64,000 nt of DNA, from the NCBI RefSeq assembly GCF_019599185.1, contig NZ_JAIEUL010000005.1, positions 124,001 through 188,000 of the forward strand. The letters run 5' to 3'. The stretch comes from Cryobacterium inferilacus. Its GTDB lineage: Bacteria > Actinomycetota > Actinomycetes > Actinomycetales > Microbacteriaceae. A program made the position numbers and the translations under genes. Of the stretch, positions 1 to 64,000 are shown piece by piece (the first letter of the stretch is position 1; each line of letters opens with the position of its first letter). Below the pieces are notes generated by a model. It made no database searches and was not told the DNA's origin. It worked only from the letters and a program-made list of their open reading frames with translations.

Positions 1-215
1 GTGCCGACGACCTCGTGACCGAGCAGCATGGGCGCCCTGAGGATGGACTCCCCCGCTGCGCCGTGCTGCCAGTAGTGCAGGTCGGAGCCGCAGATGCCGC
101 CGTAGGCGACCTCCACGAGGGACTCGTCGGCACCGGGAGCCGGCACGACCACCCGGTCGACGCGCAGGTCTCCGGCCGCGTGCGCGACGACGGCCAGGTT
201 TTCGGTGGGTGTCAT
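1..215 (-). CDS. idnD: Zinc-dependent alcohol dehydrogenase, probable L-idonate 5-dehydrogenase (N-terminal part only)
   Basis: Only the first 71 codons lie in the window; the gene runs off the left edge. The start is the ATG read leftwards from 215. The peptide contains GGICGSDLHYWQHG, the catalytic-zinc cysteine region of medium-chain dehydrogenases in the form typical of L-idonate 5-dehydrogenases, followed by MLLGHEVVG, which holds the next conserved His-Glu. The enzyme would oxidise L-idonate to 5-keto-D-gluconate with NAD(P). The gene lies 33 bases after the SDR gene, last in the leftward gluconate set, and this context supports the substrate call. Sorbitol or another polyol dehydrogenase remains possible because the C-terminal part is not visible. 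Confidence 0.75.
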   Translation of the reverse strand, partial: MTPTENLAVVAHAAGDLRVDRVVVPAPGADESLVEVAYGGICGSDLHYWQHGAAGESILRAPMLLGHEVVG

Positions 216-248
216 GTTCGGTGTTCCTTACTTCTCAGACTTCTCAGC

Positions 249-1034
249 TCAGACGACGACGGTCATGCCGCCGTCGATGAAGATGACCTGACCGTTGACG
301 AACGCGGATGCGTCGCTGGCCAGCCACAGGGCCGGTCCGACGAGGTCGGCGGTCGTGCCCCAGCGGTGCGCGGGCGTGCGGCCTAGGATCCACTGGTTGA
401 AGGTGTCGTCGTCGACCAGCTTCTGGGTCATCTCGGTGTGGATGTAGCCGGGTGCGATGGCGTTGATGGTGAGGCCGTGCCCTGCCCACTCTGCCGTCAT
501 GGCTCGAGTGAGGTTGCGGATGCCGCCCTTCGACGTGGTGTAGGCGCCGATGGTGGGCCGGGCCAGGTCGGTCTGCACCGAGGCCACGTTGATGATGGTG
601 CCGACGCCGCGCTCGATCATGCCGCGGGCGGCGGTGCGGCCGACCAGGAACGCGCTGGTGAGATTGGTCGTCAGCACGCGTTCCCAGTCGGCGAGGGCGA
701 GGTCGAGCAGTGGCACGCGGTGCTGGATCCCCGCGTTGTTGACCAGGATGCGCAGCGGCCCGACCTCCTCCTCTATCCAGGCGATCCCCGCAACGACAGC
801 AGCCTCACCCGTCACGTCGAAGGCACGAGCGAAGACCCGCTCTGCCCCGAACCTCGCGGTGAACTCGGCCTGGGTGGCCGCCAGCCGCTCGGGGTCGACA
901 CCGTTGAGCACCACGACGGCGCCCGCCTCGGCGAACCCCTCCGCGATGGAACGGCCGATCCCGCGGCTGGAGCCGGTGACCAGGGCCACCCGTCCGGAGA
1001 TGTCGAACTGGCTGGGTGTCTGCTGCGCTGTCAT
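249..1034 (-). CDS. idnO: SDR family oxidoreductase, probable gluconate 5-dehydrogenase
   Basis: A 261-residue classical short-chain dehydrogenase, the normal family length. The nucleotide-binding TGSSRGIGRSIAEGF is near residue 20, NNAG near 97, and the catalytic Ser with YTTSK around 148-170. The C-terminal FVNGQVIFIDGGMTV is the usual tail. In this gene neighbourhood the expected reaction is reversible reduction of 5-keto-D-gluconate to D-gluconate in the cytoplasm. It sits between the gluconate transporter (13 bases upstream) and the idonate dehydrogenase fragment, so the transcript order is gntK-gntP-idnO-idnD. The SDR family call is certain; the substrate is inferred from context. Confidence 0.85.
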   Translation of the reverse strand: MTAQQTPSQFDISGRVALVTGSSRGIGRSIAEGFAEAGAVVVLNGVDPERLAATQAEFTARFGAERVFARAFDVTGEAAVVAGIAWIEEEVGPLRILVNNAGIQHRVPLLDLALADWERVLTTNLTSAFLVGRTAARGMIERGVGTIINVASVQTDLARPTIGAYTTSKGGIRNLTRAMTAEWAGHGLTINAIAPGYIHTEMTQKLVDDDTFNQWILGRTPAHRWGTTADLVGPALWLASDASAFVNGQVIFIDGGMTVVV

Positions 1035-1047
1035 GGGGATTTCCGTT

Positions 1048-2448
1048 CTAGAAGGTGCTGGCGACGAGGTAGATCGCCAGGGCGATCACGAAGCCGACGA
1101 CGGCGATGAGCGCCTGGCCCACGGTCCAGGTCTTCAGCGTGGTCTTGGTGTCCATCTCGAAGAACCGGCTGACCAGCCAGAAGCCGGAGTCGTTGACGTG
1201 ACCGGCGAAGACGGATCCCGCGGCGAGGCTGAGGACGATCGCGGCCAGCTGCACCGGGTTGAAGTCCGGGTTGTTGAGCACGACCGGCTGCACCAGGGCG
1301 GCAGCGGTGGTGAGGGCGACGGTGGCCGAACCCTGCGCAACGCGCACGATCGCAGCGATGACGAAGCCGGCCACGATGACCGGCAGGCCGATCGCGTCGA
1401 GGGACTCGGCGATGGCGTTGCCGATACCACTGGCGCGGAGCACGCCACCGAACATGCCACCGGCGCCGGTGATCAGGATGACGGAGGACACCGGGCCCAG
1501 CGCGCTGTCGACGACGTTCTCGATCAGGCTGGAGGACTTCCGCTTCTGCCAGCCGAGCAGGATCATGCCGAGGAATACGGTGATGAGCAGGGCGACGGGG
1601 GTTTCACCCAGCGTGCGCAGCACCTGCACCCAGGTGTCGTCGAGCGAGACCAGTCCGGCGGTCGCGGCCATGTTGAGGCCGGTGTTGAGGAAGATCAGGC
1701 CGAGCGGGAGAAGCAGCAGGGTGAGGATGGTGCCGAGCTTGGGCGAGGAGGCGAAGTCGTCGAAGTCGCCGGTGCTGCCGCGCAGGATGCTGGGAACGGG
1801 CAGGTTGTACTTGCGGCCGACGTAGCCGCCGAAGAGGTGTCCAACGAGGTACCAGGCGGGCAGTGCGACGACGAGACCGAAGATCAGCACGAGTCCGACG
1901 TCGGCGCCGAGCAGGCCGGTGGCGGCGACGGGGCCCGGGTGCGGCGGCACGAAGATGTGCATGACCGAGAACGCCACGGCGGAGGGGAAGGCGTAGAGCA
2001 GGAAGGAACCGCCGAGTCGACGGGCCACGGCGAAGATGATCGGTAGCATGACGACCAGACCGGCGTCGAAGAAGATCGGGAAACCGAACATCAGCGATGC
2101 GACAGCCAGGGCCAGGGGCGCCCGACGCTCACCGAACCGGAAGATCAGGGCATCCGTGAGCACCTTGGCACCGCCGCTGGTCTCGAGCATGCGGCCGAGC
2201 ATGGCGCCGAGGCCCACGAGCAGGGCCACGCTGGCCAGGGTGCCGCCGAAGCCGGTGAGCAGGGTCGGCATCAACTGCGCGGTGGGGATGCCGGTGGCGA
2301 TGGCGGTGAGCAGGCTCACCAGGATCAGCGCCAGGAAGGCGTGCACCTTGAACTTCATGATCAAGACGAGCAGGAGCAGGATGGCGCCGACGGCGACTCC
2401 CAGCAGGGCGGGGGTGGAGAGCACCCAGTTCAGTTCAAGGTCGGTCAT
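1048..2448 (-). CDS. gntP: GntP family gluconate:H+ symporter
   Basis: A 466-residue, almost wholly hydrophobic protein with about 12-14 predicted membrane segments. Family features include HAFLALILVSLLTAIATG near residue 37, GFGGTLASVALLVGLGAMLG near 68, and the PHPGPVAATGLLGADVG loop near 170. The family imports gluconate (or idonate) with protons across the cytoplasmic membrane. The ATG start overlaps the gntK stop by four bases (ATGA, 2445-2448), so the two are probably translationally coupled. Substrate range within the GntP family cannot be told from sequence. Confidence 0.93.
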   Translation of the reverse strand: MTDLELNWVLSTPALLGVAVGAILLLLVLIMKFKVHAFLALILVSLLTAIATGIPTAQLMPTLLTGFGGTLASVALLVGLGAMLGRMLETSGGAKVLTDALIFRFGERRAPLALAVASLMFGFPIFFDAGLVVMLPIIFAVARRLGGSFLLYAFPSAVAFSVMHIFVPPHPGPVAATGLLGADVGLVLIFGLVVALPAWYLVGHLFGGYVGRKYNLPVPSILRGSTGDFDDFASSPKLGTILTLLLLPLGLIFLNTGLNMAATAGLVSLDDTWVQVLRTLGETPVALLITVFLGMILLGWQKRKSSSLIENVVDSALGPVSSVILITGAGGMFGGVLRASGIGNAIAESLDAIGLPVIVAGFVIAAIVRVAQGSATVALTTAAALVQPVVLNNPDFNPVQLAAIVLSLAAGSVFAGHVNDSGFWLVSRFFEMDTKTTLKTWTVGQALIAVVGFVIALAIYLVASTF

Positions 2449-2981
2449 CGTCGTCCGTTGCTTTCTGTGATTGCACCGACGATCTCGTCGGGGGTCATGG
2501 TGAGGGAAACGCGGAGGCCAGCCTCGCTGGCCGCCAGGGGTTCCAGGGTCGCGAACTGCGAGTCCAGGAGGTTGGTCGGCATGTATTCGTGATTGCGGTG
2601 GGAGAGACGGTCGGCGACGATGGCCTGGTCGCCGAAAAGTTCGGCGAAGACCAGTCCCGGTACGATGCTGCGCATCAGGTCCCGGTAGCTCAGCTTGAGT
2701 GCCGAGCAGGCCACGACGGTGCTCTCCCCCGCGGTCTGGGCATCCGCCATCGTCTGCGCGATGCGCGTGAGCCAGGGCAGCCGGTCGGCGTCGGTGAGCG
2801 GATGCCCTGAGGCCATCTTCGCCTTCGCGTCGGCACTGTGCAGGTCGTCACCGTCGATGAAGCGCAGGCCCTGCTTCTCGGCCAGCAGCCGGCCGACGGT
2901 GGACTTGCCGGAGCCCTGCACGCCCATGACGACCAGCGGCGGGATGGTGGGTGCGGGGAGAGCGGGAGGGTTCGTCGTCAT
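2445..2981 (-). CDS. gntK: Gluconokinase
   Basis: A 178-residue GntK-type kinase of the P-loop family. The Walker A motif GVQGSGKSTVG is near residue 20, followed by FIDGDDLHSADAKAKMASG and the LTDADRLPWL signature typical of gluconokinases. It phosphorylates D-gluconate to 6-phosphogluconate, the substrate of the divergently placed gnd. It is the first gene of the leftward set. A GTGGAG ribosome site precedes the ATG. No dedicated gntR regulator gene is inside the window. Confidence 0.95.
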   Translation of the reverse strand: MTTNPPALPAPTIPPLVVMGVQGSGKSTVGRLLAEKQGLRFIDGDDLHSADAKAKMASGHPLTDADRLPWLTRIAQTMADAQTAGESTVVACSALKLSYRDLMRSIVPGLVFAELFGDQAIVADRLSHRNHEYMPTNLLDSQFATLEPLAASEAGLRVSLTMTPDEIVGAITESNGRR

Positions 2982-3248
2982 TGATGCTCCACTTCGTTGT
3001 CAGACGCGTCATTACATCGGATTATTTCGTGGAAGTCACTCAATAAATCTGATTTCAGGTCGAGACACTATCAGTTATGTCTGCTTTGTCAAAGCCATTT
3101 CCCGGAACGCTGCTGAGGCGCATCTGGCGCGCGGTCAGGCCGGCGATGTTACGCCCCGCGGCCCGTCGACCGCTCGCCGGGCGGAGCCGGCCGCTCGATG
3201 CGACTACCCTAGAAAGTGGTCAAAGCTCACAGACCCGAAGGAGAACAC
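2982..3248. promoter_or_regulatory. Divergent promoter region between gntK and gnd
   Basis: This 267-base gap separates the leftward gluconate genes from rightward gnd. The half nearer gntK (about 2990-3085) is clearly more AT-rich than its surroundings. It contains a near-perfect palindrome AAATCTGATTT at 3045-3055 and a GACGCGTC palindrome at 3003-3010, either of which could be an operator for a gluconate-responsive regulator. On the gnd side, TACCCT at 3205-3210 fits an actinobacterial -10 box. These are readings by eye; no regulator gene is near. Confidence 0.45.
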
Positions 3249-4706
3249 GTGTCAGAAACCGGTTCAGCACAGGCAAACATCGGCGTGGTCGGACTGGCGG
3301 TGATGGGCTCCAACCTCGCCCGCAACCTCGCCAGCCGCGACGGCAACACCGTGGCCGTCTACAACCGTTCGCCCGAACGCACCCGCCTGCTCACGGATGA
3401 GCACCCCGAGGCCGGCTTCGTGGCATCCGAAACCATCGAGGACTTCGTCGCCTCGCTCAAGACCCCCCGCACCGCGATCATCATGGTGCAGGCCGGTAAG
3501 GGCACCGACGCCGTGATCAGCCAGCTGACCGAGCTGTTCGAGCCCGGCGACATCATCGTCGACGGCGGCAACGCCCTGTTCACCGACACCCTGCGCCGCG
3601 AGAAGACCGTGCGCGAGACCGGCATCAACTTCGTCGGCGCCGGTATCTCCGGTGGCGAAGAAGGCGCTCTCAAGGGCCCGAGCATCATGCCGGGCGGCTC
3701 CGCAGAGGCCTACGTCACCCTCGGCCCGATCCTCGAGTCGATTGCCGCGGTCGTCGACGGCGAGCCCTGCGTGACCCACGTCGGCACCGATGGCGCCGGC
3801 CATTTCGTCAAGATGATCCACAACGGCATCGAGTACGCCGACATGCAGCTCATCGGCGAGGCGTACGACCTCATCCGTCGCGGCACCGGCAAGACCCCGG
3901 CCGAGATCTCCGAGATCTTCACCGAGTGGAACAAGGGCGAACTCGAGAGCTACCTCATCGAGATCACCGCCGAGGTCCTCAAGCAGGTCGACGCGGAGAC
4001 CGGCAAGCCGCTCGTCGACGTGATCGTCGACCAAGCCGGCAGCAAGGGCACCGGCGTCTGGACCGTGCAGACCGCGCTCGACCTCGGCATCCCCGTCTCC
4101 GGCATCGCCGAGGCCGTGTTCGCCCGGTCCGTCTCCTCCAAGCCCGCGCAGCGTGCCGCTGCCGCCGCCCTGCCCGGCCCGACCGCCAACCCCGTCGAAG
4201 ACGTGGACGGCTTCATCGAGGGTGTGCGCCAGGCGCTGTACGCATCCAAGGTCATCGCCTACTCGCAGGGCTTCGACGCCATCGTCGCCGGCGCCGAGGA
4301 GTACAACTGGGACATCAAGAAGGGCGAGATCGCGAAGATCTGGCGCGGCGGCTGCATCATCCGCGCCCGCTTCCTCAACCGCATCACCGAGGCCTACACC
4401 GAGAACCCCGGGCTCGTCTCGCTGGTCACCGCCCCGTTCTTCACCGATGTCGTCGCCACGGCCCAGGACTCCTGGCGCAATGTCGTCGCCGACGCTGCCC
4501 ACGCGGGCATCCCGGCGCCGGTGTTCGCCTCGTCCCTGGCCTACTACGACAGCCTGCGCGCCGACCGCCTGCCCGCTGCCCTCACCCAGGGCCAGCGTGA
4601 CTTCTTCGGTGCGCACACCTACAAGCGCGTCGACAAGGACGGCACCTTCCACACGCTGTGGTCCGGCGACCGGTCCGAGATCGCCACGGAGGGCTCCTCG
4701 CACTAG
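3249..4706 (+). CDS. gnd: 6-phosphogluconate dehydrogenase, decarboxylating
   Basis: The chosen GTG start follows AAGGAG (3238-3243) at ideal spacing and gives 485 residues, the family norm; an earlier in-frame GTG at 3216 lacks a ribosome site. The N-terminal Rossmann motif is NIGVVGLAVMGSNLARN. The substrate-binding VDGGNALFTDT and GISGGEEGALKGPSIMPGG, and the catalytic lysine region HFVKMIHNGIEYADMQ, are all intact. The C-terminal domain has the expected QRDFFGAHTYKRVD. It converts 6-phosphogluconate to ribulose-5-phosphate with NADP(H) production, completing the gluconate route set up by gntP and gntK next door. Confidence 0.97.
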   Translation: MSETGSAQANIGVVGLAVMGSNLARNLASRDGNTVAVYNRSPERTRLLTDEHPEAGFVASETIEDFVASLKTPRTAIIMVQAGKGTDAVISQLTELFEPGDIIVDGGNALFTDTLRREKTVRETGINFVGAGISGGEEGALKGPSIMPGGSAEAYVTLGPILESIAAVVDGEPCVTHVGTDGAGHFVKMIHNGIEYADMQLIGEAYDLIRRGTGKTPAEISEIFTEWNKGELESYLIEITAEVLKQVDAETGKPLVDVIVDQAGSKGTGVWTVQTALDLGIPVSGIAEAVFARSVSSKPAQRAAAAALPGPTANPVEDVDGFIEGVRQALYASKVIAYSQGFDAIVAGAEEYNWDIKKGEIAKIWRGGCIIRARFLNRITEAYTENPGLVSLVTAPFFTDVVATAQDSWRNVVADAAHAGIPAPVFASSLAYYDSLRADRLPAALTQGQRDFFGAHTYKRVDKDGTFHTLWSGDRSEIATEGSSH

Positions 4707-4735
4707 AGCCTGCTCACCCGCACGACCCGCCCGGC

Positions 4736-4801
4736 AACTGTTGCCCGTGCGGACATTTGCGCCCGGTACGCCGGGACCATTTGTCCGCACGGGCAACAGT
4801 T
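4736..4801. repeat. 66-bp palindromic element, copy 1
   Basis: Perfect 20-base inverted arms (4736-4755 and 4782-4801, beginning AACTGTTGCCCGTGCGG) enclose a core with its own CCCGG/CCGGG stem. It lies between the convergent ends of gnd and the DUF559 gene and could end transcription both ways. A second copy of the same length and orientation, about 80% identical by eye, lies at 5906-5971 on the other side of the DUF559 gene. Size and symmetry resemble REP/REPIN-type elements. Confidence 0.85.
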
Positions 4802-4845
4802 CTCTGGTCACCCGGCCTGGATCGGCGCGGCTGGGACACCTCCGG

Positions 4846-5802
4846 TCAGCGGATGACCGGCAGCCCGGCCTCGACCAGGAGGCGCTGGAGCCTCCCCCGG
4901 TCGGTCAGCTCCGTCCAGCCCCAGCGCACCACCCTGAAGCCTTCGGCGCGGAGATGGTCCTCGCGCATCTTCTCCTCGTACACAACCTCGCCGGGACTCC
5001 GCCCGCGCAGGAACTCCTCCTTGAGGTACTTGCCCTTCCCGTCGAACTCCCCGATCACCCGGTGCGTCGGCCATTCCACGTCGGTGAAGTACCACCCGCC
5101 CCTGGGGTTGGCATGCCGGGTCTGCAGCTCGGGGTCGGGAAAGCCCAGTTCGAAGATGGCGACCCGGCTGAGCGACTCCCCCGGGTTGTCGGCGTTGGGC
5201 CGCGCGAAGTCGATGGCGCGCTGCGCCTTGGTGCTGCCGCGCACCGACCCACACCGGGCCAACAGCTCGCACAATTCGTCTGGGTAGACGAGCACCTCCG
5301 GTGTGGCCCGTCGAGGATTCATGGCGTGGTCGAGCGCGACGACGGCATTCTCGAAGGTCGTCGTTCGGGCCAGGTCGAGCAGGGTGCGCACCGGTCTGGT
5401 CACCAGCACTCCGTCGAGTTCGACGACGTCGGCCCAGTCGAACGCGGTGCGATGCACGAACACACCGTTCTTGCTGCGCACCCGCGATGCCGGCACGGCG
5501 AGCACGTGCACGTCCCGGGGCCAGGCGCCGCTCAGCGGGATGCCCCAGAGCGCCGCAGCGGACTGGTGGCTGACCACGGGGTCGTGCCGTCTGGTCTCGA
5601 CGACTGCACGGATCTGGTCGACGTAGCGGTCCCTGGCGGTCAGCCCGCCCCAGCGCTCGGCCGTCGTGAAGACCCCGCGGCGCAAGCGTGTCCCCTGGCC
5701 GTGATCGACCGATCGGCGGAAGGTCCGGGCGTCGGTGTCGGTCACTCCGATGCTCTTCACGAGGAACAGGCCCGTTCGGGGATCCAGCCGGTCATCAGTC
5801 AT
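4846..5802 (-). CDS. DUF559 predicted nuclease with AbiEi-like N-terminal region
   Basis: A 318-residue protein. The first half (LRRGVFTTAERWGGL, then SHQSAAALWGIPL) resembles the winged-helix region of AbiEi-type antitoxin domain proteins. The C-terminal 110 residues match DUF559, a Vsr-like PD-(D/E)XK nuclease fold: GESLSR near residue 208, DVEWPTHRVIGEFDGKGKY near 240-255 supplying acidic residues and a lysine, then EKMREDHLRAEGFRVVRWGW. Such proteins are numerous in Microbacteriaceae and their function is not established. No toxin partner is adjacent; the gene stands alone, flanked on both sides by the palindromic element. Nuclease activity is inferred from the fold. Confidence 0.8.
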   Translation of the reverse strand: MTDDRLDPRTGLFLVKSIGVTDTDARTFRRSVDHGQGTRLRRGVFTTAERWGGLTARDRYVDQIRAVVETRRHDPVVSHQSAAALWGIPLSGAWPRDVHVLAVPASRVRSKNGVFVHRTAFDWADVVELDGVLVTRPVRTLLDLARTTTFENAVVALDHAMNPRRATPEVLVYPDELCELLARCGSVRGSTKAQRAIDFARPNADNPGESLSRVAIFELGFPDPELQTRHANPRGGWYFTDVEWPTHRVIGEFDGKGKYLKEEFLRGRSPGEVVYEEKMREDHLRAEGFRVVRWGWTELTDRGRLQRLLVEAGLPVIR

Positions 5803-5905
5803 GCGGCAACAATCGCATCCGTTGTCTCACCGGTACCCAGCCCACGCGCGCCGGTGCAGAGCCGCCCGTCGCCCGTGCTGTGGAGGAGCCGCACCTCCAC
5901 CCGCT

Positions 5906-5971
5906 ATCTGTTACCGCTGCGGACAAGTGCACCCGGTGTGCCGGGACCACTTGTCCGCTTGGGAAACAGTT
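5906..5971. repeat. 66-bp palindromic element, copy 2
   Basis: Same length and orientation as the element at 4736-4801, with about 13 differences. Several changes keep the stem paired: here GGACAAGTG (5921-5929) faces CACTTGTCC (5948-5956). Its right end overlaps the TAA stop codon of the leftward permease gene (5970-5972), so the element forms the end of that reading frame. Confidence 0.8.
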
Positions 5972-7265
5972 AGCGCGGGGCGGGGGCCGAGGGAGCGGCG
6001 GGGGCGGCGGGGCGGCGGAGGGCGCGGGCGATCAGGCCCAGGGCGAGCCAGGCTGCGGCGGCGACGACGCCAGGCCAGGGCAGGGTCACGGCCAGGAGCA
6101 GGCAGCCGGCCACACCGAGGTATTGCACCCAGCGGGGCAGCCAGCGCTGCTCACGCGGCTGCCGGAGCGCGGCCAGGTGCGCGATGGCGTAGTAGACCAG
6201 TACCGCGCAGGCCGAGAAGCCCACTAGCTGGGCGGGATCCAGCAGCAGAACGCCGATGATCGCCACGAGGCCCATGCTCACCTCGGCGACCACCGGGCTC
6301 CGCCGGGTCGGCGAGATGCGCGCGAGCGCGCCGGGCAGGTCGCCCTCCCTGGCCATCGCCAGCCCGGTGCGGCTGAGACCGGCGAGGATGCCCGCCAGCG
6401 ACCCCAGGCAGGCGAGCGCCGCCAGCACCCTGGCGATGCCTGTCCACGGTTCGGCGCCGCCCACGAGGTCGGCCAGCGGCGAGACCGACGCCGCCAGAGA
6501 CGCCGGTGAGAGCACGACCACGCAGAGCACCCCGATCACCCCGTAGACGACCAGGGTGAGGGCCAGCGCGGTCACGATCGCCCGCGGCAGCGTACGGCGC
6601 GGGTCACGCACCTCCTCCCCCAGGGTCGCCATCCGGGCGTAGCCGGCGAAGGCGAAGAACAACAGGCCGGCCGACTGCAGGATGCCCGCCCAGCCGCCGT
6701 CGAACAGCGTCGCCGGGTCGAACGCGGCGGTTCGGGTGCCGCCTGCGAGCCCCGCGCCCACCGTGACCATCAACGCGAGCAGCCCGCCGAGCACGAGGAA
6801 CACCACCACGGCGCTGAGCCTGGCGGTGCTGCGGATCCCGGCGAGGTTGACGCCACCAAGGGCGAGCAGCGCGAGCAGGGCCACCGCACGGGCCTGCTCC
6901 GGCCAGAGGTACCCGCCCAGGATCAGGGCGATGGCACCGGCGGACGCCGTCTTGCCGGCCAGGAACAGCCACCCGGCCGAGAACCCCCACCACGGACCGA
7001 GGGTGGCCCGCCCGAACGCGTACGCTCCCCCGGAGACGGGATGGCTCATCGCCAGTTGCGCGGAGCTCAGGGCGTTCAGTGAGGCCAGGAGCCCGGCGAT
7101 GACCAGCCCGATGAGCAGGCCGGAGCCGGCCGCGGCCGCCGCCGGAGCCCAGACGTAGAACACGCCGGCGCCGATCATGGCGGCCAACCCCACCACCGTC
7201 GCCCCGGCGGTGCCCAGGTGCCGGGTGAGGGTGTCGTGGCGATCCGGCCCGCCCGTGGAAGTCAT
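5970..7265 (-). CDS. APC family amino acid permease
   Basis: A 431-residue membrane protein with about 12 segments. The family signature GATVVGLAAMIGAGVFYVWA is near residue 25, and GGAYAFGRATLGPWWGFSAGW near 88. It should exchange or import an amino acid or amine; the substrate cannot be told. The ATG at 7265 is preferred over an upstream in-frame codon because TACTCT (7272-7277, read leftwards) ends six bases before it, which suggests a leaderless transcript. The reading frame ends in an Ala-Pro-rich tail, and its stop codon lies in the palindromic element at 5906-5971. Confidence 0.88.
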   Translation of the reverse strand: MTSTGGPDRHDTLTRHLGTAGATVVGLAAMIGAGVFYVWAPAAAAAGSGLLIGLVIAGLLASLNALSSAQLAMSHPVSGGAYAFGRATLGPWWGFSAGWLFLAGKTASAGAIALILGGYLWPEQARAVALLALLALGGVNLAGIRSTARLSAVVVFLVLGGLLALMVTVGAGLAGGTRTAAFDPATLFDGGWAGILQSAGLLFFAFAGYARMATLGEEVRDPRRTLPRAIVTALALTLVVYGVIGVLCVVVLSPASLAASVSPLADLVGGAEPWTGIARVLAALACLGSLAGILAGLSRTGLAMAREGDLPGALARISPTRRSPVVAEVSMGLVAIIGVLLLDPAQLVGFSACAVLVYYAIAHLAALRQPREQRWLPRWVQYLGVAGCLLLAVTLPWPGVVAAAAWLALGLIARALRRPAAPAAPSAPAPR

Positions 7266-7271
7266 GCAGCC

Positions 7272-7277
7272 AGAGTA
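7272..7277 (-). promoter_or_regulatory. -10 box TACTCT, leaderless start of the APC permease
   Basis: TACTCT lies exactly six bases before the ATG, so transcription would begin at or next to the start codon. Confidence 0.45.
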
Positions 7278-7317
7278 GGGCCACAAGGTGAACAGTCTGA
7301 TTTACTGGAGGGCACCC

Positions 7318-7680
7318 ATGAGCGATTTCCACCCCGAACTCTCCGGTTACGAACCGACGGACTCCACCCGGCCCCTGCGCGGCCGCCGGACGGTGCTACT
7401 GATGCGCGTCACGGTCATCCTGGGTCTCATCGCCCTGCTCGTACCCGGGGTGCTGACCACCCTGAGCATCGCGTCGGCCACGGCCGCCCGTGCCTGCGCG
7501 GCCGCGGTGTCGCGCTACTACCCGCTGTCGGAGGGCATCGACGCGAGATTCGAGCTGGTCGGCGCCGGTGGTTTCGGGTGGCAGTGTTACGCGATCGACC
7601 AGAACGAACGGCAGACCTTCGTGCTGCCGCTTGGCATCATCCCCGGACCGTTCCGGCCGCCGGCCACCAGCGTCTCGTGA
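7318..7680 (+). CDS. Small single-pass membrane protein of unknown function
   Basis: A 120-residue protein. GGAGGG at 7307-7312 sets the ATG at 7318. A charged N-terminal stretch of about 25 residues is followed by one membrane segment (MRVTVILGLIALLVPGVLTTL) and about 65 extracytoplasmic residues with two cysteines (RACAAAV and WQCYAID) that could pair. The family is not recognised. The stop overlaps the next start by four bases (GTGA), so it is probably co-translated with the DUF1905 protein. The pair is divergent from the permease. Confidence 0.7.
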   Translation: MSDFHPELSGYEPTDSTRPLRGRRTVLLMRVTVILGLIALLVPGVLTTLSIASATAARACAAAVSRYYPLSEGIDARFELVGAGGFGWQCYAIDQNERQTFVLPLGIIPGPFRPPATSVS

Positions 7681-7982
7681 CCCGCGGACCCGCCTTCACG
7701 TTCACAACGACCCTGTGGAACACGGAGAGCATGAACTCGTGGGTGTTCGTCTCGGTGCCCGATGACGAGTCCGCGGAGATCCGCGAGCTCACCGACGGCC
7801 TGCGGGTCGGGTTCGGTTCCCAACGGGTCCTGGTGCAGATCAACGACTCCCGCTGGGCCACCTCGATCTTCCCCGAGAGCGCCACAGGCCGGTTCGTCCT
7901 GCCGGTGAAGAAAGCCATCCGCCGGGCCGAAGGCCTCGATGTGGGCGGCACGGCCACCGTCACCGTCGAGCTCGTGCTCTGA
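7677..7982 (+). CDS. DUF1905 domain protein
   Basis: A 101-residue protein from a GTG overlapping the previous stop. FTFTTTLWNTESMNSWVFVSVP followed by GFGSQRVLVQINDSRWATSIFP and a GRFVLPVKKAIRRAEGLDVGG ending is the DUF1905 pattern, a small beta-rich domain also found joined to YdeI/OmpD-type domains. Its role is not known. It ends just before the GC hairpin shared with convergent prs. Confidence 0.75.
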   Translation: MTRGPAFTFTTTLWNTESMNSWVFVSVPDDESAEIRELTDGLRVGFGSQRVLVQINDSRWATSIFPESATGRFVLPVKKAIRRAEGLDVGGTATVTVELVL

Positions 7983-7991
7983 CACGCAGAA

Positions 7992-8016
7992 GGCCGGCCC
8001 GAGAACGGGACCGGCC
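7992..8016. terminator. Bidirectional hairpin between the DUF1905 gene and prs
   Basis: GGCCGGCCCG, loop AGAA, then CGGGACCGGCC forms a 10-pair stem with one bulged A, located between convergent genes. There is no clear T-run, as is common in high-GC actinobacteria. Confidence 0.6.
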
Positions 8017-8040
8017 AACCGAGAAAGACGAGCGGATGCG

Positions 8041-9018
8041 TTACGCGGCGCCCTCGAACATCGACGTGACCGAGCCCTCGTCGAAGACCTCGTGGATGGC
8101 GCGCGCGAGCAGCGGTGCGATCGGCAGCACGGTCAGCGTGGGGAAACGCTTGTCCTCGGGGATCGGCAGCGTGTCGGTGACCACGACCTCCTGGATGCAC
8201 TCGTTCTGCAGCAGCTCCAGGGCGGGCGGGCTGAACACCGCGTGCGTGGCGGCGACGACGACGCCGATGGCGCCGGCGGCCATGAGCGCCTCAGCGGCCT
8301 GCACGATGGTGCGGCCGGTGTCGATCAGGTCGTCGACGATCAGGCAGACGCGGCCTTCGACCTCACCGACGATCTCGTGCACGGTGATCTGGTTGGGCAC
8401 CAGCGGGTCGCGACGCTTGTGGATGATGGCCAGGGGCGCCCCGAGCTTGTCACTCCAGATGTCGGCCACGCGCACCCGGCCCATGTCCGGCGAGACCACG
8501 GTGAGGGTGGACGGGTCCAGCTTGGCCTTGAAGTGCTCGAGAAGCACCGGCATGGCGAAGAGGTGGTCGACGGGGCCGTCGAAGAAGCCCTGGATCTGGG
8601 CGGCGTGCAGGTCGACGGACATGATCCGGTCGGCGCCGGCGACCTTGAACAGGTCGGCGACGAGACGGGCGGAGATCGGCTCGCGACCGCGGCCCTTCTT
8701 ATCCTGGCGGGCGTACGGGTAGAACGGCGCCACGACGGTGATCCGCTTGGCCGATGCGCGCTTGAGCGCATCCACCATGATGAGCTGTTCCATCAGCCAC
8801 TCGTTGATCGGGTTGGTGTGGGACTGGATGACGAAGGCATCCGCGCCGCGCACGCTCTCGTCGAAACGGGCGTAGATCTCGCCGTTGGCGAAAGTACGCG
8901 CGTCGGTGGGGATCAGCTCCGAACCAAGCTCCGCGGCGATGTCGATCGCGAGTTGAGGGTGGGCTCGCCCCGAGATGAGCACCAATTTCTTCTCGCCGCT
9001 GCTCTTGACTCCAGGCAC
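8041..9018 (-). CDS. prs: Ribose-phosphate pyrophosphokinase
   Basis: A 325-residue PRPP synthetase that makes 5-phosphoribosyl-1-pyrophosphate from ribose-5-phosphate and ATP in the cytoplasm. Signatures: VLISGRAHPQLAIDIA at the start, FANGEIYARFDESVRG, the metal-binding region SVDLHAAQIQGFFDGPVDHL near 135-155, and the PRPP loop VDDLIDTGRTIV near 225. The GTG start directly abuts the glmU stop (9019-9021), so the two are co-translated, the usual actinobacterial glmU-prs order. PRPP made here also feeds nucleotide, His and Trp synthesis. Confidence 0.97.
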   Translation of the reverse strand: MPGVKSSGEKKLVLISGRAHPQLAIDIAAELGSELIPTDARTFANGEIYARFDESVRGADAFVIQSHTNPINEWLMEQLIMVDALKRASAKRITVVAPFYPYARQDKKGRGREPISARLVADLFKVAGADRIMSVDLHAAQIQGFFDGPVDHLFAMPVLLEHFKAKLDPSTLTVVSPDMGRVRVADIWSDKLGAPLAIIHKRRDPLVPNQITVHEIVGEVEGRVCLIVDDLIDTGRTIVQAAEALMAAGAIGVVVAATHAVFSPPALELLQNECIQEVVVTDTLPIPEDKRFPTLTVLPIAPLLARAIHEVFDEGSVTSMFEGAA

Positions 9019-10446
9019 CTAGTCTCCACTCTGTGACGCGGCTGTCGCCGCATCGGTTCCCGGCCGGTTGGTCTCTACCCAACCGACCATATTCCGTTGC
9101 GGAGCCACGTTGATCGCGAGTGCCCCGGCCGGAACGTCCTTGCGGACGACCGTTCCGGCGCCCGTGTAGGCTCCGTCGCCAATTCTAATCGGCGCGACGA
9201 ACACGTTGTGCGATCCGGTGCGCACATGCGACCCGACCACAGACGGATTCTTGCTGACACCGTCGTAGTTGGCGAAGATCGTGCCGGCACCGATGTTGGA
9301 GTGCACCCCGACGGTGGCGTCGCCGACGTAGCTGAGGTGCGGCACCTTGCTGCCCTCGCCGATGACGGCGTTCTTGGTCTCGACGAAGGTGCCGATCTTG
9401 CCGTCCGCGCCCAGCCAGGTGCCGGGGCGGAGGTAGGCGAACGGGCCAACCGTGGCACCGGCGCCGATGACCGCGAGGGTGCCGTCGGTGCGCTTGACGG
9501 TGGCGCCCTCACCGATCTCGCAGTCCACCAGAGTCGTGTCCGGGCCGATGATCGCGCCGGTGGCCACCGTGGTGGAGCCGAGGATCTGGGTGCCTGGCAG
9601 CAGCGTCACATCGTTGGCGAGCGTGGCCTTGAGGTCGATCCAGGTGGTGGCGGGGTCCTGCACGGTCACGCCGGCCAGCTGCCAGCCGCGCACGATGACG
9701 GCGTTGAGCTTGGCGGCGGTGTCGCTGAGCTGGGCCCGGTCGTTGATGCCGGCGACGAGCCAGGCATCCGCGACGGGCACCGCACGCACCTCGGAGCCGG
9801 CGGCGCGCAGCAGCCCGACCACGTCGGTGAGGTACTTCTCGCCCTGCACGTTGTCGGTGGTGAGCCTGGCCAGCTGGTCGCGCAGTTCAGACAGGCCGAA
9901 GAGGTAGACGCCGGCGTTGATCTCGTCGACGGCGCGTTCGTCGTCGCTGGCGTCCTTGTGTTCTACGATGCGGTCGAAGGTGCCGTCGACCGAGCGGATG
10001 ATGCGGCCGTAGCCGGTGACGTCGCCGGGGAAGGCAGACAGCACCGTGGCGGACACCTCGGCGCGTTCCCGGTGCGCGTCGATGAAGTTGGTCAGGGTGG
10101 CGGCGTTCAGCAGCGGTACGTCGCCGCTGATCACGAGCACATCACCGTCGAAGTCGGCCGGCAGCGCGGCCACGGCCTGCTCAACGGCGCGGCCGGTGCC
10201 GGGGATCTCGTCCTGGTCAACGAGCAGGCTCTCCGGCAGGTCGAGGGCGACAAGCTCGGCGAGGCGTTCGCGTTCGTGGCGCAGCACGGTCACGACGTGC
10301 GCCGCATCCAGCGCCCTGGCCGTGGCGAGCACGTGGCTGATGATGGGCAGTCCGGCGAGCGGATGCATGAGCTTGGGCAGACTGGACTTCATGCGGGTGC
10401 CCTGCCCGGCTGCGAGCACGATGACGGCGAGACGGGAATCGGTCAC
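9019..10446 (-). CDS. glmU: Bifunctional UDP-N-acetylglucosamine pyrophosphorylase / glucosamine-1-phosphate acetyltransferase
   Basis: 475 residues from the GTG at 10446, which follows GAGAGGAA at good spacing; an ATG at 10464 is also in frame but has no ribosome site. The N-terminal uridyltransferase domain has VLAAGQGTRMKSSLPK and ISGDVPLL. The C-terminal half is a left-handed beta-helix (repeated I/V-G-x-G hexapeptides, PFAYLRPGTWLGADGKIG, KVPHLSYVGD, GAGTIFANYDG) that acetylates glucosamine-1-phosphate. The product UDP-GlcNAc supplies peptidoglycan synthesis. The gene is directly followed by prs. Confidence 0.97.
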   Translation of the reverse strand: MTDSRLAVIVLAAGQGTRMKSSLPKLMHPLAGLPIISHVLATARALDAAHVVTVLRHERERLAELVALDLPESLLVDQDEIPGTGRAVEQAVAALPADFDGDVLVISGDVPLLNAATLTNFIDAHRERAEVSATVLSAFPGDVTGYGRIIRSVDGTFDRIVEHKDASDDERAVDEINAGVYLFGLSELRDQLARLTTDNVQGEKYLTDVVGLLRAAGSEVRAVPVADAWLVAGINDRAQLSDTAAKLNAVIVRGWQLAGVTVQDPATTWIDLKATLANDVTLLPGTQILGSTTVATGAIIGPDTTLVDCEIGEGATVKRTDGTLAVIGAGATVGPFAYLRPGTWLGADGKIGTFVETKNAVIGEGSKVPHLSYVGDATVGVHSNIGAGTIFANYDGVSKNPSVVGSHVRTGSHNVFVAPIRIGDGAYTGAGTVVRKDVPAGALAINVAPQRNMVGWVETNRPGTDAATAASQSGD

Positions 10447-10467
10447 GGTTTTCCTCTCAAACATGAG

Positions 10468-10539
10468 CTCCGCCGCCAGGACTCGAACCTAGACCTAACA
10501 GCTCCAAAGGCTGTCGTGCTGCCATTACACCACGGCGGA
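10468..10539 (-). tRNA. tRNA-Gln (anticodon TTG)
   Basis: Read leftwards, the 7-bp acceptor stem TCCGCCG/CGGCGGA, a D arm, the anticodon stem ACAGC/GCTGT with loop CTTTGGA (anticodon TTG, codon CAA) and the T arm with GGTTCGAGTCC form a complete cloverleaf of 72 nt including discriminator G. CCA is not encoded. The U1-A72 pair is usual for glutamine tRNAs. It lies just upstream of glmU. Confidence 0.96.
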
Positions 10540-10630
10540 TTGCGCCGACTTTCGACCGGGCAACGGAGTCAAGTCTGCCAGATGTGCGGGACTCCGCACG
10601 TCACGGGACCGTTCGGTGGTGCCGAAGCCG

Positions 10631-10636
10631 GATAAT
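10631..10636 (+). promoter_or_regulatory. -10 box GATAAT, leaderless start of the MarR gene
   Basis: GATAAT lies six bases before the ATG at 10643, which has no separate ribosome site. Confidence 0.5.
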
Positions 10637-10642
10637 GAGGGG

Positions 10643-11134
10643 ATGCCCGCCAATGATGAAGTCGACCGGATCGTGGATGCCTGGCTCCGCGAAAGGCCCG
10701 ACCTGGATTTCACTCCCCTACAGGTGTTTTCCCGGGTGGCCCGGCTGAGCAAGCACCTGGACCGTGCCCGGCGCACCGCGTTCTCCCGCTCGGAGTTGGA
10801 CTCCTGGGAATTCGATGTGCTCTCGGCCCTGCGTCGCGCTGGCGCGCCGTACGAGCTCAGCCCCAAGCTGCTGCTGCAGCAGACGCTGGTCTCCAGCGGC
10901 ACCATGACCAACCGCATCGACAGGCTCGTCGAACGCGGCCTGGTCACCCGACGCACCGACCCCAACGACGGGCGGGGCATCTTCGTGGGCATGACCGCCG
11001 GTGGCCTCACCCGGGTGGATGCGGCGATCACCCGCCTGGTCGACGCGGAGGCCGCCCTGTTGGAGAGCCTCACCGCCGCCGACCAGGAGCGTCTGGCCGC
11101 GCTACTGCGCCGCCTGAGCCTGGACTTCGACTAG
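10643..11134 (+). CDS. MarR family transcriptional regulator
   Basis: A 163-residue winged-helix regulator. The helix-turn-helix region LLLQQTLVSSGTMTNRIDRL is near residues 80-100, followed by the wing RGLVTRRTDPNDGRGIFVGM and a C-terminal dimerisation helix (SLTAADQERLAALLRRL). It resembles MarR members that respond to small aromatic or other ligands; the target is unknown. It is convergent with the methionine importer genes, only three bases from metI, so regulation of metQNI is not implied. Confidence 0.9.
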   Translation: MPANDEVDRIVDAWLRERPDLDFTPLQVFSRVARLSKHLDRARRTAFSRSELDSWEFDVLSALRRAGAPYELSPKLLLQQTLVSSGTMTNRIDRLVERGLVTRRTDPNDGRGIFVGMTAGGLTRVDAAITRLVDAEAALLESLTAADQERLAALLRRLSLDFD

Positions 11135-11137
11135 CCG

Positions 11138-11797
11138 CTAACGGCGGAGGGCCTTGCGGGCCAGCCAGTTGCCGAGGAACTGGACGAGCTGCACGAAGAC
11201 GATGATCAGCAGCACGGCCGCCCAGGTGACGACGGGATCGAACTGCCGGTAGCCGTAGAGCAGGGCGAAGGCGCCCAGCCCGCCGCCGCCGATGTAGCCG
11301 GCGACGGCCGACATGTCCACCAGCGCCACGAAGATGAAGGTGTAGCCCAGGATCAGCGGTCCGAGCGCCTCCGGCAGCAGCACGGTGAAGATGATGCGCA
11401 CAGGGCCGGCGCCCACGCTGCGTGCGGCCTCGATGACGCCGGGTGTGACGGTGAGCAGGTTCTGCTCCACGATGCGGGCGATGGCGAACATGGCCGCGAG
11501 GGCGATCGTGAAGATGATGGCGTTGTTGCCGATGCCGGTGCCCACCGCGACCCTGGCCAGCGGTTGAGCCGCGGCCAGGAAGATGATGAACGGGATGGGC
11601 CGGACGGTGTTCACGAGCACGTTGATGGTCGAGAACACCGCCCGGTTGGCCAGGATGCTGCCCGCCCGGGTGAGGTAGAGGCCGAGGCCGAGGATCAGGC
11701 CGCCGAACCCGCCGAAGAGCAGGGTCAGGCCGACGATGTAGAGCGTCTCGCCAGCGGCGATCCACAGTTCGGGCAGGAGGGTGATGAGGTTGTCCAT
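11138..11797 (-). CDS. metI: Methionine ABC transporter permease
   Basis: A 219-residue protein with about five membrane segments and the MetI-type coupling region EAARSVGAGPVRIIFTVLLP (the EAA loop) near residue 125. LVDMSAVAGYIGGGGLGAFA is characteristic of MetI. It forms the membrane channel of the D/L-methionine importer with MetN and MetQ, encoded immediately upstream; the gap to metN is two bases. NTVRPIPFIIFLAA is another conserved family segment. Confidence 0.95.
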   Translation of the reverse strand: MDNLITLLPELWIAAGETLYIVGLTLLFGGFGGLILGLGLYLTRAGSILANRAVFSTINVLVNTVRPIPFIIFLAAAQPLARVAVGTGIGNNAIIFTIALAAMFAIARIVEQNLLTVTPGVIEAARSVGAGPVRIIFTVLLPEALGPLILGYTFIFVALVDMSAVAGYIGGGGLGAFALLYGYRQFDPVVTWAAVLLIIVFVQLVQFLGNWLARKALRR

Positions 11798-11799
11798 GA

Positions 11800-12840
11800 T
11801 CAGCGCACCTCGGTGACGGTGGTGAGCGCACGCACTCGGTCGAGCGCGGCGTCGATGGTCTCGTTGTCGCCGGTGAGAGCGAGGGTGAGGTGGCCGAACG
11901 GGCGGCCCTGGATCTCGTTGATACCGCCGTAGACGACCTGGAAGGCCACCCCGTCGCGGGACAGTTCCCCGAACACCCGGGTCTGATCGACGGTGTCGTC
12001 GCGGAACGCGAGGGTGACGATGCGTCCCGTGTGCCTGGCGCGCAGCACGTCCAGCTCCGGCCGGGACGGCACCCCCTTCACTACTGTCGACACGAACCGG
12101 GCGGATGCCGACTGTTGCGGGTTGGAGAACACGTCGAACACGTCACCGCGTTCGATCACGCGGCCCTGGTCCATCACGGCGACCTTCGTGGCCAGCGTCT
12201 GGATGACATCCATCTCGTGGGTGATGACGATGATGGTGACCCCGAACTCGCGGTTGACCCGCTTGAGGAGTTCGAGCACCTCGTGGGTGGTCTCGGGGTC
12301 GAGGGCGCTGGTGGCCTCGTCGGCCAGCAACAGCGCCGGCGACGTTGCCAGGGCTCTGGCGATGCCCACCCGCTGCTTCTGCCCGCCGGAGAGCTGGTCG
12401 GGGTAGGCACCGGCCTTGTCGGCCAGGCCCACGAAGTCGAGCATCTCGGCGACCCGCTTGGCGCGGTCCGACTTGTCCCGGCCGGCCACCTCGAGCGGAT
12501 ACGCCACGTTGCGGGCGACGGTGCGGGAGTTCAGCAGGTTGAACTGCTGGAAGATCATGCCGATGCCCAGCCGTACCGGTCGCAGCTCCCGCTCGGGGAG
12601 CCGGGCCACGTCTCGGCCGTCGATGAGGATCTGGCCGGCGGTGGAGCGTTCGAGCACGTTCACCAGGCGCACCAGGGTGGACTTGCCCGCCCCGGAGTAG
12701 CCGATGATGCCGTAGACGTCGCCGGCATCGATGGAGAGGCTCACATCGTCGATCGCGGTCACATCCGCTCCACCCTTGACGGTGGCCGGATACACCTTGC
12801 TGACGTTTCTCAGTTCGACGAGTGGGGTGGGACTGGACAT
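11800..12840 (-). CDS. metN: Methionine ABC transporter ATP-binding protein
   Basis: 346 residues from the ATG at 12840, which has an AAGGA ribosome site; an upstream in-frame start is less likely. Walker A is GYSGAGKSTLVRLVNVLE (Tyr in place of the common Ala), the signature is LSGGQKQRVGIARAL, and Walker B is LLLADEATSALDP. The C-terminal 90 residues match the NIL domain, which binds methionine and inhibits transport in known MetN proteins. It drives methionine uptake with MetI and MetQ. A strong hairpin separates it from metQ. Confidence 0.95.
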   Translation of the reverse strand: MSSPTPLVELRNVSKVYPATVKGGADVTAIDDVSLSIDAGDVYGIIGYSGAGKSTLVRLVNVLERSTAGQILIDGRDVARLPERELRPVRLGIGMIFQQFNLLNSRTVARNVAYPLEVAGRDKSDRAKRVAEMLDFVGLADKAGAYPDQLSGGQKQRVGIARALATSPALLLADEATSALDPETTHEVLELLKRVNREFGVTIIVITHEMDVIQTLATKVAVMDQGRVIERGDVFDVFSNPQQSASARFVSTVVKGVPSRPELDVLRARHTGRIVTLAFRDDTVDQTRVFGELSRDGVAFQVVYGGINEIQGRPFGHLTLALTGDNETIDAALDRVRALTTVTEVR

Positions 12841-12867
12841 GCACGATCCTTCGGTTGGAACAGGGAA

Positions 12868-12904
12868 CGGCCGGCCGGACCGCACGAGGCGGTCCGGCCG
12901 GCCG
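12868..12904 (-). terminator. Perfect 16-bp hairpin between metQ and metN
   Basis: Arms 12868-12883 and 12889-12904 (CGGCCGGCCGGACCGC and its complement) with loop ACGAG. In the metQ-metN-metI transcript it follows metQ directly. It may act as a partial terminator or RNA stabiliser that keeps more binding protein than ATPase or permease. Confidence 0.65.
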
Positions 12905-12913
12905 GGGTGTGAC

Positions 12914-13807
12914 CTACTTCTGTGCTGCGGTGTCTTCCTCGACCGTGGCCAGCGCGGCCTGCAGGTCGGCCGCGGGCGTGGTGGCCAGCACGGCGGAGTC
13001 GCCGGAGACCTCCATCACGCCGTCGGTCACTGCGGTGGTGGTCTGGTAGATGTCGATCAGCGTGGCGTAGGTCTCGTTGTCGGCATCCTCGGCGCGCACG
13101 GCGAACACGTTGACGTAGGGCAGCGCCGTCTCGTCTGCGGCGTCGTCCTTGACCAGGGCGTCATCGAAGGACAGGCCGGCCTTCTCGACGAAGTCGTTGT
13201 TGATGATCGCCGCGGCCACGTCGGGCAGCGAGGTGGCGGTCAGCGACGGCTCGAGAGCGGTCACCTCCACCGTGGACTTCGCGGTGTCGACGTCATCGAG
13301 GGTGGAGAAGATCGAGCCACCGTCCTTGAGCGTGACCAGGTCGGCGCTCTGCAACACCAGCAGGGCACGGGCGAGGTTGCTGGCGTCGTTGGGCACGGCG
13401 ACGGTGTCGCCCTTCTTCAGCTCGTCGACGTCGGTGACCTTGCTCGAGTACAGGCCGAGCGGGTAGATGGCCGTGGCGCCGATGGGCGTGAGGTCTTCGC
13501 CGGAGGCGACGTTGTAGTCGGCGAGGTAGACCAGGTGCTGGAACTGGTTCATGTCGATGTCGCCGTTGCTGAGCGCCGGGTTGGGCTGGTTGTACTCGGC
13601 GAAGTCGACGATCTCGACCTCGATGCCCTCCGCCGCGGCGGCTTCGGTGTACTCGGCCCAGTATGGGTCGCTGGCACCCACGACACCGATCTTCACGGTC
13701 TCGTCGGCTCCGTCGCCGGCCGCACCGGCGCAGCCGGCGAGCAGGGTCAGGCTGGCTCCGGCGGCCAGGGTGGCCAGGAGGCCCTTCTTCAGGCTGATGT
13801 TCTTCAC
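12914..13807 (-). CDS. metQ: Methionine-binding lipoprotein
   Basis: 297 residues from a GTG at 13807 with GTGGAGAA before it. A signal peptide with lipobox (LTLLAGC) is followed by an NlpA/MetQ-type binding domain: VKIGVVGASDPYWAEY, NGDIDMNQFQHLVYLADYN, and AVPNDASNLARALLVLQ. It captures methionine outside the membrane for MetNI. It is the first gene of the metQ-metN-metI set, preceded by a long leader with mutually exclusive stems. Confidence 0.94.
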   Translation of the reverse strand: MKNISLKKGLLATLAAGASLTLLAGCAGAAGDGADETVKIGVVGASDPYWAEYTEAAAAEGIEVEIVDFAEYNQPNPALSNGDIDMNQFQHLVYLADYNVASGEDLTPIGATAIYPLGLYSSKVTDVDELKKGDTVAVPNDASNLARALLVLQSADLVTLKDGGSIFSTLDDVDTAKSTVEVTALEPSLTATSLPDVAAAIINNDFVEKAGLSFDDALVKDDAADETALPYVNVFAVRAEDADNETYATLIDIYQTTTAVTDGVMEVSGDSAVLATTPAADLQAALATVEEDTAAQK

Positions 13808-14018
13808 GCTGTTCTCCACGTTTCGATTGCTGTGTCCGTCCGCCCGGTACGGGCGGAACGTGCCGCGCACGACTCCTGCGTTTCAGGGCACAGGTCAACC
13901 ACGCGAGAAAAAGGTGGGGGTCTGTGCCGCAGCGTCGCGTGGCACCCTTCTACGGTAACCGCAGGGTGCGACGCGTGTGAGCCACCCCGACGCAATCCGT
14001 CACAGCATATTCGACGAA
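13808..14018 (-). promoter_or_regulatory. Structured leader upstream of metQ, possible riboswitch or attenuator
   Basis: Several strong helices compete. GCGTCG (13932-13937) pairs with CGACGC (13969-13974) around an inner ACCCT/AGGGT stem. The segment 13935-13942 can instead pair perfectly with CCACGCGA at 13899-13906. CTGTGCC (13922-13928) can pair with GGCACAG (13887-13893), extended by CTGCG (13876-13880) with CGCAG (13928-13932). Exclusive stems before a methionine transporter suggest sensing of methionine or SAM. I could not match it to the SAM-I or SAM-IV cores. Confidence 0.4.
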
Positions 14019-14054
14019 CGCCGCCCAGTCACAGAATCTGCGAGCTGGGCGGCG
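14019..14054 (-). terminator. Hairpin downstream of the ABC-F gene
   Basis: Perfect 10-bp arms CGCCGCCCAG (14019-14028) and CTGGGCGGCG (14045-14054), 41 bases after the ABC-F stop. No T-run follows. Confidence 0.55.
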
Positions 14055-14095
14055 TGTTGTGCAACGGGGCTACCGCTTGCGGTGAAACAGGTGAC

Positions 14096-15901
14096 TCACT
14101 TCTCGAGCAGCACCGAAAGTTCCACCCAGCGGGTTTCGAAGCCCGCCACGGCGTCTTCGGCCGCGGAGACCTCGGCCTGGATCTTGCCGAGACCGGTGTA
14201 GTCGCTCTGGTCGTGCGCAGCCAGGGAGTTGTGCAGCTCCTTGATCTTGGCCTGCTGCTTGGCGACCTTGCGGTCGATGGAGGCGAGCTCCTTCTGGGCG
14301 TTGCGGAGCTCCGCGCCGCCGAGCGTCGGCTTCCCGGAGCCCTTGACGGCTGCGGACGTCGGCGAGGCCGCATCCGCCGTGAACGAACCGCCGGCGACCT
14401 GGCGCTTGCGCAGGTCGAGGTACTGGTCGACACCGCCGGGCAGGTGGTGGAAGCCGCCGTCGGAGACCGCGTACTGGTTGTCGGTGACACGCTCGATCAG
14501 GTACCGGTCGTGCGAGACGACGAGCAGCGTGCCGGGGAACGAGTCGAGCAGGTCCTCCATGGCCGCGAGCATGTCGGTGTCCAGGTCGTTGGTGGGCTCG
14601 TCGAGGATGAGCACGTTCGGCTCGTCCAGCACGATCAGCAGCAACTGCAGGCGACGCTTCTGCCCACCGGAGAGGTCCTTGACCTGGGTGGAGAGCTGCG
14701 CGCTCATGAAGCCCATACGCTCGAGCATCTGGCCGGGCGTGATCTCCTTGCCGCCGGCCATGTATGAGGTGCGCTGGCGGGCGATGACGTCGCTCACCCG
14801 GTCGTTGCGGATGTCGTCCAGTTCGAACAGCTGCTGGGTGAGCACGGCGACCTTGATGGTCTTGCCGCGCTTGACCTTGCCGGTGTCCGGAGTGAGGGTG
14901 CCGGCCACGAGGTTGAGCAGCGTCGACTTGCCTGCGCCGTTGACGCCGAGGATGCCGGTGCGCTCCCCCGGTGCGATCAGCCAGGTGATGCCGTTGAGCA
15001 CGGTCTTCTCGCCGAAGGTGACGGAGACATCGACCAGGTCGACGACATCCTTGCCCAGACGCTGCATGGCCATCGACTGCATCGAGACGGTGTCGCGGGG
15101 CGGCGGCTCGTTCTCGATCAGCTCGTTGGCTGCGTCGATGCGGAACTTGGGCTTGGCGGTGCGGGCGGGGGCTCCGCGGCGCAGCCACGCCAGTTCCTTC
15201 TTCATCAGGTTCTGGCGCTTGCCCTCCATCACGGCGCTCATCCGGTCGCGCTCCACGCGCTGCAGGATGTAGGCGGCGTAGCCGCCCTCAAACGGTTCGA
15301 TCAGGCGGTCGTGCACCTCCCAGGTCATGTTGCAGACCTCGTCGAGGAACCACCGGTCGTGGGTGACGACCACCAGGCCGCCGGAGTTCTGCGCCCAGCG
15401 GTTCTTGAGGTGGCCGGCGAGCCAGGCGATGCCTTCGACGTCGAGGTGGTTGGTGGGCTCATCGAGGAAGACCACGTCGTGGTCGCCGATGAGGACCTGG
15501 GCGAGGGCCACCCGGCGGCGCTGGCCACCGGAGAGATCGTCGACGAGGGTGTCCCAGGGGATGTCGCGCACGAGTCCGGCGATGACGTCGCGGACCTTCG
15601 AGTCGCCGGCCCAGACGTGCTCGTCGATGCCGCCGACGATGGTGTGACCCACGGTCTGGCCGTTGACGAGGTCGTCGGACTGGTCGAGGACGCCGATGGT
15701 GACACCGCGTCGGCGGGTCACCCGGCCGGAATCGGGCTCCATGCGGCCGGCGAGCAGGCGCAGGAGGGTGGACTTGCCGTCGCCGTTACGGCCGACGATG
15801 CCAATGCGGTCGCCCTCGTTCAGTCCGGCGGTGACGCTGTCGAAGATGACGCGGGTGGGAAATTCAAGGTGCAGGGACTCGGCCCCGAGCAAATGTGCCA
15901 T
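14096..15901 (-). CDS. ABC-F family ATP-binding protein (Uup-like)
   Basis: 601 residues with two nucleotide-binding domains and no membrane segments. Walker A: GIVGRNGDGKSTLLRL and GILGVNGAGKSTLLNL. Signatures: LSGGQRRRVALAQ and LSGGQKRRLQLLL. Walker B: VVFLDEPTNHLD and VLILDEPTNDLD. The C-terminal part ends in a coiled coil (AQKELASIDRKVAKQQAKIK) as in Uup. ABC-F proteins act on the ribosome or in translation and some give antibiotic protection; no such claim can be made here. The ATG at 15901 is chosen because the frame upstream of it runs into a non-coding repeat cluster. Confidence 0.93.
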   Translation of the reverse strand: MAHLLGAESLHLEFPTRVIFDSVTAGLNEGDRIGIVGRNGDGKSTLLRLLAGRMEPDSGRVTRRRGVTIGVLDQSDDLVNGQTVGHTIVGGIDEHVWAGDSKVRDVIAGLVRDIPWDTLVDDLSGGQRRRVALAQVLIGDHDVVFLDEPTNHLDVEGIAWLAGHLKNRWAQNSGGLVVVTHDRWFLDEVCNMTWEVHDRLIEPFEGGYAAYILQRVERDRMSAVMEGKRQNLMKKELAWLRRGAPARTAKPKFRIDAANELIENEPPPRDTVSMQSMAMQRLGKDVVDLVDVSVTFGEKTVLNGITWLIAPGERTGILGVNGAGKSTLLNLVAGTLTPDTGKVKRGKTIKVAVLTQQLFELDDIRNDRVSDVIARQRTSYMAGGKEITPGQMLERMGFMSAQLSTQVKDLSGGQKRRLQLLLIVLDEPNVLILDEPTNDLDTDMLAAMEDLLDSFPGTLLVVSHDRYLIERVTDNQYAVSDGGFHHLPGGVDQYLDLRKRQVAGGSFTADAASPTSAAVKGSGKPTLGGAELRNAQKELASIDRKVAKQQAKIKELHNSLAAHDQSDYTGLGKIQAEVSAAEDAVAGFETRWVELSVLLEK

Positions 15902-16298
15902 AGGGTTCGAGCCTAGCCGTCGCAGCTGGGAGCCGGAACCGCACTCCCCTGCCCGGAAATCGAGCTGCGCGGGCACTGCGCCGCTCCGCGGGTGACACGC
16001 AACCCGCGAATCGGCGCCTGACCCGCGCACCGGCATCCGTGCCCGACGATGGTGGCGCCTGCCGCGCGCAGCGGCGCCCGCACTCGACCGTGATGGCGCC
16101 CGACCCGCGCAGCGGCGCCCGACCCGCGCAGCTTGGTCCCCGATGTGGTTCTCCCGAGCTGCGCGGGTACTGCGCCGCTCCGCGGGTGGCACCCAACCCG
16201 CGAATCGGCGCCTGACCCGCGCACCGGCATCCACGCCCGGGCGGACCGGGCCAGGCCAGACGCGCCCGGCGGAGACTGGGGAGCGCCCGGGCGCGAGG
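15902..16298. repeat. GC-rich repeat cluster with an 84-bp direct repeat
   Basis: This 397-base gap between ABC-F and ispE holds no convincing gene. An 84-bp unit at 15962-16045 recurs at 16156-16239 with five differences. Between them, GACCCGCGCAGC occurs twice in tandem (about 16102 and 16122), and ACCCGCGCAGCT (16122-16133) pairs with AGCTGCGCGGGT (16157-16168) in a perfect 12-bp stem. The ABC-F promoter must lie within or beside this cluster. Confidence 0.85.
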
Positions 16299-17234
16299 CT
16301 ACGGGTGGATGATGCGGGCCCCGTGCACGGGGCCGGTGGCGTGCACGACGTGCAGGCGGGCGGCGCTCAGAGCCACCTGCAGCTCCAGTCCCGCGTCGGT
16401 GTCCGGCACGAGGAACGCCACCGTGGGCCCTGAGCCGGACAGGATGCCCGCCAGGGCGCCGTTCGCCTCGCCGAGTTCGAGCACCCTGGCCAGGCCGGGA
16501 GCGAGTTGCAGCGCGGGGGCCTGCAGGTCGTTGTGCATGGTGTCGGCCAGCATCGCCGGGTCGCCGGCGCGCAGGGCCTGCAGCACGTTGGCGTCCACGG
16601 TCGGCTGCACCTGCGCGGGAAAGATGTCCTGGGCGTGCCGGGTGCGGTGGCGGTCGAGCTCGCTGTACACCGAGGGCGTCGACATACCGAATTCGGCCAG
16701 GGCGAGCACCCAGTGGAAGGTGCCCTTGGCCAGCGCCGGGCTGAGCTGGTCGCCGCGGCCGGTGCCGATGGCGGTGCCGCCGGTGACCGCGAACGGCACG
16801 TCGGCGCCGAGGGTCGCCCCGATCCGCAGCAGCTCCTCTTTGCTCACGTCGGTGCCCCAGAGCGCGTCACAGGCCAGCAGCGTGGCCGCGGCATCCGCCG
16901 ACCCGCCGCCCATGCCGCCGGCGATGGGCACGTTCTTCTCGATCTCGAGGTGCACACCCCCGGTGTACCCGGTGGCAGCGGCGAGGGCGCGGGCCGCCTT
17001 GATGGCGAGGTTGCTCTCGCCGACGGCCAGCCCGGAGGTGTCGATGGAGCCGGTGAATCCGACGCTGAAGCCCTCGGCGGCTGAGGCGCGCACGTCTTCG
17101 TAGAGCGACACCGCCTGGAAGGCGGTGGCGAGGTCGTGGTAACCGTCATCCATCACGGCGCCCACCTTGAGGAAGACGTTGATCTTGCCTGGTGCCCTCG
17201 TATGCACAACAGCTGAGGTCGCCGTGTCGGTCAT
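16299..17234 (-). CDS. ispE: 4-diphosphocytidyl-2-C-methyl-D-erythritol kinase
   Basis: A 311-residue GHMP kinase of the MEP isoprenoid pathway that phosphorylates CDP-methylerythritol. [21 protein letters not shown] at the N-terminus, the ATP loop [21 protein letters not shown] near 107-127, and [14 protein letters not shown] near 270 are all present. The gene starts nine bases after the rsmA stop. This rsmA-ispE order is standard in actinobacteria. It makes precursors for menaquinone, carotenoids and polyprenyl lipids. Confidence 0.96.
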
Positions 17235-17243
17235 ACGTCTAAC

Positions 17244-18122
17244 CTAGGCCAGCCAGGCGCGGGCGATGGCCAGGAAGTGGTCGACCGTGAGCTGTTCGCC
17301 GCGTTCGGTGGGGTCGATGCCGGCTCTGACGAGCACCGCGGTGGCCTGCGCCGAGTCGCCGAGCACACCAGACAGCGACTGGCGCAGCATCTTGCGGCGC
17401 TGCTGGAACGCGCCGTCCACGAGTGCGAAGGTGGCCAGACGGAGTTCTTCCGACTCGAGCTCTTCGGCCCTTCGTTCGAACGCGATGAGGATGGAGTCGA
17501 CGTTCGGGACCGGCCAGAACACCTGGCGGCTCACCTTGCCCGCGGTGCGGAACGTGCCGTACCAGGCGGCCTTGACGCTGGGACTGCCGTAGATCTTCGA
17601 CCCCGGCGCCGCGGCGAGGCGTTCGCCGACCTCGGCCTGCACCATGACGACACCGGTGCGGATCGAGGCGAAGTGCTCGAGCAGGTGCAGCAGCACGGGC
17701 ACCGAGACGTTGTACGGCAGGTTCGCCACCAGACGGGTGGGCTCGCCGGGCAGTTCGGCGATCTTCAGCGCGTCGGCACGGATGACCGTGAGCAACGCGC
17801 CCGGCTGCATCAGCTGCACGGTCAGCGGCAGCTGCTCGGCGAGGCGGTCATCGATCTCCACGGCCACGACCGCTGCGCCCACCTCGAGGATCCCCAGGGT
17901 GAGCGAGCCCAGTCCTGGGCCCACCTCCACGACGGTCTCCCCGGGCTTCACGGCGGCGACCTTCACGATCCGGCGCACGGTGTTGCCGTCGAGAAGGAAG
18001 TTCTGGCCGAGCTTCTTGGTCGGGTTCACCCCGAGCATCTCGGCGAGGTCGCGGATCTCGGCGGGGCCGAGCAGGGTCGGTGCGGCGGGTTGCTGGGCAG
18101 GTGTGTGGGCAGAGTCGGTCAT
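17244..18122 (-). CDS. rsmA: 16S rRNA (adenine1518-N6/adenine1519-N6)-dimethyltransferase
   Basis: 292 residues. The sequence starts MTDSAHTPAQQ, and KKLGQNFLLDGNTVRRIV leads into the SAM-binding VVEVGPGLGSLTLGIL, VAVEIDDRL and catalytic NLPYNVSVPVLLHLL. It dimethylates two adenines near the 3' end of 16S rRNA. The ATG overlaps the tatD stop by four bases, so no gene lies between them; in Mycobacterium an rpfB gene sits at that position. Confidence 0.96.
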   Translation of the reverse strand: MTDSAHTPAQQPAAPTLLGPAEIRDLAEMLGVNPTKKLGQNFLLDGNTVRRIVKVAAVKPGETVVEVGPGLGSLTLGILEVGAAVVAVEIDDRLAEQLPLTVQLMQPGALLTVIRADALKIAELPGEPTRLVANLPYNVSVPVLLHLLEHFASIRTGVVMVQAEVGERLAAAPGSKIYGSPSVKAAWYGTFRTAGKVSRQVFWPVPNVDSILIAFERRAEELESEELRLATFALVDGAFQQRRKMLRQSLSGVLGDSAQATAVLVRAGIDPTERGEQLTVDHFLAIARAWLA

Positions 18123-19090
18123 GCGAGGCCTCCGGCCGGGCTGATGCGGGGGTCGGTGTGGGCGTCGGGTACCAGCACGGGGTGGGCGTCCCATCGGCCG
18201 TAGACGAGTTCGGTGTTCGAGGTGATCTGGGCGGCGAGCAGCGAGACATCCGTCTGCAGGTGATCGGCCATGGCCCGCAGGGTGTGCGGCAGCAGGTAGG
18301 GCGCGTTGGGCCGGCCGCGGTGCGGCGTCGGGGTGAGGTACGGCGCGTCGGTCTCCACCAGCAGCAGGGCACGCGGGGCCACGTCGAGGGCTTCGCGCAG
18401 GGTGGCGGCGTTCTTGAACGAGACCGGGCCGGCGAACGACATGTACCAGCCCTGGTCGGCGCACAGCCTGGCCAGTTCGGCGCCGCCGGAGAAGCAGTGG
18501 AAGACGGTGCGCTCTGGCGCGCCGACCCGCAGCAGGGTTTCGACGACCTCGTCGTGGGCGTCACGGTCGTGGATCTGCAGAGCGAGGCCGTGCCGCTTGG
18601 CGATCTCGATGTGTGCCTCGAAGGAGCGGAACTGCGCGGCCCGGCCGTCGAGGGCGGTGCGATAGAAGTCCAGTCCGGTCTCACCGATCGCGACCACCCG
18701 GTCATGCCCGGCGAGCTCGTCGATCACCGCGAGGGCGTCGTCGAGGGTGCCGGCGGTTTCGAGGTCTGGCGTGTCGTTGGGGTGGATGGCGACGGCGGCG
18801 AGCATCCGCGGTTCCCGTGCGGCCATCTCGGCCGACCAGCGGGAGGTGGCCACGTCGGTGCCCACCTGGATGACACCGCGCACGCCCACGCTGCTGGCGA
18901 GGTCGAGCTGCTCGGTGACCGAGAGCGGGGTGATACCGTCGCCTCGTCCTGAGCCTGTCGAGGGGTCCAAGTGGGTGTGGTTGTCGTAGACGCCAACAAC
19001 CAGCGGCACCGGGGTGGGCGGGTAGACCAGGTCACGGCCCGCCGTCGCCTCTCGGGCGCGGATGTGTGCTGCGGCGGCGTCGTTAGCCAA
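18119..19090 (-). CDS. tatD: TatD family metal-dependent hydrolase
   Basis: 323 residues from a TTG that overlaps the metG stop, suggesting coupled translation. Metal ligands are visible: DNHTHLD, GETGLDFYR, QIHDRDAHDE, FHCFSGG, and VETDAPYLTP. The family acts as 3'-5' DNA exonuclease or deoxyribonuclease. Just after HTHLD the frame contains PSTGSGRG, encoded by a 22-base copy of the dispersed CGACAGGCTCAGGACGA repeat; normal relatives have no such insert here, and the active-site residues are kept. An N-terminal extension of about 30 residues precedes the core. Confidence 0.93.
   Translation of the reverse strand: MANDAAAAHIRAREATAGRDLVYPPTPVPLVVGVYDNHTHLDPSTGSGRGDGITPLSVTEQLDLASSVGVRGVIQVGTDVATSRWSAEMAAREPRMLAAVAIHPNDTPDLETAGTLDDALAVIDELAGHDRVVAIGETGLDFYRTALDGRAAQFRSFEAHIEIAKRHGLALQIHDRDAHDEVVETLLRVGAPERTVFHCFSGGAELARLCADQGWYMSFAGPVSFKNAATLREALDVAPRALLLVETDAPYLTPTPHRGRPNAPYLLPHTLRAMADHLQTDVSLLAAQITSNTELVYGRWDAHPVLVPDAHTDPRISPAGGLA
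18944..18965 (-). repeat. Dispersed CGACAGGCTCAGGACGA-type repeat inside tatD
   Basis: Read leftwards: CCCCTCGACAGGCTCAGGAC. This short sequence is widely scattered in many bacterial genomes, normally between genes. Here it is read in frame as PSTGSGRG. Confidence 0.75.
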
Positions 19091-20645
19091 CCGTGGCCTC
19101 GATGCGCGGGAACAGGGCGGCCAGCGGCGACACGTGGGTGCCTCCGGTCCACTCCCAGGCGCGGTCGATGCGGGCCTCTTCGACCAGGCCGGTTCCGCCC
19201 AGGGCGGCCCAGAGCGTCGCGGTGGCCTGCGGGGTCACGGGCGAGAGCAGCACGGCGAGGGTGCCGAGGCCCCGCACCACGGTGTGCAGCACGGTCTCCA
19301 GGCGTTCCCGGTCGTCGGGGTTCTTGGCCAGCGCCCAGGGCTCCTGCACGGTGATGTAGCCGTTGAGGTCGTCGACGAGTTCCCACACGGATGCGAGGGC
19401 CTCGTGCAGCGCGAACCTGTCGATGGCCTCGCCGGCGGCTTCGGTGACCCGGATCGCGGTTTCGCGGATGGCCGTATCCGCATCGGTGGGGGTGCCGCCG
19501 GCGGGGATCTCGCCGTCGCAATAGCGCACGACCATGGCGATGACGCGGGAGGCCAGGTTGCCGAAGCCGTTGGCGAGCTCGGACTGGTAGCGGGCGGACA
19601 GGTCCTCCCAGGAGAACGAGCCGTCCTGGCCGAAGCTGATGGCGCGCATGAAGTAGTAGCGGAAGGTGTCGGAGCCGAAGACGTCGGTGATCTGGTTGGG
19701 AGCGATGCCGGTGAGCTTGGACTTGCTCATCTTCTCGCCGCCGACGAGCAGCCAACCGTGGCCGAAGACCCTGGCGGGAACGGGGAGTCCTGCGGCCAGG
19801 AGCATGGCCGGCCAGATCACCGCGTGGAAGCGCAGGATGTCCTTGCCGACGATGTGCGTGGCCGGCCAGAGCCGGCTGAACTTCTCATCGTCCTGGCCGT
19901 AGCCGGCGGCGGTGATGTAGTTGAGCAGAGCGTCGAACCAGACGTAGACGACGTGGCTGTCGTCCCACGGCACCTTGATGCCCCAGTCGAAGCTCGACCG
20001 GGAGATCGACAGGTCGCTCAGGCCCTGCTTGACGAACGAGATGACCTCGTTGCGGGCGGACTCGGGCTGGATGAAGGTGGGGTCGGCCTCGTAGAGGGCG
20101 AGCAGCTGGTCGGTGAAGGTGCTCATGCGGAAGAAGTAGTTCTTCTCGTGCAGCAGCTCGACCGGGATGGAGTGGATGGCGCAGACCTGCTGGCCGATGA
20201 ATTCACCGGTGCCCTCGACGAGGTCACCCGGCTGCTTGTACTCCTCACAACCCACGCAGTAGAAGCCCTCGTACTCGCCGGTGTAGATGTGGCCGGCGTC
20301 GAAGAGGTGCTGCAGGAACTTCTGTGCGTTCTCTTCGTGGCGCACGTCGGTGGTGCGGATGAAGTCGTCGTTGCGGATGTCAACGGTCTCCAGCAGCGGC
20401 TTCCACGCGGTCTCGACCAGACGGTCGGCCCATTCCTTGGGCGTGACGCCGTTGGCGGTGGCGGTGCGCAGGATCTTCTGACCGTGCTCGTCCGTGCCGG
20501 TGAGCAGCCAGGCGTCCTCTCCGCGCTGGCGGTGCCAGCGGGCAAGCACGTCCGCGGCCACCTCCGTGTAGGCGTGCCCGATGTGCGGGACATCATTCAC
20601 GTAAAAAATGGGCGTGGTGATGTAAAAAGAAGAACCGTCGGACAT
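19083..20645 (-). CDS. metG: Methionyl-tRNA synthetase
   Basis: A 520-residue class I synthetase. The HIGH motif appears as VPHIGHAYTEV near residue 20, and KMSKSKLTGIAPNQI near 305. The C-terminal anticodon-binding helical domain ends near residue 515 without the extra EMAP-type tRNA-binding domain found in some bacteria. A CVGCEEYK pair of cysteines marks part of the knuckle insertion. It charges tRNA-Met and fMet. It is followed directly by tatD and preceded by rsmI. Confidence 0.97.
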   Translation of the reverse strand: MSDGSSFYITTPIFYVNDVPHIGHAYTEVAADVLARWHRQRGEDAWLLTGTDEHGQKILRTATANGVTPKEWADRLVETAWKPLLETVDIRNDDFIRTTDVRHEENAQKFLQHLFDAGHIYTGEYEGFYCVGCEEYKQPGDLVEGTGEFIGQQVCAIHSIPVELLHEKNYFFRMSTFTDQLLALYEADPTFIQPESARNEVISFVKQGLSDLSISRSSFDWGIKVPWDDSHVVYVWFDALLNYITAAGYGQDDEKFSRLWPATHIVGKDILRFHAVIWPAMLLAAGLPVPARVFGHGWLLVGGEKMSKSKLTGIAPNQITDVFGSDTFRYYFMRAISFGQDGSFSWEDLSARYQSELANGFGNLASRVIAMVVRYCDGEIPAGGTPTDADTAIRETAIRVTEAAGEAIDRFALHEALASVWELVDDLNGYITVQEPWALAKNPDDRERLETVLHTVVRGLGTLAVLLSPVTPQATATLWAALGGTGLVEEARIDRAWEWTGGTHVSPLAALFPRIEATVG

Positions 20646-20724
20646 GCTTTCATCTTATGGGGACCTGCCTGACCCGCCGACCCTGTTACGCCCCGCGCCC
20701 GGGGCCGGTCAGGGCCGGGGCCGG

Positions 20725-21600
20725 TCAGGGCAGGGGCAGCTCGGGCTGGGGAACGGCCTTCTGCCGTGTCCCGCCGGTTCCGGCGGCCTTGCCGGTGAGC
20801 GCAGCTTCGTACAGATCGCGCTTGCCCAGTCCTGAGGCGGCGGACACGTCGGCCGCGGCGTCCTTGAGCCGGGCTCCGGCCGCGACCAGGGCCAGGACCT
20901 CCTCGACACCGGTGGCCAGGTCGAGCACCCGAGCGGTGGCCCCGGCGACGACGATGCAGATCTCGCCGCGTACCCCGCCGGCTGCCCACTCGGCCAGTTC
21001 GGCGGCGGTGCCCCGCTTGACCTCTTCGTAGAACTTGGTCAGTTCGCGGCAGACCACGACCCGACGGTCCGCACCGAGCACGGCGGCGAGGTCGGTGAGC
21101 GAGGCGGCGATCCGGTTGGGCGATTCGAAGAAGACCATGGTGCGGGGTTCGGTGGCCACCTGCCGGAGGGCCTGCATGCGTTCGCCGTGCTTGCGGGGCA
21201 GGAAGCCCTCGAAGGTGAACCTGTCGGTGGGCAGCCCAGAGACGGCCAGCGCGGTGAGCACGGCCGACGGCCCCGGGATGGCGGTGACGGTCACGCCGGC
21301 GGAGATCGCGGCATCCACCAGGTGGAAGCCGGGGTCGGAGACCGTGGGCATGCCGGCGTCGCTGAGCACGAGCAGGTCGGTGTCGCGGGCGAGTTCGACG
21401 AGTTCGGCGGCCTTGCCGCGCTCGTTGTGGTCGTGCAGGGCGATCAGCCGTGGCCGGTTCTCCACCCCCAGGGCCTTGAGCAGGTGCACCGTCACCCGGG
21501 TATCTTCTGCGGCGATGACGGTGCTGGTGCGCAGTGCCTCGATCAGGCGCGCGGAGGCATCCCCGAGGTTGCCGATGGGGGTGGCGGCCAGAATGATCAT
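20725..21600 (-). CDS. rsmI: 16S rRNA (cytidine1402-2'-O)-methyltransferase
   Basis: 291 residues from the ATG at 21600. The N-terminus IILAATPIGNLGDASARLIEAL is diagnostic for RsmI, followed by IAAEDTRVT, LHDHNERGKA, LVLSDAGMPTVSDPG and PGPSAVLTALAVSGLP. It methylates C1402 of 16S rRNA with SAM. A Pro/Leu tail (PQPELPLP) ends the protein. It is first in the leftward cluster rsmI-metG-tatD-rsmA-ispE-ABC-F and divergent from the O-mannosyltransferase, an order shared by many actinobacteria. Confidence 0.95.
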   Translation of the reverse strand: MIILAATPIGNLGDASARLIEALRTSTVIAAEDTRVTVHLLKALGVENRPRLIALHDHNERGKAAELVELARDTDLLVLSDAGMPTVSDPGFHLVDAAISAGVTVTAIPGPSAVLTALAVSGLPTDRFTFEGFLPRKHGERMQALRQVATEPRTMVFFESPNRIAASLTDLAAVLGADRRVVVCRELTKFYEEVKRGTAAELAEWAAGGVRGEICIVVAGATARVLDLATGVEEVLALVAAGARLKDAAADVSAASGLGKRDLYEAALTGKAAGTGGTRQKAVPQPELPLP

Positions 21601-21639
21601 GGTCCCAGTCTCGCAGCAGTCTCCCCCGGCAGCGCTCAC

Positions 21640-21645
21640 TACGAT
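21640..21645 (+). promoter_or_regulatory. -10 box TACGAT, leaderless start of the O-mannosyltransferase
   Basis: TACGAT ends six bases before the GTG at 21652. Confidence 0.5.
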
Positions 21646-21651
21646 GGTGAC

Positions 21652-23244
21652 GTGCTCACCACCCTCCGCGACACCGACCGCGACACGACCCCGTGGTCCG
21701 CCAGGTGGTCTGCCCTCGCCGCTCACCGGTGGGTCCGGTTCGCCGGTCCGGCCCTGGTGCTGCTGTTGGCCGCGATTCTGCGGTTCGTCAACCTCGGACA
21801 CCCGGCGTCGCTGGTCTTCGACGAGACCTTCTATGTGAAGGACGCCTGGAGCCTGTTCAACAACGGGTACGAGTCCACCTGGCCGGATGGTGCCGACGCC
21901 CTGTTCGCCGCCGGGCAGAGCAACATCTTCACCACCTCCGCGTCCTTCGTGGTGCACCCTCCGCTGGGCAAGTGGCTGATCGCTCTCGGCATGGCCGTGT
22001 TCGGCGCCGACAGCCCGTTCGGCTGGCGGGTGATGACGGCGCTGGTCGGCGTGCTCGCCGTGCTGCTGCTGATGCTCATCGCGCAGAAGCTGTTCGGCTC
22101 GATGCTGCTCACCACGATCGCCGGTTTCCTGTTCGCCATCGACGGCAACGCCATCGTGATGAGCCGGGTGGCGCTTCTCGACAACTACGTCATGTTCTTC
22201 ACCCTGCTCGGTTTCGGCGCCGTGCTGATGGACAGGGACCACCACCGGAAACGGCTGGGCGCCTGGCTGGCGGAGAGCAGGGATAATGAGGTCGACTCCA
22301 CCTGGGGTCCTGCCCTGTGGTGGCGGCCCTGGGTAATCGCCGCCGGCCTGGCCTTCGGGTTGGCCTGCTCGGTGAAGTGGTCAGGTGCCTACTTCCTCGC
22401 CGCGTTCGGCATCTACCTCGTCGTCGTCGACGCGCTCGCCCGCCGCCGGGCCGGACTGCCGTTCTGGATCAGCGGCGCGATCCTCAAACAGGGGCCGGTG
22501 ACCTTCCTGCTGCTGGTGCCGGTGGCCGTGCTGACGTTCCTCGTGTCGTGGACGGGCTGGTTCGTCACCCGGGGCGGGTACAGTCGTGACTTCGCCGATC
22601 AGGCCGGCCAGGCCTGGACGGGCGCGCTGGCCTGGGTGCCGCACGCCCTGCAGAGTTTCTGGCACTACCAGAGCGCCGCATACGGCTATCACGTCGGGCT
22701 CGTCACGCCGCATCCGTACCAGGCGAACCCGCTCACCTGGCTGTTCCTGACCCGGCCGACCAGCATGTACTACCAGGGCAGCTCGCTCGGCGAGAACGGA
22801 TGCGCGTACGCGACCTGCTCGGAGGCCATCACCGGCATCGCCAATCCGATCATCTGGTGGGCGGCGACCGCAGCCATCCCCTATCTGGTCTACCGTCTCG
22901 TGCGCTACCGCGAGTGGCGCGTCGGGCTGATCCTGGTGGGCATGGTCGCCGGTTACCTGCCCTGGCTGGCGTACCTGAACCGCACCGTCTTCCAGTTCTA
23001 CACGATCGCCTTCCAGCCCTACCTGATCCTCGGACTCACCCTGGTGATCGGGCTGTTGCTGGGTATCGGCGGGCGCGCGCCTCGCGCCGAAACCGGCGAG
23101 GGCTCCACCGTCGGGCTCATCGTCGTCGTGGCGTTTCTGAGCATTGCCACCCTGGTGAGCGCCTTCTTCCTGCCGCTGTGGACCGGCACCCAGGTACCGT
23201 TCGCCTTCTGGCAGATGCACATCTGGCTGCCGAGCTGGCGCTGA
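21652..23244 (+). CDS. Polyprenol-phosphate-mannose:protein mannosyltransferase (PMT family)
   Basis: 530 residues, about 10-11 membrane segments. The first extracytoplasmic loop has the catalytic Asp-Glu pair in ASLVFDETFYVKDAWS, followed by FVVHPPLGKWLIALGMAVFG, as in bacterial Pmt. It moves mannose from polyprenyl phosphate to Ser/Thr of exported proteins at the outer face of the membrane. GTG 21652 is chosen because a -10-like box sits six bases before it. It is divergent from rsmI, matching the Mycobacterium order. Confidence 0.92.
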   Translation: MLTTLRDTDRDTTPWSARWSALAAHRWVRFAGPALVLLLAAILRFVNLGHPASLVFDETFYVKDAWSLFNNGYESTWPDGADALFAAGQSNIFTTSASFVVHPPLGKWLIALGMAVFGADSPFGWRVMTALVGVLAVLLLMLIAQKLFGSMLLTTIAGFLFAIDGNAIVMSRVALLDNYVMFFTLLGFGAVLMDRDHHRKRLGAWLAESRDNEVDSTWGPALWWRPWVIAAGLAFGLACSVKWSGAYFLAAFGIYLVVVDALARRRAGLPFWISGAILKQGPVTFLLLVPVAVLTFLVSWTGWFVTRGGYSRDFADQAGQAWTGALAWVPHALQSFWHYQSAAYGYHVGLVTPHPYQANPLTWLFLTRPTSMYYQGSSLGENGCAYATCSEAITGIANPIIWWAATAAIPYLVYRLVRYREWRVGLILVGMVAGYLPWLAYLNRTVFQFYTIAFQPYLILGLTLVIGLLLGIGGRAPRAETGEGSTVGLIVVVAFLSIATLVSAFFLPLWTGTQVPFAFWQMHIWLPSWR

Positions 23245-23434
23245 CCAGCACTTTCGCTAATATTGCAGGGCGTGCATACATTCCGATATATGCTGAAATT
23301 GGAATACATCCCCTGTTAAAGGGGTGTGAATTCCCGGCGAAATCGGGGCCGCGACCCGTAGGATATCCGTTATCTGCTTGACGAGTGTTTGCTCTACAAC
23401 CGACTGAGAAGTCCAGATACAAACCAAAGGCCTC
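23245..23434 (+). promoter_or_regulatory. Long AT-richer leader of the desaturase gene
   Basis: A 190-base gap with composition unlike its neighbours. TTGCAG (23263-23268) and TATATG (23287-23292), 18 apart, form a plausible promoter. Downstream are CCCC/GGGG arms (23310-23313, 23321-23324). CGGG at 23344-23347 can pair with CCCG on either side (23333-23336 or 23355-23358), giving exclusive hairpins. Such a leader might make desaturase expression temperature- or ligand-sensitive. The function is inference. Confidence 0.4.
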
Positions 23435-24535
23435 ATGTCGGAAGCATCTGCCGCACCCACGGTGCGTATTGTCCGCACTCGCAAGGGTGGCGACTCCAAG
23501 AACCCCACCACCGAGTACTCCGCTCTGCTGCACACCGTGCGCAACCTCGGGTTGCTCGGCCGCCGCACCGGCTTCTACTGGGGTGTCTTCGCCGCCCTCG
23601 TGCTGATCACGGTCGGCCTCGGCGTCGGCTTCGTGCTGCTCGGTGACTCCTGGTACCAGCTGATCATCGCCGGCGTGCTCGGCATCATCCTCACCCAGTT
23701 CGCCTTCCTCGCCCACGAGGCCTCGCACCGTCAGGTCTTCGAGTCCGGGCCCGCCAACGACCGGGCCGGCCGCATCCTCGCCAACCTCTTCGTGGGCATC
23801 AGCTACGCCTGGTGGATGACCAAGCACAGCCGGCACCACGCCAACCCGAACGTCGTGGGCAAGGACCCCGACATCGAGCCCGACGTGATCCGCTTCAATG
23901 AGAAGGACGCCGCCGAGGTCAACTGGCTCACCTCCTTCATCACCCGCAAGCAGGGCTACCTCTTCTTCCCGCTGCTCACCCTCGAGGGCATCAACCTGCA
24001 CATCCACGGCTTCAAGACCGTGTTCGGCAAGGGCAAGGTCGACAAGCGCTGGCTCGAGATCACCATGCTCACCAGCCGCATCGTGCTCTACTTCGCCGTG
24101 ATCTTCTACTTCCTGCCGCTGGGCATGGCGTTCGCCTTCATCGGCGTGCAGATGGCCGTCTTCGGTGTCTACATGGGCGCCTCGTTCGCGCCCAACCACA
24201 AGGGCATGCCGCAGCTGCCGCACGAGAGCAAGGTCGACTTCCTCCGTCGCCAGGTGCTCACGTCGCGCAACATCCGCGGCGGCACCCTGATGGACACCTT
24301 CATGGGCGGCCTCAACTACCAGGTCGAACACCACCTGTTCCCGAACATGGCCCGCCCGCACCTGAAGAAGGCGCAGGAGATCACCAAGGAATACTGCCAG
24401 TCGAACAAGATCCTCTACACCGAGACCGGCCTGTTCGAGTCCTACGGCATCGTCGTCGCCTACCTCAACAAGGTGGGCCTGGCCGCACGTGACCCGTTCG
24501 ACTGCCCGATGGTGCAGCGCTTCCACCACCGCTGA
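23435..24535 (+). CDS. Membrane fatty acid desaturase
   Basis: A 366-residue acyl-lipid or acyl-CoA desaturase. Three histidine boxes that bind the di-iron centre are intact: HEASHRQ near 96, HSRHHANPN near 132, and NYQVEHHLFPN near 297. Four membrane segments lie in two pairs. It puts a double bond into fatty acyl chains and raises membrane fluidity, useful at low temperature. It is a single gene with its own leader and a strong terminator. Confidence 0.93.
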   Translation: MSEASAAPTVRIVRTRKGGDSKNPTTEYSALLHTVRNLGLLGRRTGFYWGVFAALVLITVGLGVGFVLLGDSWYQLIIAGVLGIILTQFAFLAHEASHRQVFESGPANDRAGRILANLFVGISYAWWMTKHSRHHANPNVVGKDPDIEPDVIRFNEKDAAEVNWLTSFITRKQGYLFFPLLTLEGINLHIHGFKTVFGKGKVDKRWLEITMLTSRIVLYFAVIFYFLPLGMAFAFIGVQMAVFGVYMGASFAPNHKGMPQLPHESKVDFLRRQVLTSRNIRGGTLMDTFMGGLNYQVEHHLFPNMARPHLKKAQEITKEYCQSNKILYTETGLFESYGIVVAYLNKVGLAARDPFDCPMVQRFHHR

Positions 24536-24559
24536 CGACAGTCCGCGAACCAAGAGTTC

Positions 24560-24591
24560 AGCCCCTTCCCGTCTCACGGGAGGGGGCTTTC
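24560..24591 (+). terminator. Strong intrinsic terminator after the desaturase gene
   Basis: A 13-bp stem (24560-24572 with 24576-24588, one G-T pair), loop CTC, followed by TTTCCTC. Confidence 0.88.
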
Positions 24592-24627
24592 CTCGTGGTG
24601 CTCGGCCCGATGGGTAGGGTTTACCCC

Positions 24628-25671
24628 GTGTGGATTCTGGGAGTTGCGGTGGCGGGGCTGGCCGCGCTGGTGGCGTGGGGGGTGAGCACCGCCGTACCCG
24701 CCGTGCCGTTGTTGACCGTGGCCGTGCTGCTGGGCATCATCGTGGGTCAGCTGCACGTGCTGCGGCCCGCACTGGCCGGCCCGTTGCAGCCCGGCCTCAG
24801 CGTCGCCGCCCACCGACTGATGCGTCTGGGGGTGGTGCTGCTCGGTCTCAAGCTCAGCCTGGTCGACATCATCGGGCTGGGCTGGGTGACCATCACCAGC
24901 ACGGTGCTGATCGTACTGCTCACCTTCTTCGGCACCCTGTGGCTCGGCCGCCTCGTGGGCCTGCCCGGGCATGAGCCGCTGCTGATCGCCACCGGCTTCG
25001 CCATCTGCGGCGCCTCCGCCATCGGCGCCATGAGCGCGACGATCAACGCGAAAGACCGGGAAACCGCCACGCCGGTGGCGCTGGTGACCCTCTGCGGCAC
25101 CCTCGCCATCGGTGTGCTGCCGCTGCTCTGGCATCCGTTGGGCCTGACGGACCTGCAGTTCGGCCATTGGGTGGGTGCAGGGGTGCACGATGTGGGCCAG
25201 GTCGTCGCAACGGCGCAGATCGCCGGATCGGCGGCACTCGCCGTGGCCGTGGTGGTCAAGCTCACCCGGGTGTTGATGCTCGCACCCATCGTGGCCGGCG
25301 TAGCGGTGTACGAGCGCCGGCGCGAGCTCGCCATGGTCGGCGCATCCGCCTCGGCCGGTGTTGCCGGTGCCGAGAGCGGCTCCGCCGCCGCTCCCCCGGC
25401 GACCGTGCAGCACCGCCCGCCGGTGATCCCCCTGTTCGTGGCCGGATTCCTGGCGATGGTGCTGGTGCGCACGTTCATTCCGCTGCCGGCAACGGTGCTC
25501 GATGCGGCCGACCTGGTGCAGACGGTGCTGCTGGCCATGGCCCTGTTCGGCCTGGGCACCGCGGTGCGGCTGGGCGAGCTCGTGCGCACCGGCGGGCGGG
25601 CGCTGGGCGTCGGCCTCACCTCCTGGCTGCTCATCGCCGTTCTGGCGCTGGCCGCCGTGTTCATCAGCTGA
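24628..25671 (+). CDS. YeiH/UPF0324 family putative sulfate exporter
   Basis: 347 residues from the GTG at 24628, chosen because TAGGGT (24615-24620) lies seven bases before it; ATG 24610 is the alternative. About ten membrane segments. The family core includes RLGVVLLGLKLSL, TGFAICGASAIGAMSATI, VGAGVHDVGQVVATAQ and KLTRVLMLAPIV. Members are annotated as putative sulfate exporters; direct evidence for the substrate is thin. A SulP transporter elsewhere in the window is unrelated. Confidence 0.85.
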   Translation: MWILGVAVAGLAALVAWGVSTAVPAVPLLTVAVLLGIIVGQLHVLRPALAGPLQPGLSVAAHRLMRLGVVLLGLKLSLVDIIGLGWVTITSTVLIVLLTFFGTLWLGRLVGLPGHEPLLIATGFAICGASAIGAMSATINAKDRETATPVALVTLCGTLAIGVLPLLWHPLGLTDLQFGHWVGAGVHDVGQVVATAQIAGSAALAVAVVVKLTRVLMLAPIVAGVAVYERRRELAMVGASASAGVAGAESGSAAAPPATVQHRPPVIPLFVAGFLAMVLVRTFIPLPATVLDAADLVQTVLLAMALFGLGTAVRLGELVRTGGRALGVGLTSWLLIAVLALAAVFIS

Positions 25672-25749
25672 CAGGCTGACGCAACGAGGTCGCTCGAGGA
25701 GGGCCGTATGTATATTCAGCCATGACAATCAGTGGGGGGATCACTCAAG

Positions 25750-26016
25750 ATGCAGAGAAAAATGAGTTTGGGCATTGCCGCATGGATTGCAGTCGTCAGT
25801 CTCATTGTTCTTTTCTTGGTTGTCACGCTCTTCACCGCTGCGATAAACGCCACAATCCTCGTCGATCAAGTTCCGGGAGGCGATGCCGGGTTGGCGACCA
25901 CGCCGGCACTCGACACGGCCTACCGGACCATCAGCTGGTCGTTCCCGGCTCTTATCGGTGTCGTCACCATCGGGGTTGTCGTACCACTCATCGTCAATTT
26001 CAGACGTCGCAAGTAG
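25750..26016 (+). CDS. Small two-segment membrane protein of unknown function
   Basis: 88 residues from the ATG at 25750 after GGGGGGA (25734-25740). Two membrane segments, AAWIAVVSLIVLFLVVTLFTAA and FPALIGVVTIGVVVPLIVNF, are joined by a loop of about 30 residues; the protein ends RRRK (inside). TATATT near 25710 may be its -10 box. It is more AT-rich than its neighbours. The family is not recognised. Confidence 0.6.
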   Translation: MQRKMSLGIAAWIAVVSLIVLFLVVTLFTAAINATILVDQVPGGDAGLATTPALDTAYRTISWSFPALIGVVTIGVVVPLIVNFRRRK

Positions 26017-26077
26017 ATACACCCGAGTCATGTGGCGCTCTGTTACGCCGCCCGCTCTGGGGTCGTCGGCGGGCCGG

Positions 26078-26083
26078 TAGCGT
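26078..26083 (+). promoter_or_regulatory. -10 box TAGCGT, leaderless start of metY
   Basis: TAGCGT ends six bases before the ATG at 26090; there is no ribosome site between them. Confidence 0.5.
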
Positions 26084-26089
26084 ACTGGC

Positions 26090-27388
26090 ATGGCAGATCG
26101 CGAGTACGGCTTCACCACCAGGGCAATCCACGCCGGGAACATCCCCGACGCCGTCACCGGGGCGCGTGCGCTGCCCATCTACCAGACCAGCGCCTTCGTG
26201 TTCGACGACACTGCGGATGCCGCGGCGCGCTTCGCCCTGCAGAAGTACGGCAACGTCTACTCCCGGCTGTCCAATCCCACCGTGGCCGCGTTCGAAGAGC
26301 GCATCGCCAGCCTGGAGGGCGGCCTGGGCGCCGTCGCCACCGCCTCCGGCCTGGCCGCGCAGTACATCACCTTCGCCAGCCTCGCCGGCGCCGGTGACCA
26401 CATCGTCTCCAGCGCCAACCTCTATGGCGGCTCGATCACCCAACTCGACGTGACCCTGCGCCGGTTCGGTGTGGAGACCACCTTCGTGCAGTCCGCCGAC
26501 CCGGCCGACTATGCCGCGGCGATCACCGACAAGACCAAGCTGATCTTCGCCGAGACGGTCGCCAACCCGTCCGGCGAGGTCGCCGACATCGAGGGCCTGG
26601 CCGCCGTGGCGCACGCCGCCGGCATTCCGCTGGTGATCGACTCCACCATCGCCACCCCCTACCTCTGCCGGCCGATCGAGTGGGGCGCGGACATCGTCAT
26701 CCACTCCGCCACCAAGTTCCTCGGCGGCCACGGCACCACCCTGGGCGGCGTGGTCGTGGAGAGCGGCCGGTTCAACTGGCACAGCGACAAGTTCCCGCTC
26801 TTCGCCGAGCCGGTGCCCAGCTACGGCGGCCTGGAGTGGTCGGGCAACTTCGGCGAGTACGCCTTCCTCACCCGCCTCCGCGCCGAGCAGCTGCGCGACA
26901 TCGGCCCTGTGCTCGCCCCGCACTCCGCGTTCCTGCTCGCCCAGGGCGTGGAAACACTGCCGTACCGGCTGCAGGCGCACGTGAACAACGCCCGCATAGT
27001 GGCCGAATGGCTCGACGCCGACCCGCGCGTCGACTTCGTCAACTGGGCCGGCCTGCCCAGCCACCCGCACTACGAACGCGGGCTCAAGTACCTGCCCAAG
27101 GGTCCGGGCTCGGTGTTCAGCTTCGGTGTGAAGGGCGGCCGCGACGCCGGCCGCACCTTCATCGAGTCCGTCGACCTGGCCAGCCACCTGGCCAACATCG
27201 GCGACGCCAAGACCCTGGTCATCCACCCGGCCTCCACCACGCACGCCCAGCTCAGTGAGCAGCAGCTCGTCGACGCCGGCGTGCTGGCCGGCCTGGTGCG
27301 CATCAGCGTGGGCATCGAGGATGTCGACGACATCATCTACGACCTCGACCAGGCGCTCAGCCAGGCCTCCGCAGGAGCTGCAGCATGA
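26090..27388 (+). CDS. metY: O-acetylhomoserine aminocarboxypropyltransferase (sulfhydrylase)
   Basis: A 432-residue Cys/Met metabolism PLP enzyme. The PLP lysine is in VIHSATKFLGGHGTTLGG; SRLSNPTVAAFEERIASLEGG and SGLAAQYITF are typical of the family. MetY members have the long insertion before HYERGLKYLPKG seen here. It makes homocysteine from O-acetylhomoserine and sulfide, feeding methionine synthesis. It overlaps the next gene by four bases. Confidence 0.94.
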   Translation: MADREYGFTTRAIHAGNIPDAVTGARALPIYQTSAFVFDDTADAAARFALQKYGNVYSRLSNPTVAAFEERIASLEGGLGAVATASGLAAQYITFASLAGAGDHIVSSANLYGGSITQLDVTLRRFGVETTFVQSADPADYAAAITDKTKLIFAETVANPSGEVADIEGLAAVAHAAGIPLVIDSTIATPYLCRPIEWGADIVIHSATKFLGGHGTTLGGVVVESGRFNWHSDKFPLFAEPVPSYGGLEWSGNFGEYAFLTRLRAEQLRDIGPVLAPHSAFLLAQGVETLPYRLQAHVNNARIVAEWLDADPRVDFVNWAGLPSHPHYERGLKYLPKGPGSVFSFGVKGGRDAGRTFIESVDLASHLANIGDAKTLVIHPASTTHAQLSEQQLVDAGVLAGLVRISVGIEDVDDIIYDLDQALSQASAGAAA

Positions 27389-27954
27389 CCGCCGCCACCG
27401 AAACCGTCCAGCTCACCAACGGCCTGAGCTGCAGTGTTCCCACCAACTCCCCGCTGGCCAAATTGTTGCGCACCCAGCGCACCTGGGAGGGTCCGGACGC
27501 CAAGGCGCGGCTGGGCATCCTGCGCCGGGCGAAGTCGATCGCGATCGTCGGCGCCTCCCCCAACCCGGCCCGCTCCAGCTACTTCGTGGGCACCTACCTG
27601 CAGCAGTCGAGCGACTACCGGGTCTACTTCGTCAACCCCCGCGCCGACACCATCCTCGGCGAGAAGGCCTACCCCGATCTGGCGTCGCTGCCGGAGGTAC
27701 CCGACATCGTCGACGTCTTCCGCAAGGCGTCCGACATCCCGTCCGTGATCGACGACGCCATCGCGGTGGGGGCGAAAACCGTGTGGGTGCAGCTGGGTAT
27801 CTGGAACCAGGAGGCCGCGGAGTACGGCGAGTCGAAGGGCCTCACCATCGTGATGGACCGCTGCATCAAGATCGAGCATGCCCGGTTCCACGGCGGGCTG
27901 CACCTGCTCGGCTTCGACACCGGGCAGATCACCGCCCGCAAGACCATCCGCTAG
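27385..27954 (+). CDS. CoA-binding protein (YccU-like)
   Basis: 189 residues with a Rossmann CoA-binding domain: SIAIVGASPNPARSSYFVGTYLQQ near 51 and VWVQLGIWNQEAAEYGESKGL near 133, with a conserved VMDRCIKIEHARF. The ATG overlaps the metY stop (ATGA). Proteins of this family are often paired with metY in actinobacteria; their role, perhaps in acyl-CoA sensing, is not known. Confidence 0.88.
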   Translation: MTAATETVQLTNGLSCSVPTNSPLAKLLRTQRTWEGPDAKARLGILRRAKSIAIVGASPNPARSSYFVGTYLQQSSDYRVYFVNPRADTILGEKAYPDLASLPEVPDIVDVFRKASDIPSVIDDAIAVGAKTVWVQLGIWNQEAAEYGESKGLTIVMDRCIKIEHARFHGGLHLLGFDTGQITARKTIR

Positions 27955-27988
27955 TCTTTCCCGCACGGCCGCCCGTTAGCCGCGCGCG

Positions 27989-27994
27989 TACGAT
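27989..27994 (+). promoter_or_regulatory. -10 box TACGAT, leaderless start of sdaA
   Basis: TACGAT ends six bases before the GTG at 28001. Confidence 0.5.
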
Positions 27995-28000
27995 GGGCAG

Positions 28001-29377
28001 GTGACAGCGTACGTTTCGGCTCTCGACCTCTTCTCCATCGGAATCGGTCCATCCAGTTCCCACACGGTCGGCCCGATGCGTGCCGCCCTCGCCTTCGCCG
28101 AGAGCCTGGCCAGCAGCGGCCGCCTCACCGAGGTGGTGCGCATCCGTTGCTCACTGTTCGGCTCGCTCGGCTCGACGGGCCTCGGCCACGGCACCCCCGA
28201 CGCGATCCTGGCCGGCCTGGCGGGGCTTCGGCCGGAGGCGTGCGACCCCGACGACGTGCGCAATCGTTGGGCGGGCCATGTCGACGGCGACTCTCTGCTG
28301 CTGAACAGCACGCACGCGGTGTCGCTGCAACAGAGCGACGTGGTCTTCGAACCTCGTACCCGGCTGCCCGGGCACCCCAACGCGATGACGCTCACGGCAT
28401 GGGGCACCGACGACACCGTCCCCGTGCTCGAGGAGACCTATTACTCGATTGGCGGTGGCTTCATCCGCCGCGACGGCGACCCGGTGCGCCCCGCCGCACG
28501 GGCCGCACAGCCGATGCCGTATGCGTCCAGCGCCGCCCTGTTGGCGCTCTGCGATGAGCACGGCATCGGCATCTGTGATGTCGCCCGCGCCAACGAGGAA
28601 GCCCTGCACGGCAGGGAGGGACTCGACGCCGGACTCGACGCGATCTGGGCCGCCATGCACGCCTGCGTTGAGGCGGGGCTGCACGTGGATGGCATCCTGC
28701 CGGGCGGCCTGCGGGTCAAGCGGCGAGCCTCCGCCATCCGTATGCAGCTGGAAGAATATGACGGTCTGCCGCAGCGGGAAAGAGATACCTCCACCGAGTG
28801 GTTGCACGCCTTCGCCCTCGCGGTGAACGAGGAGAACGCCTCCGGCGGTCGTGTCGTCACTGCGCCCACCAACGGGGCCGCCGGTATCATCCCCGCTGTC
28901 GCGCATTACTATCTCCGGTTCGTCCCGGGTGCGGATGCGGCCGGCATCCGTCGGTTCCTGCTCACCGCGGTGGCGATCGGGTCGCTGGTCAAGGCGAACG
29001 CGTCCATCTCGGGTGCGGAGGGGGGCTGCCAGGCCGAGGTCGGCTCGGCCTGCGCCATGGCCGCAGGGGCGCTCTGCGCTGTGCTCGGCGGCACCCCGCG
29101 TCAGGTGGAGAACGCCGCGGAGATCGCGATGGAGCATCACCTCGGTCTGACCTGCGACCCGGTCGGTGGCCTGGTGCAGGTGCCCTGCATCGAGCGCAAC
29201 GCGATCGCCGCGTCGACGGCGGTGTCGGCGGCCCGCCTGGCCCTGCACGGCGACGGCACCCACCTGGTGTCACTGGACACCGTGATCGAGACCATGCGCC
29301 AGACCGGTCTGGACATGATGACCAAGTACAAGGAAACCAGTGAGGGCGGCCTGGCGGTCAACGTCATCGAGTGCTGA
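28001..29377 (+). CDS. sdaA: L-serine ammonia-lyase (iron-sulfur)
   Basis: A 458-residue single-chain enzyme with both domains. The N-terminal [18 protein letters not shown] and the C-terminal [15 protein letters not shown] and [20 protein letters not shown], plus the cluster-binding [19 protein letters not shown], are standard. It deaminates L-serine to pyruvate using a labile [4Fe-4S] cluster. Start GTG with a leaderless-type box. Confidence 0.96.
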
Positions 29378-29466
29378 TGGGCGTGACCCGGCACTCGAAT
29401 GGGGCACACCCCGAGGCACCCGGTAGCGTATGCCCTGACCTAAGCTAGTTTCCCTGGGGGTACATC

Positions 29467-29982
29467 ATCGACGAATCCACTCGTTCACCGCGCCGTGCTC
29501 TGCCACCGCGCCCGTTCACCGTCGCGACGCTCGTTCTCGCCGGGCTCGCCCTCACCGGATGCGCCGCCGCACCGGCGCCGGCCGTGACGGAGACCATCGT
29601 GATCACGCAAACGCCAACGCCCACACCCACACCCACACCCACAGCCACTCCGACGCCGACACCGACGCCCGAGCCGACCCAGGAACCGGTCGTGGAGGAT
29701 CCGTCCCTCGACCCGAACCCCGAGCTGCCCGCCGAACCCCTCCCCGAGGGCCCCGCGGTCGACCTCGGCGCCATCCCCGGGGCGCAGGGCGCACCAGTGA
29801 CCGACGGCACCGGCATGCCGATCAGCTACAAGGTGCTGCCGGGTGACTCGTTCTTCGACATCGCCCAGCGCTTCAACGTTCCCATGCAGCAGCTGCTCAA
29901 GATGAACCCCAAGGTCGCGGGCATCGGCGAGGACATCTACGAGCGCCAAGTACTCAACCTGGACTGGACCAAGACCGGCTGA
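29467..29982 (+). CDS. LysM-domain lipoprotein with proline/threonine linker; start codon not canonical
   Basis: The frame encodes a clear lipoprotein signal (PFTVATLVLAGLALTGC), then a Thr-Pro repeat linker of about 25 residues, an acidic stretch, and a C-terminal LysM domain (YKVLPGDSFFDIAQRFNV, LLKMNPKV) that binds peptidoglycan. Between the in-frame stop at 29446-29448 and the lipobox there is no ATG, GTG or TTG. GGGGG at 29456-29460 precedes ATC ATC (29464-29469), so an ATC start at 29467 is proposed; a CTG at 29500 or a base error are alternatives. GTG 29584 would lose the signal peptide. Confidence 0.75.
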   Translation: MDESTRSPRRALPPRPFTVATLVLAGLALTGCAAAPAPAVTETIVITQTPTPTPTPTPTATPTPTPTPEPTQEPVVEDPSLDPNPELPAEPLPEGPAVDLGAIPGAQGAPVTDGTGMPISYKVLPGDSFFDIAQRFNVPMQQLLKMNPKVAGIGEDIYERQVLNLDWTKTG

Positions 29983-29991
29983 CCCGGTGCG

Positions 29992-31059
29992 CTAGCGCGT
30001 CGAGGCGTGGATACGTTCGATCAGTTCGATGGTGCGAATCGCGTCGGCGGGGTCGACCGGTAGCTCTCCGCCCCGAAGCAGTGCGTCGGCCAGGACGGCG
30101 TAGAACGCGCTGTAGCTCCCGCGTCTGGTCGGCACGGCCACCGTGGCGCCGTCGACACCCAGGCGCCCCCAGCTGGACTCGGGTTCGACGCCGAAGTCCG
30201 CGTCCTCCGGGCGTGCGCCGGCCTGGATCGCGTCCTCCTGACCGTCGAGTCCCCACTTGACGTAGGCGCTGGTGGATCCGAGCACCCGGTAGCGCGGCCC
30301 GACCTGGGCCGCGAACTTACTCATCCACAGCTGCGACGACACCCCGGACGCGTGCTGCAGCGACACGAAGCTGTCATCGTCCGCGGCAGCGTCGGACCGG
30401 CGGGTGCGCACGTCTGCGCTCACGGCGCCGTCCAGGTCGGCCACGGGCCCGAACAGCTGCACGGCCTGGTCGATGAGGTGGGCGCCGAGGTCGAAGAGAA
30501 TACCGCCGCCGGCGGCCGGCGTCGCCTGCGCCTTCCAGCTGCGGGCAGGGCCCGGCTTGAAGGACTCGAACCGGGACTCGAACCGGTGGACCTCACCGAG
30601 CGCACCCTCGGCCAGGAGGGCCTGCAGGGTGAGGAAGTCGCCGTCCCAGCGCCGGTTCTGGAACACGGTGATCGGCAGGCCGAGGCTCGCGGCCCGGTTG
30701 ACCAGTTCCCAGCCCTCCTGCGAGGTGGTGGAGAACGGCTTGTCGATCACCACGGCCAGTCCGGCATCCAGCGCCGCGTGCGCCAGCGGAACGTGGGTCT
30801 CCGGCGGTGTGCCGATGACGACGAGGTCGAGCTCGTCTCGGGCGAACAGCTCCTCAGCGGTGCCGAGGACCTGCACGTTCGGGTAGGCCGCCTGCGCCGC
30901 AGCGGCCCGCTCGGCATTGCCGGTGACGATGACATCGAGGGAGTAGTCGGGGTTGGCCGCCAGGAACGGCGCGTGGAACACCCGGCCGGAGAGCCCGTAG
31001 CCGAGAACCCCGGCACGGATCGGACTGGTCTGGTCGGTGTCGAGCGGTGAAGATGTCAT
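29992..31059 (-). CDS. Gfo/Idh/MocA family oxidoreductase
   Basis: 355 residues: an N-terminal NAD(P)-binding Rossmann fold (RAGVLGYGLSGRVFHAPFL) with VVIGTPPETHVPLAHAALDAG and VIDKPFSTTSQEGWELV (the family EKP-like lysine), then the C-terminal alpha/beta domain with GGGILFDLGAHLIDQAVQLFG. It probably oxidises or reduces a sugar or inositol derivative; the substrate is unknown. TACCCT (31066-31071 read leftwards) lies six bases before the ATG. Confidence 0.9.
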   Translation of the reverse strand: MTSSPLDTDQTSPIRAGVLGYGLSGRVFHAPFLAANPDYSLDVIVTGNAERAAAAQAAYPNVQVLGTAEELFARDELDLVVIGTPPETHVPLAHAALDAGLAVVIDKPFSTTSQEGWELVNRAASLGLPITVFQNRRWDGDFLTLQALLAEGALGEVHRFESRFESFKPGPARSWKAQATPAAGGGILFDLGAHLIDQAVQLFGPVADLDGAVSADVRTRRSDAAADDDSFVSLQHASGVSSQLWMSKFAAQVGPRYRVLGSTSAYVKWGLDGQEDAIQAGARPEDADFGVEPESSWGRLGVDGATVAVPTRRGSYSAFYAVLADALLRGGELPVDPADAIRTIELIERIHASTR

Positions 31060-31065
31060 TGCCCC

Positions 31066-31071
31066 AGGGTA
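31066..31071 (-). promoter_or_regulatory. -10 box TACCCT, leaderless start of the Gfo/Idh gene
   Basis: Read leftwards, TACCCT ends six bases before the ATG at 31059. Confidence 0.45.
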
Positions 31072-31082
31072 CGCCGTGCCCG

Positions 31083-33581
31083 TCAGAGGCGGTTCACGCC
31101 GGTCACCCGCAGCACGGCGATCCCGGCCTCGTCACTGGCCGCCAGGTCGACGGTGGCGCTGATGCCCCAGTCGTGGTCGCCGGCCGGATCGTCGAAGATC
31201 TGCCGTACGGTCCACACCTCAGTGCCCTCGTCGAAGATGATCAGGCCGGCACCGCGCGCGTTCGCCCCGACCAGCAACTCGTCGTGGTCGGCGTAGTAGC
31301 CGTCCATGGCGTCCGCCCAGGCATCCGCCCCGAAGCCGTGCGCCCGGTCGAGGTCGCCCAGGGCGTCGTAGTTCTCCAGCGCGGCCAGCTGCACCCGGCG
31401 GAACAATTCGTTCCGCACCAGGATGCGGAAGGCGCGGGTGTTGGTGCTGAGCCGGTGCGGCGCGGGCGGCACGACGACGTGCGCGGTGGCCTCGTGCGCG
31501 GCCAGGTCGGGGTGGATGAGCTCCTCCCACTCGTCGAGCAGGCTGGAGTCCACCTGCCGCACCAGCTCGCCGAGCCACTCGATCAGGTCGAGCAGGTCTT
31601 CGGTCTTGGCCTCGTCGGGGATGGTCTGCCTGGCGGCGCGGTACGCATCCGAGAGGTAGCGCAGCACCACCCCCTCGCTGCGGGCGAGCTTGTAGTAGGC
31701 CACGAACTCGCCGAACGACATGGCGCGCTCGTACATATCGCGCACCACGGTCTTGGGCCGCAGCGGGAAGTCGGCGATCCAGGGCTGGGACTGCTTGTAG
31801 GTCTCGAAGGCGTAGCTGAGCAGCTCATCGAGCGGCTTGGGCCAGGTGATCTCCTCGAGCAGCTCCATCCGCTGGTCGTATTCGATGCCCTCACTCTTCA
31901 TCGCGTTCACGGCGTCACCGCGGGCCTGGAACTGCTGGCCCATCAGTACCGGGCGCGGGTCGTCGAGGGTGGACTCGACCACCGAGATCATGTCGAGCGC
32001 GTAGGTCGGCGCCTCGATATCGAGCAGGTCGAACGCGGCCAGCGCGAACGGTGACAGCGGCTGGTTGAGCGCGAAGTTCGCCTGCAGATCCACGGTGAGA
32101 CGGATGCTGCCGTCCGCGCCCTGCTCAACGATCCCGGCCGCGCGCAGGGTCTTGTAGATACCCAGGGCCCGGCGGGCGTGCGCGAGCTGCCGCTTCCACG
32201 GCTCGTGGTTGTCGAACACCAGCGAGTACACGTTGGCGAACGCGTCGCCGCCGCGAGCGATCACGTTGATGAGCATGGCGCTGGTCATCTGCATGCTCGA
32301 GGTGAGGGTCTCGGGTTCGGCGTCGACGAGGCGGCGGAACGACGGTTCGCCCCAGGAGACGAACCCCTCCGGGGCGCGCTTGCGGATGATCTTGCGCTTC
32401 TTCTTCGGGTCGTCTCCGGCCTTCTGCACGGCCTTGAGGTTCTCGGTCTCGTGGTCGGGGGCCTGGATCATCACCGTTCCGGCGGTGTCGAAACCGGCCC
32501 GGCCGGCGCGGCCGGCGATCTGGTGGAACTCGCGGGCGTTGAGCTGGCGCATCTTGACGCCGTCGTACTTGGTCAGCGCCGTGAACAGCACGCTGCGGAT
32601 GGGCACGTTGATGCCCACGCCGAGGGTGTCTGTACCGCAGATCACCCGGAGCAGGCCGCGCTGGGCGAGCTGCTCGACCAGCCGGCGGTACTTGGGCAGC
32701 ATGCCGGCGTGGTGCACGCCGATGCCCATCCGGATGAGCCGGGAGAGGGTCTTGCCGAAGCTGGTGGTGAACCGGAACTCGCCGATCAGCTCGGCGATGG
32801 CCTCCTTCTGCTCCTTGGTGACCACCTTGACGCTGGAGAGCGCCTGGGCCCGTTCGAGCGCGGCGGCCTGGGCGAAGTGCACGATGTAGACGGGCGCCTG
32901 TCCGGTCTTGAGCAGGTCCTCCACCGTCTCGTGCACCGGGGTGGTCTCGTAGAAGTAGTGCAGCGGCACGGGGCGCTCCACGCCGGTGACCACAGCGGTG
33001 TCGCGGTTGGTGCGCCGAGAGAGGTCGGCGGCGATATCGGTGACGTCGCCGAGGGTGGCCGACATCAGGATGAACTGCACCCGCGGCAGCAGCAGCAGCG
33101 GTACCTGCCAGGCCCAGCCGCGGTCAGGGTCGGAGTAGAAGTGGAATTCGTCCATCACGACCTGGTCGACCGGGGTGTCCTCACCGTTGCGGAGGGCCAG
33201 GTTGGCGAGGATCTCGGCGGTGCAGCAGATGATCGGGGCGTCGGAGTTGACCGACGAATCCCCCGTCATCATGCCCACGTTCTCGGCGCCGAAAATCTCC
33301 ACCAGGGCGAAGAACTTCTCGCTCACCAGCGCCTTGATCGGTGCGGTGTAGAAGGTGCGTTTGCCGGCCGAGAGGGCCGCGAAGTGCGCACCGACGGCCA
33401 CGAGCGACTTGCCGGTACCGGTGGGGGTGGAGAGGATCAGGTTCGCCCCAGAGACGATCTCGATGACCGCTTCCTCCTGCGCCGGGTAGAGCCTGAGACC
33501 GGCATCCGCCGCCCACGATTCGAAGGCCTCGAACAGCTGGTCGGGATCGGTGACGTGCGGGAGGGCGGTGAGGGTTGCCAT
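31083..33581 (-). CDS. Ski2-like DEAD/DEAH helicase with DUF3516
   Basis: 832 residues. Helicase core: motif I STPTGTGKSLVA near 52, motif II MDEFHFYSD (DEFH) near 142, motif III LMSATLGD, and motif VI HQIAGRAGRAGFD near 360. The C-terminal 400 residues match DUF3516, found in actinobacterial helicases of this group. It should unwind RNA or DNA with ATP; the biological role is not defined. A basic KKKRKIIRKR segment lies near residue 405. It starts 17 bases after the GH81 stop and might be read through from the glucan operon, but has its own GGGGG ribosome site. Confidence 0.92.
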   Translation of the reverse strand: MATLTALPHVTDPDQLFEAFESWAADAGLRLYPAQEEAVIEIVSGANLILSTPTGTGKSLVAVGAHFAALSAGKRTFYTAPIKALVSEKFFALVEIFGAENVGMMTGDSSVNSDAPIICCTAEILANLALRNGEDTPVDQVVMDEFHFYSDPDRGWAWQVPLLLLPRVQFILMSATLGDVTDIAADLSRRTNRDTAVVTGVERPVPLHYFYETTPVHETVEDLLKTGQAPVYIVHFAQAAALERAQALSSVKVVTKEQKEAIAELIGEFRFTTSFGKTLSRLIRMGIGVHHAGMLPKYRRLVEQLAQRGLLRVICGTDTLGVGINVPIRSVLFTALTKYDGVKMRQLNAREFHQIAGRAGRAGFDTAGTVMIQAPDHETENLKAVQKAGDDPKKKRKIIRKRAPEGFVSWGEPSFRRLVDAEPETLTSSMQMTSAMLINVIARGGDAFANVYSLVFDNHEPWKRQLAHARRALGIYKTLRAAGIVEQGADGSIRLTVDLQANFALNQPLSPFALAAFDLLDIEAPTYALDMISVVESTLDDPRPVLMGQQFQARGDAVNAMKSEGIEYDQRMELLEEITWPKPLDELLSYAFETYKQSQPWIADFPLRPKTVVRDMYERAMSFGEFVAYYKLARSEGVVLRYLSDAYRAARQTIPDEAKTEDLLDLIEWLGELVRQVDSSLLDEWEELIHPDLAAHEATAHVVVPPAPHRLSTNTRAFRILVRNELFRRVQLAALENYDALGDLDRAHGFGADAWADAMDGYYADHDELLVGANARGAGLIIFDEGTEVWTVRQIFDDPAGDHDWGISATVDLAASDEAGIAVLRVTGVNRL

Positions 33582-33598
33582 GATCCCCCAATCCTCCC

Positions 33599-35707
33599 CT
33601 ATCCGACCGGTGGCGTCCTCCAGTGCATCAGCCAGGCGAGCAGATAGGCGCGGCTGTTGCCGTCATCGATACGTTCCGCCGGCAGGCTCTCGGCGGTGGT
33701 CAGGGCGGCGGATGCGGCGTCCGGCCCCTGCAGGCCGGCGTACATCAGCAGGTAGTCGCCGAACATCACGTCGTAGTCGTCGTTCACGAGGGTGTCGGCC
33801 AGGTTGACGCCGACCCGGTCTGGGTCCCGGCCGAGGTAGCCGGCAACGGGGCTCATCGGCAGCACCAGAATGCCGAGCATGGCGCTCGGTTCGGCGCTGA
33901 ACCAAGTGGCGTAGTCGCGTTTGCCGCCCCAGACCAGGGAGGTGACGGTGTGGTCGAATCCCGCGTAGACCGGCTCGGCCAGGTCGAAGTCGGTCCAGTA
34001 GGCGCTGGCGGAGGCGGCCTCGTTGGCGAGCATCCACTCGGCCTCGGCCGTGAGTTCGGCCTGGTCGGTGGCGGCGGCCCAGAGCGCCAGGCCGTTCCAG
34101 GCCGTCACCGCCTCCGAGCTGGACTCCTGGTTGTTGCCGTCGCCGAACGGTGCCGTGCCGCTGGCCCAGGAGTGCCCGGCGTAGGCGTCGAACACCCGTC
34201 GGTCGGGGAAGTACTCGCTGCCGCCGCTGGTGGCGAGGTCGGCGGCGAGCAGGTTCAGCACCGGTGCCCATCGTGCCGCGGCGGCCGGGTCATCGGCCGC
34301 GATCGCGGCGGCGGCGTAGAAGAAGTAGCCGTAGTGGAAGTGGTGGTCGTTGAACTCGTCTGAGCCGAACGACGTGGCCAGGCCCACGATGCCCTTCGCT
34401 TCGTCGTCGTAGACGAAGCAGCGTTCGGTGCGGTCCGCGCAGCCGGTCGGCTCCAACCACTCGTCCAGGGCGGTGCTGAGCCGCTCGGTGAGCTCGGCGG
34501 CGGCATCGTCGGCGCCCACCTGGCGGGCCACCTGAAGCAGGTTGGCCGCCCGGTAGAGCGACTTCCCACCGAAATAGGTGTCTGCGGCGAAGGTGCCCGT
34601 CGTCTCCAGGTCGGCCCGCACCTGGTCGGCCAGGCGTTGCCGGTCCTCGCCGACCACGGTGGACAGGTCGAGTGCGCCGCGGGGGTGCACGGTGGGCACC
34701 GACCAGGTCAGCGCGGTGCCGGAACACAGGGTGAGGGTGCCGTAGATGCTCGGGTAACTGCCCGCATCGCAGCGGGCGCCGTCGGCGAGGCCGGCCTGCT
34801 GGTGGGGCAGGGCGGCGATCAGGGTGTCGCCGCCATCGACGGTGTCGTAGCGGATGGTCGTGGTCGCCGCATCCGCCCCGGTGTCGTACTCGAGGCTGGT
34901 GCCGGTGAGAGGCGCGGCGGCGGCGAGGGTCTCGATCGACCCGCCGTCGGGCACGGCGAACCAGGTGGCGGTGGCCGCTCGTGGCAGCGACAGTGTGCTG
35001 CCGTCGTCGCTGAGGCTGCCGGCGGAGACCAGCCCGTACTCAGTGCCGTTCACCTCGGTGCGCCAGACGCCGTCGCCGGCGGGTGTGAACCCGGCGGGCA
35101 GGGCGAGATCAACGTCGGTAGCCGCGGTGAACGTCACGAACGGTGACCCCTGGGCGATGACGGTGCTGCCGAGATCGGCACCGGCGGCGCTGGCGGTGAT
35201 CGTGACCGAGGCCTCGTCGTAGGCGCTGACGATCTGCTCGACGGCCTGCCCGTCCGCGTTCAGGCGCACGCGGATGTGGTCGGCGAAGCCGCCGAGGATG
35301 ACGGCGCTCTCGCTGGTCACCGTCGGCAGCCCGAAGGCGAACCCGGTGTCGGTGAGTTGGAAGGACAGCGGCAGGGGGAACACCGGCATGGATTCCTCCC
35401 CGAAGACCAGCCCGGAGAACCAACGGTTGGTCGGCGGGATGAGACCGCCACCGATCCGGGCCTCCGGCAACGGCTTGACGGTGCGCTGCGGCACGGCGTT
35501 GACGAGCGGGCCGATCTCCGAAGTGGGAAAGATCTCGGTCGTTGCGGGATCGACGGTGTTGCCGCTCGTGCCGGCGGGGCCGCCGGGTGACGACACCGCC
35601 GCGGGGGTGCACCCCACCAGCGCTGCCACGGCGAGCGTCACGGCAACCAGGCGGAGCGGCCGGGAGGTTCGGAGAATCGAGGCGTTGGAGATCATCGTCG
35701 CAGTCAC
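33599..35707 (-). CDS. GH81 endo-1,3-beta-glucanase, lipoprotein
   Basis: 702 residues from a GTG overlapping the previous stop. A lipobox signal (LAVAALVGC) predicts anchoring on the outer face of the membrane. GH81 hallmarks are present: PPTNRWFSGLVFG near the N-terminus, FNDHHFHYGYFFYAAA near 450, GHSWASGTAPFGDG, and the catalytic-glutamate segment NNQESSSEAVTAWNGLALW near 525. It would cut 1,3-beta-glucan internally. It is the last gene of a three-gene overlapping set with a GT2 synthase, so it may trim or release the polymer made by that synthase, as BcsZ cellulase does in cellulose operons. Confidence 0.9.
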   Translation of the reverse strand: MTATMISNASILRTSRPLRLVAVTLAVAALVGCTPAAVSSPGGPAGTSGNTVDPATTEIFPTSEIGPLVNAVPQRTVKPLPEARIGGGLIPPTNRWFSGLVFGEESMPVFPLPLSFQLTDTGFAFGLPTVTSESAVILGGFADHIRVRLNADGQAVEQIVSAYDEASVTITASAAGADLGSTVIAQGSPFVTFTAATDVDLALPAGFTPAGDGVWRTEVNGTEYGLVSAGSLSDDGSTLSLPRAATATWFAVPDGGSIETLAAAAPLTGTSLEYDTGADAATTTIRYDTVDGGDTLIAALPHQQAGLADGARCDAGSYPSIYGTLTLCSGTALTWSVPTVHPRGALDLSTVVGEDRQRLADQVRADLETTGTFAADTYFGGKSLYRAANLLQVARQVGADDAAAELTERLSTALDEWLEPTGCADRTERCFVYDDEAKGIVGLATSFGSDEFNDHHFHYGYFFYAAAAIAADDPAAAARWAPVLNLLAADLATSGGSEYFPDRRVFDAYAGHSWASGTAPFGDGNNQESSSEAVTAWNGLALWAAATDQAELTAEAEWMLANEAASASAYWTDFDLAEPVYAGFDHTVTSLVWGGKRDYATWFSAEPSAMLGILVLPMSPVAGYLGRDPDRVGVNLADTLVNDDYDVMFGDYLLMYAGLQGPDAASAALTTAESLPAERIDDGNSRAYLLAWLMHWRTPPVG

Positions 35708-36435
35708 AGTCCGATCGTTTGCAGGAAGCCGTGGAACCCGTCGCCCACACCGGCAAGAGGGCCGTCGTCACGGAGGGAGAGGGTGGCCGCGACGGGGGTG
35801 CCCGGCGCGACGAGTCCGTTGAACTCCCCGTCGGCGAGACCGGTGCTGATCACCCTGGCCGTGGTTTCCGCCTGACCGTCGACCGTCGTCACCTCCACAG
35901 TGTCCAGATTCCCGCTGATACGGGCCTGGTTGGGCAGCACGATCTGAACCGGAGCGCCCTCCTCGATCCGGGCGTAGTCGGTGCTGGTGAGCACGAACTG
36001 CGCGGAGACGTACAGCGACCCGCCCCGGTTGATGGTCGCCAGCACCTGGCCGGCCTGCACGAACGAGCCGCGTTCGGTGGTGATGCCGGTGACGGTGCCG
36101 TCGATGGAGGCGGTGAGGGTGAGGACACCGTCCGGCGACACGGAATAGGCCACATTTTCCAGGCTCACCAGTCCCTCGGCGACGTCGGCCTGCAGGGTGG
36201 GGCTCTGCACGGTGAACATCGGCTGGCCGGCGCTCACGGCATCGCCCTCCTCCACCAACCGCTCGATCACGATTCCGCCGTAGTCCGTGCCCACCGGGTA
36301 CTCCGCGGCCTGGATGGACGCCGACGCACTGGCGACCTGGGACTGGCGCTGGTTGAAGATCACGGTGAGCACGGCGACGAGGGCGAACACCCCGACCAGG
36401 CCGACCAGGAGTTTGAGACGGTTGACCCAGGTCAT
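35704..36435 (-). CDS. HlyD-like membrane-anchored adaptor
   Basis: 243 residues: one N-terminal membrane segment (LKLLVGLVGVFALVAVLTVIF), then a biotinyl-lipoyl-like beta domain (GIVIERLVEEGDAVSAGQPMF and a second half GTVTGITTERGSFVQAGQVLATI) and a C-terminal beta-barrel region. It resembles periplasmic adaptor parts of HlyD and Alg44. There is no partner ABC or outer-membrane gene. It overlaps the GT2 gene upstream (ATGA 36432-36435) and GH81 downstream, so it probably works with the synthase during polymer export through the wall. Confidence 0.82.
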   Translation of the reverse strand: MTWVNRLKLLVGLVGVFALVAVLTVIFNQRQSQVASASASIQAAEYPVGTDYGGIVIERLVEEGDAVSAGQPMFTVQSPTLQADVAEGLVSLENVAYSVSPDGVLTLTASIDGTVTGITTERGSFVQAGQVLATINRGGSLYVSAQFVLTSTDYARIEEGAPVQIVLPNQARISGNLDTVEVTTVDGQAETTARVISTGLADGEFNGLVAPGTPVAATLSLRDDGPLAGVGDGFHGFLQTIGL

Positions 36436-38147
36436 GCGGTCACCGCCTCACTGTGCCGGGCATCCACCGGGCGCGGGTGCCGCCGCCCGCGCTCAGCCGC
36501 GAAGCTCAGCCGCGTCTGGCGGCTTTCGTGCAGGGCCGCGCCGATGAAACTGCCGAGGATGACGGTGTTGGTCACGTTCCACGCCGTGGCGAGGGTTGCG
36601 GTTCCGATACCGATGTCCCGCCACACGGCCACCACCGAGGTGAGCAGCAGGAAGACGAAGACGAGCAGCTGCGGAATCATGAAGTTGAACGGCGACGTGA
36701 CCTGCGACTTGTTACCCGTCGCCCGCCACTGCTGTTCCTTGCCGATCACCACGTTCACCAGCGCGGCCAGGTAGATCGGGAACGACGCGGCGGCCAGCAT
36801 CAGCGTCTCCCAGCGGAAGGACCCCATCGTGTAGAAGGCCAGGCCGACCTGCATCAGGTAGAAACCCGCGTAGTAGAGCAGCCACGTGGCCAGGTTGATG
36901 GAGAGGTTCATCGGCCGCAGGTCGAAGTAGATCTCCAACGGCGGCACCGCCAAGAGCAGCAGCGGGGCGACGCCGGTGAGGTAGAAGGATGCCGTGACCA
37001 GGTATTGCAGACGCTGGTCGAAGGTCAGCCGCCGGCGCGGGCTGAGCGGATTGCTGTTCAGGAGGATCTCGAAGCCGCCCGTCGCCCAGCGCAGCTGCTG
37101 CTTGGTGTACGCCTCCACGGTGTCGGGTGCGTGACCGGTGGCCAGGACCAGCGGGATGAAAATGGTCTTCCAGCCGCGCTCGTGCAGCTTGAGCGAGGTC
37201 CAGACGTCTTCGGACTTCGAGTCGGTGTACATACCGCCGACGTCGTTGATCGCGTCACGGCGGAAGATCACGTTCGTGCCCACGCAGAAGGCGGCGTTGA
37301 AACGGTTGCGGCCGGGCTGGATGAACCGGTAGAACACCGCCTGCATGTAGCCGGCCCCGCGAGAGATGACATTGTGCAGGTTGCTGTACGCCTGCGGGGT
37401 CTGCACGAACGCGACCTTGTCGTCGACGAAAAACGGCAGGGTCTCCACCAGGAAGTCCGGGGCCGGAACGAAGTCCGCGTCGAAGATCACGAAGTACTCC
37501 CCCGTGCTGGCCGTGAGGGCGTGGTTGACATTTCCGGCCTTGGCCCCGCCAGAGCTCAACCGGCGCAGGTAGCGTGAACCCAGCTCGGCCGCGAGATCGC
37601 GAACCTCATCGGACCGGCCGTCATCGAGCACCCAGGTCAGGTGCGCCCCGCGGATCGCGAGCGCCGCGGTGACGGTCTCCCGGATCACGTCCAGACCTTC
37701 CCCATAGGTGGTGATGAAGACGTCGACACTGGTGGGCTGCCCGTTCAGGTACAGCGGCCGCCGGTCAGAGCCGGGGCTGCCGATTCCGCGGGGGTTGGAG
37801 CGGGTGGCGAACAGGGTTGCCCTGGCCTGATGGAAGGCGAAGTCGCGCGGGTCCTGAGAGCCGGACAGGATCGTCCACATCGACAGGAGGGCCTGGAAGA
37901 TCAGCATGGACTCGGCCACGATGACGAGGGTGTACGGCAGCCAGTCGCCACGGCTGGCCGGGTTGAGCAGAAAATTCGCGTAGGCCAGGATTCCGATCGT
38001 GGCGACCACCACCAGAAGCACCAGGGACGGCGCGTGATCGTGCCCGGCGCGTGCCGGCCTCACCAAGGCAGTAGGGCCCCGGTCGCGGTGCGGCGGGATC
38101 CCCTGCAGGATTGCGGGTTCGTCGGGGCGGGGATGAAGGGTCGTCAT
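36432..38147 (-). CDS. Processive family-2 glycosyltransferase (BcsA/CrdS-like)
   Basis: 571 residues with about seven membrane segments, two before and five after the catalytic domain. Catalytic motifs: VLDDGRSDE near 174, FDADF near 223, SKSEDVWTS near 312 (the TED-like base) and QQLRWATGG near 349 (QxxRW, the mark of processive synthases such as cellulose, curdlan and hyaluronan synthases). There is no PilZ domain, so c-di-GMP control through this chain is not expected. Linked by four-base overlap to the HlyD-like gene and then to a 1,3-beta-glucanase, so a 1,3-beta-glucan product is the best guess; cellulose or mixed-link glucan remain possible. Confidence 0.88.
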   Translation of the reverse strand: MTTLHPRPDEPAILQGIPPHRDRGPTALVRPARAGHDHAPSLVLLVVVATIGILAYANFLLNPASRGDWLPYTLVIVAESMLIFQALLSMWTILSGSQDPRDFAFHQARATLFATRSNPRGIGSPGSDRRPLYLNGQPTSVDVFITTYGEGLDVIRETVTAALAIRGAHLTWVLDDGRSDEVRDLAAELGSRYLRRLSSGGAKAGNVNHALTASTGEYFVIFDADFVPAPDFLVETLPFFVDDKVAFVQTPQAYSNLHNVISRGAGYMQAVFYRFIQPGRNRFNAAFCVGTNVIFRRDAINDVGGMYTDSKSEDVWTSLKLHERGWKTIFIPLVLATGHAPDTVEAYTKQQLRWATGGFEILLNSNPLSPRRRLTFDQRLQYLVTASFYLTGVAPLLLLAVPPLEIYFDLRPMNLSINLATWLLYYAGFYLMQVGLAFYTMGSFRWETLMLAAASFPIYLAALVNVVIGKEQQWRATGNKSQVTSPFNFMIPQLLVFVFLLLTSVVAVWRDIGIGTATLATAWNVTNTVILGSFIGAALHESRQTRLSFAAERGRRHPRPVDARHSEAVTA

Positions 38148-38552
38148 CCGTGTCTCATTTCGGCTGCCGGATTCGGGTCCGGGGTTCGCGAGGGTGGTTC
38201 TCGGGCGAGGCTCGCGGGAAATGGTTCGACCGGCTCTGCGCGCTAGGGACGCGGGAAAGCCGGCGGCGGGCGTCGTTGGCCGGTGTGTCGATGGGGCGAG
38301 GATCGATGGAGCGGGCTAACGCGAAGCATCCGGTGTGGGGCGGGTCTCCCGCACGACTGGACCTGCGGCAACTCTAGGCACCATCCGTGAGCAAAGCCCA
38401 GCGTTTGTGCGCTTTCGTGGGCAGGGTTTTCCTGTTCGTAACACGACGTTAATCCGTGCCTTCCCGTTGCCCCCTGGGCGGGGGACGGTGTCGGAAGGCA
38501 GCCCGTAAGGGATTCGTAAGCCGGCCGAGACCCTTCTCCCAGCGGGCAAACC
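38148..38552. other. Intergenic region between the GT2 gene and the membrane sulfite-oxidase-like gene
   Basis: About 400 bases with no convincing gene. It must hold the promoter of the leftward glucan set: TAGAGT read leftwards at 38371-38376 is a possible -10 box, which would leave a 5' leader of more than 200 bases. A somewhat AT-richer stretch lies around 38390-38460. No strong repeat or known riboswitch was recognised. Confidence 0.4.
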
Positions 38553-38558
38553 TAAGCT
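38553..38558 (+). promoter_or_regulatory. -10 box TAAGCT, leaderless start of the molybdopterin gene
   Basis: TAAGCT ends six bases before the ATG at 38565. Confidence 0.5.
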
Positions 38559-38564
38559 GAACGC

Positions 38565-40106
38565 ATGAGAGCACGCATCTGGTTACCGGCACTGGCCGGC
38601 CTGGCCGCCGTGCTGGCCGGCTTCGGTCTGGCCGAGTTGACGGCCGGGCTGATTGCTCCGGGGGTCAGCCCGGTCCTGGTGGTCGGCGCGCTCCTGATCG
38701 ATTTTGCGCCGGCCTGGGCGAAAGACCTGATGATCGGCCTGTTCGGCACCGCCGACAAAGCTGCGCTGATCGTGTTCATCGCCCTGGTCGCCGCGGTGCT
38801 CGCGGCCCTGGCCGGCATCTGGGAGTACCGCAGGCCCCCGTTCGGTCGATACGTGATCGTGGCCGCGGGGCTCGTGGCGCTGGTCGCCGCGCTCACTCGC
38901 GCCGGCGCCTCCCCGTTCGACGCCGTGCCGCCGGTGCTGGCGATGCTGGTCGCCGCCGTCGTGCTCACGATGCTCGTCACCCGGCTGCGCGCCGGCTCGG
39001 CTGCCGGCGCGGACGGCCAGGTTCAGCCCGCCACCGGCCTCGACCGGCGGCGCTTCCTCGCCTACACCGGCGTCAGCGCCGGCGTCGGCGTGCTCGCGGC
39101 CGTCGGCGGCCAGCTGCTCTCGGCCGGCAGCCGGGCGGCGGATGCGGCGAGGGCGTTGTTCACCCTGCCCGCCGCCACGACACCGGCGGCGCCTCTGCCC
39201 GCCGGGGCGTCGTTCGACATCGACGGGCTCACGCCGATCATCACCCCGAACGCGGACTTCTACCGCATCGACACCGCCCTGTCGGTGCCGCGCGTCGACC
39301 CGTCCACCTGGACGCTGAAGATCACCGGGCTGGTCGAGAACGAGGTGGAGATCGACTTCGCCGAGCTGCTGGCGCTGCCCTTGGAGGAGAGCACCACGAC
39401 GCTCGCGTGCGTGTCGAACTACGTGGGCGGCGACCTGATCGGCAACGCCCTCTGGTTGGGGTATCCGATCCGGGAACTGCTGGCGCGGGCGAAGCCGACC
39501 GCCGAGGCCGACATGGTGCTCTCCCGCAGCGCGGACGGCTGGACCGCGAGCACGCCGCTGGAGGCGCTCACCGACGACCGCAACTCGATCCTGGCCGTGG
39601 GGATGAACGGCGACCCGTTGCCGCTCGAGCACGGCTACCCGGTACGGATGGTGGTGCCGGGCCTCTACGGCTACGTGTCGGCCACCAAGTGGGTCACCGA
39701 GCTCATCGTCACCCGGTTCGACCGGGAGACCGCGTACTGGTCCACCCGCGGCTGGTCGGAGAAGGGACCGGTGAAGTTGTCGAGCCGGGTGGACGTGCCC
39801 CGCGGGAACGCCACCGTCGAGGCGGGGACGGTGACGGTGGCCGGCGTGGCCTGGAGCCAGCACGTGGGTGTGTCGGCCGTGGACGTGCAGGTGGACGGCG
39901 GCGACTGGAACCCGGCGACCCTGGCCGATGCGATCTCCGTGGACACCTGGCGGCAGTGGCGCTGGGACTGGGATGCGCCGAGCGGGTCGCACACCATCCG
40001 GGTGCGGGCCACGGACGCCAACGGCCTCGTGCAGACCAGCGAACTCGCCGACGTCGCGCCCGATGGCGCCACCGGGTTGCACGAGATCAGCGTCTCGGTG
40101 TCCTGA
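38565..40106 (+). CDS. Membrane-anchored molybdopterin-dependent oxidoreductase (sulfite oxidase family)
   Basis: 513 residues. The first 140 residues form about four membrane segments; then LDRRRFLAYTGVSAGVGVLAA, a Tat-like twin-arginine segment, leads to an extracytoplasmic sulfite-oxidase fold. The cofactor-binding cysteine is in TTLACVSNYVGGDLIG near residue 285. The C-terminal 110 residues are the Mo-co dimerisation (Ig-like) domain. The substrate is unknown; sulfite is only one option. Tat export is inferred. Confidence 0.88.
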   Translation: MRARIWLPALAGLAAVLAGFGLAELTAGLIAPGVSPVLVVGALLIDFAPAWAKDLMIGLFGTADKAALIVFIALVAAVLAALAGIWEYRRPPFGRYVIVAAGLVALVAALTRAGASPFDAVPPVLAMLVAAVVLTMLVTRLRAGSAAGADGQVQPATGLDRRRFLAYTGVSAGVGVLAAVGGQLLSAGSRAADAARALFTLPAATTPAAPLPAGASFDIDGLTPIITPNADFYRIDTALSVPRVDPSTWTLKITGLVENEVEIDFAELLALPLEESTTTLACVSNYVGGDLIGNALWLGYPIRELLARAKPTAEADMVLSRSADGWTASTPLEALTDDRNSILAVGMNGDPLPLEHGYPVRMVVPGLYGYVSATKWVTELIVTRFDRETAYWSTRGWSEKGPVKLSSRVDVPRGNATVEAGTVTVAGVAWSQHVGVSAVDVQVDGGDWNPATLADAISVDTWRQWRWDWDAPSGSHTIRVRATDANGLVQTSELADVAPDGATGLHEISVSVS

Positions 40107-40117
40107 TCGTGGTCGGC

Positions 40118-40477
40118 ATGTTGAGCCCGGCCGAGATAGCCCACTTCGACGCTCTGCTGCGTGCCCGACGCCGCGAGCTCGAGCTCGAACTGGCCCGGCA
40201 GGGCGACAGCCTGGCCGCCGTGCGTGCGGCCCGAAGCGGCGGGGACGCCGACGACGAGCACGATCCGGAGGGTCCAACCCTCTCCGCCGAGTGGTCGTTG
40301 CGGGCGGGGGTGCACGGTGAGCTCGCCGCCGCACTCACCGCCATCGACGCCGCGCTCACCCGCATCCGTGACGGAGGGTACGGTCGGTGTCTGCGCTGCG
40401 GTGAGCCGATCGGGTTCGACCGGTTGGCGGCCCGGCCGGCCGCCGAACTCTGCATCGACTGCGCCCGCGCACTGTAG
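40118..40477 (+). CDS. TraR/DksA-type zinc-finger protein
   Basis: 119 residues. An N-terminal helical region (EIAHFDALLRARRRELELEL) is followed by a C4 finger, YGRCLRCGEPIGFDRLAARP then CIDCARA. DksA-like proteins bind RNA polymerase or act in stress responses; short actinobacterial members have no defined role. ATG 40118 is used; a GTG at 40109, three bases after the previous stop, is equally in frame. It probably shares a transcript with the upstream oxidoreductase. Confidence 0.82.
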   Translation: MLSPAEIAHFDALLRARRRELELELARQGDSLAAVRAARSGGDADDEHDPEGPTLSAEWSLRAGVHGELAAALTAIDAALTRIRDGGYGRCLRCGEPIGFDRLAARPAAELCIDCARAL

Positions 40478-40506
40478 GCCGGTCCGCCGAGGTGCTCGCA
40501 CTCCCC

Positions 40507-40512
40507 TAGGCT
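40507..40512 (+). promoter_or_regulatory. -10 box TAGGCT, leaderless start of the DUF4232 gene
   Basis: TAGGCT ends six bases before the ATG at 40519. Confidence 0.5.
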
Positions 40513-40518
40513 CAAGCC

Positions 40519-41673
40519 ATGTCATCGTGGGGGCGCGTTCGACTCGGCTGGGGGCCGAGCCTGGTTACGGCTGTGCTCTGGCTGGGCAGCGCGGGCGCCT
40601 TCACCTACCTGGCCTGGCAGGAGCGCATCCCGCGTCAGATTCTGGCCCATGTGCTGCCGGAGTCGATCCCGTCCAACCTGGTGTATCTCCCCTTCCCCTG
40701 GATCGTTGTGGTTCCCGCACTGTCGACGGTCACCGTTTTCGTTGTGCACCTGCTGCTCGCCGGCATCGTCAACACGGATGCCTCCGGGCCGCGGTTAACC
40801 CGTTTTCTCGCGCTCTGGTTCGTGGCCGTCGTCACCGGGGTGCTCGCCACCGCGCCGTTTGCGCTCAGCGCCATCATCACCGCGTTTCCGCCCAGCCGGG
40901 CCGCGTTCATCCTCGATGCGGCCGGCAGTGTGATTCTGCAGAGCGGCTACTGGGGTCTGCTCCTCGGCTGGATCCCGGCCCTCCTGGGTGTGCGCCGGGC
41001 GGCACCTGCACGCGGTGCCGCCGCGTCCCGCCGCCCGGTGCTGGTTCTCGCCGGCATCGTCGTAGTGGCGCTCGGCCTGTCCACGGTCACCCTGGGTGCC
41101 GGTGCTCGCGCGGCCAGGGTCGCGTCGGCCGAGTCGTCGTTCACCTCGGAGGGCGAGGCGCTCGGGGCCGCACCGGACCCCGACGTGGAGTCCACTCCCC
41201 CGCCGGCGATCGCGCCAGGCGCCGACCTCGACGACGTCGACCCCACCTGGTGCACACCAGAGCAGGCCACGCCGCTGCTCGGTGACCCCGATGCCGCCAC
41301 CGGGCACCGCGTGCTCAGTATCGAGGTGATGAACTTCTCCGACACCCCCTGCGTGCTCGACGGCTACCCCGACCTCGCTTTTGCCGACGCGGACGGGTCA
41401 GCCATCGACGTGACGGTCACCCACGGCGGCTCGTTCATGGCCGAGGACCCGGGGGCGATGCCGATCACCGTGCCCGCCCAGGGATACGGCGTGACCCACA
41501 TCGGCTGGAACGCGATGGCCACCGAGGGCGAACTGGCCACGTACACGCTCTACTCCGCGCTGTATCCGGGGCTGGAGCGCGGCTCCTGGCCGATCACCCT
41601 CGACATCGTGGCCGGTGGCGAGGTCTTCGTGACGGCCTGGGCGGTCAGCGACGCGTACCCGCCCACCGAATAG
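40519..41673 (+). CDS. Membrane protein with C-terminal DUF4232 domain
   Basis: 384 residues. Five membrane segments fill the first 200 residues, then a Pro/Asp-rich linker and a DUF4232 domain of about 140 residues (LSIEVMNFSDTPCVLDGYPDL, IGWNAM). DUF4232 is an exported actinobacterial beta domain of unknown job, usually attached as a lipoprotein. Two cysteines (WCTPEQ and TPCVLDG) may form a disulfide. Confidence 0.83.
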   Translation: MSSWGRVRLGWGPSLVTAVLWLGSAGAFTYLAWQERIPRQILAHVLPESIPSNLVYLPFPWIVVVPALSTVTVFVVHLLLAGIVNTDASGPRLTRFLALWFVAVVTGVLATAPFALSAIITAFPPSRAAFILDAAGSVILQSGYWGLLLGWIPALLGVRRAAPARGAAASRRPVLVLAGIVVVALGLSTVTLGAGARAARVASAESSFTSEGEALGAAPDPDVESTPPPAIAPGADLDDVDPTWCTPEQATPLLGDPDAATGHRVLSIEVMNFSDTPCVLDGYPDLAFADADGSAIDVTVTHGGSFMAEDPGAMPITVPAQGYGVTHIGWNAMATEGELATYTLYSALYPGLERGSWPITLDIVAGGEVFVTAWAVSDAYPPTE

Positions 41674-41738
41674 CCGAATTCGTCGGTCGTTCAGGCCGTC
41701 GACCCTCCTCCACAGCGGGTGGGTTTCGGGGTTGTCCA

Positions 41739-41753
41739 CCAGTGATTCACTGG
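41739..41753. repeat. Palindrome CCAGTGATTCACTGG upstream of the HNH gene
   Basis: A perfect 7+1+7 palindrome 37 bases before the HNH start, right after a GTTGTCCACC motif. It could be an operator. Confidence 0.6.
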
Positions 41754-41790
41754 CATCGGGAGTGTCGGTGGTGGGTGCTTGACTGTCCCT

Positions 41791-43152
41791 ATGGCCCCCT
41801 CGACTGCCACCCCAGACGACCTCCCCGACGATGCCTCGGCTGAGCTGGCGGATCCGGTCGCGGCGGCGATCCAAGCGGTCATCGACCCGCTGATCGAGAA
41901 CGAGAAGACGCTGGCCGGCTGCTACGCCGAGCGCACCCGGCTGCTGGCCGAGCTCGACCGGCTGGGCCGAGAACCCCGCATCATCGCCGGGCTTGGCGGG
42001 GACCCGGTCGAGTCCGGCCGGAACGACCCGGATACCGGCGCGCACGGCCCGGCCTGGGACGACGAGGAACTCGGCCGTCGTTGCATGGCCGCCGAAGCCG
42101 CCGGGGCACTGCGGCTGAAGGCCGGCACGGCCGGCCTCCTGATCTTCTCCGCGTGCCGCCTCACCGGCCAACTGCCGGGCTTTCATGCGGCCCTGGCCCG
42201 GGGCAGCATCACCTGGGGGCACGCGTTGAAGATGCTCGACCTCACCGACGGGGTCCCCGAGGCGGTGCTGCCCGCGTTTGAGGCGAGAGTGCTGCCCGCG
42301 GCGGAGAAACTCACCTCGACGCAGTTCGCCCGGGTCGCTGGCCGCATCCTGGAACGGATGCACCCGGTGCCGCTGCAGGATCGCGCCGGCACCGGCTTCA
42401 CCAAGCGCCGGGTCGTGGTGAACCCCGACGCGGACGGCATGGCGTGGTTGAACGCGTATCTGAAGGCCGAGGATGCCCAGGCGATCTACGACCGGCTCAG
42501 CCACATCGCCGCCGAGGTGAAGGACGACACCGACACCGCACCGGGCGCGGGCACCGACCCCGCGCACCCCGGCCGCACCACGGACCAGCGCCGCGCGGAC
42601 GCCTACCGCGACCTGCTGCTGGACGGCATCGGCCCGAACGGGCTCGGCCACGGCATCCGCGGCACCGTGCACCTCACCGTGCCCGCGCTGACCTTGCTGG
42701 GACGCAGCGACGAACCCGCCATCCTGGAGGGGTACGGGCCGATCGACCCGGAATCGGCCCGGCGGATCGCCGGCACCGCGACCAGCTGGAGTCGCATCCT
42801 CACCCACCCCGAGACCGGCTGCCGGCTCAGCATGGGCCGCGAGCAGTACGCGCCACCGGCCGACATGCGCCGCTACCTGCAGGCCCGCGACCACACCTGC
42901 CAGGGCATCGGCTGCACCCGCCGCGCCACGCTCAGCGAAATCGACCACACCCGCCCCTGGAACACCGGCGGCAGCACCGACGTCGACAACCTCGTGCACC
43001 TCTGCAAACCCTGCCACCGGCTGAAACACCAATCCAGCTTCAGCACCAGCCAGAGCCCCGGCGGCACCCTCATCTGGACCACCCCCGGCGGCAAAAAATA
43101 CACCAGCCGACCCGAGGCCCCCGGGCCGGGCCCAGACCCCTCCTCGTTCTGA
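41791..43152 (+). CDS. DUF222 / HNH endonuclease domain protein
   Basis: 453 residues. The N-terminal two-thirds match DUF222 (ITWGHALKMLDLTDGVPE, RFTKRRVVVNPDADGMAWL-like region). The C-terminal HNH motif is CQGIGCTRRATLSEIDHTRP, then NLVHLCKPCHRLKHQ, with zinc-binding cysteines. Such genes occur in many copies per genome in Microbacteriaceae and Mycobacteriaceae, and some look mobile; their targets are unknown. The start is the ATG at 41791. Confidence 0.9.
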   Translation: MAPSTATPDDLPDDASAELADPVAAAIQAVIDPLIENEKTLAGCYAERTRLLAELDRLGREPRIIAGLGGDPVESGRNDPDTGAHGPAWDDEELGRRCMAAEAAGALRLKAGTAGLLIFSACRLTGQLPGFHAALARGSITWGHALKMLDLTDGVPEAVLPAFEARVLPAAEKLTSTQFARVAGRILERMHPVPLQDRAGTGFTKRRVVVNPDADGMAWLNAYLKAEDAQAIYDRLSHIAAEVKDDTDTAPGAGTDPAHPGRTTDQRRADAYRDLLLDGIGPNGLGHGIRGTVHLTVPALTLLGRSDEPAILEGYGPIDPESARRIAGTATSWSRILTHPETGCRLSMGREQYAPPADMRRYLQARDHTCQGIGCTRRATLSEIDHTRPWNTGGSTDVDNLVHLCKPCHRLKHQSSFSTSQSPGGTLIWTTPGGKKYTSRPEAPGPGPDPSSF

Positions 43153-43202
43153 CGCCCGGGTTCGCACTACCGTCACCGGCACACACGCGATAGAACGGGG
43201 TG

Positions 43203-43625
43203 ATGACCGAGCCCTCAGCGACCGCAGGCAACGCCGGCCCAAACGACACCGGCCCAGGCACCACCGCCCGATGGATGCAGGACTATGTCGAGGCGTGGTC
43301 CACGAACGATCCCCACCGCGTCCAGGCGCTCTTCACGGAGGATGCGTCCTACTTCACCGACCCGTTCACTGAGCCCTGGCGTGGTCACGACGCGATTGTC
43401 GCGGGCTGGCTGGAGCGCGCGGATCAGCCGGGCAGCTTCACCTTTGAGTGGTCACCACTCGCGAGCACGCCCGATGTGACCATCGTCCAGGGCGTCACCC
43501 GTTACGCGGAGGGCACGGTGTACAGCAATCTCTGGGTGATCCGCTTTGCACCGGACGGCCGCGCCCGAGAGTTCGTCGAGTGGTGGATGGACCAGGCCAG
43601 GCCATCCGGAACAAACCCCGACTAG
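43203..43625 (+). CDS. SnoaL-like / NTF2-fold protein
   Basis: 140 residues with the polyketide-cyclase-like NTF2 fold: WMQDYVEAWSTNDPHRVQALF, EDASYFTDPFTEPWRGHDAIVAGW, and NLWVIRFAPDGRAREFVEWW. Members bind or convert small molecules; no substrate can be proposed. The 3' end overlaps that of the convergent SdpI-like gene by four bases. Confidence 0.85.
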   Translation: MTEPSATAGNAGPNDTGPGTTARWMQDYVEAWSTNDPHRVQALFTEDASYFTDPFTEPWRGHDAIVAGWLERADQPGSFTFEWSPLASTPDVTIVQGVTRYAEGTVYSNLWVIRFAPDGRAREFVEWWMDQARPSGTNPD

Positions 43626-43996
43626 CTCGGGACCTCGCCCCACTCGGACTGCTCGGCGACGAGCTCGGCCGACGCTGCCCGATGGGCGCGGAGAGCGGCG
43701 AGAGTGGTGAACAGGCCCAGCACCAGGGTGCTGACCAGAAAGACCAGGACGCCCTGTTCATCGGTCAGCGAACCGAGCACAACGATCAGGCCGCCGACGA
43801 TCATGGCGAGGCCGGCCAGCCAGGTGTACTGCCGAGCCGCGCGGTGTCCGGCGGTCCAGGCACGGTCGGAGAGCAGCATGGGGCCGAAGCGCATCCCCAC
43901 CACCGAGTTGATACCCACCCGTCCCCGCGCCGGTGCTTCAACGGCCACGATCACGATGATCCCGCCCAACGCCCAGATAATCCCGCCGATGATCAT
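43622..43996 (-). CDS. SdpI family membrane protein
   Basis: 124 residues with three membrane segments. GRVGINSVVGMRFGPMLLSD and AWTAGHRAARQYTWLAGLAM match the C-terminal half of SdpI, the immunity protein against the SdpC toxin in Bacillus. Small SdpI-like proteins are common without any toxin gene, as here. The ATG at 43996 after GGGGGCGGG is used. Confidence 0.8.
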   Translation of the reverse strand: MIIGGIIWALGGIIVIVAVEAPARGRVGINSVVGMRFGPMLLSDRAWTAGHRAARQYTWLAGLAMIVGGLIVVLGSLTDEQGVLVFLVSTLVLGLFTTLAALRAHRAASAELVAEQSEWGEVPS

Positions 43997-44136
43997 GCCC
44001 GCCCCCGATTGCCTGTCATTCGTTCCATCCACCCTAGCGATCACTCACACTCGGCCCGCCCCTCACCAGCACTGGTCAAACGGCCCGGCACACGGTACAA
44101 CAGGTGTCAGGAATCCGGCGTAGAAAGGAGCCCGGC

Positions 44137-44730
44137 ATGGGCATCGTCTCACCAGGCTTTTTCGGTCGTCGTCGCCGCGACGACCCGGCGCTTCCCCCCG
44201 GCCAGTACCTCACCGAGAGCTTCCCGGTGCTCTCGGCCGGCCCTACCCCGCGCATCGGCCCTGACGAGTGGGAGTTCACCATCACCACCGAGACCGGCCA
44301 GGTGCATCGGTGGAGCTGGGACGAGTTCCTCGCCCTCCCACAGGAGGACGTGACCGAGGACATCCACTGCGTCACCAGCTGGTCGAAGCTCGGCACGACC
44401 TGGCGCGGCGTCTCCCTCGACACCCTCTTCGAATCGGTCGAGTCCGACTGCGAATTCACCATGGCGCACTCCTACGGCGGCTACACCACCAACGTGCCGC
44501 TCGAGGACCTGCTCGGCGGTAAGGCCTGGATCGCGCACGAGTTCGACGGCGCCGCCCTGGAGCCGGAACACGGCGGACCGGCCCGACTGCTGGTGCCGCA
44601 CCTGTACTTCTGGAAGAGCGCCAAGTGGGTGCGCGGCCTCGAGCTGCTTCGACAGGACGAACCCGGCTTCTGGGAGAGCAACGGCTATCACATGTACGGC
44701 GATCCCTGGCGGGAAGAGCGGTACTGGTGA
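44137..44730 (+). CDS. Cytoplasmic molybdopterin-dependent oxidoreductase (sulfite oxidase-like)
   Basis: 197 residues from the ATG at 44137, set by AAGGAG (44125-44130). A single sulfite-oxidase Mo-binding domain, with the cofactor cysteine in EDIHCVTSWSKLGTTWRGV near residue 87; MAHSYGGYTTNVPLEDL and VPHLYFWKSAKWVRGLEL follow. It lacks the dimerisation domain and a signal peptide. Its GTGA overlap with an FNR-type reductase gene suggests the two proteins form one electron chain. Confidence 0.87.
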   Translation: MGIVSPGFFGRRRRDDPALPPGQYLTESFPVLSAGPTPRIGPDEWEFTITTETGQVHRWSWDEFLALPQEDVTEDIHCVTSWSKLGTTWRGVSLDTLFESVESDCEFTMAHSYGGYTTNVPLEDLLGGKAWIAHEFDGAALEPEHGGPARLLVPHLYFWKSAKWVRGLELLRQDEPGFWESNGYHMYGDPWREERYW

Positions 44731-45488
44731 GAACCGGTTGGAACGTGGCGGAGGTGATCGGAGTGACCCAGGAAACACCAACAGCCCGCACCCTGCGCCT
44801 GCGCCTGCCAGGACTGGCCGGGCACCGGGCGGGGCAACACGTGGACGTGCGCCTGAGCGCCCCGGACGGCTACACCGCCGTGCGGTCGTACTCGGTGGCC
44901 TCCGCCTGGCCAGGTGACGAACTCGACCTCACCGTGGAGGAACTGAGCGACGGCGAGGTGTCCCCGTACCTGGTGCACCAGGTGGCGGTGGGCGACCGGC
45001 TCGAGGTGCGCGGTCCCGTCGGCGGCTGGTTCGTCTGGGACCCCGCCGACCCGTCGCCGGTGCAGCTCATCGCCGGCGGTTCCGGCGTGGTACCCCTGAT
45101 GGCCATGCTCCGCGCCCACGCCACGGCCGACCCCCGCAGTCCCGGCGCGGCCGCCCCGTTCCGGCTGCTCTACTCGGTGCGGAGCCCGGCCGCCGTGTAC
45201 TACCGGGCCGAACTCGACGCCCTCGCCCGGTCACCGCTGGTGGACGTCACGCTCGTCTACACCCGCGAGGCGCCGCCCGGCAGCCGCCGCCCGCCCGGCC
45301 GACTGGAAGCGCCGGCCCTGGCCGCCAGCACGCTGACCCCGGCCGAGAACCCCGCCGTGTTCGTCTGCGGAGCCACCGCCTTCGTCGAGACCGTCGCGGA
45401 TTGGCTGATCGAGGCCGGGCACTCCGCATCCCGGATCAAGACCGAACGCTACGGCGGCACCGGCACCAGCCCAGGGACCAGACCGTGA
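44727..45488 (+). CDS. FAD-binding oxidoreductase, ferredoxin-NADP reductase type
   Basis: 253 residues. The FAD-binding RSYSVAS near 60, the NAD-binding IAGGSGVVPLMAML near 120, and the C-terminal FVCGATAFVETVADWL are the FNR pattern. No iron-sulfur domain is attached. The GTG overlaps the molybdoenzyme stop, and its own stop overlaps the DUF6510 start. It likely passes electrons from NAD(P)H to the molybdenum protein next door. Confidence 0.9.
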   Translation: MRTGWNVAEVIGVTQETPTARTLRLRLPGLAGHRAGQHVDVRLSAPDGYTAVRSYSVASAWPGDELDLTVEELSDGEVSPYLVHQVAVGDRLEVRGPVGGWFVWDPADPSPVQLIAGGSGVVPLMAMLRAHATADPRSPGAAAPFRLLYSVRSPAAVYYRAELDALARSPLVDVTLVYTREAPPGSRRPPGRLEAPALAASTLTPAENPAVFVCGATAFVETVADWLIEAGHSASRIKTERYGGTGTSPGTRP

Positions 45489-45799
45489 CCGGCGACCTGG
45501 ACCGGTACGACTACCTGGACGGCAACGCCGCCGCGGGGCCATTGAGCGAGATCTTCGCCATCGACGTGCTCAGCGCCCGCGGTCGCTGCGCCGCCTGCGG
45601 CCGCACCGACGCCATGGCCACCGCCCGGTTGTTGCCGCACTCGCATGGCCTGCTGCTGCGCTGCCCGGGCTGCTCCGCGATTCTGCTCCGCCTCGTCGAC
45701 ACCGGGCACAGCGTCTGCCTCGACCTGCACGGCCTGAGCTTCCTCGAACTGCGGCGGCAGCAGAACGGTTCCCAGCCAAACCCGCCTCAGCCCACCTAG
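45485..45799 (+). CDS. DUF6510 zinc-ribbon protein
   Basis: 104 residues: YLDGNAAAGPLSEIFAIDV then CAACGRT and LRCPGCSAILL, two CxxC pairs forming a zinc ribbon or rubredoxin-like site, and ends VCLDLHGLSFLEL. It matches DUF6510, known mainly from actinobacteria beside molybdoenzyme and FNR genes. It could be an electron carrier or a chaperone. Confidence 0.8.
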   Translation: MTGDLDRYDYLDGNAAAGPLSEIFAIDVLSARGRCAACGRTDAMATARLLPHSHGLLLRCPGCSAILLRLVDTGHSVCLDLHGLSFLELRRQQNGSQPNPPQPT

Positions 45800-45841
45800 G
45801 CTGAGATCGGCGGACCATCCGCCTCTCAACCGGGAGCGTGC

Positions 45842-47020
45842 ATGCAGGGTTCGGTCGTCCTCGACGTCATTCTTATCGTTCTGCTGGTCGCCAGCCTCGG
45901 CGCCGGCTATCGCAGCGGCCTGATCGGCAGCATCAGCGGGGTCCTGGGCCTTGTCGCCGGCGCCGTCGCGGCCTACTTCATCGTGCCGCTCGTGCCCACC
46001 TGGGTGCCCGCCGCCGAGTGGCGCACCCCGGCGTCGATCGCCGCCGCCCTCCTCCTGGTCGTCGCCGGCCTCACCGTCGGTGAGTCCATCGGGCACGCCC
46101 TCCGCCGCCGCACCCCGCGCAAGCTCCGCGGCATCGACAGGCTCTTCGGTGCCGTGGTCGGTGTGGCCGCCGCTGCCGCCGTGATGTCGATGGTGGCGTT
46201 CAGCGTGAGCGCCCTGGGCATCCCCCTGCTCACCTCCGCCATCGCCTCGTCGGGAGTCGTGCGTACCATCGACTCCGTCACCCCCGTGCCGGTCAAGAGC
46301 TTCCTCGCCGAACTGCGCTCCACGGTCCTCGACGACGGCCTGCCCGTGATCGCGGATGCGTTCGGCGGCCAGGCCCCCACCCTGCCGGAGGTGCAGCTCG
46401 ACAACGCCGCCCTCGACACCGCGGCCGCGTCCGTGCTGCGCATCACCGGCAACGCCGTGGCCTGCGGGCAGAGCCAGTCCGGGTCGGGATTTGTCATCGC
46501 CCCCGAGCGCGTGATGACCAACGCCCACGTCGTGGCCGGGGTCACCGAGGCCGTCGTCGAGGTGCCGGGCGGCGGCGCTCTCACCGGCGAGATCGTCTAC
46601 TTCGACCCGGTCGACGACCTCGCCGTCATCGCCGTGCCCGGCCTCGACACCGCGCCGCTGACCCTGCAGGGCGACCTCGCGGTCGACAGTGAGGCCGTCA
46701 GCCTCGGTTACCCCTTCGGCGGACCTTTCGACTCCGACCCGGCCAGGGTGATGTCGGTGGATTCGGTGCTCGTCGCCGACATCTACGGGCAGAACCCCAC
46801 CCCGCGCGCCGTCTACACCCTCGCCGCCGATGTGCAGCAGGGCGAATCCGGCGGCCCCCTGGTGGCCGGGGACGGCCGGGTGGCCGGTGTCATCTTCGCC
46901 AAGGCCGCCAACACCGCCAACGTCGGCTACGCCCTGGCCATGTCGGAGGTCACCCCGGTCGTCGACCAGGCAGCCGGCCTCGCGTCGGCCGTCGACTCCG
47001 GCACCTGCGTCCAGGGGTAG
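45842..47020 (+). CDS. marP: MarP-type periplasmic serine protease
   Basis: 392 residues. Four N-terminal membrane segments form a CvpA-like domain, followed by a trypsin-like domain outside. The catalytic triad is visible: His in MTNAHVVAG, Asp in VDDLAVIAV, Ser in QQGESGGPLVAGDG. Two cysteines near VACGQSQSGSGF and GTCVQG at the C-terminus match the redox disulfide of Mycobacterium MarP, which is needed for acid resistance. A GGGAG ribosome site precedes the ATG. Confidence 0.92.
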   Translation: MQGSVVLDVILIVLLVASLGAGYRSGLIGSISGVLGLVAGAVAAYFIVPLVPTWVPAAEWRTPASIAAALLLVVAGLTVGESIGHALRRRTPRKLRGIDRLFGAVVGVAAAAAVMSMVAFSVSALGIPLLTSAIASSGVVRTIDSVTPVPVKSFLAELRSTVLDDGLPVIADAFGGQAPTLPEVQLDNAALDTAAASVLRITGNAVACGQSQSGSGFVIAPERVMTNAHVVAGVTEAVVEVPGGGALTGEIVYFDPVDDLAVIAVPGLDTAPLTLQGDLAVDSEAVSLGYPFGGPFDSDPARVMSVDSVLVADIYGQNPTPRAVYTLAADVQQGESGGPLVAGDGRVAGVIFAKAANTANVGYALAMSEVTPVVDQAAGLASAVDSGTCVQG

Positions 47021-47036
47021 CTTCGCCCGGCGGGGG

Positions 47037-47042
47037 TATGTT
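47037..47042 (+). promoter_or_regulatory. -10 box TATGTT, leaderless start of the PLP decarboxylase
   Basis: TATGTT ends six bases before the ATG at 47049. Confidence 0.45.
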
Positions 47043-47048
47043 GACCGC

Positions 47049-48461
47049 ATGACCTACCGGCCTGAGGACTACCGGGAACCCCTTGAGCAGGCGGCGCGAG
47101 CGGCCAGGGAGTGGTTGGATTCCCTGCCGTCGCGGCCCGTGAAACCGCGGGAACCGATCGACACGCTCTCGGCGGCGATGCACCTGCCCCTGACGGAGCA
47201 GCCCACCGACGCTGCCGAGGTGGTGGCCGAACTCGCCAGGCTGGCCGACCCCGGCCTGATGCCCATCGGCTCCGGCCGCTTCTTCGGCTGGGTGATGGGC
47301 GGCACCCTGCCGGCCGCCCTCGCCGCGGACTGGCTGGTGAGTGCCTGGGACCAGAACAACGGCCTGCGCTACGCCACACCGGCGGCCGCGGCCATCGAGG
47401 AGCGGGCCGGCGCCTGGATCCTCGATCTGCTGCACCTGCCCGCCGCCAGCGCGGTCGGATTCACCACCGGCGGCACCATGGCGAACTTCGTCGGGCTGGC
47501 CGCCGGGCGTGGTGCCGTGCTCCGCTCGGTCGGCTGGGACGTCAACCGGGACGGCCTCACCGGAGCGCCCCGGCTGACGGTGCTGGCCGGTGCAGAGGTA
47601 CACAGCTCGGTGCTGCTCGCCCTGCGCTACCTGGGGCTCGGCGAACCGACCATGGTCGCCGCTGACCCGCAGGGCCGCATCCGCCCCGATGCCCTGTCGG
47701 CCGCTCTGGCGAGCGTCGACGGCCCCTGCCTGGTGGTGCTGCAGGCCGGCAATCTGCACTCGGGGGCGTTCGACCCGATGCGCGAGTCGGTCCGGCTGGC
47801 CCACGACGCCGGCGCCTGGGTGCACGTGGACGGGGCCTTCGGGCTGTGGGCGGCGGCGAGCAGCCGGTGGGCCACGGCCCTGGACGGACTCGACACCGCC
47901 GATTCCTGGGCGACGGATGCGCACAAAACCCTCAACGTTCCCTACGACTGCGGTATCGCCGTCGTCGCCGACCCCGCCGCCGTGCGATCCGCGTTCGCCG
48001 CGCACACCAGTTACTTCGTGCGGGATGACGCCGGTGCCGCCGAACCGATGGACCTGGTTCCCGAGCTGTCCCGGCGGGCACGGGGCATCCCGGTGTGGGC
48101 GGCGTTGCGCTCGCTCGGTCAGAGCGGCACCGTGGCCCTCGTCGAGGGTCTCGCCGACAACGCCGGCGCCCTCGCCGAGGGGTTGGCGGCGCTGCCGGGC
48201 GTTGAGGTGCTCAACGACGTGGTCTTCACCCAGGTGTCGGTCTCGTTCGGCAGCGACGACCGCACGGTGCGGGTGACCCAGGCGCTCCTGGAGGACGGCG
48301 CCGTCTGGATGTCCGGCTCGCACTGGCGTGGACGGGCGGTCCTGCGCATCTCGGTGAGCAACTGGTCGACGGATGACACGGATGTGGCCGTGGCCGTCGA
48401 CGCCGTGGCACGCGCCCTCGCCGCGGTCACCGCCGCCGATCGGGGTGACCCGCGGGAGTGA
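47049..48461 (+). CDS. Group II PLP-dependent amino acid decarboxylase
   Basis: 470 residues of the aromatic-amino-acid/glutamate decarboxylase group. VGFTTGGTMANFVGL near 137, AGAEVHSSVLLALRYLG, VHVDGAFGLWAA (the PLP Asp) and the Schiff-base lysine in SWATDAHKTLNVPYDCG are intact. Substrate-specific residues cannot be judged by eye; tryptophan, tyrosine or other amino acids are possible. Confidence 0.88.
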   Translation: MTYRPEDYREPLEQAARAAREWLDSLPSRPVKPREPIDTLSAAMHLPLTEQPTDAAEVVAELARLADPGLMPIGSGRFFGWVMGGTLPAALAADWLVSAWDQNNGLRYATPAAAAIEERAGAWILDLLHLPAASAVGFTTGGTMANFVGLAAGRGAVLRSVGWDVNRDGLTGAPRLTVLAGAEVHSSVLLALRYLGLGEPTMVAADPQGRIRPDALSAALASVDGPCLVVLQAGNLHSGAFDPMRESVRLAHDAGAWVHVDGAFGLWAAASSRWATALDGLDTADSWATDAHKTLNVPYDCGIAVVADPAAVRSAFAAHTSYFVRDDAGAAEPMDLVPELSRRARGIPVWAALRSLGQSGTVALVEGLADNAGALAEGLAALPGVEVLNDVVFTQVSVSFGSDDRTVRVTQALLEDGAVWMSGSHWRGRAVLRISVSNWSTDDTDVAVAVDAVARALAAVTAADRGDPRE

Positions 48462-48491
48462 GCCCACCCGCCGCCTGTCAGACTAGATCTC

Positions 48492-49190
48492 ATGACTATC
48501 ACTGCCGCCGCTGACGGATCCGCCCTCGGAAACCCCGGCCCCGCCGGCTGGGCCTGGTACATCGACGACAACAACTGGGCCGCCGGCGGCTGGAAGCACG
48601 CCACCAACAACCAGGGTGAGCTCAAGGCGGTGCTCGAACTCTTCCGCGCCACCGCCCACGTCGACGACGACCTGCTCGTGCTCTGCGACAGCCAGTACGT
48701 GATCAACTCGGTGACCAAGTGGATGCGCGGCTGGAAGGCCAAGGGCTGGCGCAAGGCCGACGGCAAACCGGTGCTGAACCTCGACCTGCTGCAGGAGATC
48801 GACGAGGCCCTCGTCGGCCGGAAGTACCGGTTCGAGTGGGTCAAGGGTCACGCGAACCACCCGCTGAACGAGGCCGCAGACTCCCGCGCCCGAGCGGTCT
48901 CCGAGGCCTACCAGCGCAACGGCACGATCCCCACCGGACCGGGCTTCGTCGCCGGCGGAGCCGCGCCCACGAAGGCAGCAGCGCCGACGAAGGCAGCGCC
49001 GACGAAGGCAGCAGCACCGGCGAAGGCGGCCGCGCCGCGCGCATCCGCCGATCTGGGCCTGTTCGACCTCGAGGTGGAACGCCCGCACACCGTGCAGGTG
49101 GCGCTCAGCGCCGAGGAGCTCGGCCGGCTCAAGCGCCGGGCGACCGGCCGCGGAGTCAGCCCGGAAGAGCTGCTCCGCGACCTGATCTGA
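48492..49190 (+). CDS. rnhA: Ribonuclease HI with C-terminal extension
   Basis: 232 residues. The N-terminal 145 residues are RNase HI with catalytic acids in AADGSALGNPGPAG, NQGELKAV, CDSQYVINS and EAADSRARA. A short Ala-Pro-Thr-Lys repeat linker (APTKAA units) leads to a C-terminal 55-residue segment (ALSAEELGRLKRRATGRG) that resembles a ribbon-helix-helix or helical DNA-binding motif, not the usual partner. It degrades RNA in RNA-DNA hybrids. The stop codon lies in a TGATC repeat run. Confidence 0.92.
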   Translation: MTITAAADGSALGNPGPAGWAWYIDDNNWAAGGWKHATNNQGELKAVLELFRATAHVDDDLLVLCDSQYVINSVTKWMRGWKAKGWRKADGKPVLNLDLLQEIDEALVGRKYRFEWVKGHANHPLNEAADSRARAVSEAYQRNGTIPTGPGFVAGGAAPTKAAAPTKAAPTKAAAPAKAAAPRASADLGLFDLEVERPHTVQVALSAEELGRLKRRATGRGVSPEELLRDLI

Positions 49191-49205
49191 TCTGATCTGA
49201 TCTGA
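49183..49205 (+). repeat. TGATC x4 microsatellite at the end of the RNase HI gene
   Basis: TGATC occurs four times in tandem, then TGA. The repeat covers the stop codon; each unit change shifts the frame but a TGA remains in all frames close by. Confidence 0.9.
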
Positions 49206-49209
49206 CCCG

Positions 49210-50694
49210 CTAGCTGCGGGGCTTGGCCGGCTTCGTGGCCTTGGCCGCGTTCTTGTGCGGCAGCAGGGTGTTGGCCTCGTCCAGCGACATGCCGTTGGTC
49301 TCCGGCACCTTGGTGAGCACGAACAGGAACGACAGTCCGGCGAACAGGGCGTACATTCCGTAGGTGAGCGGTAGCGACCACGACGACATCGACGGGAATG
49401 TCACCGTGATCAGGAAGTTCGCCACCCACTGTGCGGCGGCGGCCAGGCCGAGGGCCTTGGCGCGGATGGAGTTCGGGAAGATCTCACCGAGCAGCACCCA
49501 CACCACCGGGCCCCAGGAGGCGCCGAAGGAGATCACGAACACGTTCGCCGCGACGAGCGCGATCGGACCCCAGGCGCCCGGCAGGGTGAGTTCGCCGTCG
49601 ATCGTGACCGACTGGCTGAACGCGACCGCCATGGTGGCCAGCGACACCGTCATGCCGATGGAACCGCTGAGCAGGATCGGCCGGCGACCGATGCGGTCGA
49701 CGAGGGCGATCGCCACCAGGGTGACCAGGATGTTCGTCACGGATGTGGCCACCGAGATGGTCAGCGAGCTGGATTCCTCGAAGCCCACCGCGCTCCACAG
49801 GGTGGTCGAGTAGTAGAAGATCACGTTGATGCCCACGAACTGCTGGAACACCGACAGGATGATGCCGACCCAGACGATGGGCTTGAGGCCGAAGACCGGG
49901 CCGCGCAGCGAGCCCGTGCGCTTGGCCGTGACGTCGTCCTCGATCGAGGCCTTCATGTCGCGCAGCTCGCGGTCCACGTCACCGTTCGGCCACACCCGGT
50001 GCAGCACCTCGCGGGCCTTCTCCTCCTTGCCGTGCAGCACCAGGAATCGCGGCGACTCGGGCAGCAGCAGGGCGATCACGGCGTAGACCACCGCCGGGAT
50101 CACGGCGATCAGGAACATCCACCGCCAGGCCTCAAGGCCGAACCAGAACATCTCGCTGGCGCCGCCGGCCGATGCCGCGAACACGGCGTCGGAGAGCAGC
50201 GCCGCGAAGATACCGATGGTGATCGACAACTGCTGCAGCGAGCCGAGCCGGCCGCGCATCTGCCGCGGCGAGATCTCGGCGATGTAGGCCGGCGCCACCA
50301 CGGAGGCCAGTCCGATGCCGATGCCGCCGACCACCCGCCAGACGATCAGGTCGACGACGCCGAAGGCGAGGCCGGAGCCGACGGAACTGGCGAAGAAGAC
50401 GATCGCGCCGATGAGCATCACCGGGATCCGGCCGTACCGATCCGCAATCCGGCCGCCGAGGAACGCGCCGGACGCCGCGCCGAGCAGCGCACTGGCGACG
50501 GCGAAGCCGGTCACGGCCTCACTGAGGTCGAATTCGCCCTGGATCGCCTCGACCGCGCCGTTGATCACCGAGGAGTCGAACCCGAAGAGGAACCCGCCGA
50601 AGGCGCCGGCGATGGCCAGAGCGATCACCTTACGGTTCGTCGCGGGTGTATCCGCCGGCATCCGCTCTGCCGTGGACCCTGTCGTCTTACTCAT
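49210..50694 (-). CDS. Sugar porter family MFS transporter
   Basis: 494 residues, 12 membrane segments. Sugar-porter signatures: GFDSSVINGAVEAI, GRIADRYGRIPVM, RVVGGIGIGLASVVAPAYIAEISP, PESPRFLVLHGKEEKA, and VDRIGRRPILL. It imports a hexose or pentose with protons; closest in style to galactose or xylose porters. The C-terminal tail is Lys-Pro rich. GGGGGAAA precedes the ATG. Confidence 0.93.
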   Translation of the reverse strand: MSKTTGSTAERMPADTPATNRKVIALAIAGAFGGFLFGFDSSVINGAVEAIQGEFDLSEAVTGFAVASALLGAASGAFLGGRIADRYGRIPVMLIGAIVFFASSVGSGLAFGVVDLIVWRVVGGIGIGLASVVAPAYIAEISPRQMRGRLGSLQQLSITIGIFAALLSDAVFAASAGGASEMFWFGLEAWRWMFLIAVIPAVVYAVIALLLPESPRFLVLHGKEEKAREVLHRVWPNGDVDRELRDMKASIEDDVTAKRTGSLRGPVFGLKPIVWVGIILSVFQQFVGINVIFYYSTTLWSAVGFEESSSLTISVATSVTNILVTLVAIALVDRIGRRPILLSGSIGMTVSLATMAVAFSQSVTIDGELTLPGAWGPIALVAANVFVISFGASWGPVVWVLLGEIFPNSIRAKALGLAAAAQWVANFLITVTFPSMSSWSLPLTYGMYALFAGLSFLFVLTKVPETNGMSLDEANTLLPHKNAAKATKPAKPRS

Positions 50695-50845
50695 CGCAAT
50701 TTCCCCCGTATTCGCCGATGCCGTCTGGGCAACCTGAAAATCCTACGCCGGGTCGAGCGGGGTCTCACACCGCGCGGCCGGATTTCGCCCTGGGCATATC
50801 CCGGCCGGTCTTCACTGCTCGGCACCGGCATGGTAGCTATGGACC

Positions 50846-51706
50846 ATGACACGATTCCTCGGGGTGGATCTGGCCTGGGCCGAGGGTACGGCGGCGAAAC
50901 CGGCCAACGAGAGCGGTCTCGCCTGCATCGACCACACCGGCCGGGTCATCCACGCGGGCTGGGCGCGCGGAATCGACGAGGTCGTCGAGTGGGTGCAGGA
51001 GATGGTCGAGCCCGGCGCAGTCTTGGCCGTCGACGCGCCGCTGGTGGTGAACAACCCCACCGGCATGCGTTACTGCGAACGGGAGACCGGTTCCCGGTAC
51101 GGTCGCTGGCACGTGTCGGCGAACGCCTCCAACCGGGCGTTGGCACGGCTCGGCGGGGTCACCCTGCGCTGTCGGCTCGAGAGGCTCGGCTGGGCCTATA
51201 CCGATGGGCTGACTCCGGTCGCGGCCGGCACGGCGAGCTTCTTCGAGTGTTACCCGTACACCACCCTGGTGGGGGCGGCGGAGTTCGGCTACGACGACAA
51301 ACGGCCACGCTACAAGCGGATGGGCACCGCGCTGCCGATCGGGGAACGCCGGGCCGCTCGGGCGCTGGTCTGCGACGATCTCATCCAGCGGATGTGGCGT
51401 CTGGCCGACGCCTCTCCCCCGCTCAATCTCGACACCTTCGAGGTAACCGACCGGTTGGTCACCGAGCCGACGCCCCTGACCGATGTGGCGTACAAGCACC
51501 GTGAAGATCTCATCGATGCGCTGCTCTCGGCCTGGACCGCCTCGCTCTGGCACCGTTTCGGCATTCTACGCAGCCAGGTGCTCGGCGCGGCCGACCCCCT
51601 CGTCGTCGACGGCCGGCGGGGCACGATCATCGCCCCGGCCCGCCCCGAACAGCGACGCGTCGTTCTCAGTGCACCGGCAGCCAACGCCCCTTCACCCGTT
51701 CGGTGA
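50846..51706 (+). CDS. DUF429 protein (predicted RNase H-fold nuclease)
   Basis: 286 residues. FLGVDLAWAEGTAAKPANES at the start, VLAVDAPLVVNNPTGMRYCE, FFECYPYTTLVG and KHREDLIDALLSAWTA match DUF429; the acidic residues sit as in RNase H-like nucleases. No partner is near. TAGCTA lies six bases before the ATG. Its 3' end overlaps the convergent gene by 41 bases. Confidence 0.88.
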   Translation: MTRFLGVDLAWAEGTAAKPANESGLACIDHTGRVIHAGWARGIDEVVEWVQEMVEPGAVLAVDAPLVVNNPTGMRYCERETGSRYGRWHVSANASNRALARLGGVTLRCRLERLGWAYTDGLTPVAAGTASFFECYPYTTLVGAAEFGYDDKRPRYKRMGTALPIGERRAARALVCDDLIQRMWRLADASPPLNLDTFEVTDRLVTEPTPLTDVAYKHREDLIDALLSAWTASLWHRFGILRSQVLGAADPLVVDGRRGTIIAPARPEQRRVVLSAPAANAPSPVR

Positions 51707-51956
51707 CCAGCCAGCTCACCGGAACAGCCACCAGTCGGGTCTGTGCCACGACGTGATCGGCGATGGCCAGGGCGACAGCGCCGTCATCGGCGGTGAAACG
51801 CACCGTGGCGCGCGCCGACCCGGCCACCACGGCCAGGTCCGAGGCCTCCACGGTGGTGCGCTCGGCGGCCGCGGTGGCGGCGGCCGGAAGCACGGCATCC
51901 GGTCGCACCCCGGGCTGGAGGGCACCGATGATCATGGTGACGCGGTAGGACGGCAT
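51666..51956 (-). CDS. Small conserved-type protein of unknown function
   Basis: 96 residues, no membrane segment. The start MPSYRVTMIIGALQPGV and alternating beta-alpha pattern (VARATVRFTADDGAVALAIADHVVAQ-like region) suggest a small ferredoxin-like fold. TACGCT lies six bases before the ATG, read leftwards. The last 41 bases overlap the 3' end of the DUF429 gene. Confidence 0.65.
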   Translation of the reverse strand: MPSYRVTMIIGALQPGVRPDAVLPAAATAAAERTTVEASDLAVVAGSARATVRFTADDGAVALAIADHVVAQTRLVAVPVSWLVTERVKGRWLPVH

Positions 51957-51962
51957 GCGACC

Positions 51963-51968
51963 AGCGTA
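51963..51968 (-). promoter_or_regulatory. -10 box TACGCT, leaderless start of the 96-residue gene
   Basis: Read leftwards, TACGCT ends six bases before the ATG at 51956. Confidence 0.45.
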
Positions 51969-52066
51969 CGGGCCGGCCGGCTCTGCCCTGTCGGTCGGGG
52001 CGTTTCCGGGGTCTACTGGGCACGGGGCACCGCGCACGGGCTCATGCGCATGGAATGGAGGAAACC

Positions 52067-52471
52067 ATGGTCTGGCGGGTCGTTTTGCTGGTTGTCGAGG
52101 GGTTCCTCGGGGTCACTGCGGTCGCCGGTGGCGCCGCCCTCACCCTGGGGCCGCAGCTCGGGTCGGCCGGCATTGTTCCGCCGCTGGAGTACCTCGAGGG
52201 TTCACCGTTCGATTCCTACCTGGTGCCGGGGCTCATCCTGCTGCTCGTCGTCGGCGGCACCCAACTGCTCGCGTTCGGGCTGCTGCTCCGGCGCTCAGGT
52301 CTCGCTCCTGCCGCCGCCGGTGTGGCCGGTTCTGGGCTGCTGATCTGGGTGTTCGTGCAGATGGTGATCATCCCGTTCAGCCCACTGCAGGCGGTCTACT
52401 TCGGCGGAGGGCTGGCCGAACTGGTGCTCGCACTCCTGCTGCTGGACGTGCTGCACCCGCGCCGCCCGTAG
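52067..52471 (+). CDS. Four-segment membrane protein of unknown function
   Basis: 134 residues from the ATG at 52067 after GGAGGAAA. Four hydrophobic segments (VVLLVVEGFLGVTAVAGGAAL, YLVPGLILLLVVGGTQLLA, LAPAAAGVAGSGLLIWVFVQ, and VYFGGGLAELVLALLLLDVL) with the motif FSPLQAVYFGGG resemble a common small actinobacterial membrane family. No function is proposed. Confidence 0.75.
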   Translation: MVWRVVLLVVEGFLGVTAVAGGAALTLGPQLGSAGIVPPLEYLEGSPFDSYLVPGLILLLVVGGTQLLAFGLLLRRSGLAPAAAGVAGSGLLIWVFVQMVIIPFSPLQAVYFGGGLAELVLALLLLDVLHPRRP

Positions 52472-52476
52472 CCGGG

Positions 52477-52848
52477 CTACTCCGGCGGCGGCAGCTGCTG
52501 CAGCGCCCAGGTGTTGCCGTCGGGGTCGGCGAAGTACACGAATCGGCCCCAATCCTGCTCGTCGACCGGGCTGGCGTCGACTCCGGCTTCCACCAGGTGG
52601 GCGCGCGCGGCATCCGCATCGGCGACGACCATCTGCACGGCGCGCATCGAGCCAGGCGCCATCTCGGACATGCCGTCGCCGATCAGGACCGAACAGGCCG
52701 AGCCAGGCGGGGTGAGCTGGATGAACCGCATCGTGTCGCTCAGCCGGATGTCGTAGTCGTCGTGGAAGCCGACCTGATCGACATAGAAGGACTTGGCCCT
52801 GTCGACATCGGTGACCGGGAGGGGGATGAGTTCGATCTTCATATCCAT
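52477..52848 (-). CDS. VOC family protein
   Basis: 123 residues from the ATG at 52848, which follows GGAGG. A glyoxalase/bleomycin-resistance fold: IPLPVTDVDRAKSFYVDQVGF at the start, QMVVADADAARAHLVEAGV in the middle, and YFADPDGNTWALQQL at the end. It is convergent with the preceding membrane protein, five bases apart. The substrate is unknown. Confidence 0.88.
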   Translation of the reverse strand: MDMKIELIPLPVTDVDRAKSFYVDQVGFHDDYDIRLSDTMRFIQLTPPGSACSVLIGDGMSEMAPGSMRAVQMVVADADAARAHLVEAGVDASPVDEQDWGRFVYFADPDGNTWALQQLPPPE

Positions 52849-52983
52849 GTCTGCCTCCGGCATTCGTCTCGGTTCTGCGCTTCTGCCCCGGAGCCTACGT
52901 CCGGTCGGGTGTCGTGGCTACGGGCGGATGTTCGGGGCCGACACCCAGCCAGCCGCACCGCGTCCTCGATTAGGGTTCGAAGA

Positions 52984-53916
52984 ATGAGCAGCGCCAGAGA
53001 CAACAGGGTTGTGGCCGGATTCGTGAACAGCTGGCGATCGCACCTGCTGGTTACCCTGTCGGGCAACGACGAGGGCCGCCCGGCCTGGGTGGGCACGATG
53101 GAGCAGGGCGACGACGCCGGCTATTTCGGGCCGGGGTCGGCGGCCTGGGCCGTGCACGGCGGCATGGCCACGATGGTCGCCGGCATTCGCGCGCTGCTGA
53201 TGCAGACCCTGCACCCGGGTGCGATGGCGGGGGTGCACGACTGGTCGAGGTACCGGGAGGACCCGCTCGGCCGGCTCAGCGGCACCATCCAGTGGCTGGT
53301 CACGGTGACGTTCGCCGCCACCGAGCAGGCCGCGCACGAGTCCAGTCGGGTGGGCCGTTTCCACGACAGGGTGGCGGGCAGCTACGTCGATGCCCGCGGC
53401 GTCGAACGAGCGTACTCGGCCGGTGACCCCGAGTTGCTCTCCTGGGTGCACGTGGTGTTCACGGATGCCTTCCTCGCCAGCCACACGACCTGGGGCGGGC
53501 CCATCCCCGGCGGCGCCGACCGGTACGTGCGCGAGTGGGCCACGGCCGGCGAACTCATCGGCGTGCAGAACCCGCCCCGGTCGAACGCCGAGCTGGCCGC
53601 GCAACTCAGGGCGTTCTCCGACGCCGGTGTGCTCATGGGCGGCGAGCGGGTGGCGGAGGCCGTGCGGTTCATCCGCAAGCCGCCGCTGCGCCGCGGCATG
53701 ATGCCGTTTTACCGCATCATGTTCGCCGGTGCCGTGGCGACGATCCCCGTCGAATACCGGCGGATGCTGGGCCTGCGCCGCAGCCCCCTACCCGTGGTCT
53801 GGGCCACCGGCGCCGTTCTCCGGCTGGTGCGCCTGCTGCTCGGCGCCTCCTCCACCTCCGAGGACGCCGCCCGCGCCCGGATCAACCGCCTCCATGCGCC
53901 CGGTTCGGTGGCATAA
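52984..53916 (+). CDS. MpaB/DUF2236 family oxygenase-like protein
   Basis: 310 residues of the DUF2236 (MpaB, latex-clearing-type) family. Conserved points: LLMQTLHPGAMAGVHDWSRY near 75 (first His), DPLGRLSGTIQWLVTVTFA, and a second conserved His in SWVHVVFTDAFLASH near 160. Family members with known activity are haem b oxygenases; whether this one binds haem is inference. TAGGGT occurs seven bases before the ATG. The TAA stop is part of the palindromic element at 53911-53990. Confidence 0.82.
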   Translation: MSSARDNRVVAGFVNSWRSHLLVTLSGNDEGRPAWVGTMEQGDDAGYFGPGSAAWAVHGGMATMVAGIRALLMQTLHPGAMAGVHDWSRYREDPLGRLSGTIQWLVTVTFAATEQAAHESSRVGRFHDRVAGSYVDARGVERAYSAGDPELLSWVHVVFTDAFLASHTTWGGPIPGGADRYVREWATAGELIGVQNPPRSNAELAAQLRAFSDAGVLMGGERVAEAVRFIRKPPLRRGMMPFYRIMFAGAVATIPVEYRRMLGLRRSPLPVVWATGAVLRLVRLLLGASSTSEDAARARINRLHAPGSVA

Positions 53917-53990
53917 CTCCTGCAATTTTTCTGAAACCGGCTGATTCAGACCGGAAACGGGCATCCGGAGCAGAATTGCAGGAGTTATGC
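53911..53990. repeat. 80-bp palindromic element overlapping the MpaB stop codon
   Basis: Outer arms GCATAACTCCTGCAATT (53911-53927) and the exact complement at 53974-53990 form a 17-bp perfect stem, extended by CTG after a TTT bulge. The centre contains several CCGG motifs. The TAA at 53914-53916 ends the MpaB gene. It is a different family from the 66-bp element near 5 kb but has the same build. Confidence 0.85.
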
Positions 53991-54011
53991 GCGTGGTGCA
54001 CCGGCGCCGAT

Positions 54012-54017
54012 TACAGT
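54012..54017 (+). promoter_or_regulatory. -10 box TACAGT, leaderless start of the SulP gene
   Basis: TACAGT ends six bases before the GTG at 54024. Confidence 0.5.
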
Positions 54018-54023
54018 TGCACG

Positions 54024-55517
54024 GTGCCCCAACGACCCGACACCGCTCTCCCCACCACTCCGCCGACGGTGCGTGCCACCCTGCGCCATCCGAAGGCGCT
54101 CAGCGTGGAGGTGCTCGCCGGAGTGGTCACCACCCTGGCGCTGATCCCCGAGGTGATCTCGTTCTCGATCATTGCCGGCGTCGACCCCAAGGTGAGCCTG
54201 ATCGCCTCCGTGGTGTTGGCCATCTCGATGTCATTCCTCGGCGGCCGATCCGCCATGATCACCGCGGCCGCCGGCGCCGTGGCGCTCGTGGTGGCGCCGC
54301 TCGTGAAGGACCACGGGGTGGAGTACCTGCTGCCCGCGGTGCTGCTGGCCGGGCTCGTGCAGATCCTCTTCGGCGTGACCGGTCTGGCCCGGCTGATGCG
54401 GTTCATCCCCCGGTCCGTCATGATCGGCTTCGTCAACGCGCTGGGCATCCTGATCTTCGTCGCCCAGGTGCCGCACCTGATCGACGTACCGTGGCTGGTC
54501 TACCCGCTGTTCGCCCTCACCATCCTGATCGTGCTGGTGCTGCCGCGCTTCACCAGGGTGGTGCCAGCCCCGCTGGTGGCCATCGTGGTGGTCACCGCGA
54601 TCGCGATGGTCTGGCACCTGGCCGTGCCCACCGTCGGTGACCAGGGCGATGTGTCCGGCGGCCTACCCGGCATCACCCCTCTGCTCGTGCCGCTGAATCT
54701 GGAAACCCTGCAGATCATCTGGCCCACTGCGCTGAGCGTGGCCTTCGTGGGCCTGGTGGAGACCCTGCTCACCGCCAAACTCGTCGACGACATCACCGAC
54801 ACCCGCTCGCCCAAGGGCCGCGAGGCGTGGGCGCTGGGCGTCGCGAACATGCTCGCGGGGCTCTACGGCGGCATCGCCGGCTGCGCGATGATCGGCCAGA
54901 CGGTCGTGAACGTCAAGCTCGGCCGGGCCCGCACCCGCATCTCCACGTTCGTGGCGGGGGTCTTCCTGCTACTGCTGGTCACCGGGCTCAGCGGCCTGAT
55001 GGAGCAGATTCCGATGGTGGCTCTGGCCGCGGTGATGATGGTCGTGGCCGTCACCACCGTCAACTGGCACAGCGTGCGCCCGGCGACCCTGCGACGGATG
55101 CCCGTGCCGGAGACCATGGTGATGGTCACCACGGTGATCGTGGTCGTGGTCACCCACAACCTGGCCATCGGGATCGGTGCCGGCGTCGTGCTGGCGATGG
55201 TGCTGTTCGCCCGGCGGGTGGCGCATGTCGTGCGGGTGGACCGGGTACTCGCCGACGACGGGCAGTCGGTGCGTTACACCGTGAGCGGGCCGCTGTTCTT
55301 CGGCAGCAGCAACGACCTGGTCGAGCAGTTCTCCTACGGGGCAGACCCCGCCGTGGTCGACGTCGACCTGGCCCAGGCGCAGATCTGGGATGCCTCCACC
55401 GTCGCCGTGCTCGACTCGGTGGAGACCAAGTACCGCCAGCACGGTGCCACGGTCAGCTTCCACGGCCTCGACGAACGCAGCCAGGCCATGCACGGCAAGC
55501 TGACCGGGCAGCTCTAG
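54024..55517 (+). CDS. SulP family anion transporter with STAS domain
   Basis: 497 residues with 10-12 membrane segments, then a C-terminal STAS domain (VRYTVSGPLFFGSSNDLVEQF and IWDASTVAVLDSV). The family core LALIPEVISFSIIAGVDPKVSL and VGLVETLLTAKLVDDITDTR is present. Bacterial SulP proteins move sulfate, bicarbonate, C4-dicarboxylates or other anions; the substrate is open. The GTG has a leaderless-type box. Confidence 0.92.
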   Translation: MPQRPDTALPTTPPTVRATLRHPKALSVEVLAGVVTTLALIPEVISFSIIAGVDPKVSLIASVVLAISMSFLGGRSAMITAAAGAVALVVAPLVKDHGVEYLLPAVLLAGLVQILFGVTGLARLMRFIPRSVMIGFVNALGILIFVAQVPHLIDVPWLVYPLFALTILIVLVLPRFTRVVPAPLVAIVVVTAIAMVWHLAVPTVGDQGDVSGGLPGITPLLVPLNLETLQIIWPTALSVAFVGLVETLLTAKLVDDITDTRSPKGREAWALGVANMLAGLYGGIAGCAMIGQTVVNVKLGRARTRISTFVAGVFLLLLVTGLSGLMEQIPMVALAAVMMVVAVTTVNWHSVRPATLRRMPVPETMVMVTTVIVVVVTHNLAIGIGAGVVLAMVLFARRVAHVVRVDRVLADDGQSVRYTVSGPLFFGSSNDLVEQFSYGADPAVVDVDLAQAQIWDASTVAVLDSVETKYRQHGATVSFHGLDERSQAMHGKLTGQL

Positions 55518-55538
55518 CTCGCCCGCCCAACGCCCGGC

Positions 55539-55579
55539 GGCACGAGTTCGTACACGTGCCGCCGGGACGAACACGTGCC
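55539..55579. terminator. Hairpin between convergent SulP and aminopeptidase genes
   Basis: Arms GGCACGAGTTCGT (55539-55551) and ACGAACACGTGCC (55567-55579) pair in 12 of 13 positions. A bidirectional terminator is likely; it may also be another dispersed palindrome. Confidence 0.6.
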
Positions 55580-55626
55580 ACGAGCGCAAGCCGGTGCCCG
55601 CGCGGCTCGCAGGCCGCGAGCAGCCG

Positions 55627-56934
55627 CTACGCCCCGGCGAAGAACTCCGTGATCGCCGCGGAGAGCGCGAACGGGTCATTCACGTGCGCGAGCTCCCGGG
55701 CCGAGTGCATCGACAGCAGCGGAATGCCCACATCCACGGTGCGGATGCCCAGCCGGGTCGCCGTGAGCGGACCGATGGTGGAGCCGCAGGGGATGGTGTT
55801 GTTCGACACGAACTCCTGGAACGGCACCCCGGCCGCGGCACTGCAGCGAGCCCAGAGGGCCGCGCCGGCCGCATCCGTGGCGTAGCGCTGGTTGCCGTTG
55901 ATCTTGAGCAACGGACCGCTGCCGGCCACCGGCCAGTTGGCCGGATCATGCCGCTCGGGGTAGTTGGGGTGCACGGAGTGGCCGGCGTCGGCGGAGACGC
56001 ACCAGGAGTCGGCGTAGGCGCGCAGGCGCTCGGACACGGTGGCGCCGAGGTCGTCGCCGATGCGGCTGAGCACGTCGTCGAGCATCGGGCCGCTCGCGCC
56101 AGACCGGGACTGCGAGCCGAGCTCCTCGTGGTCGAACGCGGCGAGCACGCTGATGGTCTCCTCGTCATCGGAGACCGTGAGCAGCGCCATCAGGCCGGCG
56201 TACACCGACGAGAGGTTGTCCATCCGGCCAGCGGCGAAGAGCTCGTCGTTCAGACCGAACCGGGCGGGCGGGTTGGTGTCGGCGGTGAGGATGTCGTAGC
56301 CGGCGACGTCCTCGCCGGCGATCCCGGCGAGCGCGGCCAGATGCCCCACCAGGTCGGCCTGACGGATGTCGCCCACCCCGAAGACCGGGTTGAGGTGCCG
56401 TTGCCGGTCCAGGCTGAGCGCCTCGTTCGCGGTGCGGTCCAGGTGCACGGCCAGCTGGGGGATGCGCAGGAACGGTCCGGTGCGTACCAGGTGTTCCGTG
56501 CCGTCGGTGGTGACCAGGCGCCCGGCCAGCTCGAGCTCGCGGTCGAGCCAGGAGTTCGCCAGCGGCCCGCCGTACACCTCGACGCCGGCCTGCAGCCATC
56601 CGGCCGACCCGGTGGTGGGCTGGGGCTTGAGCTTGAATCCCGGTGAGTCGGTGTGCGCGCCCAGGATGCGGAACGGCGTGGCCGCCTGCGCCCCGGCCGG
56701 CTGCACCCAGGCGATGACCGCACCGTCGCGCACCACGTAGTGGCGGCCGGCGCTGGCGGCCGCCGCCCTGGGCAGTGCCGGCGTCGACGGCACCGACCAG
56801 TCCGCGGTCTCGTCCCGGCGTTCGAAGCCGGCCTCGTCGAGACGACGGGCCGTTTCGGCGGCCGCGTGGTACGACGACGGCGACGCGGAGATGAACCTGG
56901 CGAAATCGTCGATGTATGCCGAGAGAGAAGTCAT
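55627..56934 (-). CDS. M18 family aspartyl aminopeptidase
   Basis: 435 residues. Metal ligands: His in LGAHTDSPGFKLKP near 90, Asp in GRMDNLSS, EE in FDHEELGSQSRSG, and His in LLSMHSARE. NGNQRYATD and NNTIPCGSTIGP are family segments. M18 enzymes remove N-terminal acidic or other residues from peptides in the cytoplasm. ATG 56934 is used instead of an upstream TTG. Confidence 0.93.
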   Translation of the reverse strand: MTSLSAYIDDFARFISASPSSYHAAAETARRLDEAGFERRDETADWSVPSTPALPRAAAASAGRHYVVRDGAVIAWVQPAGAQAATPFRILGAHTDSPGFKLKPQPTTGSAGWLQAGVEVYGGPLANSWLDRELELAGRLVTTDGTEHLVRTGPFLRIPQLAVHLDRTANEALSLDRQRHLNPVFGVGDIRQADLVGHLAALAGIAGEDVAGYDILTADTNPPARFGLNDELFAAGRMDNLSSVYAGLMALLTVSDDEETISVLAAFDHEELGSQSRSGASGPMLDDVLSRIGDDLGATVSERLRAYADSWCVSADAGHSVHPNYPERHDPANWPVAGSGPLLKINGNQRYATDAAGAALWARCSAAAGVPFQEFVSNNTIPCGSTIGPLTATRLGIRTVDVGIPLLSMHSARELAHVNDPFALSAAITEFFAGA

Positions 56935-57042
56935 GGTTCCATCCAACCACCCGCCTCTCCGGCTCGACCACGCACCGCCCTCGACAGAGCAGGCAAGCGG
57001 TGCGACTCTCAGGATGCGTCAGGTAACGACGAGGAGGCATCC

Positions 57043-59553
57043 GTGAGTGAGAACGAGACGGCCGTTGACCCGTGGGTGGTGCGCTTCGACGGCTTCGATC
57101 CCGCCACCGAGGGCTATCGGGAGGCCCTCTGCACACTGGGCAACGGCTACTGGGGCACCCGCGGGGCGGCGCCGGAGGCGCGCACGGATGCCGTGCACTA
57201 CCCGGGAACCTATCTCGCCGGGGTCTACAACCCGCTCAGCACCGAGGTGCACATGGGCGACGACGAACCCACCGCGCACGTTCGCGACGACGAACACATG
57301 GTCAACGCGCCCAACTGGCTCTCGCTCTGGTTTCGCACGGGCGGAGGCAGCAGCAGCGTCGGCGACTTCTCCGCGCCGGACACCGGCTGGTTCCACCCCG
57401 AGTCCGCCGATCTGCTGGACTACAGCCAGGAACTCGATCTGCGCCGTGGACTGCTCACCCGGGTGATCCGGTTCCGGGACGCACGCGGCCACATCACCCG
57501 AGTGCACAGCCGGCGTTTCGTCTCCCAGTCCGCCCCGCACGTGGCCGTGCTGGAGACCACCTTCGTCGCCGAGGACTGGTCAGGCCCGCTCACGGTGCGC
57601 TCGGCCATCGACGGCCGGGTGGCCAACCGAAATGTGGCCGCCGACCGTGTGCTCGCTCATCTGCACCTGATGCCGCGAACGACCGCGGAGCTCACCAGGG
57701 ATTCGGTGCTGCTCGAGGTCGAGACCACCCGGTCGGGTATCCACATCGCGATGGCCGCCCGCACCAGGGCGTACGAGGACGGCGCCCTGCTAGAGCCCAC
57801 CCGCCGGTTCCTCACCGACGGCAGCAGGTGGGTGGCCCACGAGGTCGACCTCACCCTGCAGCAGGGCGTGCCGCTGCGGGTGGAGAAGGTCGTGGTGGTG
57901 AGCACCTCACGGGACCGGGCGGTGGTGTCCCCGTCGATGGCCGTGGCGACCTGGCTCGGCCGGGTGCCGGAGCCGGCCGAGCTGCTCGCGGCGCATGAAC
58001 GGGAGTGGCAGATTCTCTGGGACGAGTTCGCGGTACACCTGCACAGCGGCACGCGGCAGACGCTGGCCCTCAACCTCAACACCTTCCACGTTCTGCAGAC
58101 CGTGGCCAAGGTGGATGCCGACCTCGACGCCGGCGTGCCCGCTCGCGGCCTGCACGGTGAGGGCTATCGCGGGCACGTCTTCTGGGACGAGGTGTTCGTC
58201 TACCCGGTGCTCACCCTGCGCCGGCCCGACCTCAGCCGGGCGCTGCTGGGCTACCGGTACCGCCGGTTGGGCGAGGCGCGCGCCGCGGCCAGAGCGGCCG
58301 GCCACGAGGGCGCCCGGTTTCCCTGGCAGAGCGGTATCGACGGGCGCGATGTCACCCCCACCGAACTGTTCAACCCGCTCTCCGGCCGGTGGATGCCCGA
58401 CCACTCCGGCCGGCAGCACCACGTGGGTCTGGCCCTGGCGTACAGCATCTGGGACTTCTACCAGGCCACCGGCGACGTCGACTACCTCATCGAGCAGGGG
58501 GCAGAGCTGTTGCTGGAGATCGCCCGGTTCTTCGCCAGCCTCACCGAGTACGACGAGACCGCTGACCGCTACGACATCCCCGGCACGATGGGCCCCGACG
58601 AGTTCCACGACGGCCCGCCGGGCCGGCCGGGCGAGGGTGTGCCCAACAACGCATACACCAACGTGATGACGGCCTGGGTGCTGCGCCGGGCCGTCGATAC
58701 CGTCGCGCTGCTCGAGGGCCGCGCCTGCCGGCCGCTCTGGAACCGGCTGCGGCTCGGCCCGGACGAGGTGGAGAACTGGGAGCGGATCGGCCGGCGTCTG
58801 CGGCTCAGGTTCCACGCCGACGGTGTGCTCAGCCAGTTCGACGGCTACGAGGCCCTGCCGGAGCTGGACTGGGCCCTCTACCGCGCCCGCTACGGGGCCG
58901 AGGACCATTCCCTGGGGAGGCTGGACCTGATCCTCAACGCCGAGGGCGACAGCACGAACAACTACCGGGTCTCCAAGCAGGCCGATGTGCTGATGCTGCT
59001 CTACCTGCTCTCGGCCGAGGAACTGCGGGAGTTGATCGAGGACCTGGGCTACTCGCTCTCCCCCGAGCTGATCCGCCGCACCGTGGAGTTCTACCGGGCC
59101 AGGTCCACACACGGGTCGACGCTGAGCAACGTCGTGCATTCCTGGGTCGACGCTCGCGCCGACCGGGAACGATCCTGGGCGGCGCTCTGCCGGGCCCTGG
59201 ACAGCGACCTCGGTGACATCCAGGGCGGCACCACCAACGAGGGTATCCACCTGGGCGCCATGGCCGGGTCGATCGACATGGTGGTGCGCTGTTACACCGG
59301 CCTGGAGATCCGCGACGACATGCTCTGGTTGCACCCGGTGCTGCCCAGCCAGCTCGACAAGATCAGCTTCCGGATCAACTACCGCGAGCAGCCGATCCAG
59401 CTGGAGGTGACGAGCACGAATCTCCGACTGCATCTGCCGCCCGGCGGCACCACCGCCGTCCGGGTGCGGGTGGAAGGCCGCCAGGCGCAGCTCTACCCCG
59501 GCCAGACGCACGACTTCCTGCTCGATCAGGCGGGTGTGCCTGGCCGCACCTAG
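57043..59553 (+). CDS. GH65 family disaccharide phosphorylase
   Basis: 836 residues from the GTG at 57043 after GAGGAGG. The layout is an N-terminal beta-sandwich (LGNGYWGTRGAAPE), a linker, the (alpha/alpha)6 barrel (FWDEVFVYPVLTLRRPD and the catalytic Glu in GTMGPDEFHDG near 524), and the phosphate-site VSKQADVLMLLYLL near 640. Such enzymes cleave maltose, trehalose, kojibiose or nigerose with phosphate to give beta-glucose-1-phosphate. The usual neighbour, beta-phosphoglucomutase, is not in this window. The exact sugar cannot be told by eye. Confidence 0.92.
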   Translation: MSENETAVDPWVVRFDGFDPATEGYREALCTLGNGYWGTRGAAPEARTDAVHYPGTYLAGVYNPLSTEVHMGDDEPTAHVRDDEHMVNAPNWLSLWFRTGGGSSSVGDFSAPDTGWFHPESADLLDYSQELDLRRGLLTRVIRFRDARGHITRVHSRRFVSQSAPHVAVLETTFVAEDWSGPLTVRSAIDGRVANRNVAADRVLAHLHLMPRTTAELTRDSVLLEVETTRSGIHIAMAARTRAYEDGALLEPTRRFLTDGSRWVAHEVDLTLQQGVPLRVEKVVVVSTSRDRAVVSPSMAVATWLGRVPEPAELLAAHEREWQILWDEFAVHLHSGTRQTLALNLNTFHVLQTVAKVDADLDAGVPARGLHGEGYRGHVFWDEVFVYPVLTLRRPDLSRALLGYRYRRLGEARAAARAAGHEGARFPWQSGIDGRDVTPTELFNPLSGRWMPDHSGRQHHVGLALAYSIWDFYQATGDVDYLIEQGAELLLEIARFFASLTEYDETADRYDIPGTMGPDEFHDGPPGRPGEGVPNNAYTNVMTAWVLRRAVDTVALLEGRACRPLWNRLRLGPDEVENWERIGRRLRLRFHADGVLSQFDGYEALPELDWALYRARYGAEDHSLGRLDLILNAEGDSTNNYRVSKQADVLMLLYLLSAEELRELIEDLGYSLSPELIRRTVEFYRARSTHGSTLSNVVHSWVDARADRERSWAALCRALDSDLGDIQGGTTNEGIHLGAMAGSIDMVVRCYTGLEIRDDMLWLHPVLPSQLDKISFRINYREQPIQLEVTSTNLRLHLPPGGTTAVRVRVEGRQAQLYPGQTHDFLLDQAGVPGRT

Positions 59554-59585
59554 CGGGCCGGGCCGGTCGGGTTTTTACTGGCTCC

Positions 59586-59996
59586 ATGTCCACGATGATG
59601 TTCGTCAACCTGCCGGTCGCGGACCTCGCCCGCGCGACGAAGTTCTACGCGGACCTCGGCTTCAGCGTCAACCCGCAGTTCACGGATGAGACGGCCGCCT
59701 GCATCGTGCTCGACGACGGTCACCTCTACGCGATGCTGCTCACCCACGACTCCTACGCCCGCTTCACCAGCAAGTCGATCGTGGACGCGTCGACGAGCTC
59801 GGAGGTGATCCTCTCGATCACCGCAGACGACCGCGCCGGCGTGGACAGGTTGGTCGACACCGCTCTCGCCTCAGGGGGCAGTTACTCCTACGAACCGCAG
59901 GACATGGGCTTCATGTACAGCCGCAGCTTCCAAGACCCGGACGGGCACCTGTGGGAGGTCGTGCACCTGGACCTGACTGTCGGTGCACCCGGTTAG
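59586..59996 (+). CDS. VOC family protein
   Basis: 136 residues: MMFVNLPVADLARATKFYADL, CIVLDDGHLYAMLLTH, and MYSRSFQDPDGHLWEVVHLD match extradiol/glyoxalase-like VOC proteins of the PhnB or lactoylglutathione-lyase-like type. No substrate is proposed. It precedes the flavin oxidase gene by ten bases; the two may be co-transcribed although the latter has its own -10-like box. Confidence 0.87.
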   Translation: MSTMMFVNLPVADLARATKFYADLGFSVNPQFTDETAACIVLDDGHLYAMLLTHDSYARFTSKSIVDASTSSEVILSITADDRAGVDRLVDTALASGGSYSYEPQDMGFMYSRSFQDPDGHLWEVVHLDLTVGAPG

Positions 59997-59999
59997 CCT
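59994..59999 (+). promoter_or_regulatory. -10 box TAGCCT, leaderless start of the PPOX gene
   Basis: TAGCCT ends six bases before the ATG at 60006 and overlaps the preceding stop codon. Confidence 0.45.
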
Positions 60000-60005
60000 G
60001 AGGGC

Positions 60006-60485
60006 ATGGCCAGAAACATCGCTACCAGCAACACCGTCTCCCTGCCCGACCTGCTCGCCTTCGTGCGACCCCGGCACCGGATGCTGCTGGCCACGGTACG
60101 CGGTGACGGCCGCCCGCAGATCTCACCGGTCTCCGGCGGAGTCGACGACGAGGGCCGCATCGTGATCTCCTCGTACCCGTCCAGGGCGAAGACCCGCAAC
60201 GCCGAACGGGACCCGCACACCTCCGTGCTGGTGCTCTCCGACGAGTGGGACGGCGCCTGGGTGCAGGTCGACGGCACCGCCGAGATCCTGCACATGCCAG
60301 AAGCCGGCGACGGCCTGGTCGACTACTTCCGCTGCATCGCCGGCGAGCACTCCGATTGGGACGAGTACCGGCGGGCCATGACCCTGCAGAACAAATCCCT
60401 CATCCGCATCACGCCCACCCGGTGGAGCCCGATCGCGACGGGCGGGTTCCCCGCCGACGTGGCCGCCCGGCTCGACGCGCTGTAG
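60006..60485 (+). CDS. PPOX class flavin- or F420-dependent oxidoreductase
   Basis: 159 residues of the pyridoxamine-phosphate-oxidase-like split barrel: LLAFVRPRHRMLLATVRGDG, PQISPVSGGVDDEGRIVISS, and RNAERDPHTSVLVLSDEWDGAWVQVDG. In actinobacteria such proteins commonly use F420, but FMN is possible. The ATG has a leaderless-type box. Confidence 0.88.
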   Translation: MARNIATSNTVSLPDLLAFVRPRHRMLLATVRGDGRPQISPVSGGVDDEGRIVISSYPSRAKTRNAERDPHTSVLVLSDEWDGAWVQVDGTAEILHMPEAGDGLVDYFRCIAGEHSDWDEYRRAMTLQNKSLIRITPTRWSPIATGGFPADVAARLDAL

Positions 60486-60512
60486 ACGCTGAGTAGAGGC
60501 TCGGTAGACGCC

Positions 60513-62693
60513 GTGAGCACCCGCGAGAACGCCCTCGAGATCCTCCGCACCCTGGTGGGCCGGCCAGACGCCGACTTCCACGAGGGCCAGTACGAGGCCA
60601 TCGAAACCCTCGTCGACCAGCGCCGCCGGGCCCTGGTGGTGCAGCGCACCGGCTGGGGCAAGTCGGCGGTCTACTTCGTCGCGACCCTGCTGCTGCGCCG
60701 CCAGGGTGCCGGTCCCACCATCCTGGTTTCGCCGCTGCTGGCGCTGATGCGCGACCAGGTGGCCGCGGCGGCCCGCGCCGGGGTGCGGGCCGTGTCGATC
60801 AACTCGGCCAACGCCCACGAGTGGACCGACGTGCTCGCTCAGCTGCGCGCCGACGAGGTCGATGTGCTCCTGGTCTCCCCCGAACGGCTGAACAACCCGT
60901 CCTTCCGTGACGAGCAGCTGCCCGCCCTGCTCGAGCGGGTCGGCCTGCTCGTGGTCGATGAGGCGCACTGCATCTCGGACTGGGGTCACGACTTCCGGCC
61001 TGACTACCGGCGCCTGCGCGACCTGATCGCGGCCATGCCGGCCGGCGTGCCGGTGCTGGCCACCACGGCAACGGCCAACAGCCGGGTGGTGACGGATGTG
61101 GCGGAGCAGCTGGTCTCGACAGGCTCGACCCAAGCGACAGGCTCGACCCAAGCGACAGGCTCGACCCAAGCGACAAGCTCGATCCAAGGGTGGGGCAGTG
61201 ACGTCGTCACCATCCGTGGCCCGCTCGCCCGCGCGTCACTCCGGCTGGGCGTGCTGCGGCTGCCCGACTCCCGCGCCCGGTTGGCCTGGCTGCTCAGCCA
61301 CCTTGCCGAGCTGCCCGGCAGCGGCATCATCTACACGCTCACGGTCTCGGCCGCGGAAGACACCGCCAGGCTGTTGCGGGACGCCGGCCACGCCGTGCGC
61401 GCCTACACCGGCCAGACCGACACCACCGAGCGCGAGGAGTCCGAGGGGCTGCTCAAGGCCAACCAGGTCAAGGCACTCGTGGCGACCAGCGCTCTGGGCA
61501 TGGGCTTCGACAAGCCCGACCTCGGTTTTGTGCTGCACCTGGGCGCGCCAAGCTCCCCCGTCGCGTACTACCAGCAGGTGGGCCGCGCCGGCCGCGCCAC
61601 CGAGAACGCCGACGTGCTGCTGCTGCCCGGTGTGGAGGACGAGGCCATCTGGCAGTACTTCGCCACCTCGTCGATGCCCAGCCAGCACAAGGCAGAGGCC
61701 GTGCTCCTGGCCCTGGCCGCCAATGGCGGCGCCCCGCTGTCCACCCCGGCGCTCGAATCCCGGGTAGACCTGCGCCGCTCCCCCCTCGAACTGCTGCTCA
61801 AGGTGCTCGACGTCGACGGCGCCGTGCGCCGGGTGACCGGCGGCTGGCTGGCCACCGGAGAGCCCTGGGTGTACGACAGTGATCGGTACGAACGCATCGG
61901 CGCCGCCCGCGTCGCCGAGCAGAACGCCATGCTCGACTACGAACGCATCACCGCCTGCCGGATGGAGTTCCTCCAGCGCGCCCTCGACGACGACACCGCC
62001 GTGCCCTGCGGCCGCTGCGACAACTGCACCACCGCCTGGTACCCCACCGACGTGAACACCGAGGCGGCCAGCACCGCCGCCTCCGCCCTGGACCGGGTGG
62101 GTGTCGCCCTCGAACCCCGCGCGCAGTGGCCCACCGGCGCCGACAGGCTCGGCGTGAGCGCCAAGGGCCGCATCGACCCCGCTGACCGGATCCTGCCCGG
62201 CCGCGCCCTGGCCCGGCTCACCGACCTCGGTTGGGGCAACGCCCTGCGCGACGTCTTCGCGCCGAACACCCCGGATGCCCCCGCGTCGCCTGCCCTGCTG
62301 GCCGCCTGTGTGCGGGTGCTCGCCGAGTGGGGCTGGGCCGAGCGACCCGTCGGCGTGGTGGCCATGCCGTCCAGGGCGCATCCGCTGCTCGTGGCGTCGG
62401 TGGCCGAGGAGCTCAGCCGGGTGGGACGCTTGCCGCTGCTGGGCACGCTCGGCCTGGTCGGCGCCGGGCCCAGCGGCGAGACCGGCGGCAACAGCGCCTA
62501 CCGGCTGTCCAGTGTCTGGGGCGCCTTCGAGGTGGGGCCGGAGCTGGCCGCGAATCTCGCCGGCGCGACCGGACCGGTGCTGCTGGTCGACGACCTCGGC
62601 GACAGCCGCTGGACCATCACCGTGGCCGGGCGCCTGCTGCGCCGGGCGGGCGCTCCCGGGGTGCTGCCGTTCACGCTGGCCCTGCGCTCCTAG
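60513..62693 (+). CDS. RecQ family helicase fused to a phosphoribosyltransferase-like domain
   Basis: 726 residues. RecQ core: QRTGWGKSAVYFVATLL (motif I) near 48, LLVVDEAHCISDWGHDFRPDY (motif II and aromatic loop) near 150, ATTATANSRVV (motif III) near 190, and QQVGRAGRA (motif VI). The zinc module has CRMEF and PCGRCDNC. The C-terminal 120 residues contain GPVLLVDDLGDSRWTITVAG, the PRPP-loop pattern of type I phosphoribosyltransferases, in place of HRDC. Between motif III and the second RecA domain the frame holds a tandem repeat array (61115-61186). The enzyme should unwind DNA 3'-5'; the PRTase part may only sense ligands. Confidence 0.9.
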   Translation: MSTRENALEILRTLVGRPDADFHEGQYEAIETLVDQRRRALVVQRTGWGKSAVYFVATLLLRRQGAGPTILVSPLLALMRDQVAAAARAGVRAVSINSANAHEWTDVLAQLRADEVDVLLVSPERLNNPSFRDEQLPALLERVGLLVVDEAHCISDWGHDFRPDYRRLRDLIAAMPAGVPVLATTATANSRVVTDVAEQLVSTGSTQATGSTQATGSTQATSSIQGWGSDVVTIRGPLARASLRLGVLRLPDSRARLAWLLSHLAELPGSGIIYTLTVSAAEDTARLLRDAGHAVRAYTGQTDTTEREESEGLLKANQVKALVATSALGMGFDKPDLGFVLHLGAPSSPVAYYQQVGRAGRATENADVLLLPGVEDEAIWQYFATSSMPSQHKAEAVLLALAANGGAPLSTPALESRVDLRRSPLELLLKVLDVDGAVRRVTGGWLATGEPWVYDSDRYERIGAARVAEQNAMLDYERITACRMEFLQRALDDDTAVPCGRCDNCTTAWYPTDVNTEAASTAASALDRVGVALEPRAQWPTGADRLGVSAKGRIDPADRILPGRALARLTDLGWGNALRDVFAPNTPDAPASPALLAACVRVLAEWGWAERPVGVVAMPSRAHPLLVASVAEELSRVGRLPLLGTLGLVGAGPSGETGGNSAYRLSSVWGAFEVGPELAANLAGATGPVLLVDDLGDSRWTITVAGRLLRRAGAPGVLPFTLALRS
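61115..61186 (+). repeat. Four tandem 18-bp units inside the RecQ gene
   Basis: Units 61115-61132, 61133-61150, 61151-61168 and 61169-61186, of the form AGCGACAGGCTCGACCCA, the middle two identical. They encode STGSTQA repeats. The unit contains CGACAGGCTC, shared with the dispersed repeat in tatD. Eighteen bases per unit keeps the frame whatever the copy number. Confidence 0.95.
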
Positions 62694-62712
62694 CCGGCCG
62701 CGGCACGCCGCC

Positions 62713-63738
62713 CTAGGTCACGGCGTGGAGTCGAAAGGTCTGGTGCTCACCGGACTCTGTGGTGTCCTGGCCGTGCGCGGCGAGCACGGACAGTCGCACC
62801 AGATCGGCGCCGCGCAGCCCCGGCCAGCCCTGCACCTGGCGGCGCCACTCGCTGGGAACCGCGGCCAGGCCCCACCTGGCGGCCAGAAGCGCTCCAGCCA
62901 CCCCGGCCACGGCGTCGGTGTTGCCTCCGCCGCGCACGGCGGTCTGCAGGGCCCGCCGGTACTGGCCGCGGCCCTCTGCCCCGGTGTCGCTGTCGCTGTC
63001 TGGTTCGGTGTGAACGATCGCCGACCAGGCGCCCTGCAGAGCCTGCACCACCCAGCCGTTGCGGGTGAAGTCACGCGGCATCAGCCGTTCGGCCTCGCCG
63101 ATCCGTGCGCTCCAGAGCTGGCGCCGGCCGGGCGAGAGAGCGTCCAGTCCCACCCGCAGGTCGAGGTCACCCTCGAGCACCGCATGACGGATGGCGAGTC
63201 CCCAGAGCACGCAGGCATCGCCGGCGTCGGTCTCGCAGTGGGTGAGGTCGCTCAGGGCACGTGTCGCTTCGCCGAGAGCGGCGGGGTCGTGTAGGTAGGC
63301 CAGCGCCACCGGTGCCGTGCGCAGCAGGCAGCCGTTGCCGGCACTGCGCCCCACCAGGGCGTGCTGTTCCTTGGCAGTGCGGCGCACCCCGGCGGCCGTG
63401 GCGTCTTTTCCAGACAGCGCCGCTCCGAGCTGCAGACCGGAGAAAGGCGCGGTGTTGGCCCAATCCACCCACTCGGCGACGATGCGATCCAGAGTCGATT
63501 CCGCCCGCAGGTCGAGTCCGGCCGCGGCGGCCTTGGCGACCGGCACGGCGAGGGCGGTGTAGTCGGTCCACTCGCCGCGGGCCAGTAGCGCTCCCGGATC
63601 GGCTCCACCGCGCATGCCGACGGGAGTGTCAGGAGGCAGCGGGCCGGCGTAGTCGTACCCGGCGCCCAGCGCGTCGCCACAGGCCATGCCCAACAAAACA
63701 GCGGACGAACGATCGTGTTGCAGCGCAGACAGATTCAC
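62713..63738 (-). CDS. ADP-ribosylglycohydrolase family protein with altered metal sites
   Basis: 341 residues from the GTG at 63738 after GAAGGAG. The fold is recognised from GMACGDALGAGYDYAGP near 17, GEWTDYTALAVPVAKA near 56, RSAGNGCLLRTAPVAL, and GGGNTDAVAGVAGALLAARW near 272. Active DraG/ARH enzymes have TDDT and GGDTDT at the two metal sites; here they are TDYT and GGNTDA. Activity is therefore doubtful or altered. It is convergent with the RecQ gene, 19 bases apart. Confidence 0.88.
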   Translation of the reverse strand: MNLSALQHDRSSAVLLGMACGDALGAGYDYAGPLPPDTPVGMRGGADPGALLARGEWTDYTALAVPVAKAAAAGLDLRAESTLDRIVAEWVDWANTAPFSGLQLGAALSGKDATAAGVRRTAKEQHALVGRSAGNGCLLRTAPVALAYLHDPAALGEATRALSDLTHCETDAGDACVLWGLAIRHAVLEGDLDLRVGLDALSPGRRQLWSARIGEAERLMPRDFTRNGWVVQALQGAWSAIVHTEPDSDSDTGAEGRGQYRRALQTAVRGGGNTDAVAGVAGALLAARWGLAAVPSEWRRQVQGWPGLRGADLVRLSVLAAHGQDTTESGEHQTFRLHAVT

Positions 63739-63966
63739 GCGTACTCCTTCGGGTTGAGTGCGACGGCGGCAGCCTATGCCGAATGCCTCCGGCCCGACAG
63801 GTGGCGTGGTGGGCCCAGATCAGGGGCCACGAGGTGTCATTCGACGTCATCCGGAATATTCGATCCGACCCTGAGCTTGTTACCCTTCGGGGAGCAGTTC
63901 CCGACTCGACCGGCTCGATCACGAGCCCGCCCATCGCCCGCAATCAGCACCTGGATGAACCGACAC
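63739..63966. other. Intergenic region at the right edge
   Basis: Divergent promoter space between the ADP-ribosylglycohydrolase gene and a probable gene at the edge. Bases 63836-63890 are more AT-rich, with GGAATATTC near 63852 forming a near-palindrome. No gene or known element was recognised. Confidence 0.35.
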
Positions 63967-64000
63967 ATGAAGCGCACCCTCACCACAGCCACCGTTCTCA
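63967..64000 (+). CDS. Start of a probable exported protein (cut by the window edge)
   Basis: ATG followed by MKRTLTTATVL, which looks like the first residues of a signal peptide. Only 11 codons are visible and there is no clear ribosome site, so this is tentative. Confidence 0.35.
   Translation, partial: MKRTLTTATVL

Follow-up and report, generated by a model that had tools for sequence, protein, structure and literature searches.

REP sequences and their RAYT transposases form the closest described counterpart of the locus considered here. In the relevant portions of two reports (PMC2817692, PMC3733652), REPs are described as intergenic palindromes that occur in many copies near the 3' ends of genes, with an enzyme gene located between two REPs and with wording that is specific to the enzyme. 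According to the same portion of the 2010 study, RAYTs that satisfied its criteria occurred solely in gammaproteobacteria (PMC2817692). Two further groups of proteins bear on the locus. AbiEi and Rv2827c bind inverted repeats, four of them in the case of Rv2827c, as stated in the part of the report concerned (PMC7319586), and a family of Vsr-like homing endonucleases that includes I-Bth0305I goes by the name EDxHD in an excerpt of another report (PMC6083498). In the openly licensed PMC literature, no paper was found that connects nucleases of the DUF559 or AbiEi type with palindromes scattered through a genome.

In this study, we analysed a stretch of 64,000 nucleotides (the window) from contig 55 of a Cryobacterium genome of 4.02 Mb in 75 contigs. 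On balance, we favor the reading that the bracketed gene of this window belongs to a non-homologous analogue of REP/RAYT, in which a nuclease would bind and disperse its cognate palindrome.

The bracketed nuclease gene and its palindromes

A sequence-only reading of this DNA had described two 66-bp palindromes of equal length and the same orientation, about 80% identical, on the two sides of a stand-alone gene for a protein with an AbiEi-like N-terminus and a Vsr-like nuclease part, and this description was borne out (Table 1). The palindromes share their register and are identical at 53 of 66 positions, and they fold with z scores of -9.8 (palindrome 1) and -7.2 (palindrome 2), with none of 200 shuffles equally good. 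Their position weight matrix scores are 102 and 86, respectively, and the best score in ten shuffled windows was -43.

Table 1. Coordinates of the bracketed locus within the window.
Feature	Position	Strand	Context or evidence
Bracketing palindrome 1, 66 bp	4736..4801	none	gap between gnd and the nuclease gene, whose 3' ends converge
Bracketing palindrome 2, 66 bp	5906..5971	none	on the 5' side of the nuclease gene; the permease stop codon overlaps its end
Predicted AbiEi-Vsr fusion nuclease gene, 318 aa	4846..5802	minus	single gene between the two palindromes
AbiEi-like N-terminal part, residues 1-201	5200..5802	minus	PADLOC AbiEi; 6y8q structure match
Vsr/EDxHD-like C-terminal nuclease domain (predicted), residues 205-315	4858..5190	minus	3r3p and 1cw0 matches; conserved residues
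gnd (6-phosphogluconate dehydrogenase)	3216..4706	plus	locus anchor in relatives; Pfam 6PGD
Amino-acid permease gene	5970..7286	minus	stop codon abuts palindrome 2; Pfam AA_permease_2

The same reading had also stated that paired changes keep the stem of the palindromes, a claim that did not survive comparison. At the stem positions where the two window copies differ, no pair shows a change in both partners that leaves it paired in each copy, and over 24 copies the arms pair in 84.5% of cells versus 86.4% with shuffled partners. A covarying hairpin is therefore rejected, and because the arms do not covary they look like independent half-sites for a protein. In the 24 full copies, little or no variation is seen in the core (CGGACA, TG, CCGG and its mirror) or in most of the outer AACTGTT, and the consensus starts with AACTGTT and ends with AACAGTT.

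The window protein was modelled from an alignment of 53 sequences (pLDDT 90.5, pTM 0.87). Residues 1-201 of the model match AbiEi (6y8q; Z 11.8, rmsd 6.1, 179 residues aligned) and Rv2827c (1zel; Z 8.7), the latter being the best Foldseek match, and PADLOC assigns residues 11-171 to AbiEi with an E value of 5.8e-18. Residues 206-315 of the model, in the C-terminal domain, match the catalytic domain of I-Bth0305I (3r3p; Z 11.1, with 94 residues aligned at rmsd 2.6) and also Vsr (1cw0; Z 9.5). E209, E252, D254, and K258 are present in 53 of 53 aligned sequences and D241 in 52 of 53; these residues are of a catalytic type, and the fold suggests a catalytic role for them. As modelled, the window protein appears to be an AbiEi-like DNA-binding part fused to a part that resembles Vsr and homing endonucleases. 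Among 35 distant homologs, the winged-helix part (residues 1-70) diverges fastest, with 37% identity versus 52% in the nuclease part. A sequence search of solved structures returned two chance-level matches only.

The label DUF559, which had been attached to this gene from its sequence, can be kept in a qualified sense. Pfam detects no domain in the window protein, DUF559 (PF04480) included, and the DUF559 model matches two of the 53 homologs weakly (E up to 0.1); two distant bracketed genes (L344 and L369) pass its cut-off. Because the Pfam model misses the window protein and 51 of the 53 homologs, the label holds by fold and by distant relatives. The neighbors of the gene are gnd and the amino-acid permease gene, so that a toxin or methylase partner is lacking beside it, and an adjacent AbiEii-type toxin gene is likewise absent.

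Other repeats were seen elsewhere in the window. Two 85-bp direct repeats (94% alike) flank a long palindrome (16103-16187) at positions 15961-16239, and stretches of two relatives that align near this region carry an R1-type palindrome. At positions 61117-61188, an 18-bp unit is present in tandem copies.

Distribution, bracketing, and wording in relatives

Searched with a covariance model, the own genome yielded 68 places (E<=1e-3), 66 of which score with the family matrix, while the remaining two belong to a different 66-bp family, the GAGTTGCCC type. None of the 68 places lies within a called gene. The 62 places away from contig edges occupy 35 tandem, 19 convergent, and 8 divergent gaps, as assigned with a codon-based gene caller made for this analysis. 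The nearest gene end is a 3' end at 51 of these 62 sites and a 5' end at 11, and in tandem gaps the palindrome is nearer the 3' end in 32 of 35 cases. Convergent gaps hold 19 of the 62 sites, yet they account for 4408 of 47541 intergenic bases in the stretches examined. Like REPs, the majority of the 66 copies in the own genome stand alone.

Within the genus, one or more matches (E<=1e-4) are present in 35 of the 57 Cryobacterium genomes, and the other 22 have none; match numbers range from 0 to at least 91 per genome, with one site usually counted on both strands. When species genomes were scanned for the palindrome core, all among the matches listed (at least 80) came from Cryobacterium. A phage origin of the palindromes was rejected after a search of viral_contigs, in which 0 stretches with the exact core were found.

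The two palindromes of the GAGTTGCCC type (C44:247075-247140, L177, and C66:130685-130750, L182) follow the general design of the main family. In six other cases (L173, L175, L176, L179, L180, and L181), a palindrome is broken outside the conserved core by a repeated insert, which is of two kinds, and the contigs concerned end within the insert. An IS3-like element was considered for one insert, but a Pfam search of a 77-aa fragment detected no transposase; insertion sequences that target REPs are reported in the relevant part of the 2010 study (PMC2817692).

The gnd locus was examined in all 57 genomes, with 245 bases behind gnd covered in G054. A homolog of at least 60% identity is present in 18 of them and adjoins gnd in every one. 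Palindromes lie on both sides of the gene in 15 of these 18 genomes and on one side in three, namely on the gnd side only in G001 and G031 and on the opposite side only in G040, where the gnd side shows the apparent remaining start of a palindrome. Relatives with the gene and never the repeat, a pattern that had been named as adverse to a link between the two, were not encountered, as each of the 18 orthologs is accompanied by a palindrome on one side or both. The 39 genomes without the gene at gnd carry no palindrome there in 37 cases and exactly one in the cases of G005 and G017. By eye, the gap behind gnd in six gene-free stretches (L228, L232, L233, L241, L243, and L248) contains palindromes of unrelated wording.

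Palindrome matches anywhere in the genome are present in 18 of 18 genomes with the gene versus 17 of 39 without it, and match numbers differ between the two sets with a Mann-Whitney p of 1.3e-8, a value that ignores descent and in which the top counts stand for at least 91. By protein identity the 18 gene-bearing genomes form about two groups, so descent confounds gene presence and copy number. Many copies are found without the gene at gnd in G005 (78 matches) and G017 (76 matches), and G008, G051, G054, and G016 have 18 to 46 matches and no close ortholog; for these six genomes, one has to assume an enzyme that was present in the past or is more distantly related.

Dispersed sites are rarely common to distant genomes. 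The own genome shares 1 of 20 such sites with G009 and 1 of 23 with G010, versus two of two bracketing sites in each, and G009 and G010 have 15 of 22 sites in common; this control used 22 of about 23 sites of G009 and 25 of about 29 of G010, some of the remainder falling below the matrix cut-off, and scored sites whose flanks no longer align as unshared. The few shared dispersed sites argue against old shared sites as the cause of bracketing. In the close group, other species have 86 palindromes, 43 of which occupy sites where the own genome has one as well (six of the 43 rest on alignments shorter than 160 bp), and because sharing is common there, it proves little.

Bracketing was then assessed at 53 loci, consisting of the window and 52 homolog loci (39-84% identity) from Cryobacterium and other Microbacteriaceae, used as they came from the searches; 18 of the 53 are the gnd locus. 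With a palindrome required within 400 bp on each side and a mutual similarity of at least 18, matched pairs bracket the gene at 30 of 53 loci (14 at gnd and 16 of the 35 elsewhere) versus 1 of 226 control genes taken from a palindrome-rich set (Fisher p 1e-24). A flank-to-flank similarity of at least 20 is reached at 37 of 53 loci, and 16 of the 53 homolog loci remain below this value; among 405 control genes, from 800 kb of sequence of two other genera, three reach it. Two of the three scoring control genes are the sole two family members in that sample according to an alignment-profile search, and the third, the product of which is a different kind of protein, has a shared flank with no evident palindrome. 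When these 405 genes were put blind through the palindrome test, just one passed, and Pfam identifies it as a DUF559 gene (34.5 bits, cut-off 20.6) that also matches AbiEi_4 below threshold. Copies scattered with no link to DUF559 genes had been regarded as fatal to the idea of a connection; most copies are indeed solo, but the bracketing frequencies and the identity of the sole blind match speak for such a link.

The association extends to more distant genes. Of 11 distant homolog loci in PLSDB records (Tsukamurella, Arthrobacter, and Collinsella), 6 have a flank score of at least 20, the gene ends of three of the 11 having been assigned in this analysis. In the own genome, four of eight other DUF559-like loci reach 20 with other repeats (36 on C6, 27.5 and 24.5 at two loci on C66, and 37 on C21), and the other four fail. 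At one Collinsella locus, two or three palindromes stand in a row on each side of the homolog gene (L363:957-1178 and L363:2362-2504), and at L271 a direct repeat of about 200 bp, far longer than one palindrome, is common to both flanks.

The 30 palindrome pairs fall into seven wording clusters (similarity 24, single linkage). The left and right palindromes of one gene have a median score of 40.5 in these pairs, which were pre-selected at 18 or more, and the corresponding score between palindromes of different genes is 39 at protein identities of at least 60% and 12 for more distant genes. Protein identity and palindrome similarity are correlated with a Mantel rho of 0.60 (reached in 0 of 999 permutations), and the Spearman coefficient is 0.21 below 60% identity. 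As far as sequence comparison goes, the wording of the palindrome is co-divergent with the protein.

Four other palindrome types are dispersed in genomes that hold a bracketed gene of the same type. The L208 type has matches in 12 of 57 Cryobacterium genomes and none in the own genome; it was found at 5 places in G050, 13 in G054, and 10 in G023, and as the bracketing pair only in G047. These four genomes, the ones examined among the 12, contain bracketed homologs with related palindromes (L208, L209, L211, and L214). The L276 type occupies 15 places in G194 and otherwise occurs in 1 of 22 genomes, where it lies beside that genome's own homolog. In 400 kb each of G062 and G203, the L275 type is present twice in G062 and is absent from G203, and the L269 type is present five times in G203 and is absent from G062.

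Many of these palindromes also have a layout in common. Direct repeats within the arms were sought at offsets of 14 to 27 in the 60 palindromes of the 30 pairs, with p values obtained by arm shuffling. Significant repeats (p<=0.05) were detected in 31 of 60 palindromes, which span five of the seven wording clusters, and all 31 are at offset 19. No significant arm repeat was detected in the other 29, including both window copies (p 0.055 at offset 18, and 0.77). In the second-group orthologs L202 and L204, a 12-bp word is repeated exactly. An arm repeat at offset 19 means that a palindrome has up to four copies of its word, two per arm. At the locus of a shorter homolog (L341:15840-16694), the flanking repeats have by eye a step of about 29 bp, which is about one helical turn above 19.

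A proposed mechanism and its alternatives

It is very probable that the protein binds the repeated words of its palindrome. The joint proposal that it binds these words, acts as a nuclease at the palindrome, and thereby spreads new copies is one that we hold to be somewhat better than an even chance. The gene product would be a sequence-specific DNA-binding nuclease, the AbiEi-like part of which recognizes a word of about 8-12 bp. Its own palindrome contains as many as four copies of this word, each arm having two that are 19 bp apart, and the two arms mirror each other about the center. The Vsr/EDxHD-type part would nick or cut at these words, and repair or copying after the cut might occasionally put a new palindrome in another intergenic site, with new copies probably best tolerated just behind the 3' ends of genes. 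The gene itself seems to stay put between two palindromes, with one copy of its subfamily per genome, and if gene and palindrome drift together, each lineage would come to have its own wording. The RAYT-like part that the sequence-only reading had considered for DUF559 proteins thus finds good support as an association, seen in bracketing, co-divergence, and dispersal, and the support does not extend to the cutting or moving of palindromes. A comparison of empty and filled sites in seven candidate pairs, the flanks of which were too diverged, revealed neither movement nor a target-site duplication nor a clean empty site.

Among the alternatives, the one that survives best treats the palindromes as operators: an AbiEi-type regulator would repress its own gene from the 5' palindrome, the scattered copies would be sites of a regulator, a terminator-tuner, or a chromosome organizer, another agent or selection would spread them, and the nuclease would have another job. 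We consider this rather improbable, and it remains serious because AbiEi-like autoregulation is published, AbiEi and Rv2827c both being autoregulated through inverted repeats, and Rv2827c through four, in the portion of the report concerned (PMC7319586). The repeated-word layout would suit two dimers, the conserved core with its non-covarying arms fits a protein site, and the 51 of 62 non-edge sites nearest a gene 3' end lie where a terminator or insulator would act. However, autorepression needs no second palindrome behind the gene, and only 11 of the 62 sites are nearest a 5' end. Match numbers that vary from 0 to at least 91 between congeneric species, together with the few dispersed sites shared by distant genomes, are unlike a conserved regulon. 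By itself, the operator reading leaves the palindrome behind the gene, the preference for 3' ends, and the turnover of sites without an explanation.

It is also possible, if quite unlikely, that palindrome, gene, and palindrome form a mobile, transposon-like cassette and that solo palindromes are remnants of recombination or internal deletion in the manner of solo LTRs. This option had been raised from the sequence alone, and it receives weak support from G005 and G017, which retain exactly one palindrome where the gene is absent, as well as from the patchy presence of the gene at gnd (18 of 57 genomes). Against this, the own genome has one gene of the subfamily for 66 palindromes (the next homolog is 43% identical) and hence no second copy of the unit, orthologs of two divergent groups all reside at one locus, and neither a clean empty site nor a target duplication was found in the seven candidate pairs with diverged flanks.

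Very little weight can be given to a self/non-self function, in which the palindromes would mark or protect host DNA and the nuclease would attack DNA that lacks or carries them, as a defense or addiction module. AbiEi-like parts do occur in abortive-infection systems (PADLOC matches), and the faster divergence of the winged-helix part (37% versus 52% identity among the 35 distant homologs) would be in keeping with it, but no toxin or methylase partner is found next to the window gene, and G047 has just the two bracketing copies of its family's palindrome. That the palindromes are ordinary bidirectional terminators with the nuclease gene as a passenger between two of them is scarcely credible, since possible strong hairpins near 3' ends and the excess in convergent gaps (19 of 62 sites against 4408 of 47541 intergenic bases) would be expected, whereas terminators need neither a conserved 66-bp wording, in a palindrome missing from 22 of 57 genomes of the genus, nor matched bracketing with other wordings in other genera, nor a 19-bp step.

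Comparison with known systems

A nuclease that binds and disperses its own palindrome would be most similar to REP/RAYT (TnpA_REP, REPtrons), which those reports describe as multi-copy intergenic palindromes near 3' ends, a gene flanked by two of them, and wording that varies by enzyme. Features of the RAYT type are present here, as the gene is flanked on both sides (15 of 18 orthologs; 30 of 53 loci) and the flanking repeat is dispersed (66 own copies). A RAYT as the agent in the own genome is ruled out by 0 matches to the Y1 transposase (PF01797), a search in which the control matched in 5 of 14 named genomes.

The differences are equally plain. The modelled enzyme is an AbiEi-Vsr fusion, whereas a RAYT is a Y1/HUH transposase (PF01797). 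Unlike REPs, the palindromes here are about 56-80 bp long and contain as many as four words spaced at 19 bp, and they have the consensus AACTGTT...AACAGTT in place of the GTAG/CGTC tag given in the relevant part of PMC3733652. The system is found in actinobacteria, unlike the RAYTs of the 2010 study, which the portion concerned places in gammaproteobacteria.

With AbiEi and Rv2827c of the type IV toxin-antitoxin systems, the window protein has in common the predicted two-domain fold of residues 1-201, but it differs in its nuclease fusion, in the lack of a neighboring toxin gene, and in sites that lie behind the gene and are scattered in the genome. Residues 205-315 resemble Vsr and the EDxHD homing endonuclease I-Bth0305I in fold and in conserved acidic and lysine residues; as differences, no intron or intein context was seen, and the gene is associated with palindromes, not with mismatches or the homing site of an intron.

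If the proposed reading is true, it would provide a function for a family of nucleases that is numerous and so far unexplained, would explain a layer of repeats at the 3' ends of actinobacterial genes, and would mean that systems of scattered palindromes and a nuclease gene bracketed by them have originated two or more times, each time with an unrelated enzyme. Since many such pairs of protein and palindrome exist in nature, the recognition of DNA by the AbiEi-like winged helix can be tested directly. A wider possibility, to which we give slightly less than an even chance, is that a second and independently evolved REP-like world extends through the Actinomycetota, in which very many AbiEi-Vsr (DUF559-type) nucleases each have their own palindrome, with as many as four words at a step of 19 bp, and copy it into intergenic DNA, and the co-evolution of words and winged helix forms a natural DNA-recognition code.

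The enzyme and the repeat layout of this system differ from those of REP/RAYT, the only analogue known to us. Bracketing by enzyme-specific palindromes in actinobacteria, scattered in the families that were checked, suggests a second, independently invented repeat-spreading system, one that works like REP/RAYT and yet is no member of it, with both the Y1 transposase and the GTAG/CGTC tag absent.
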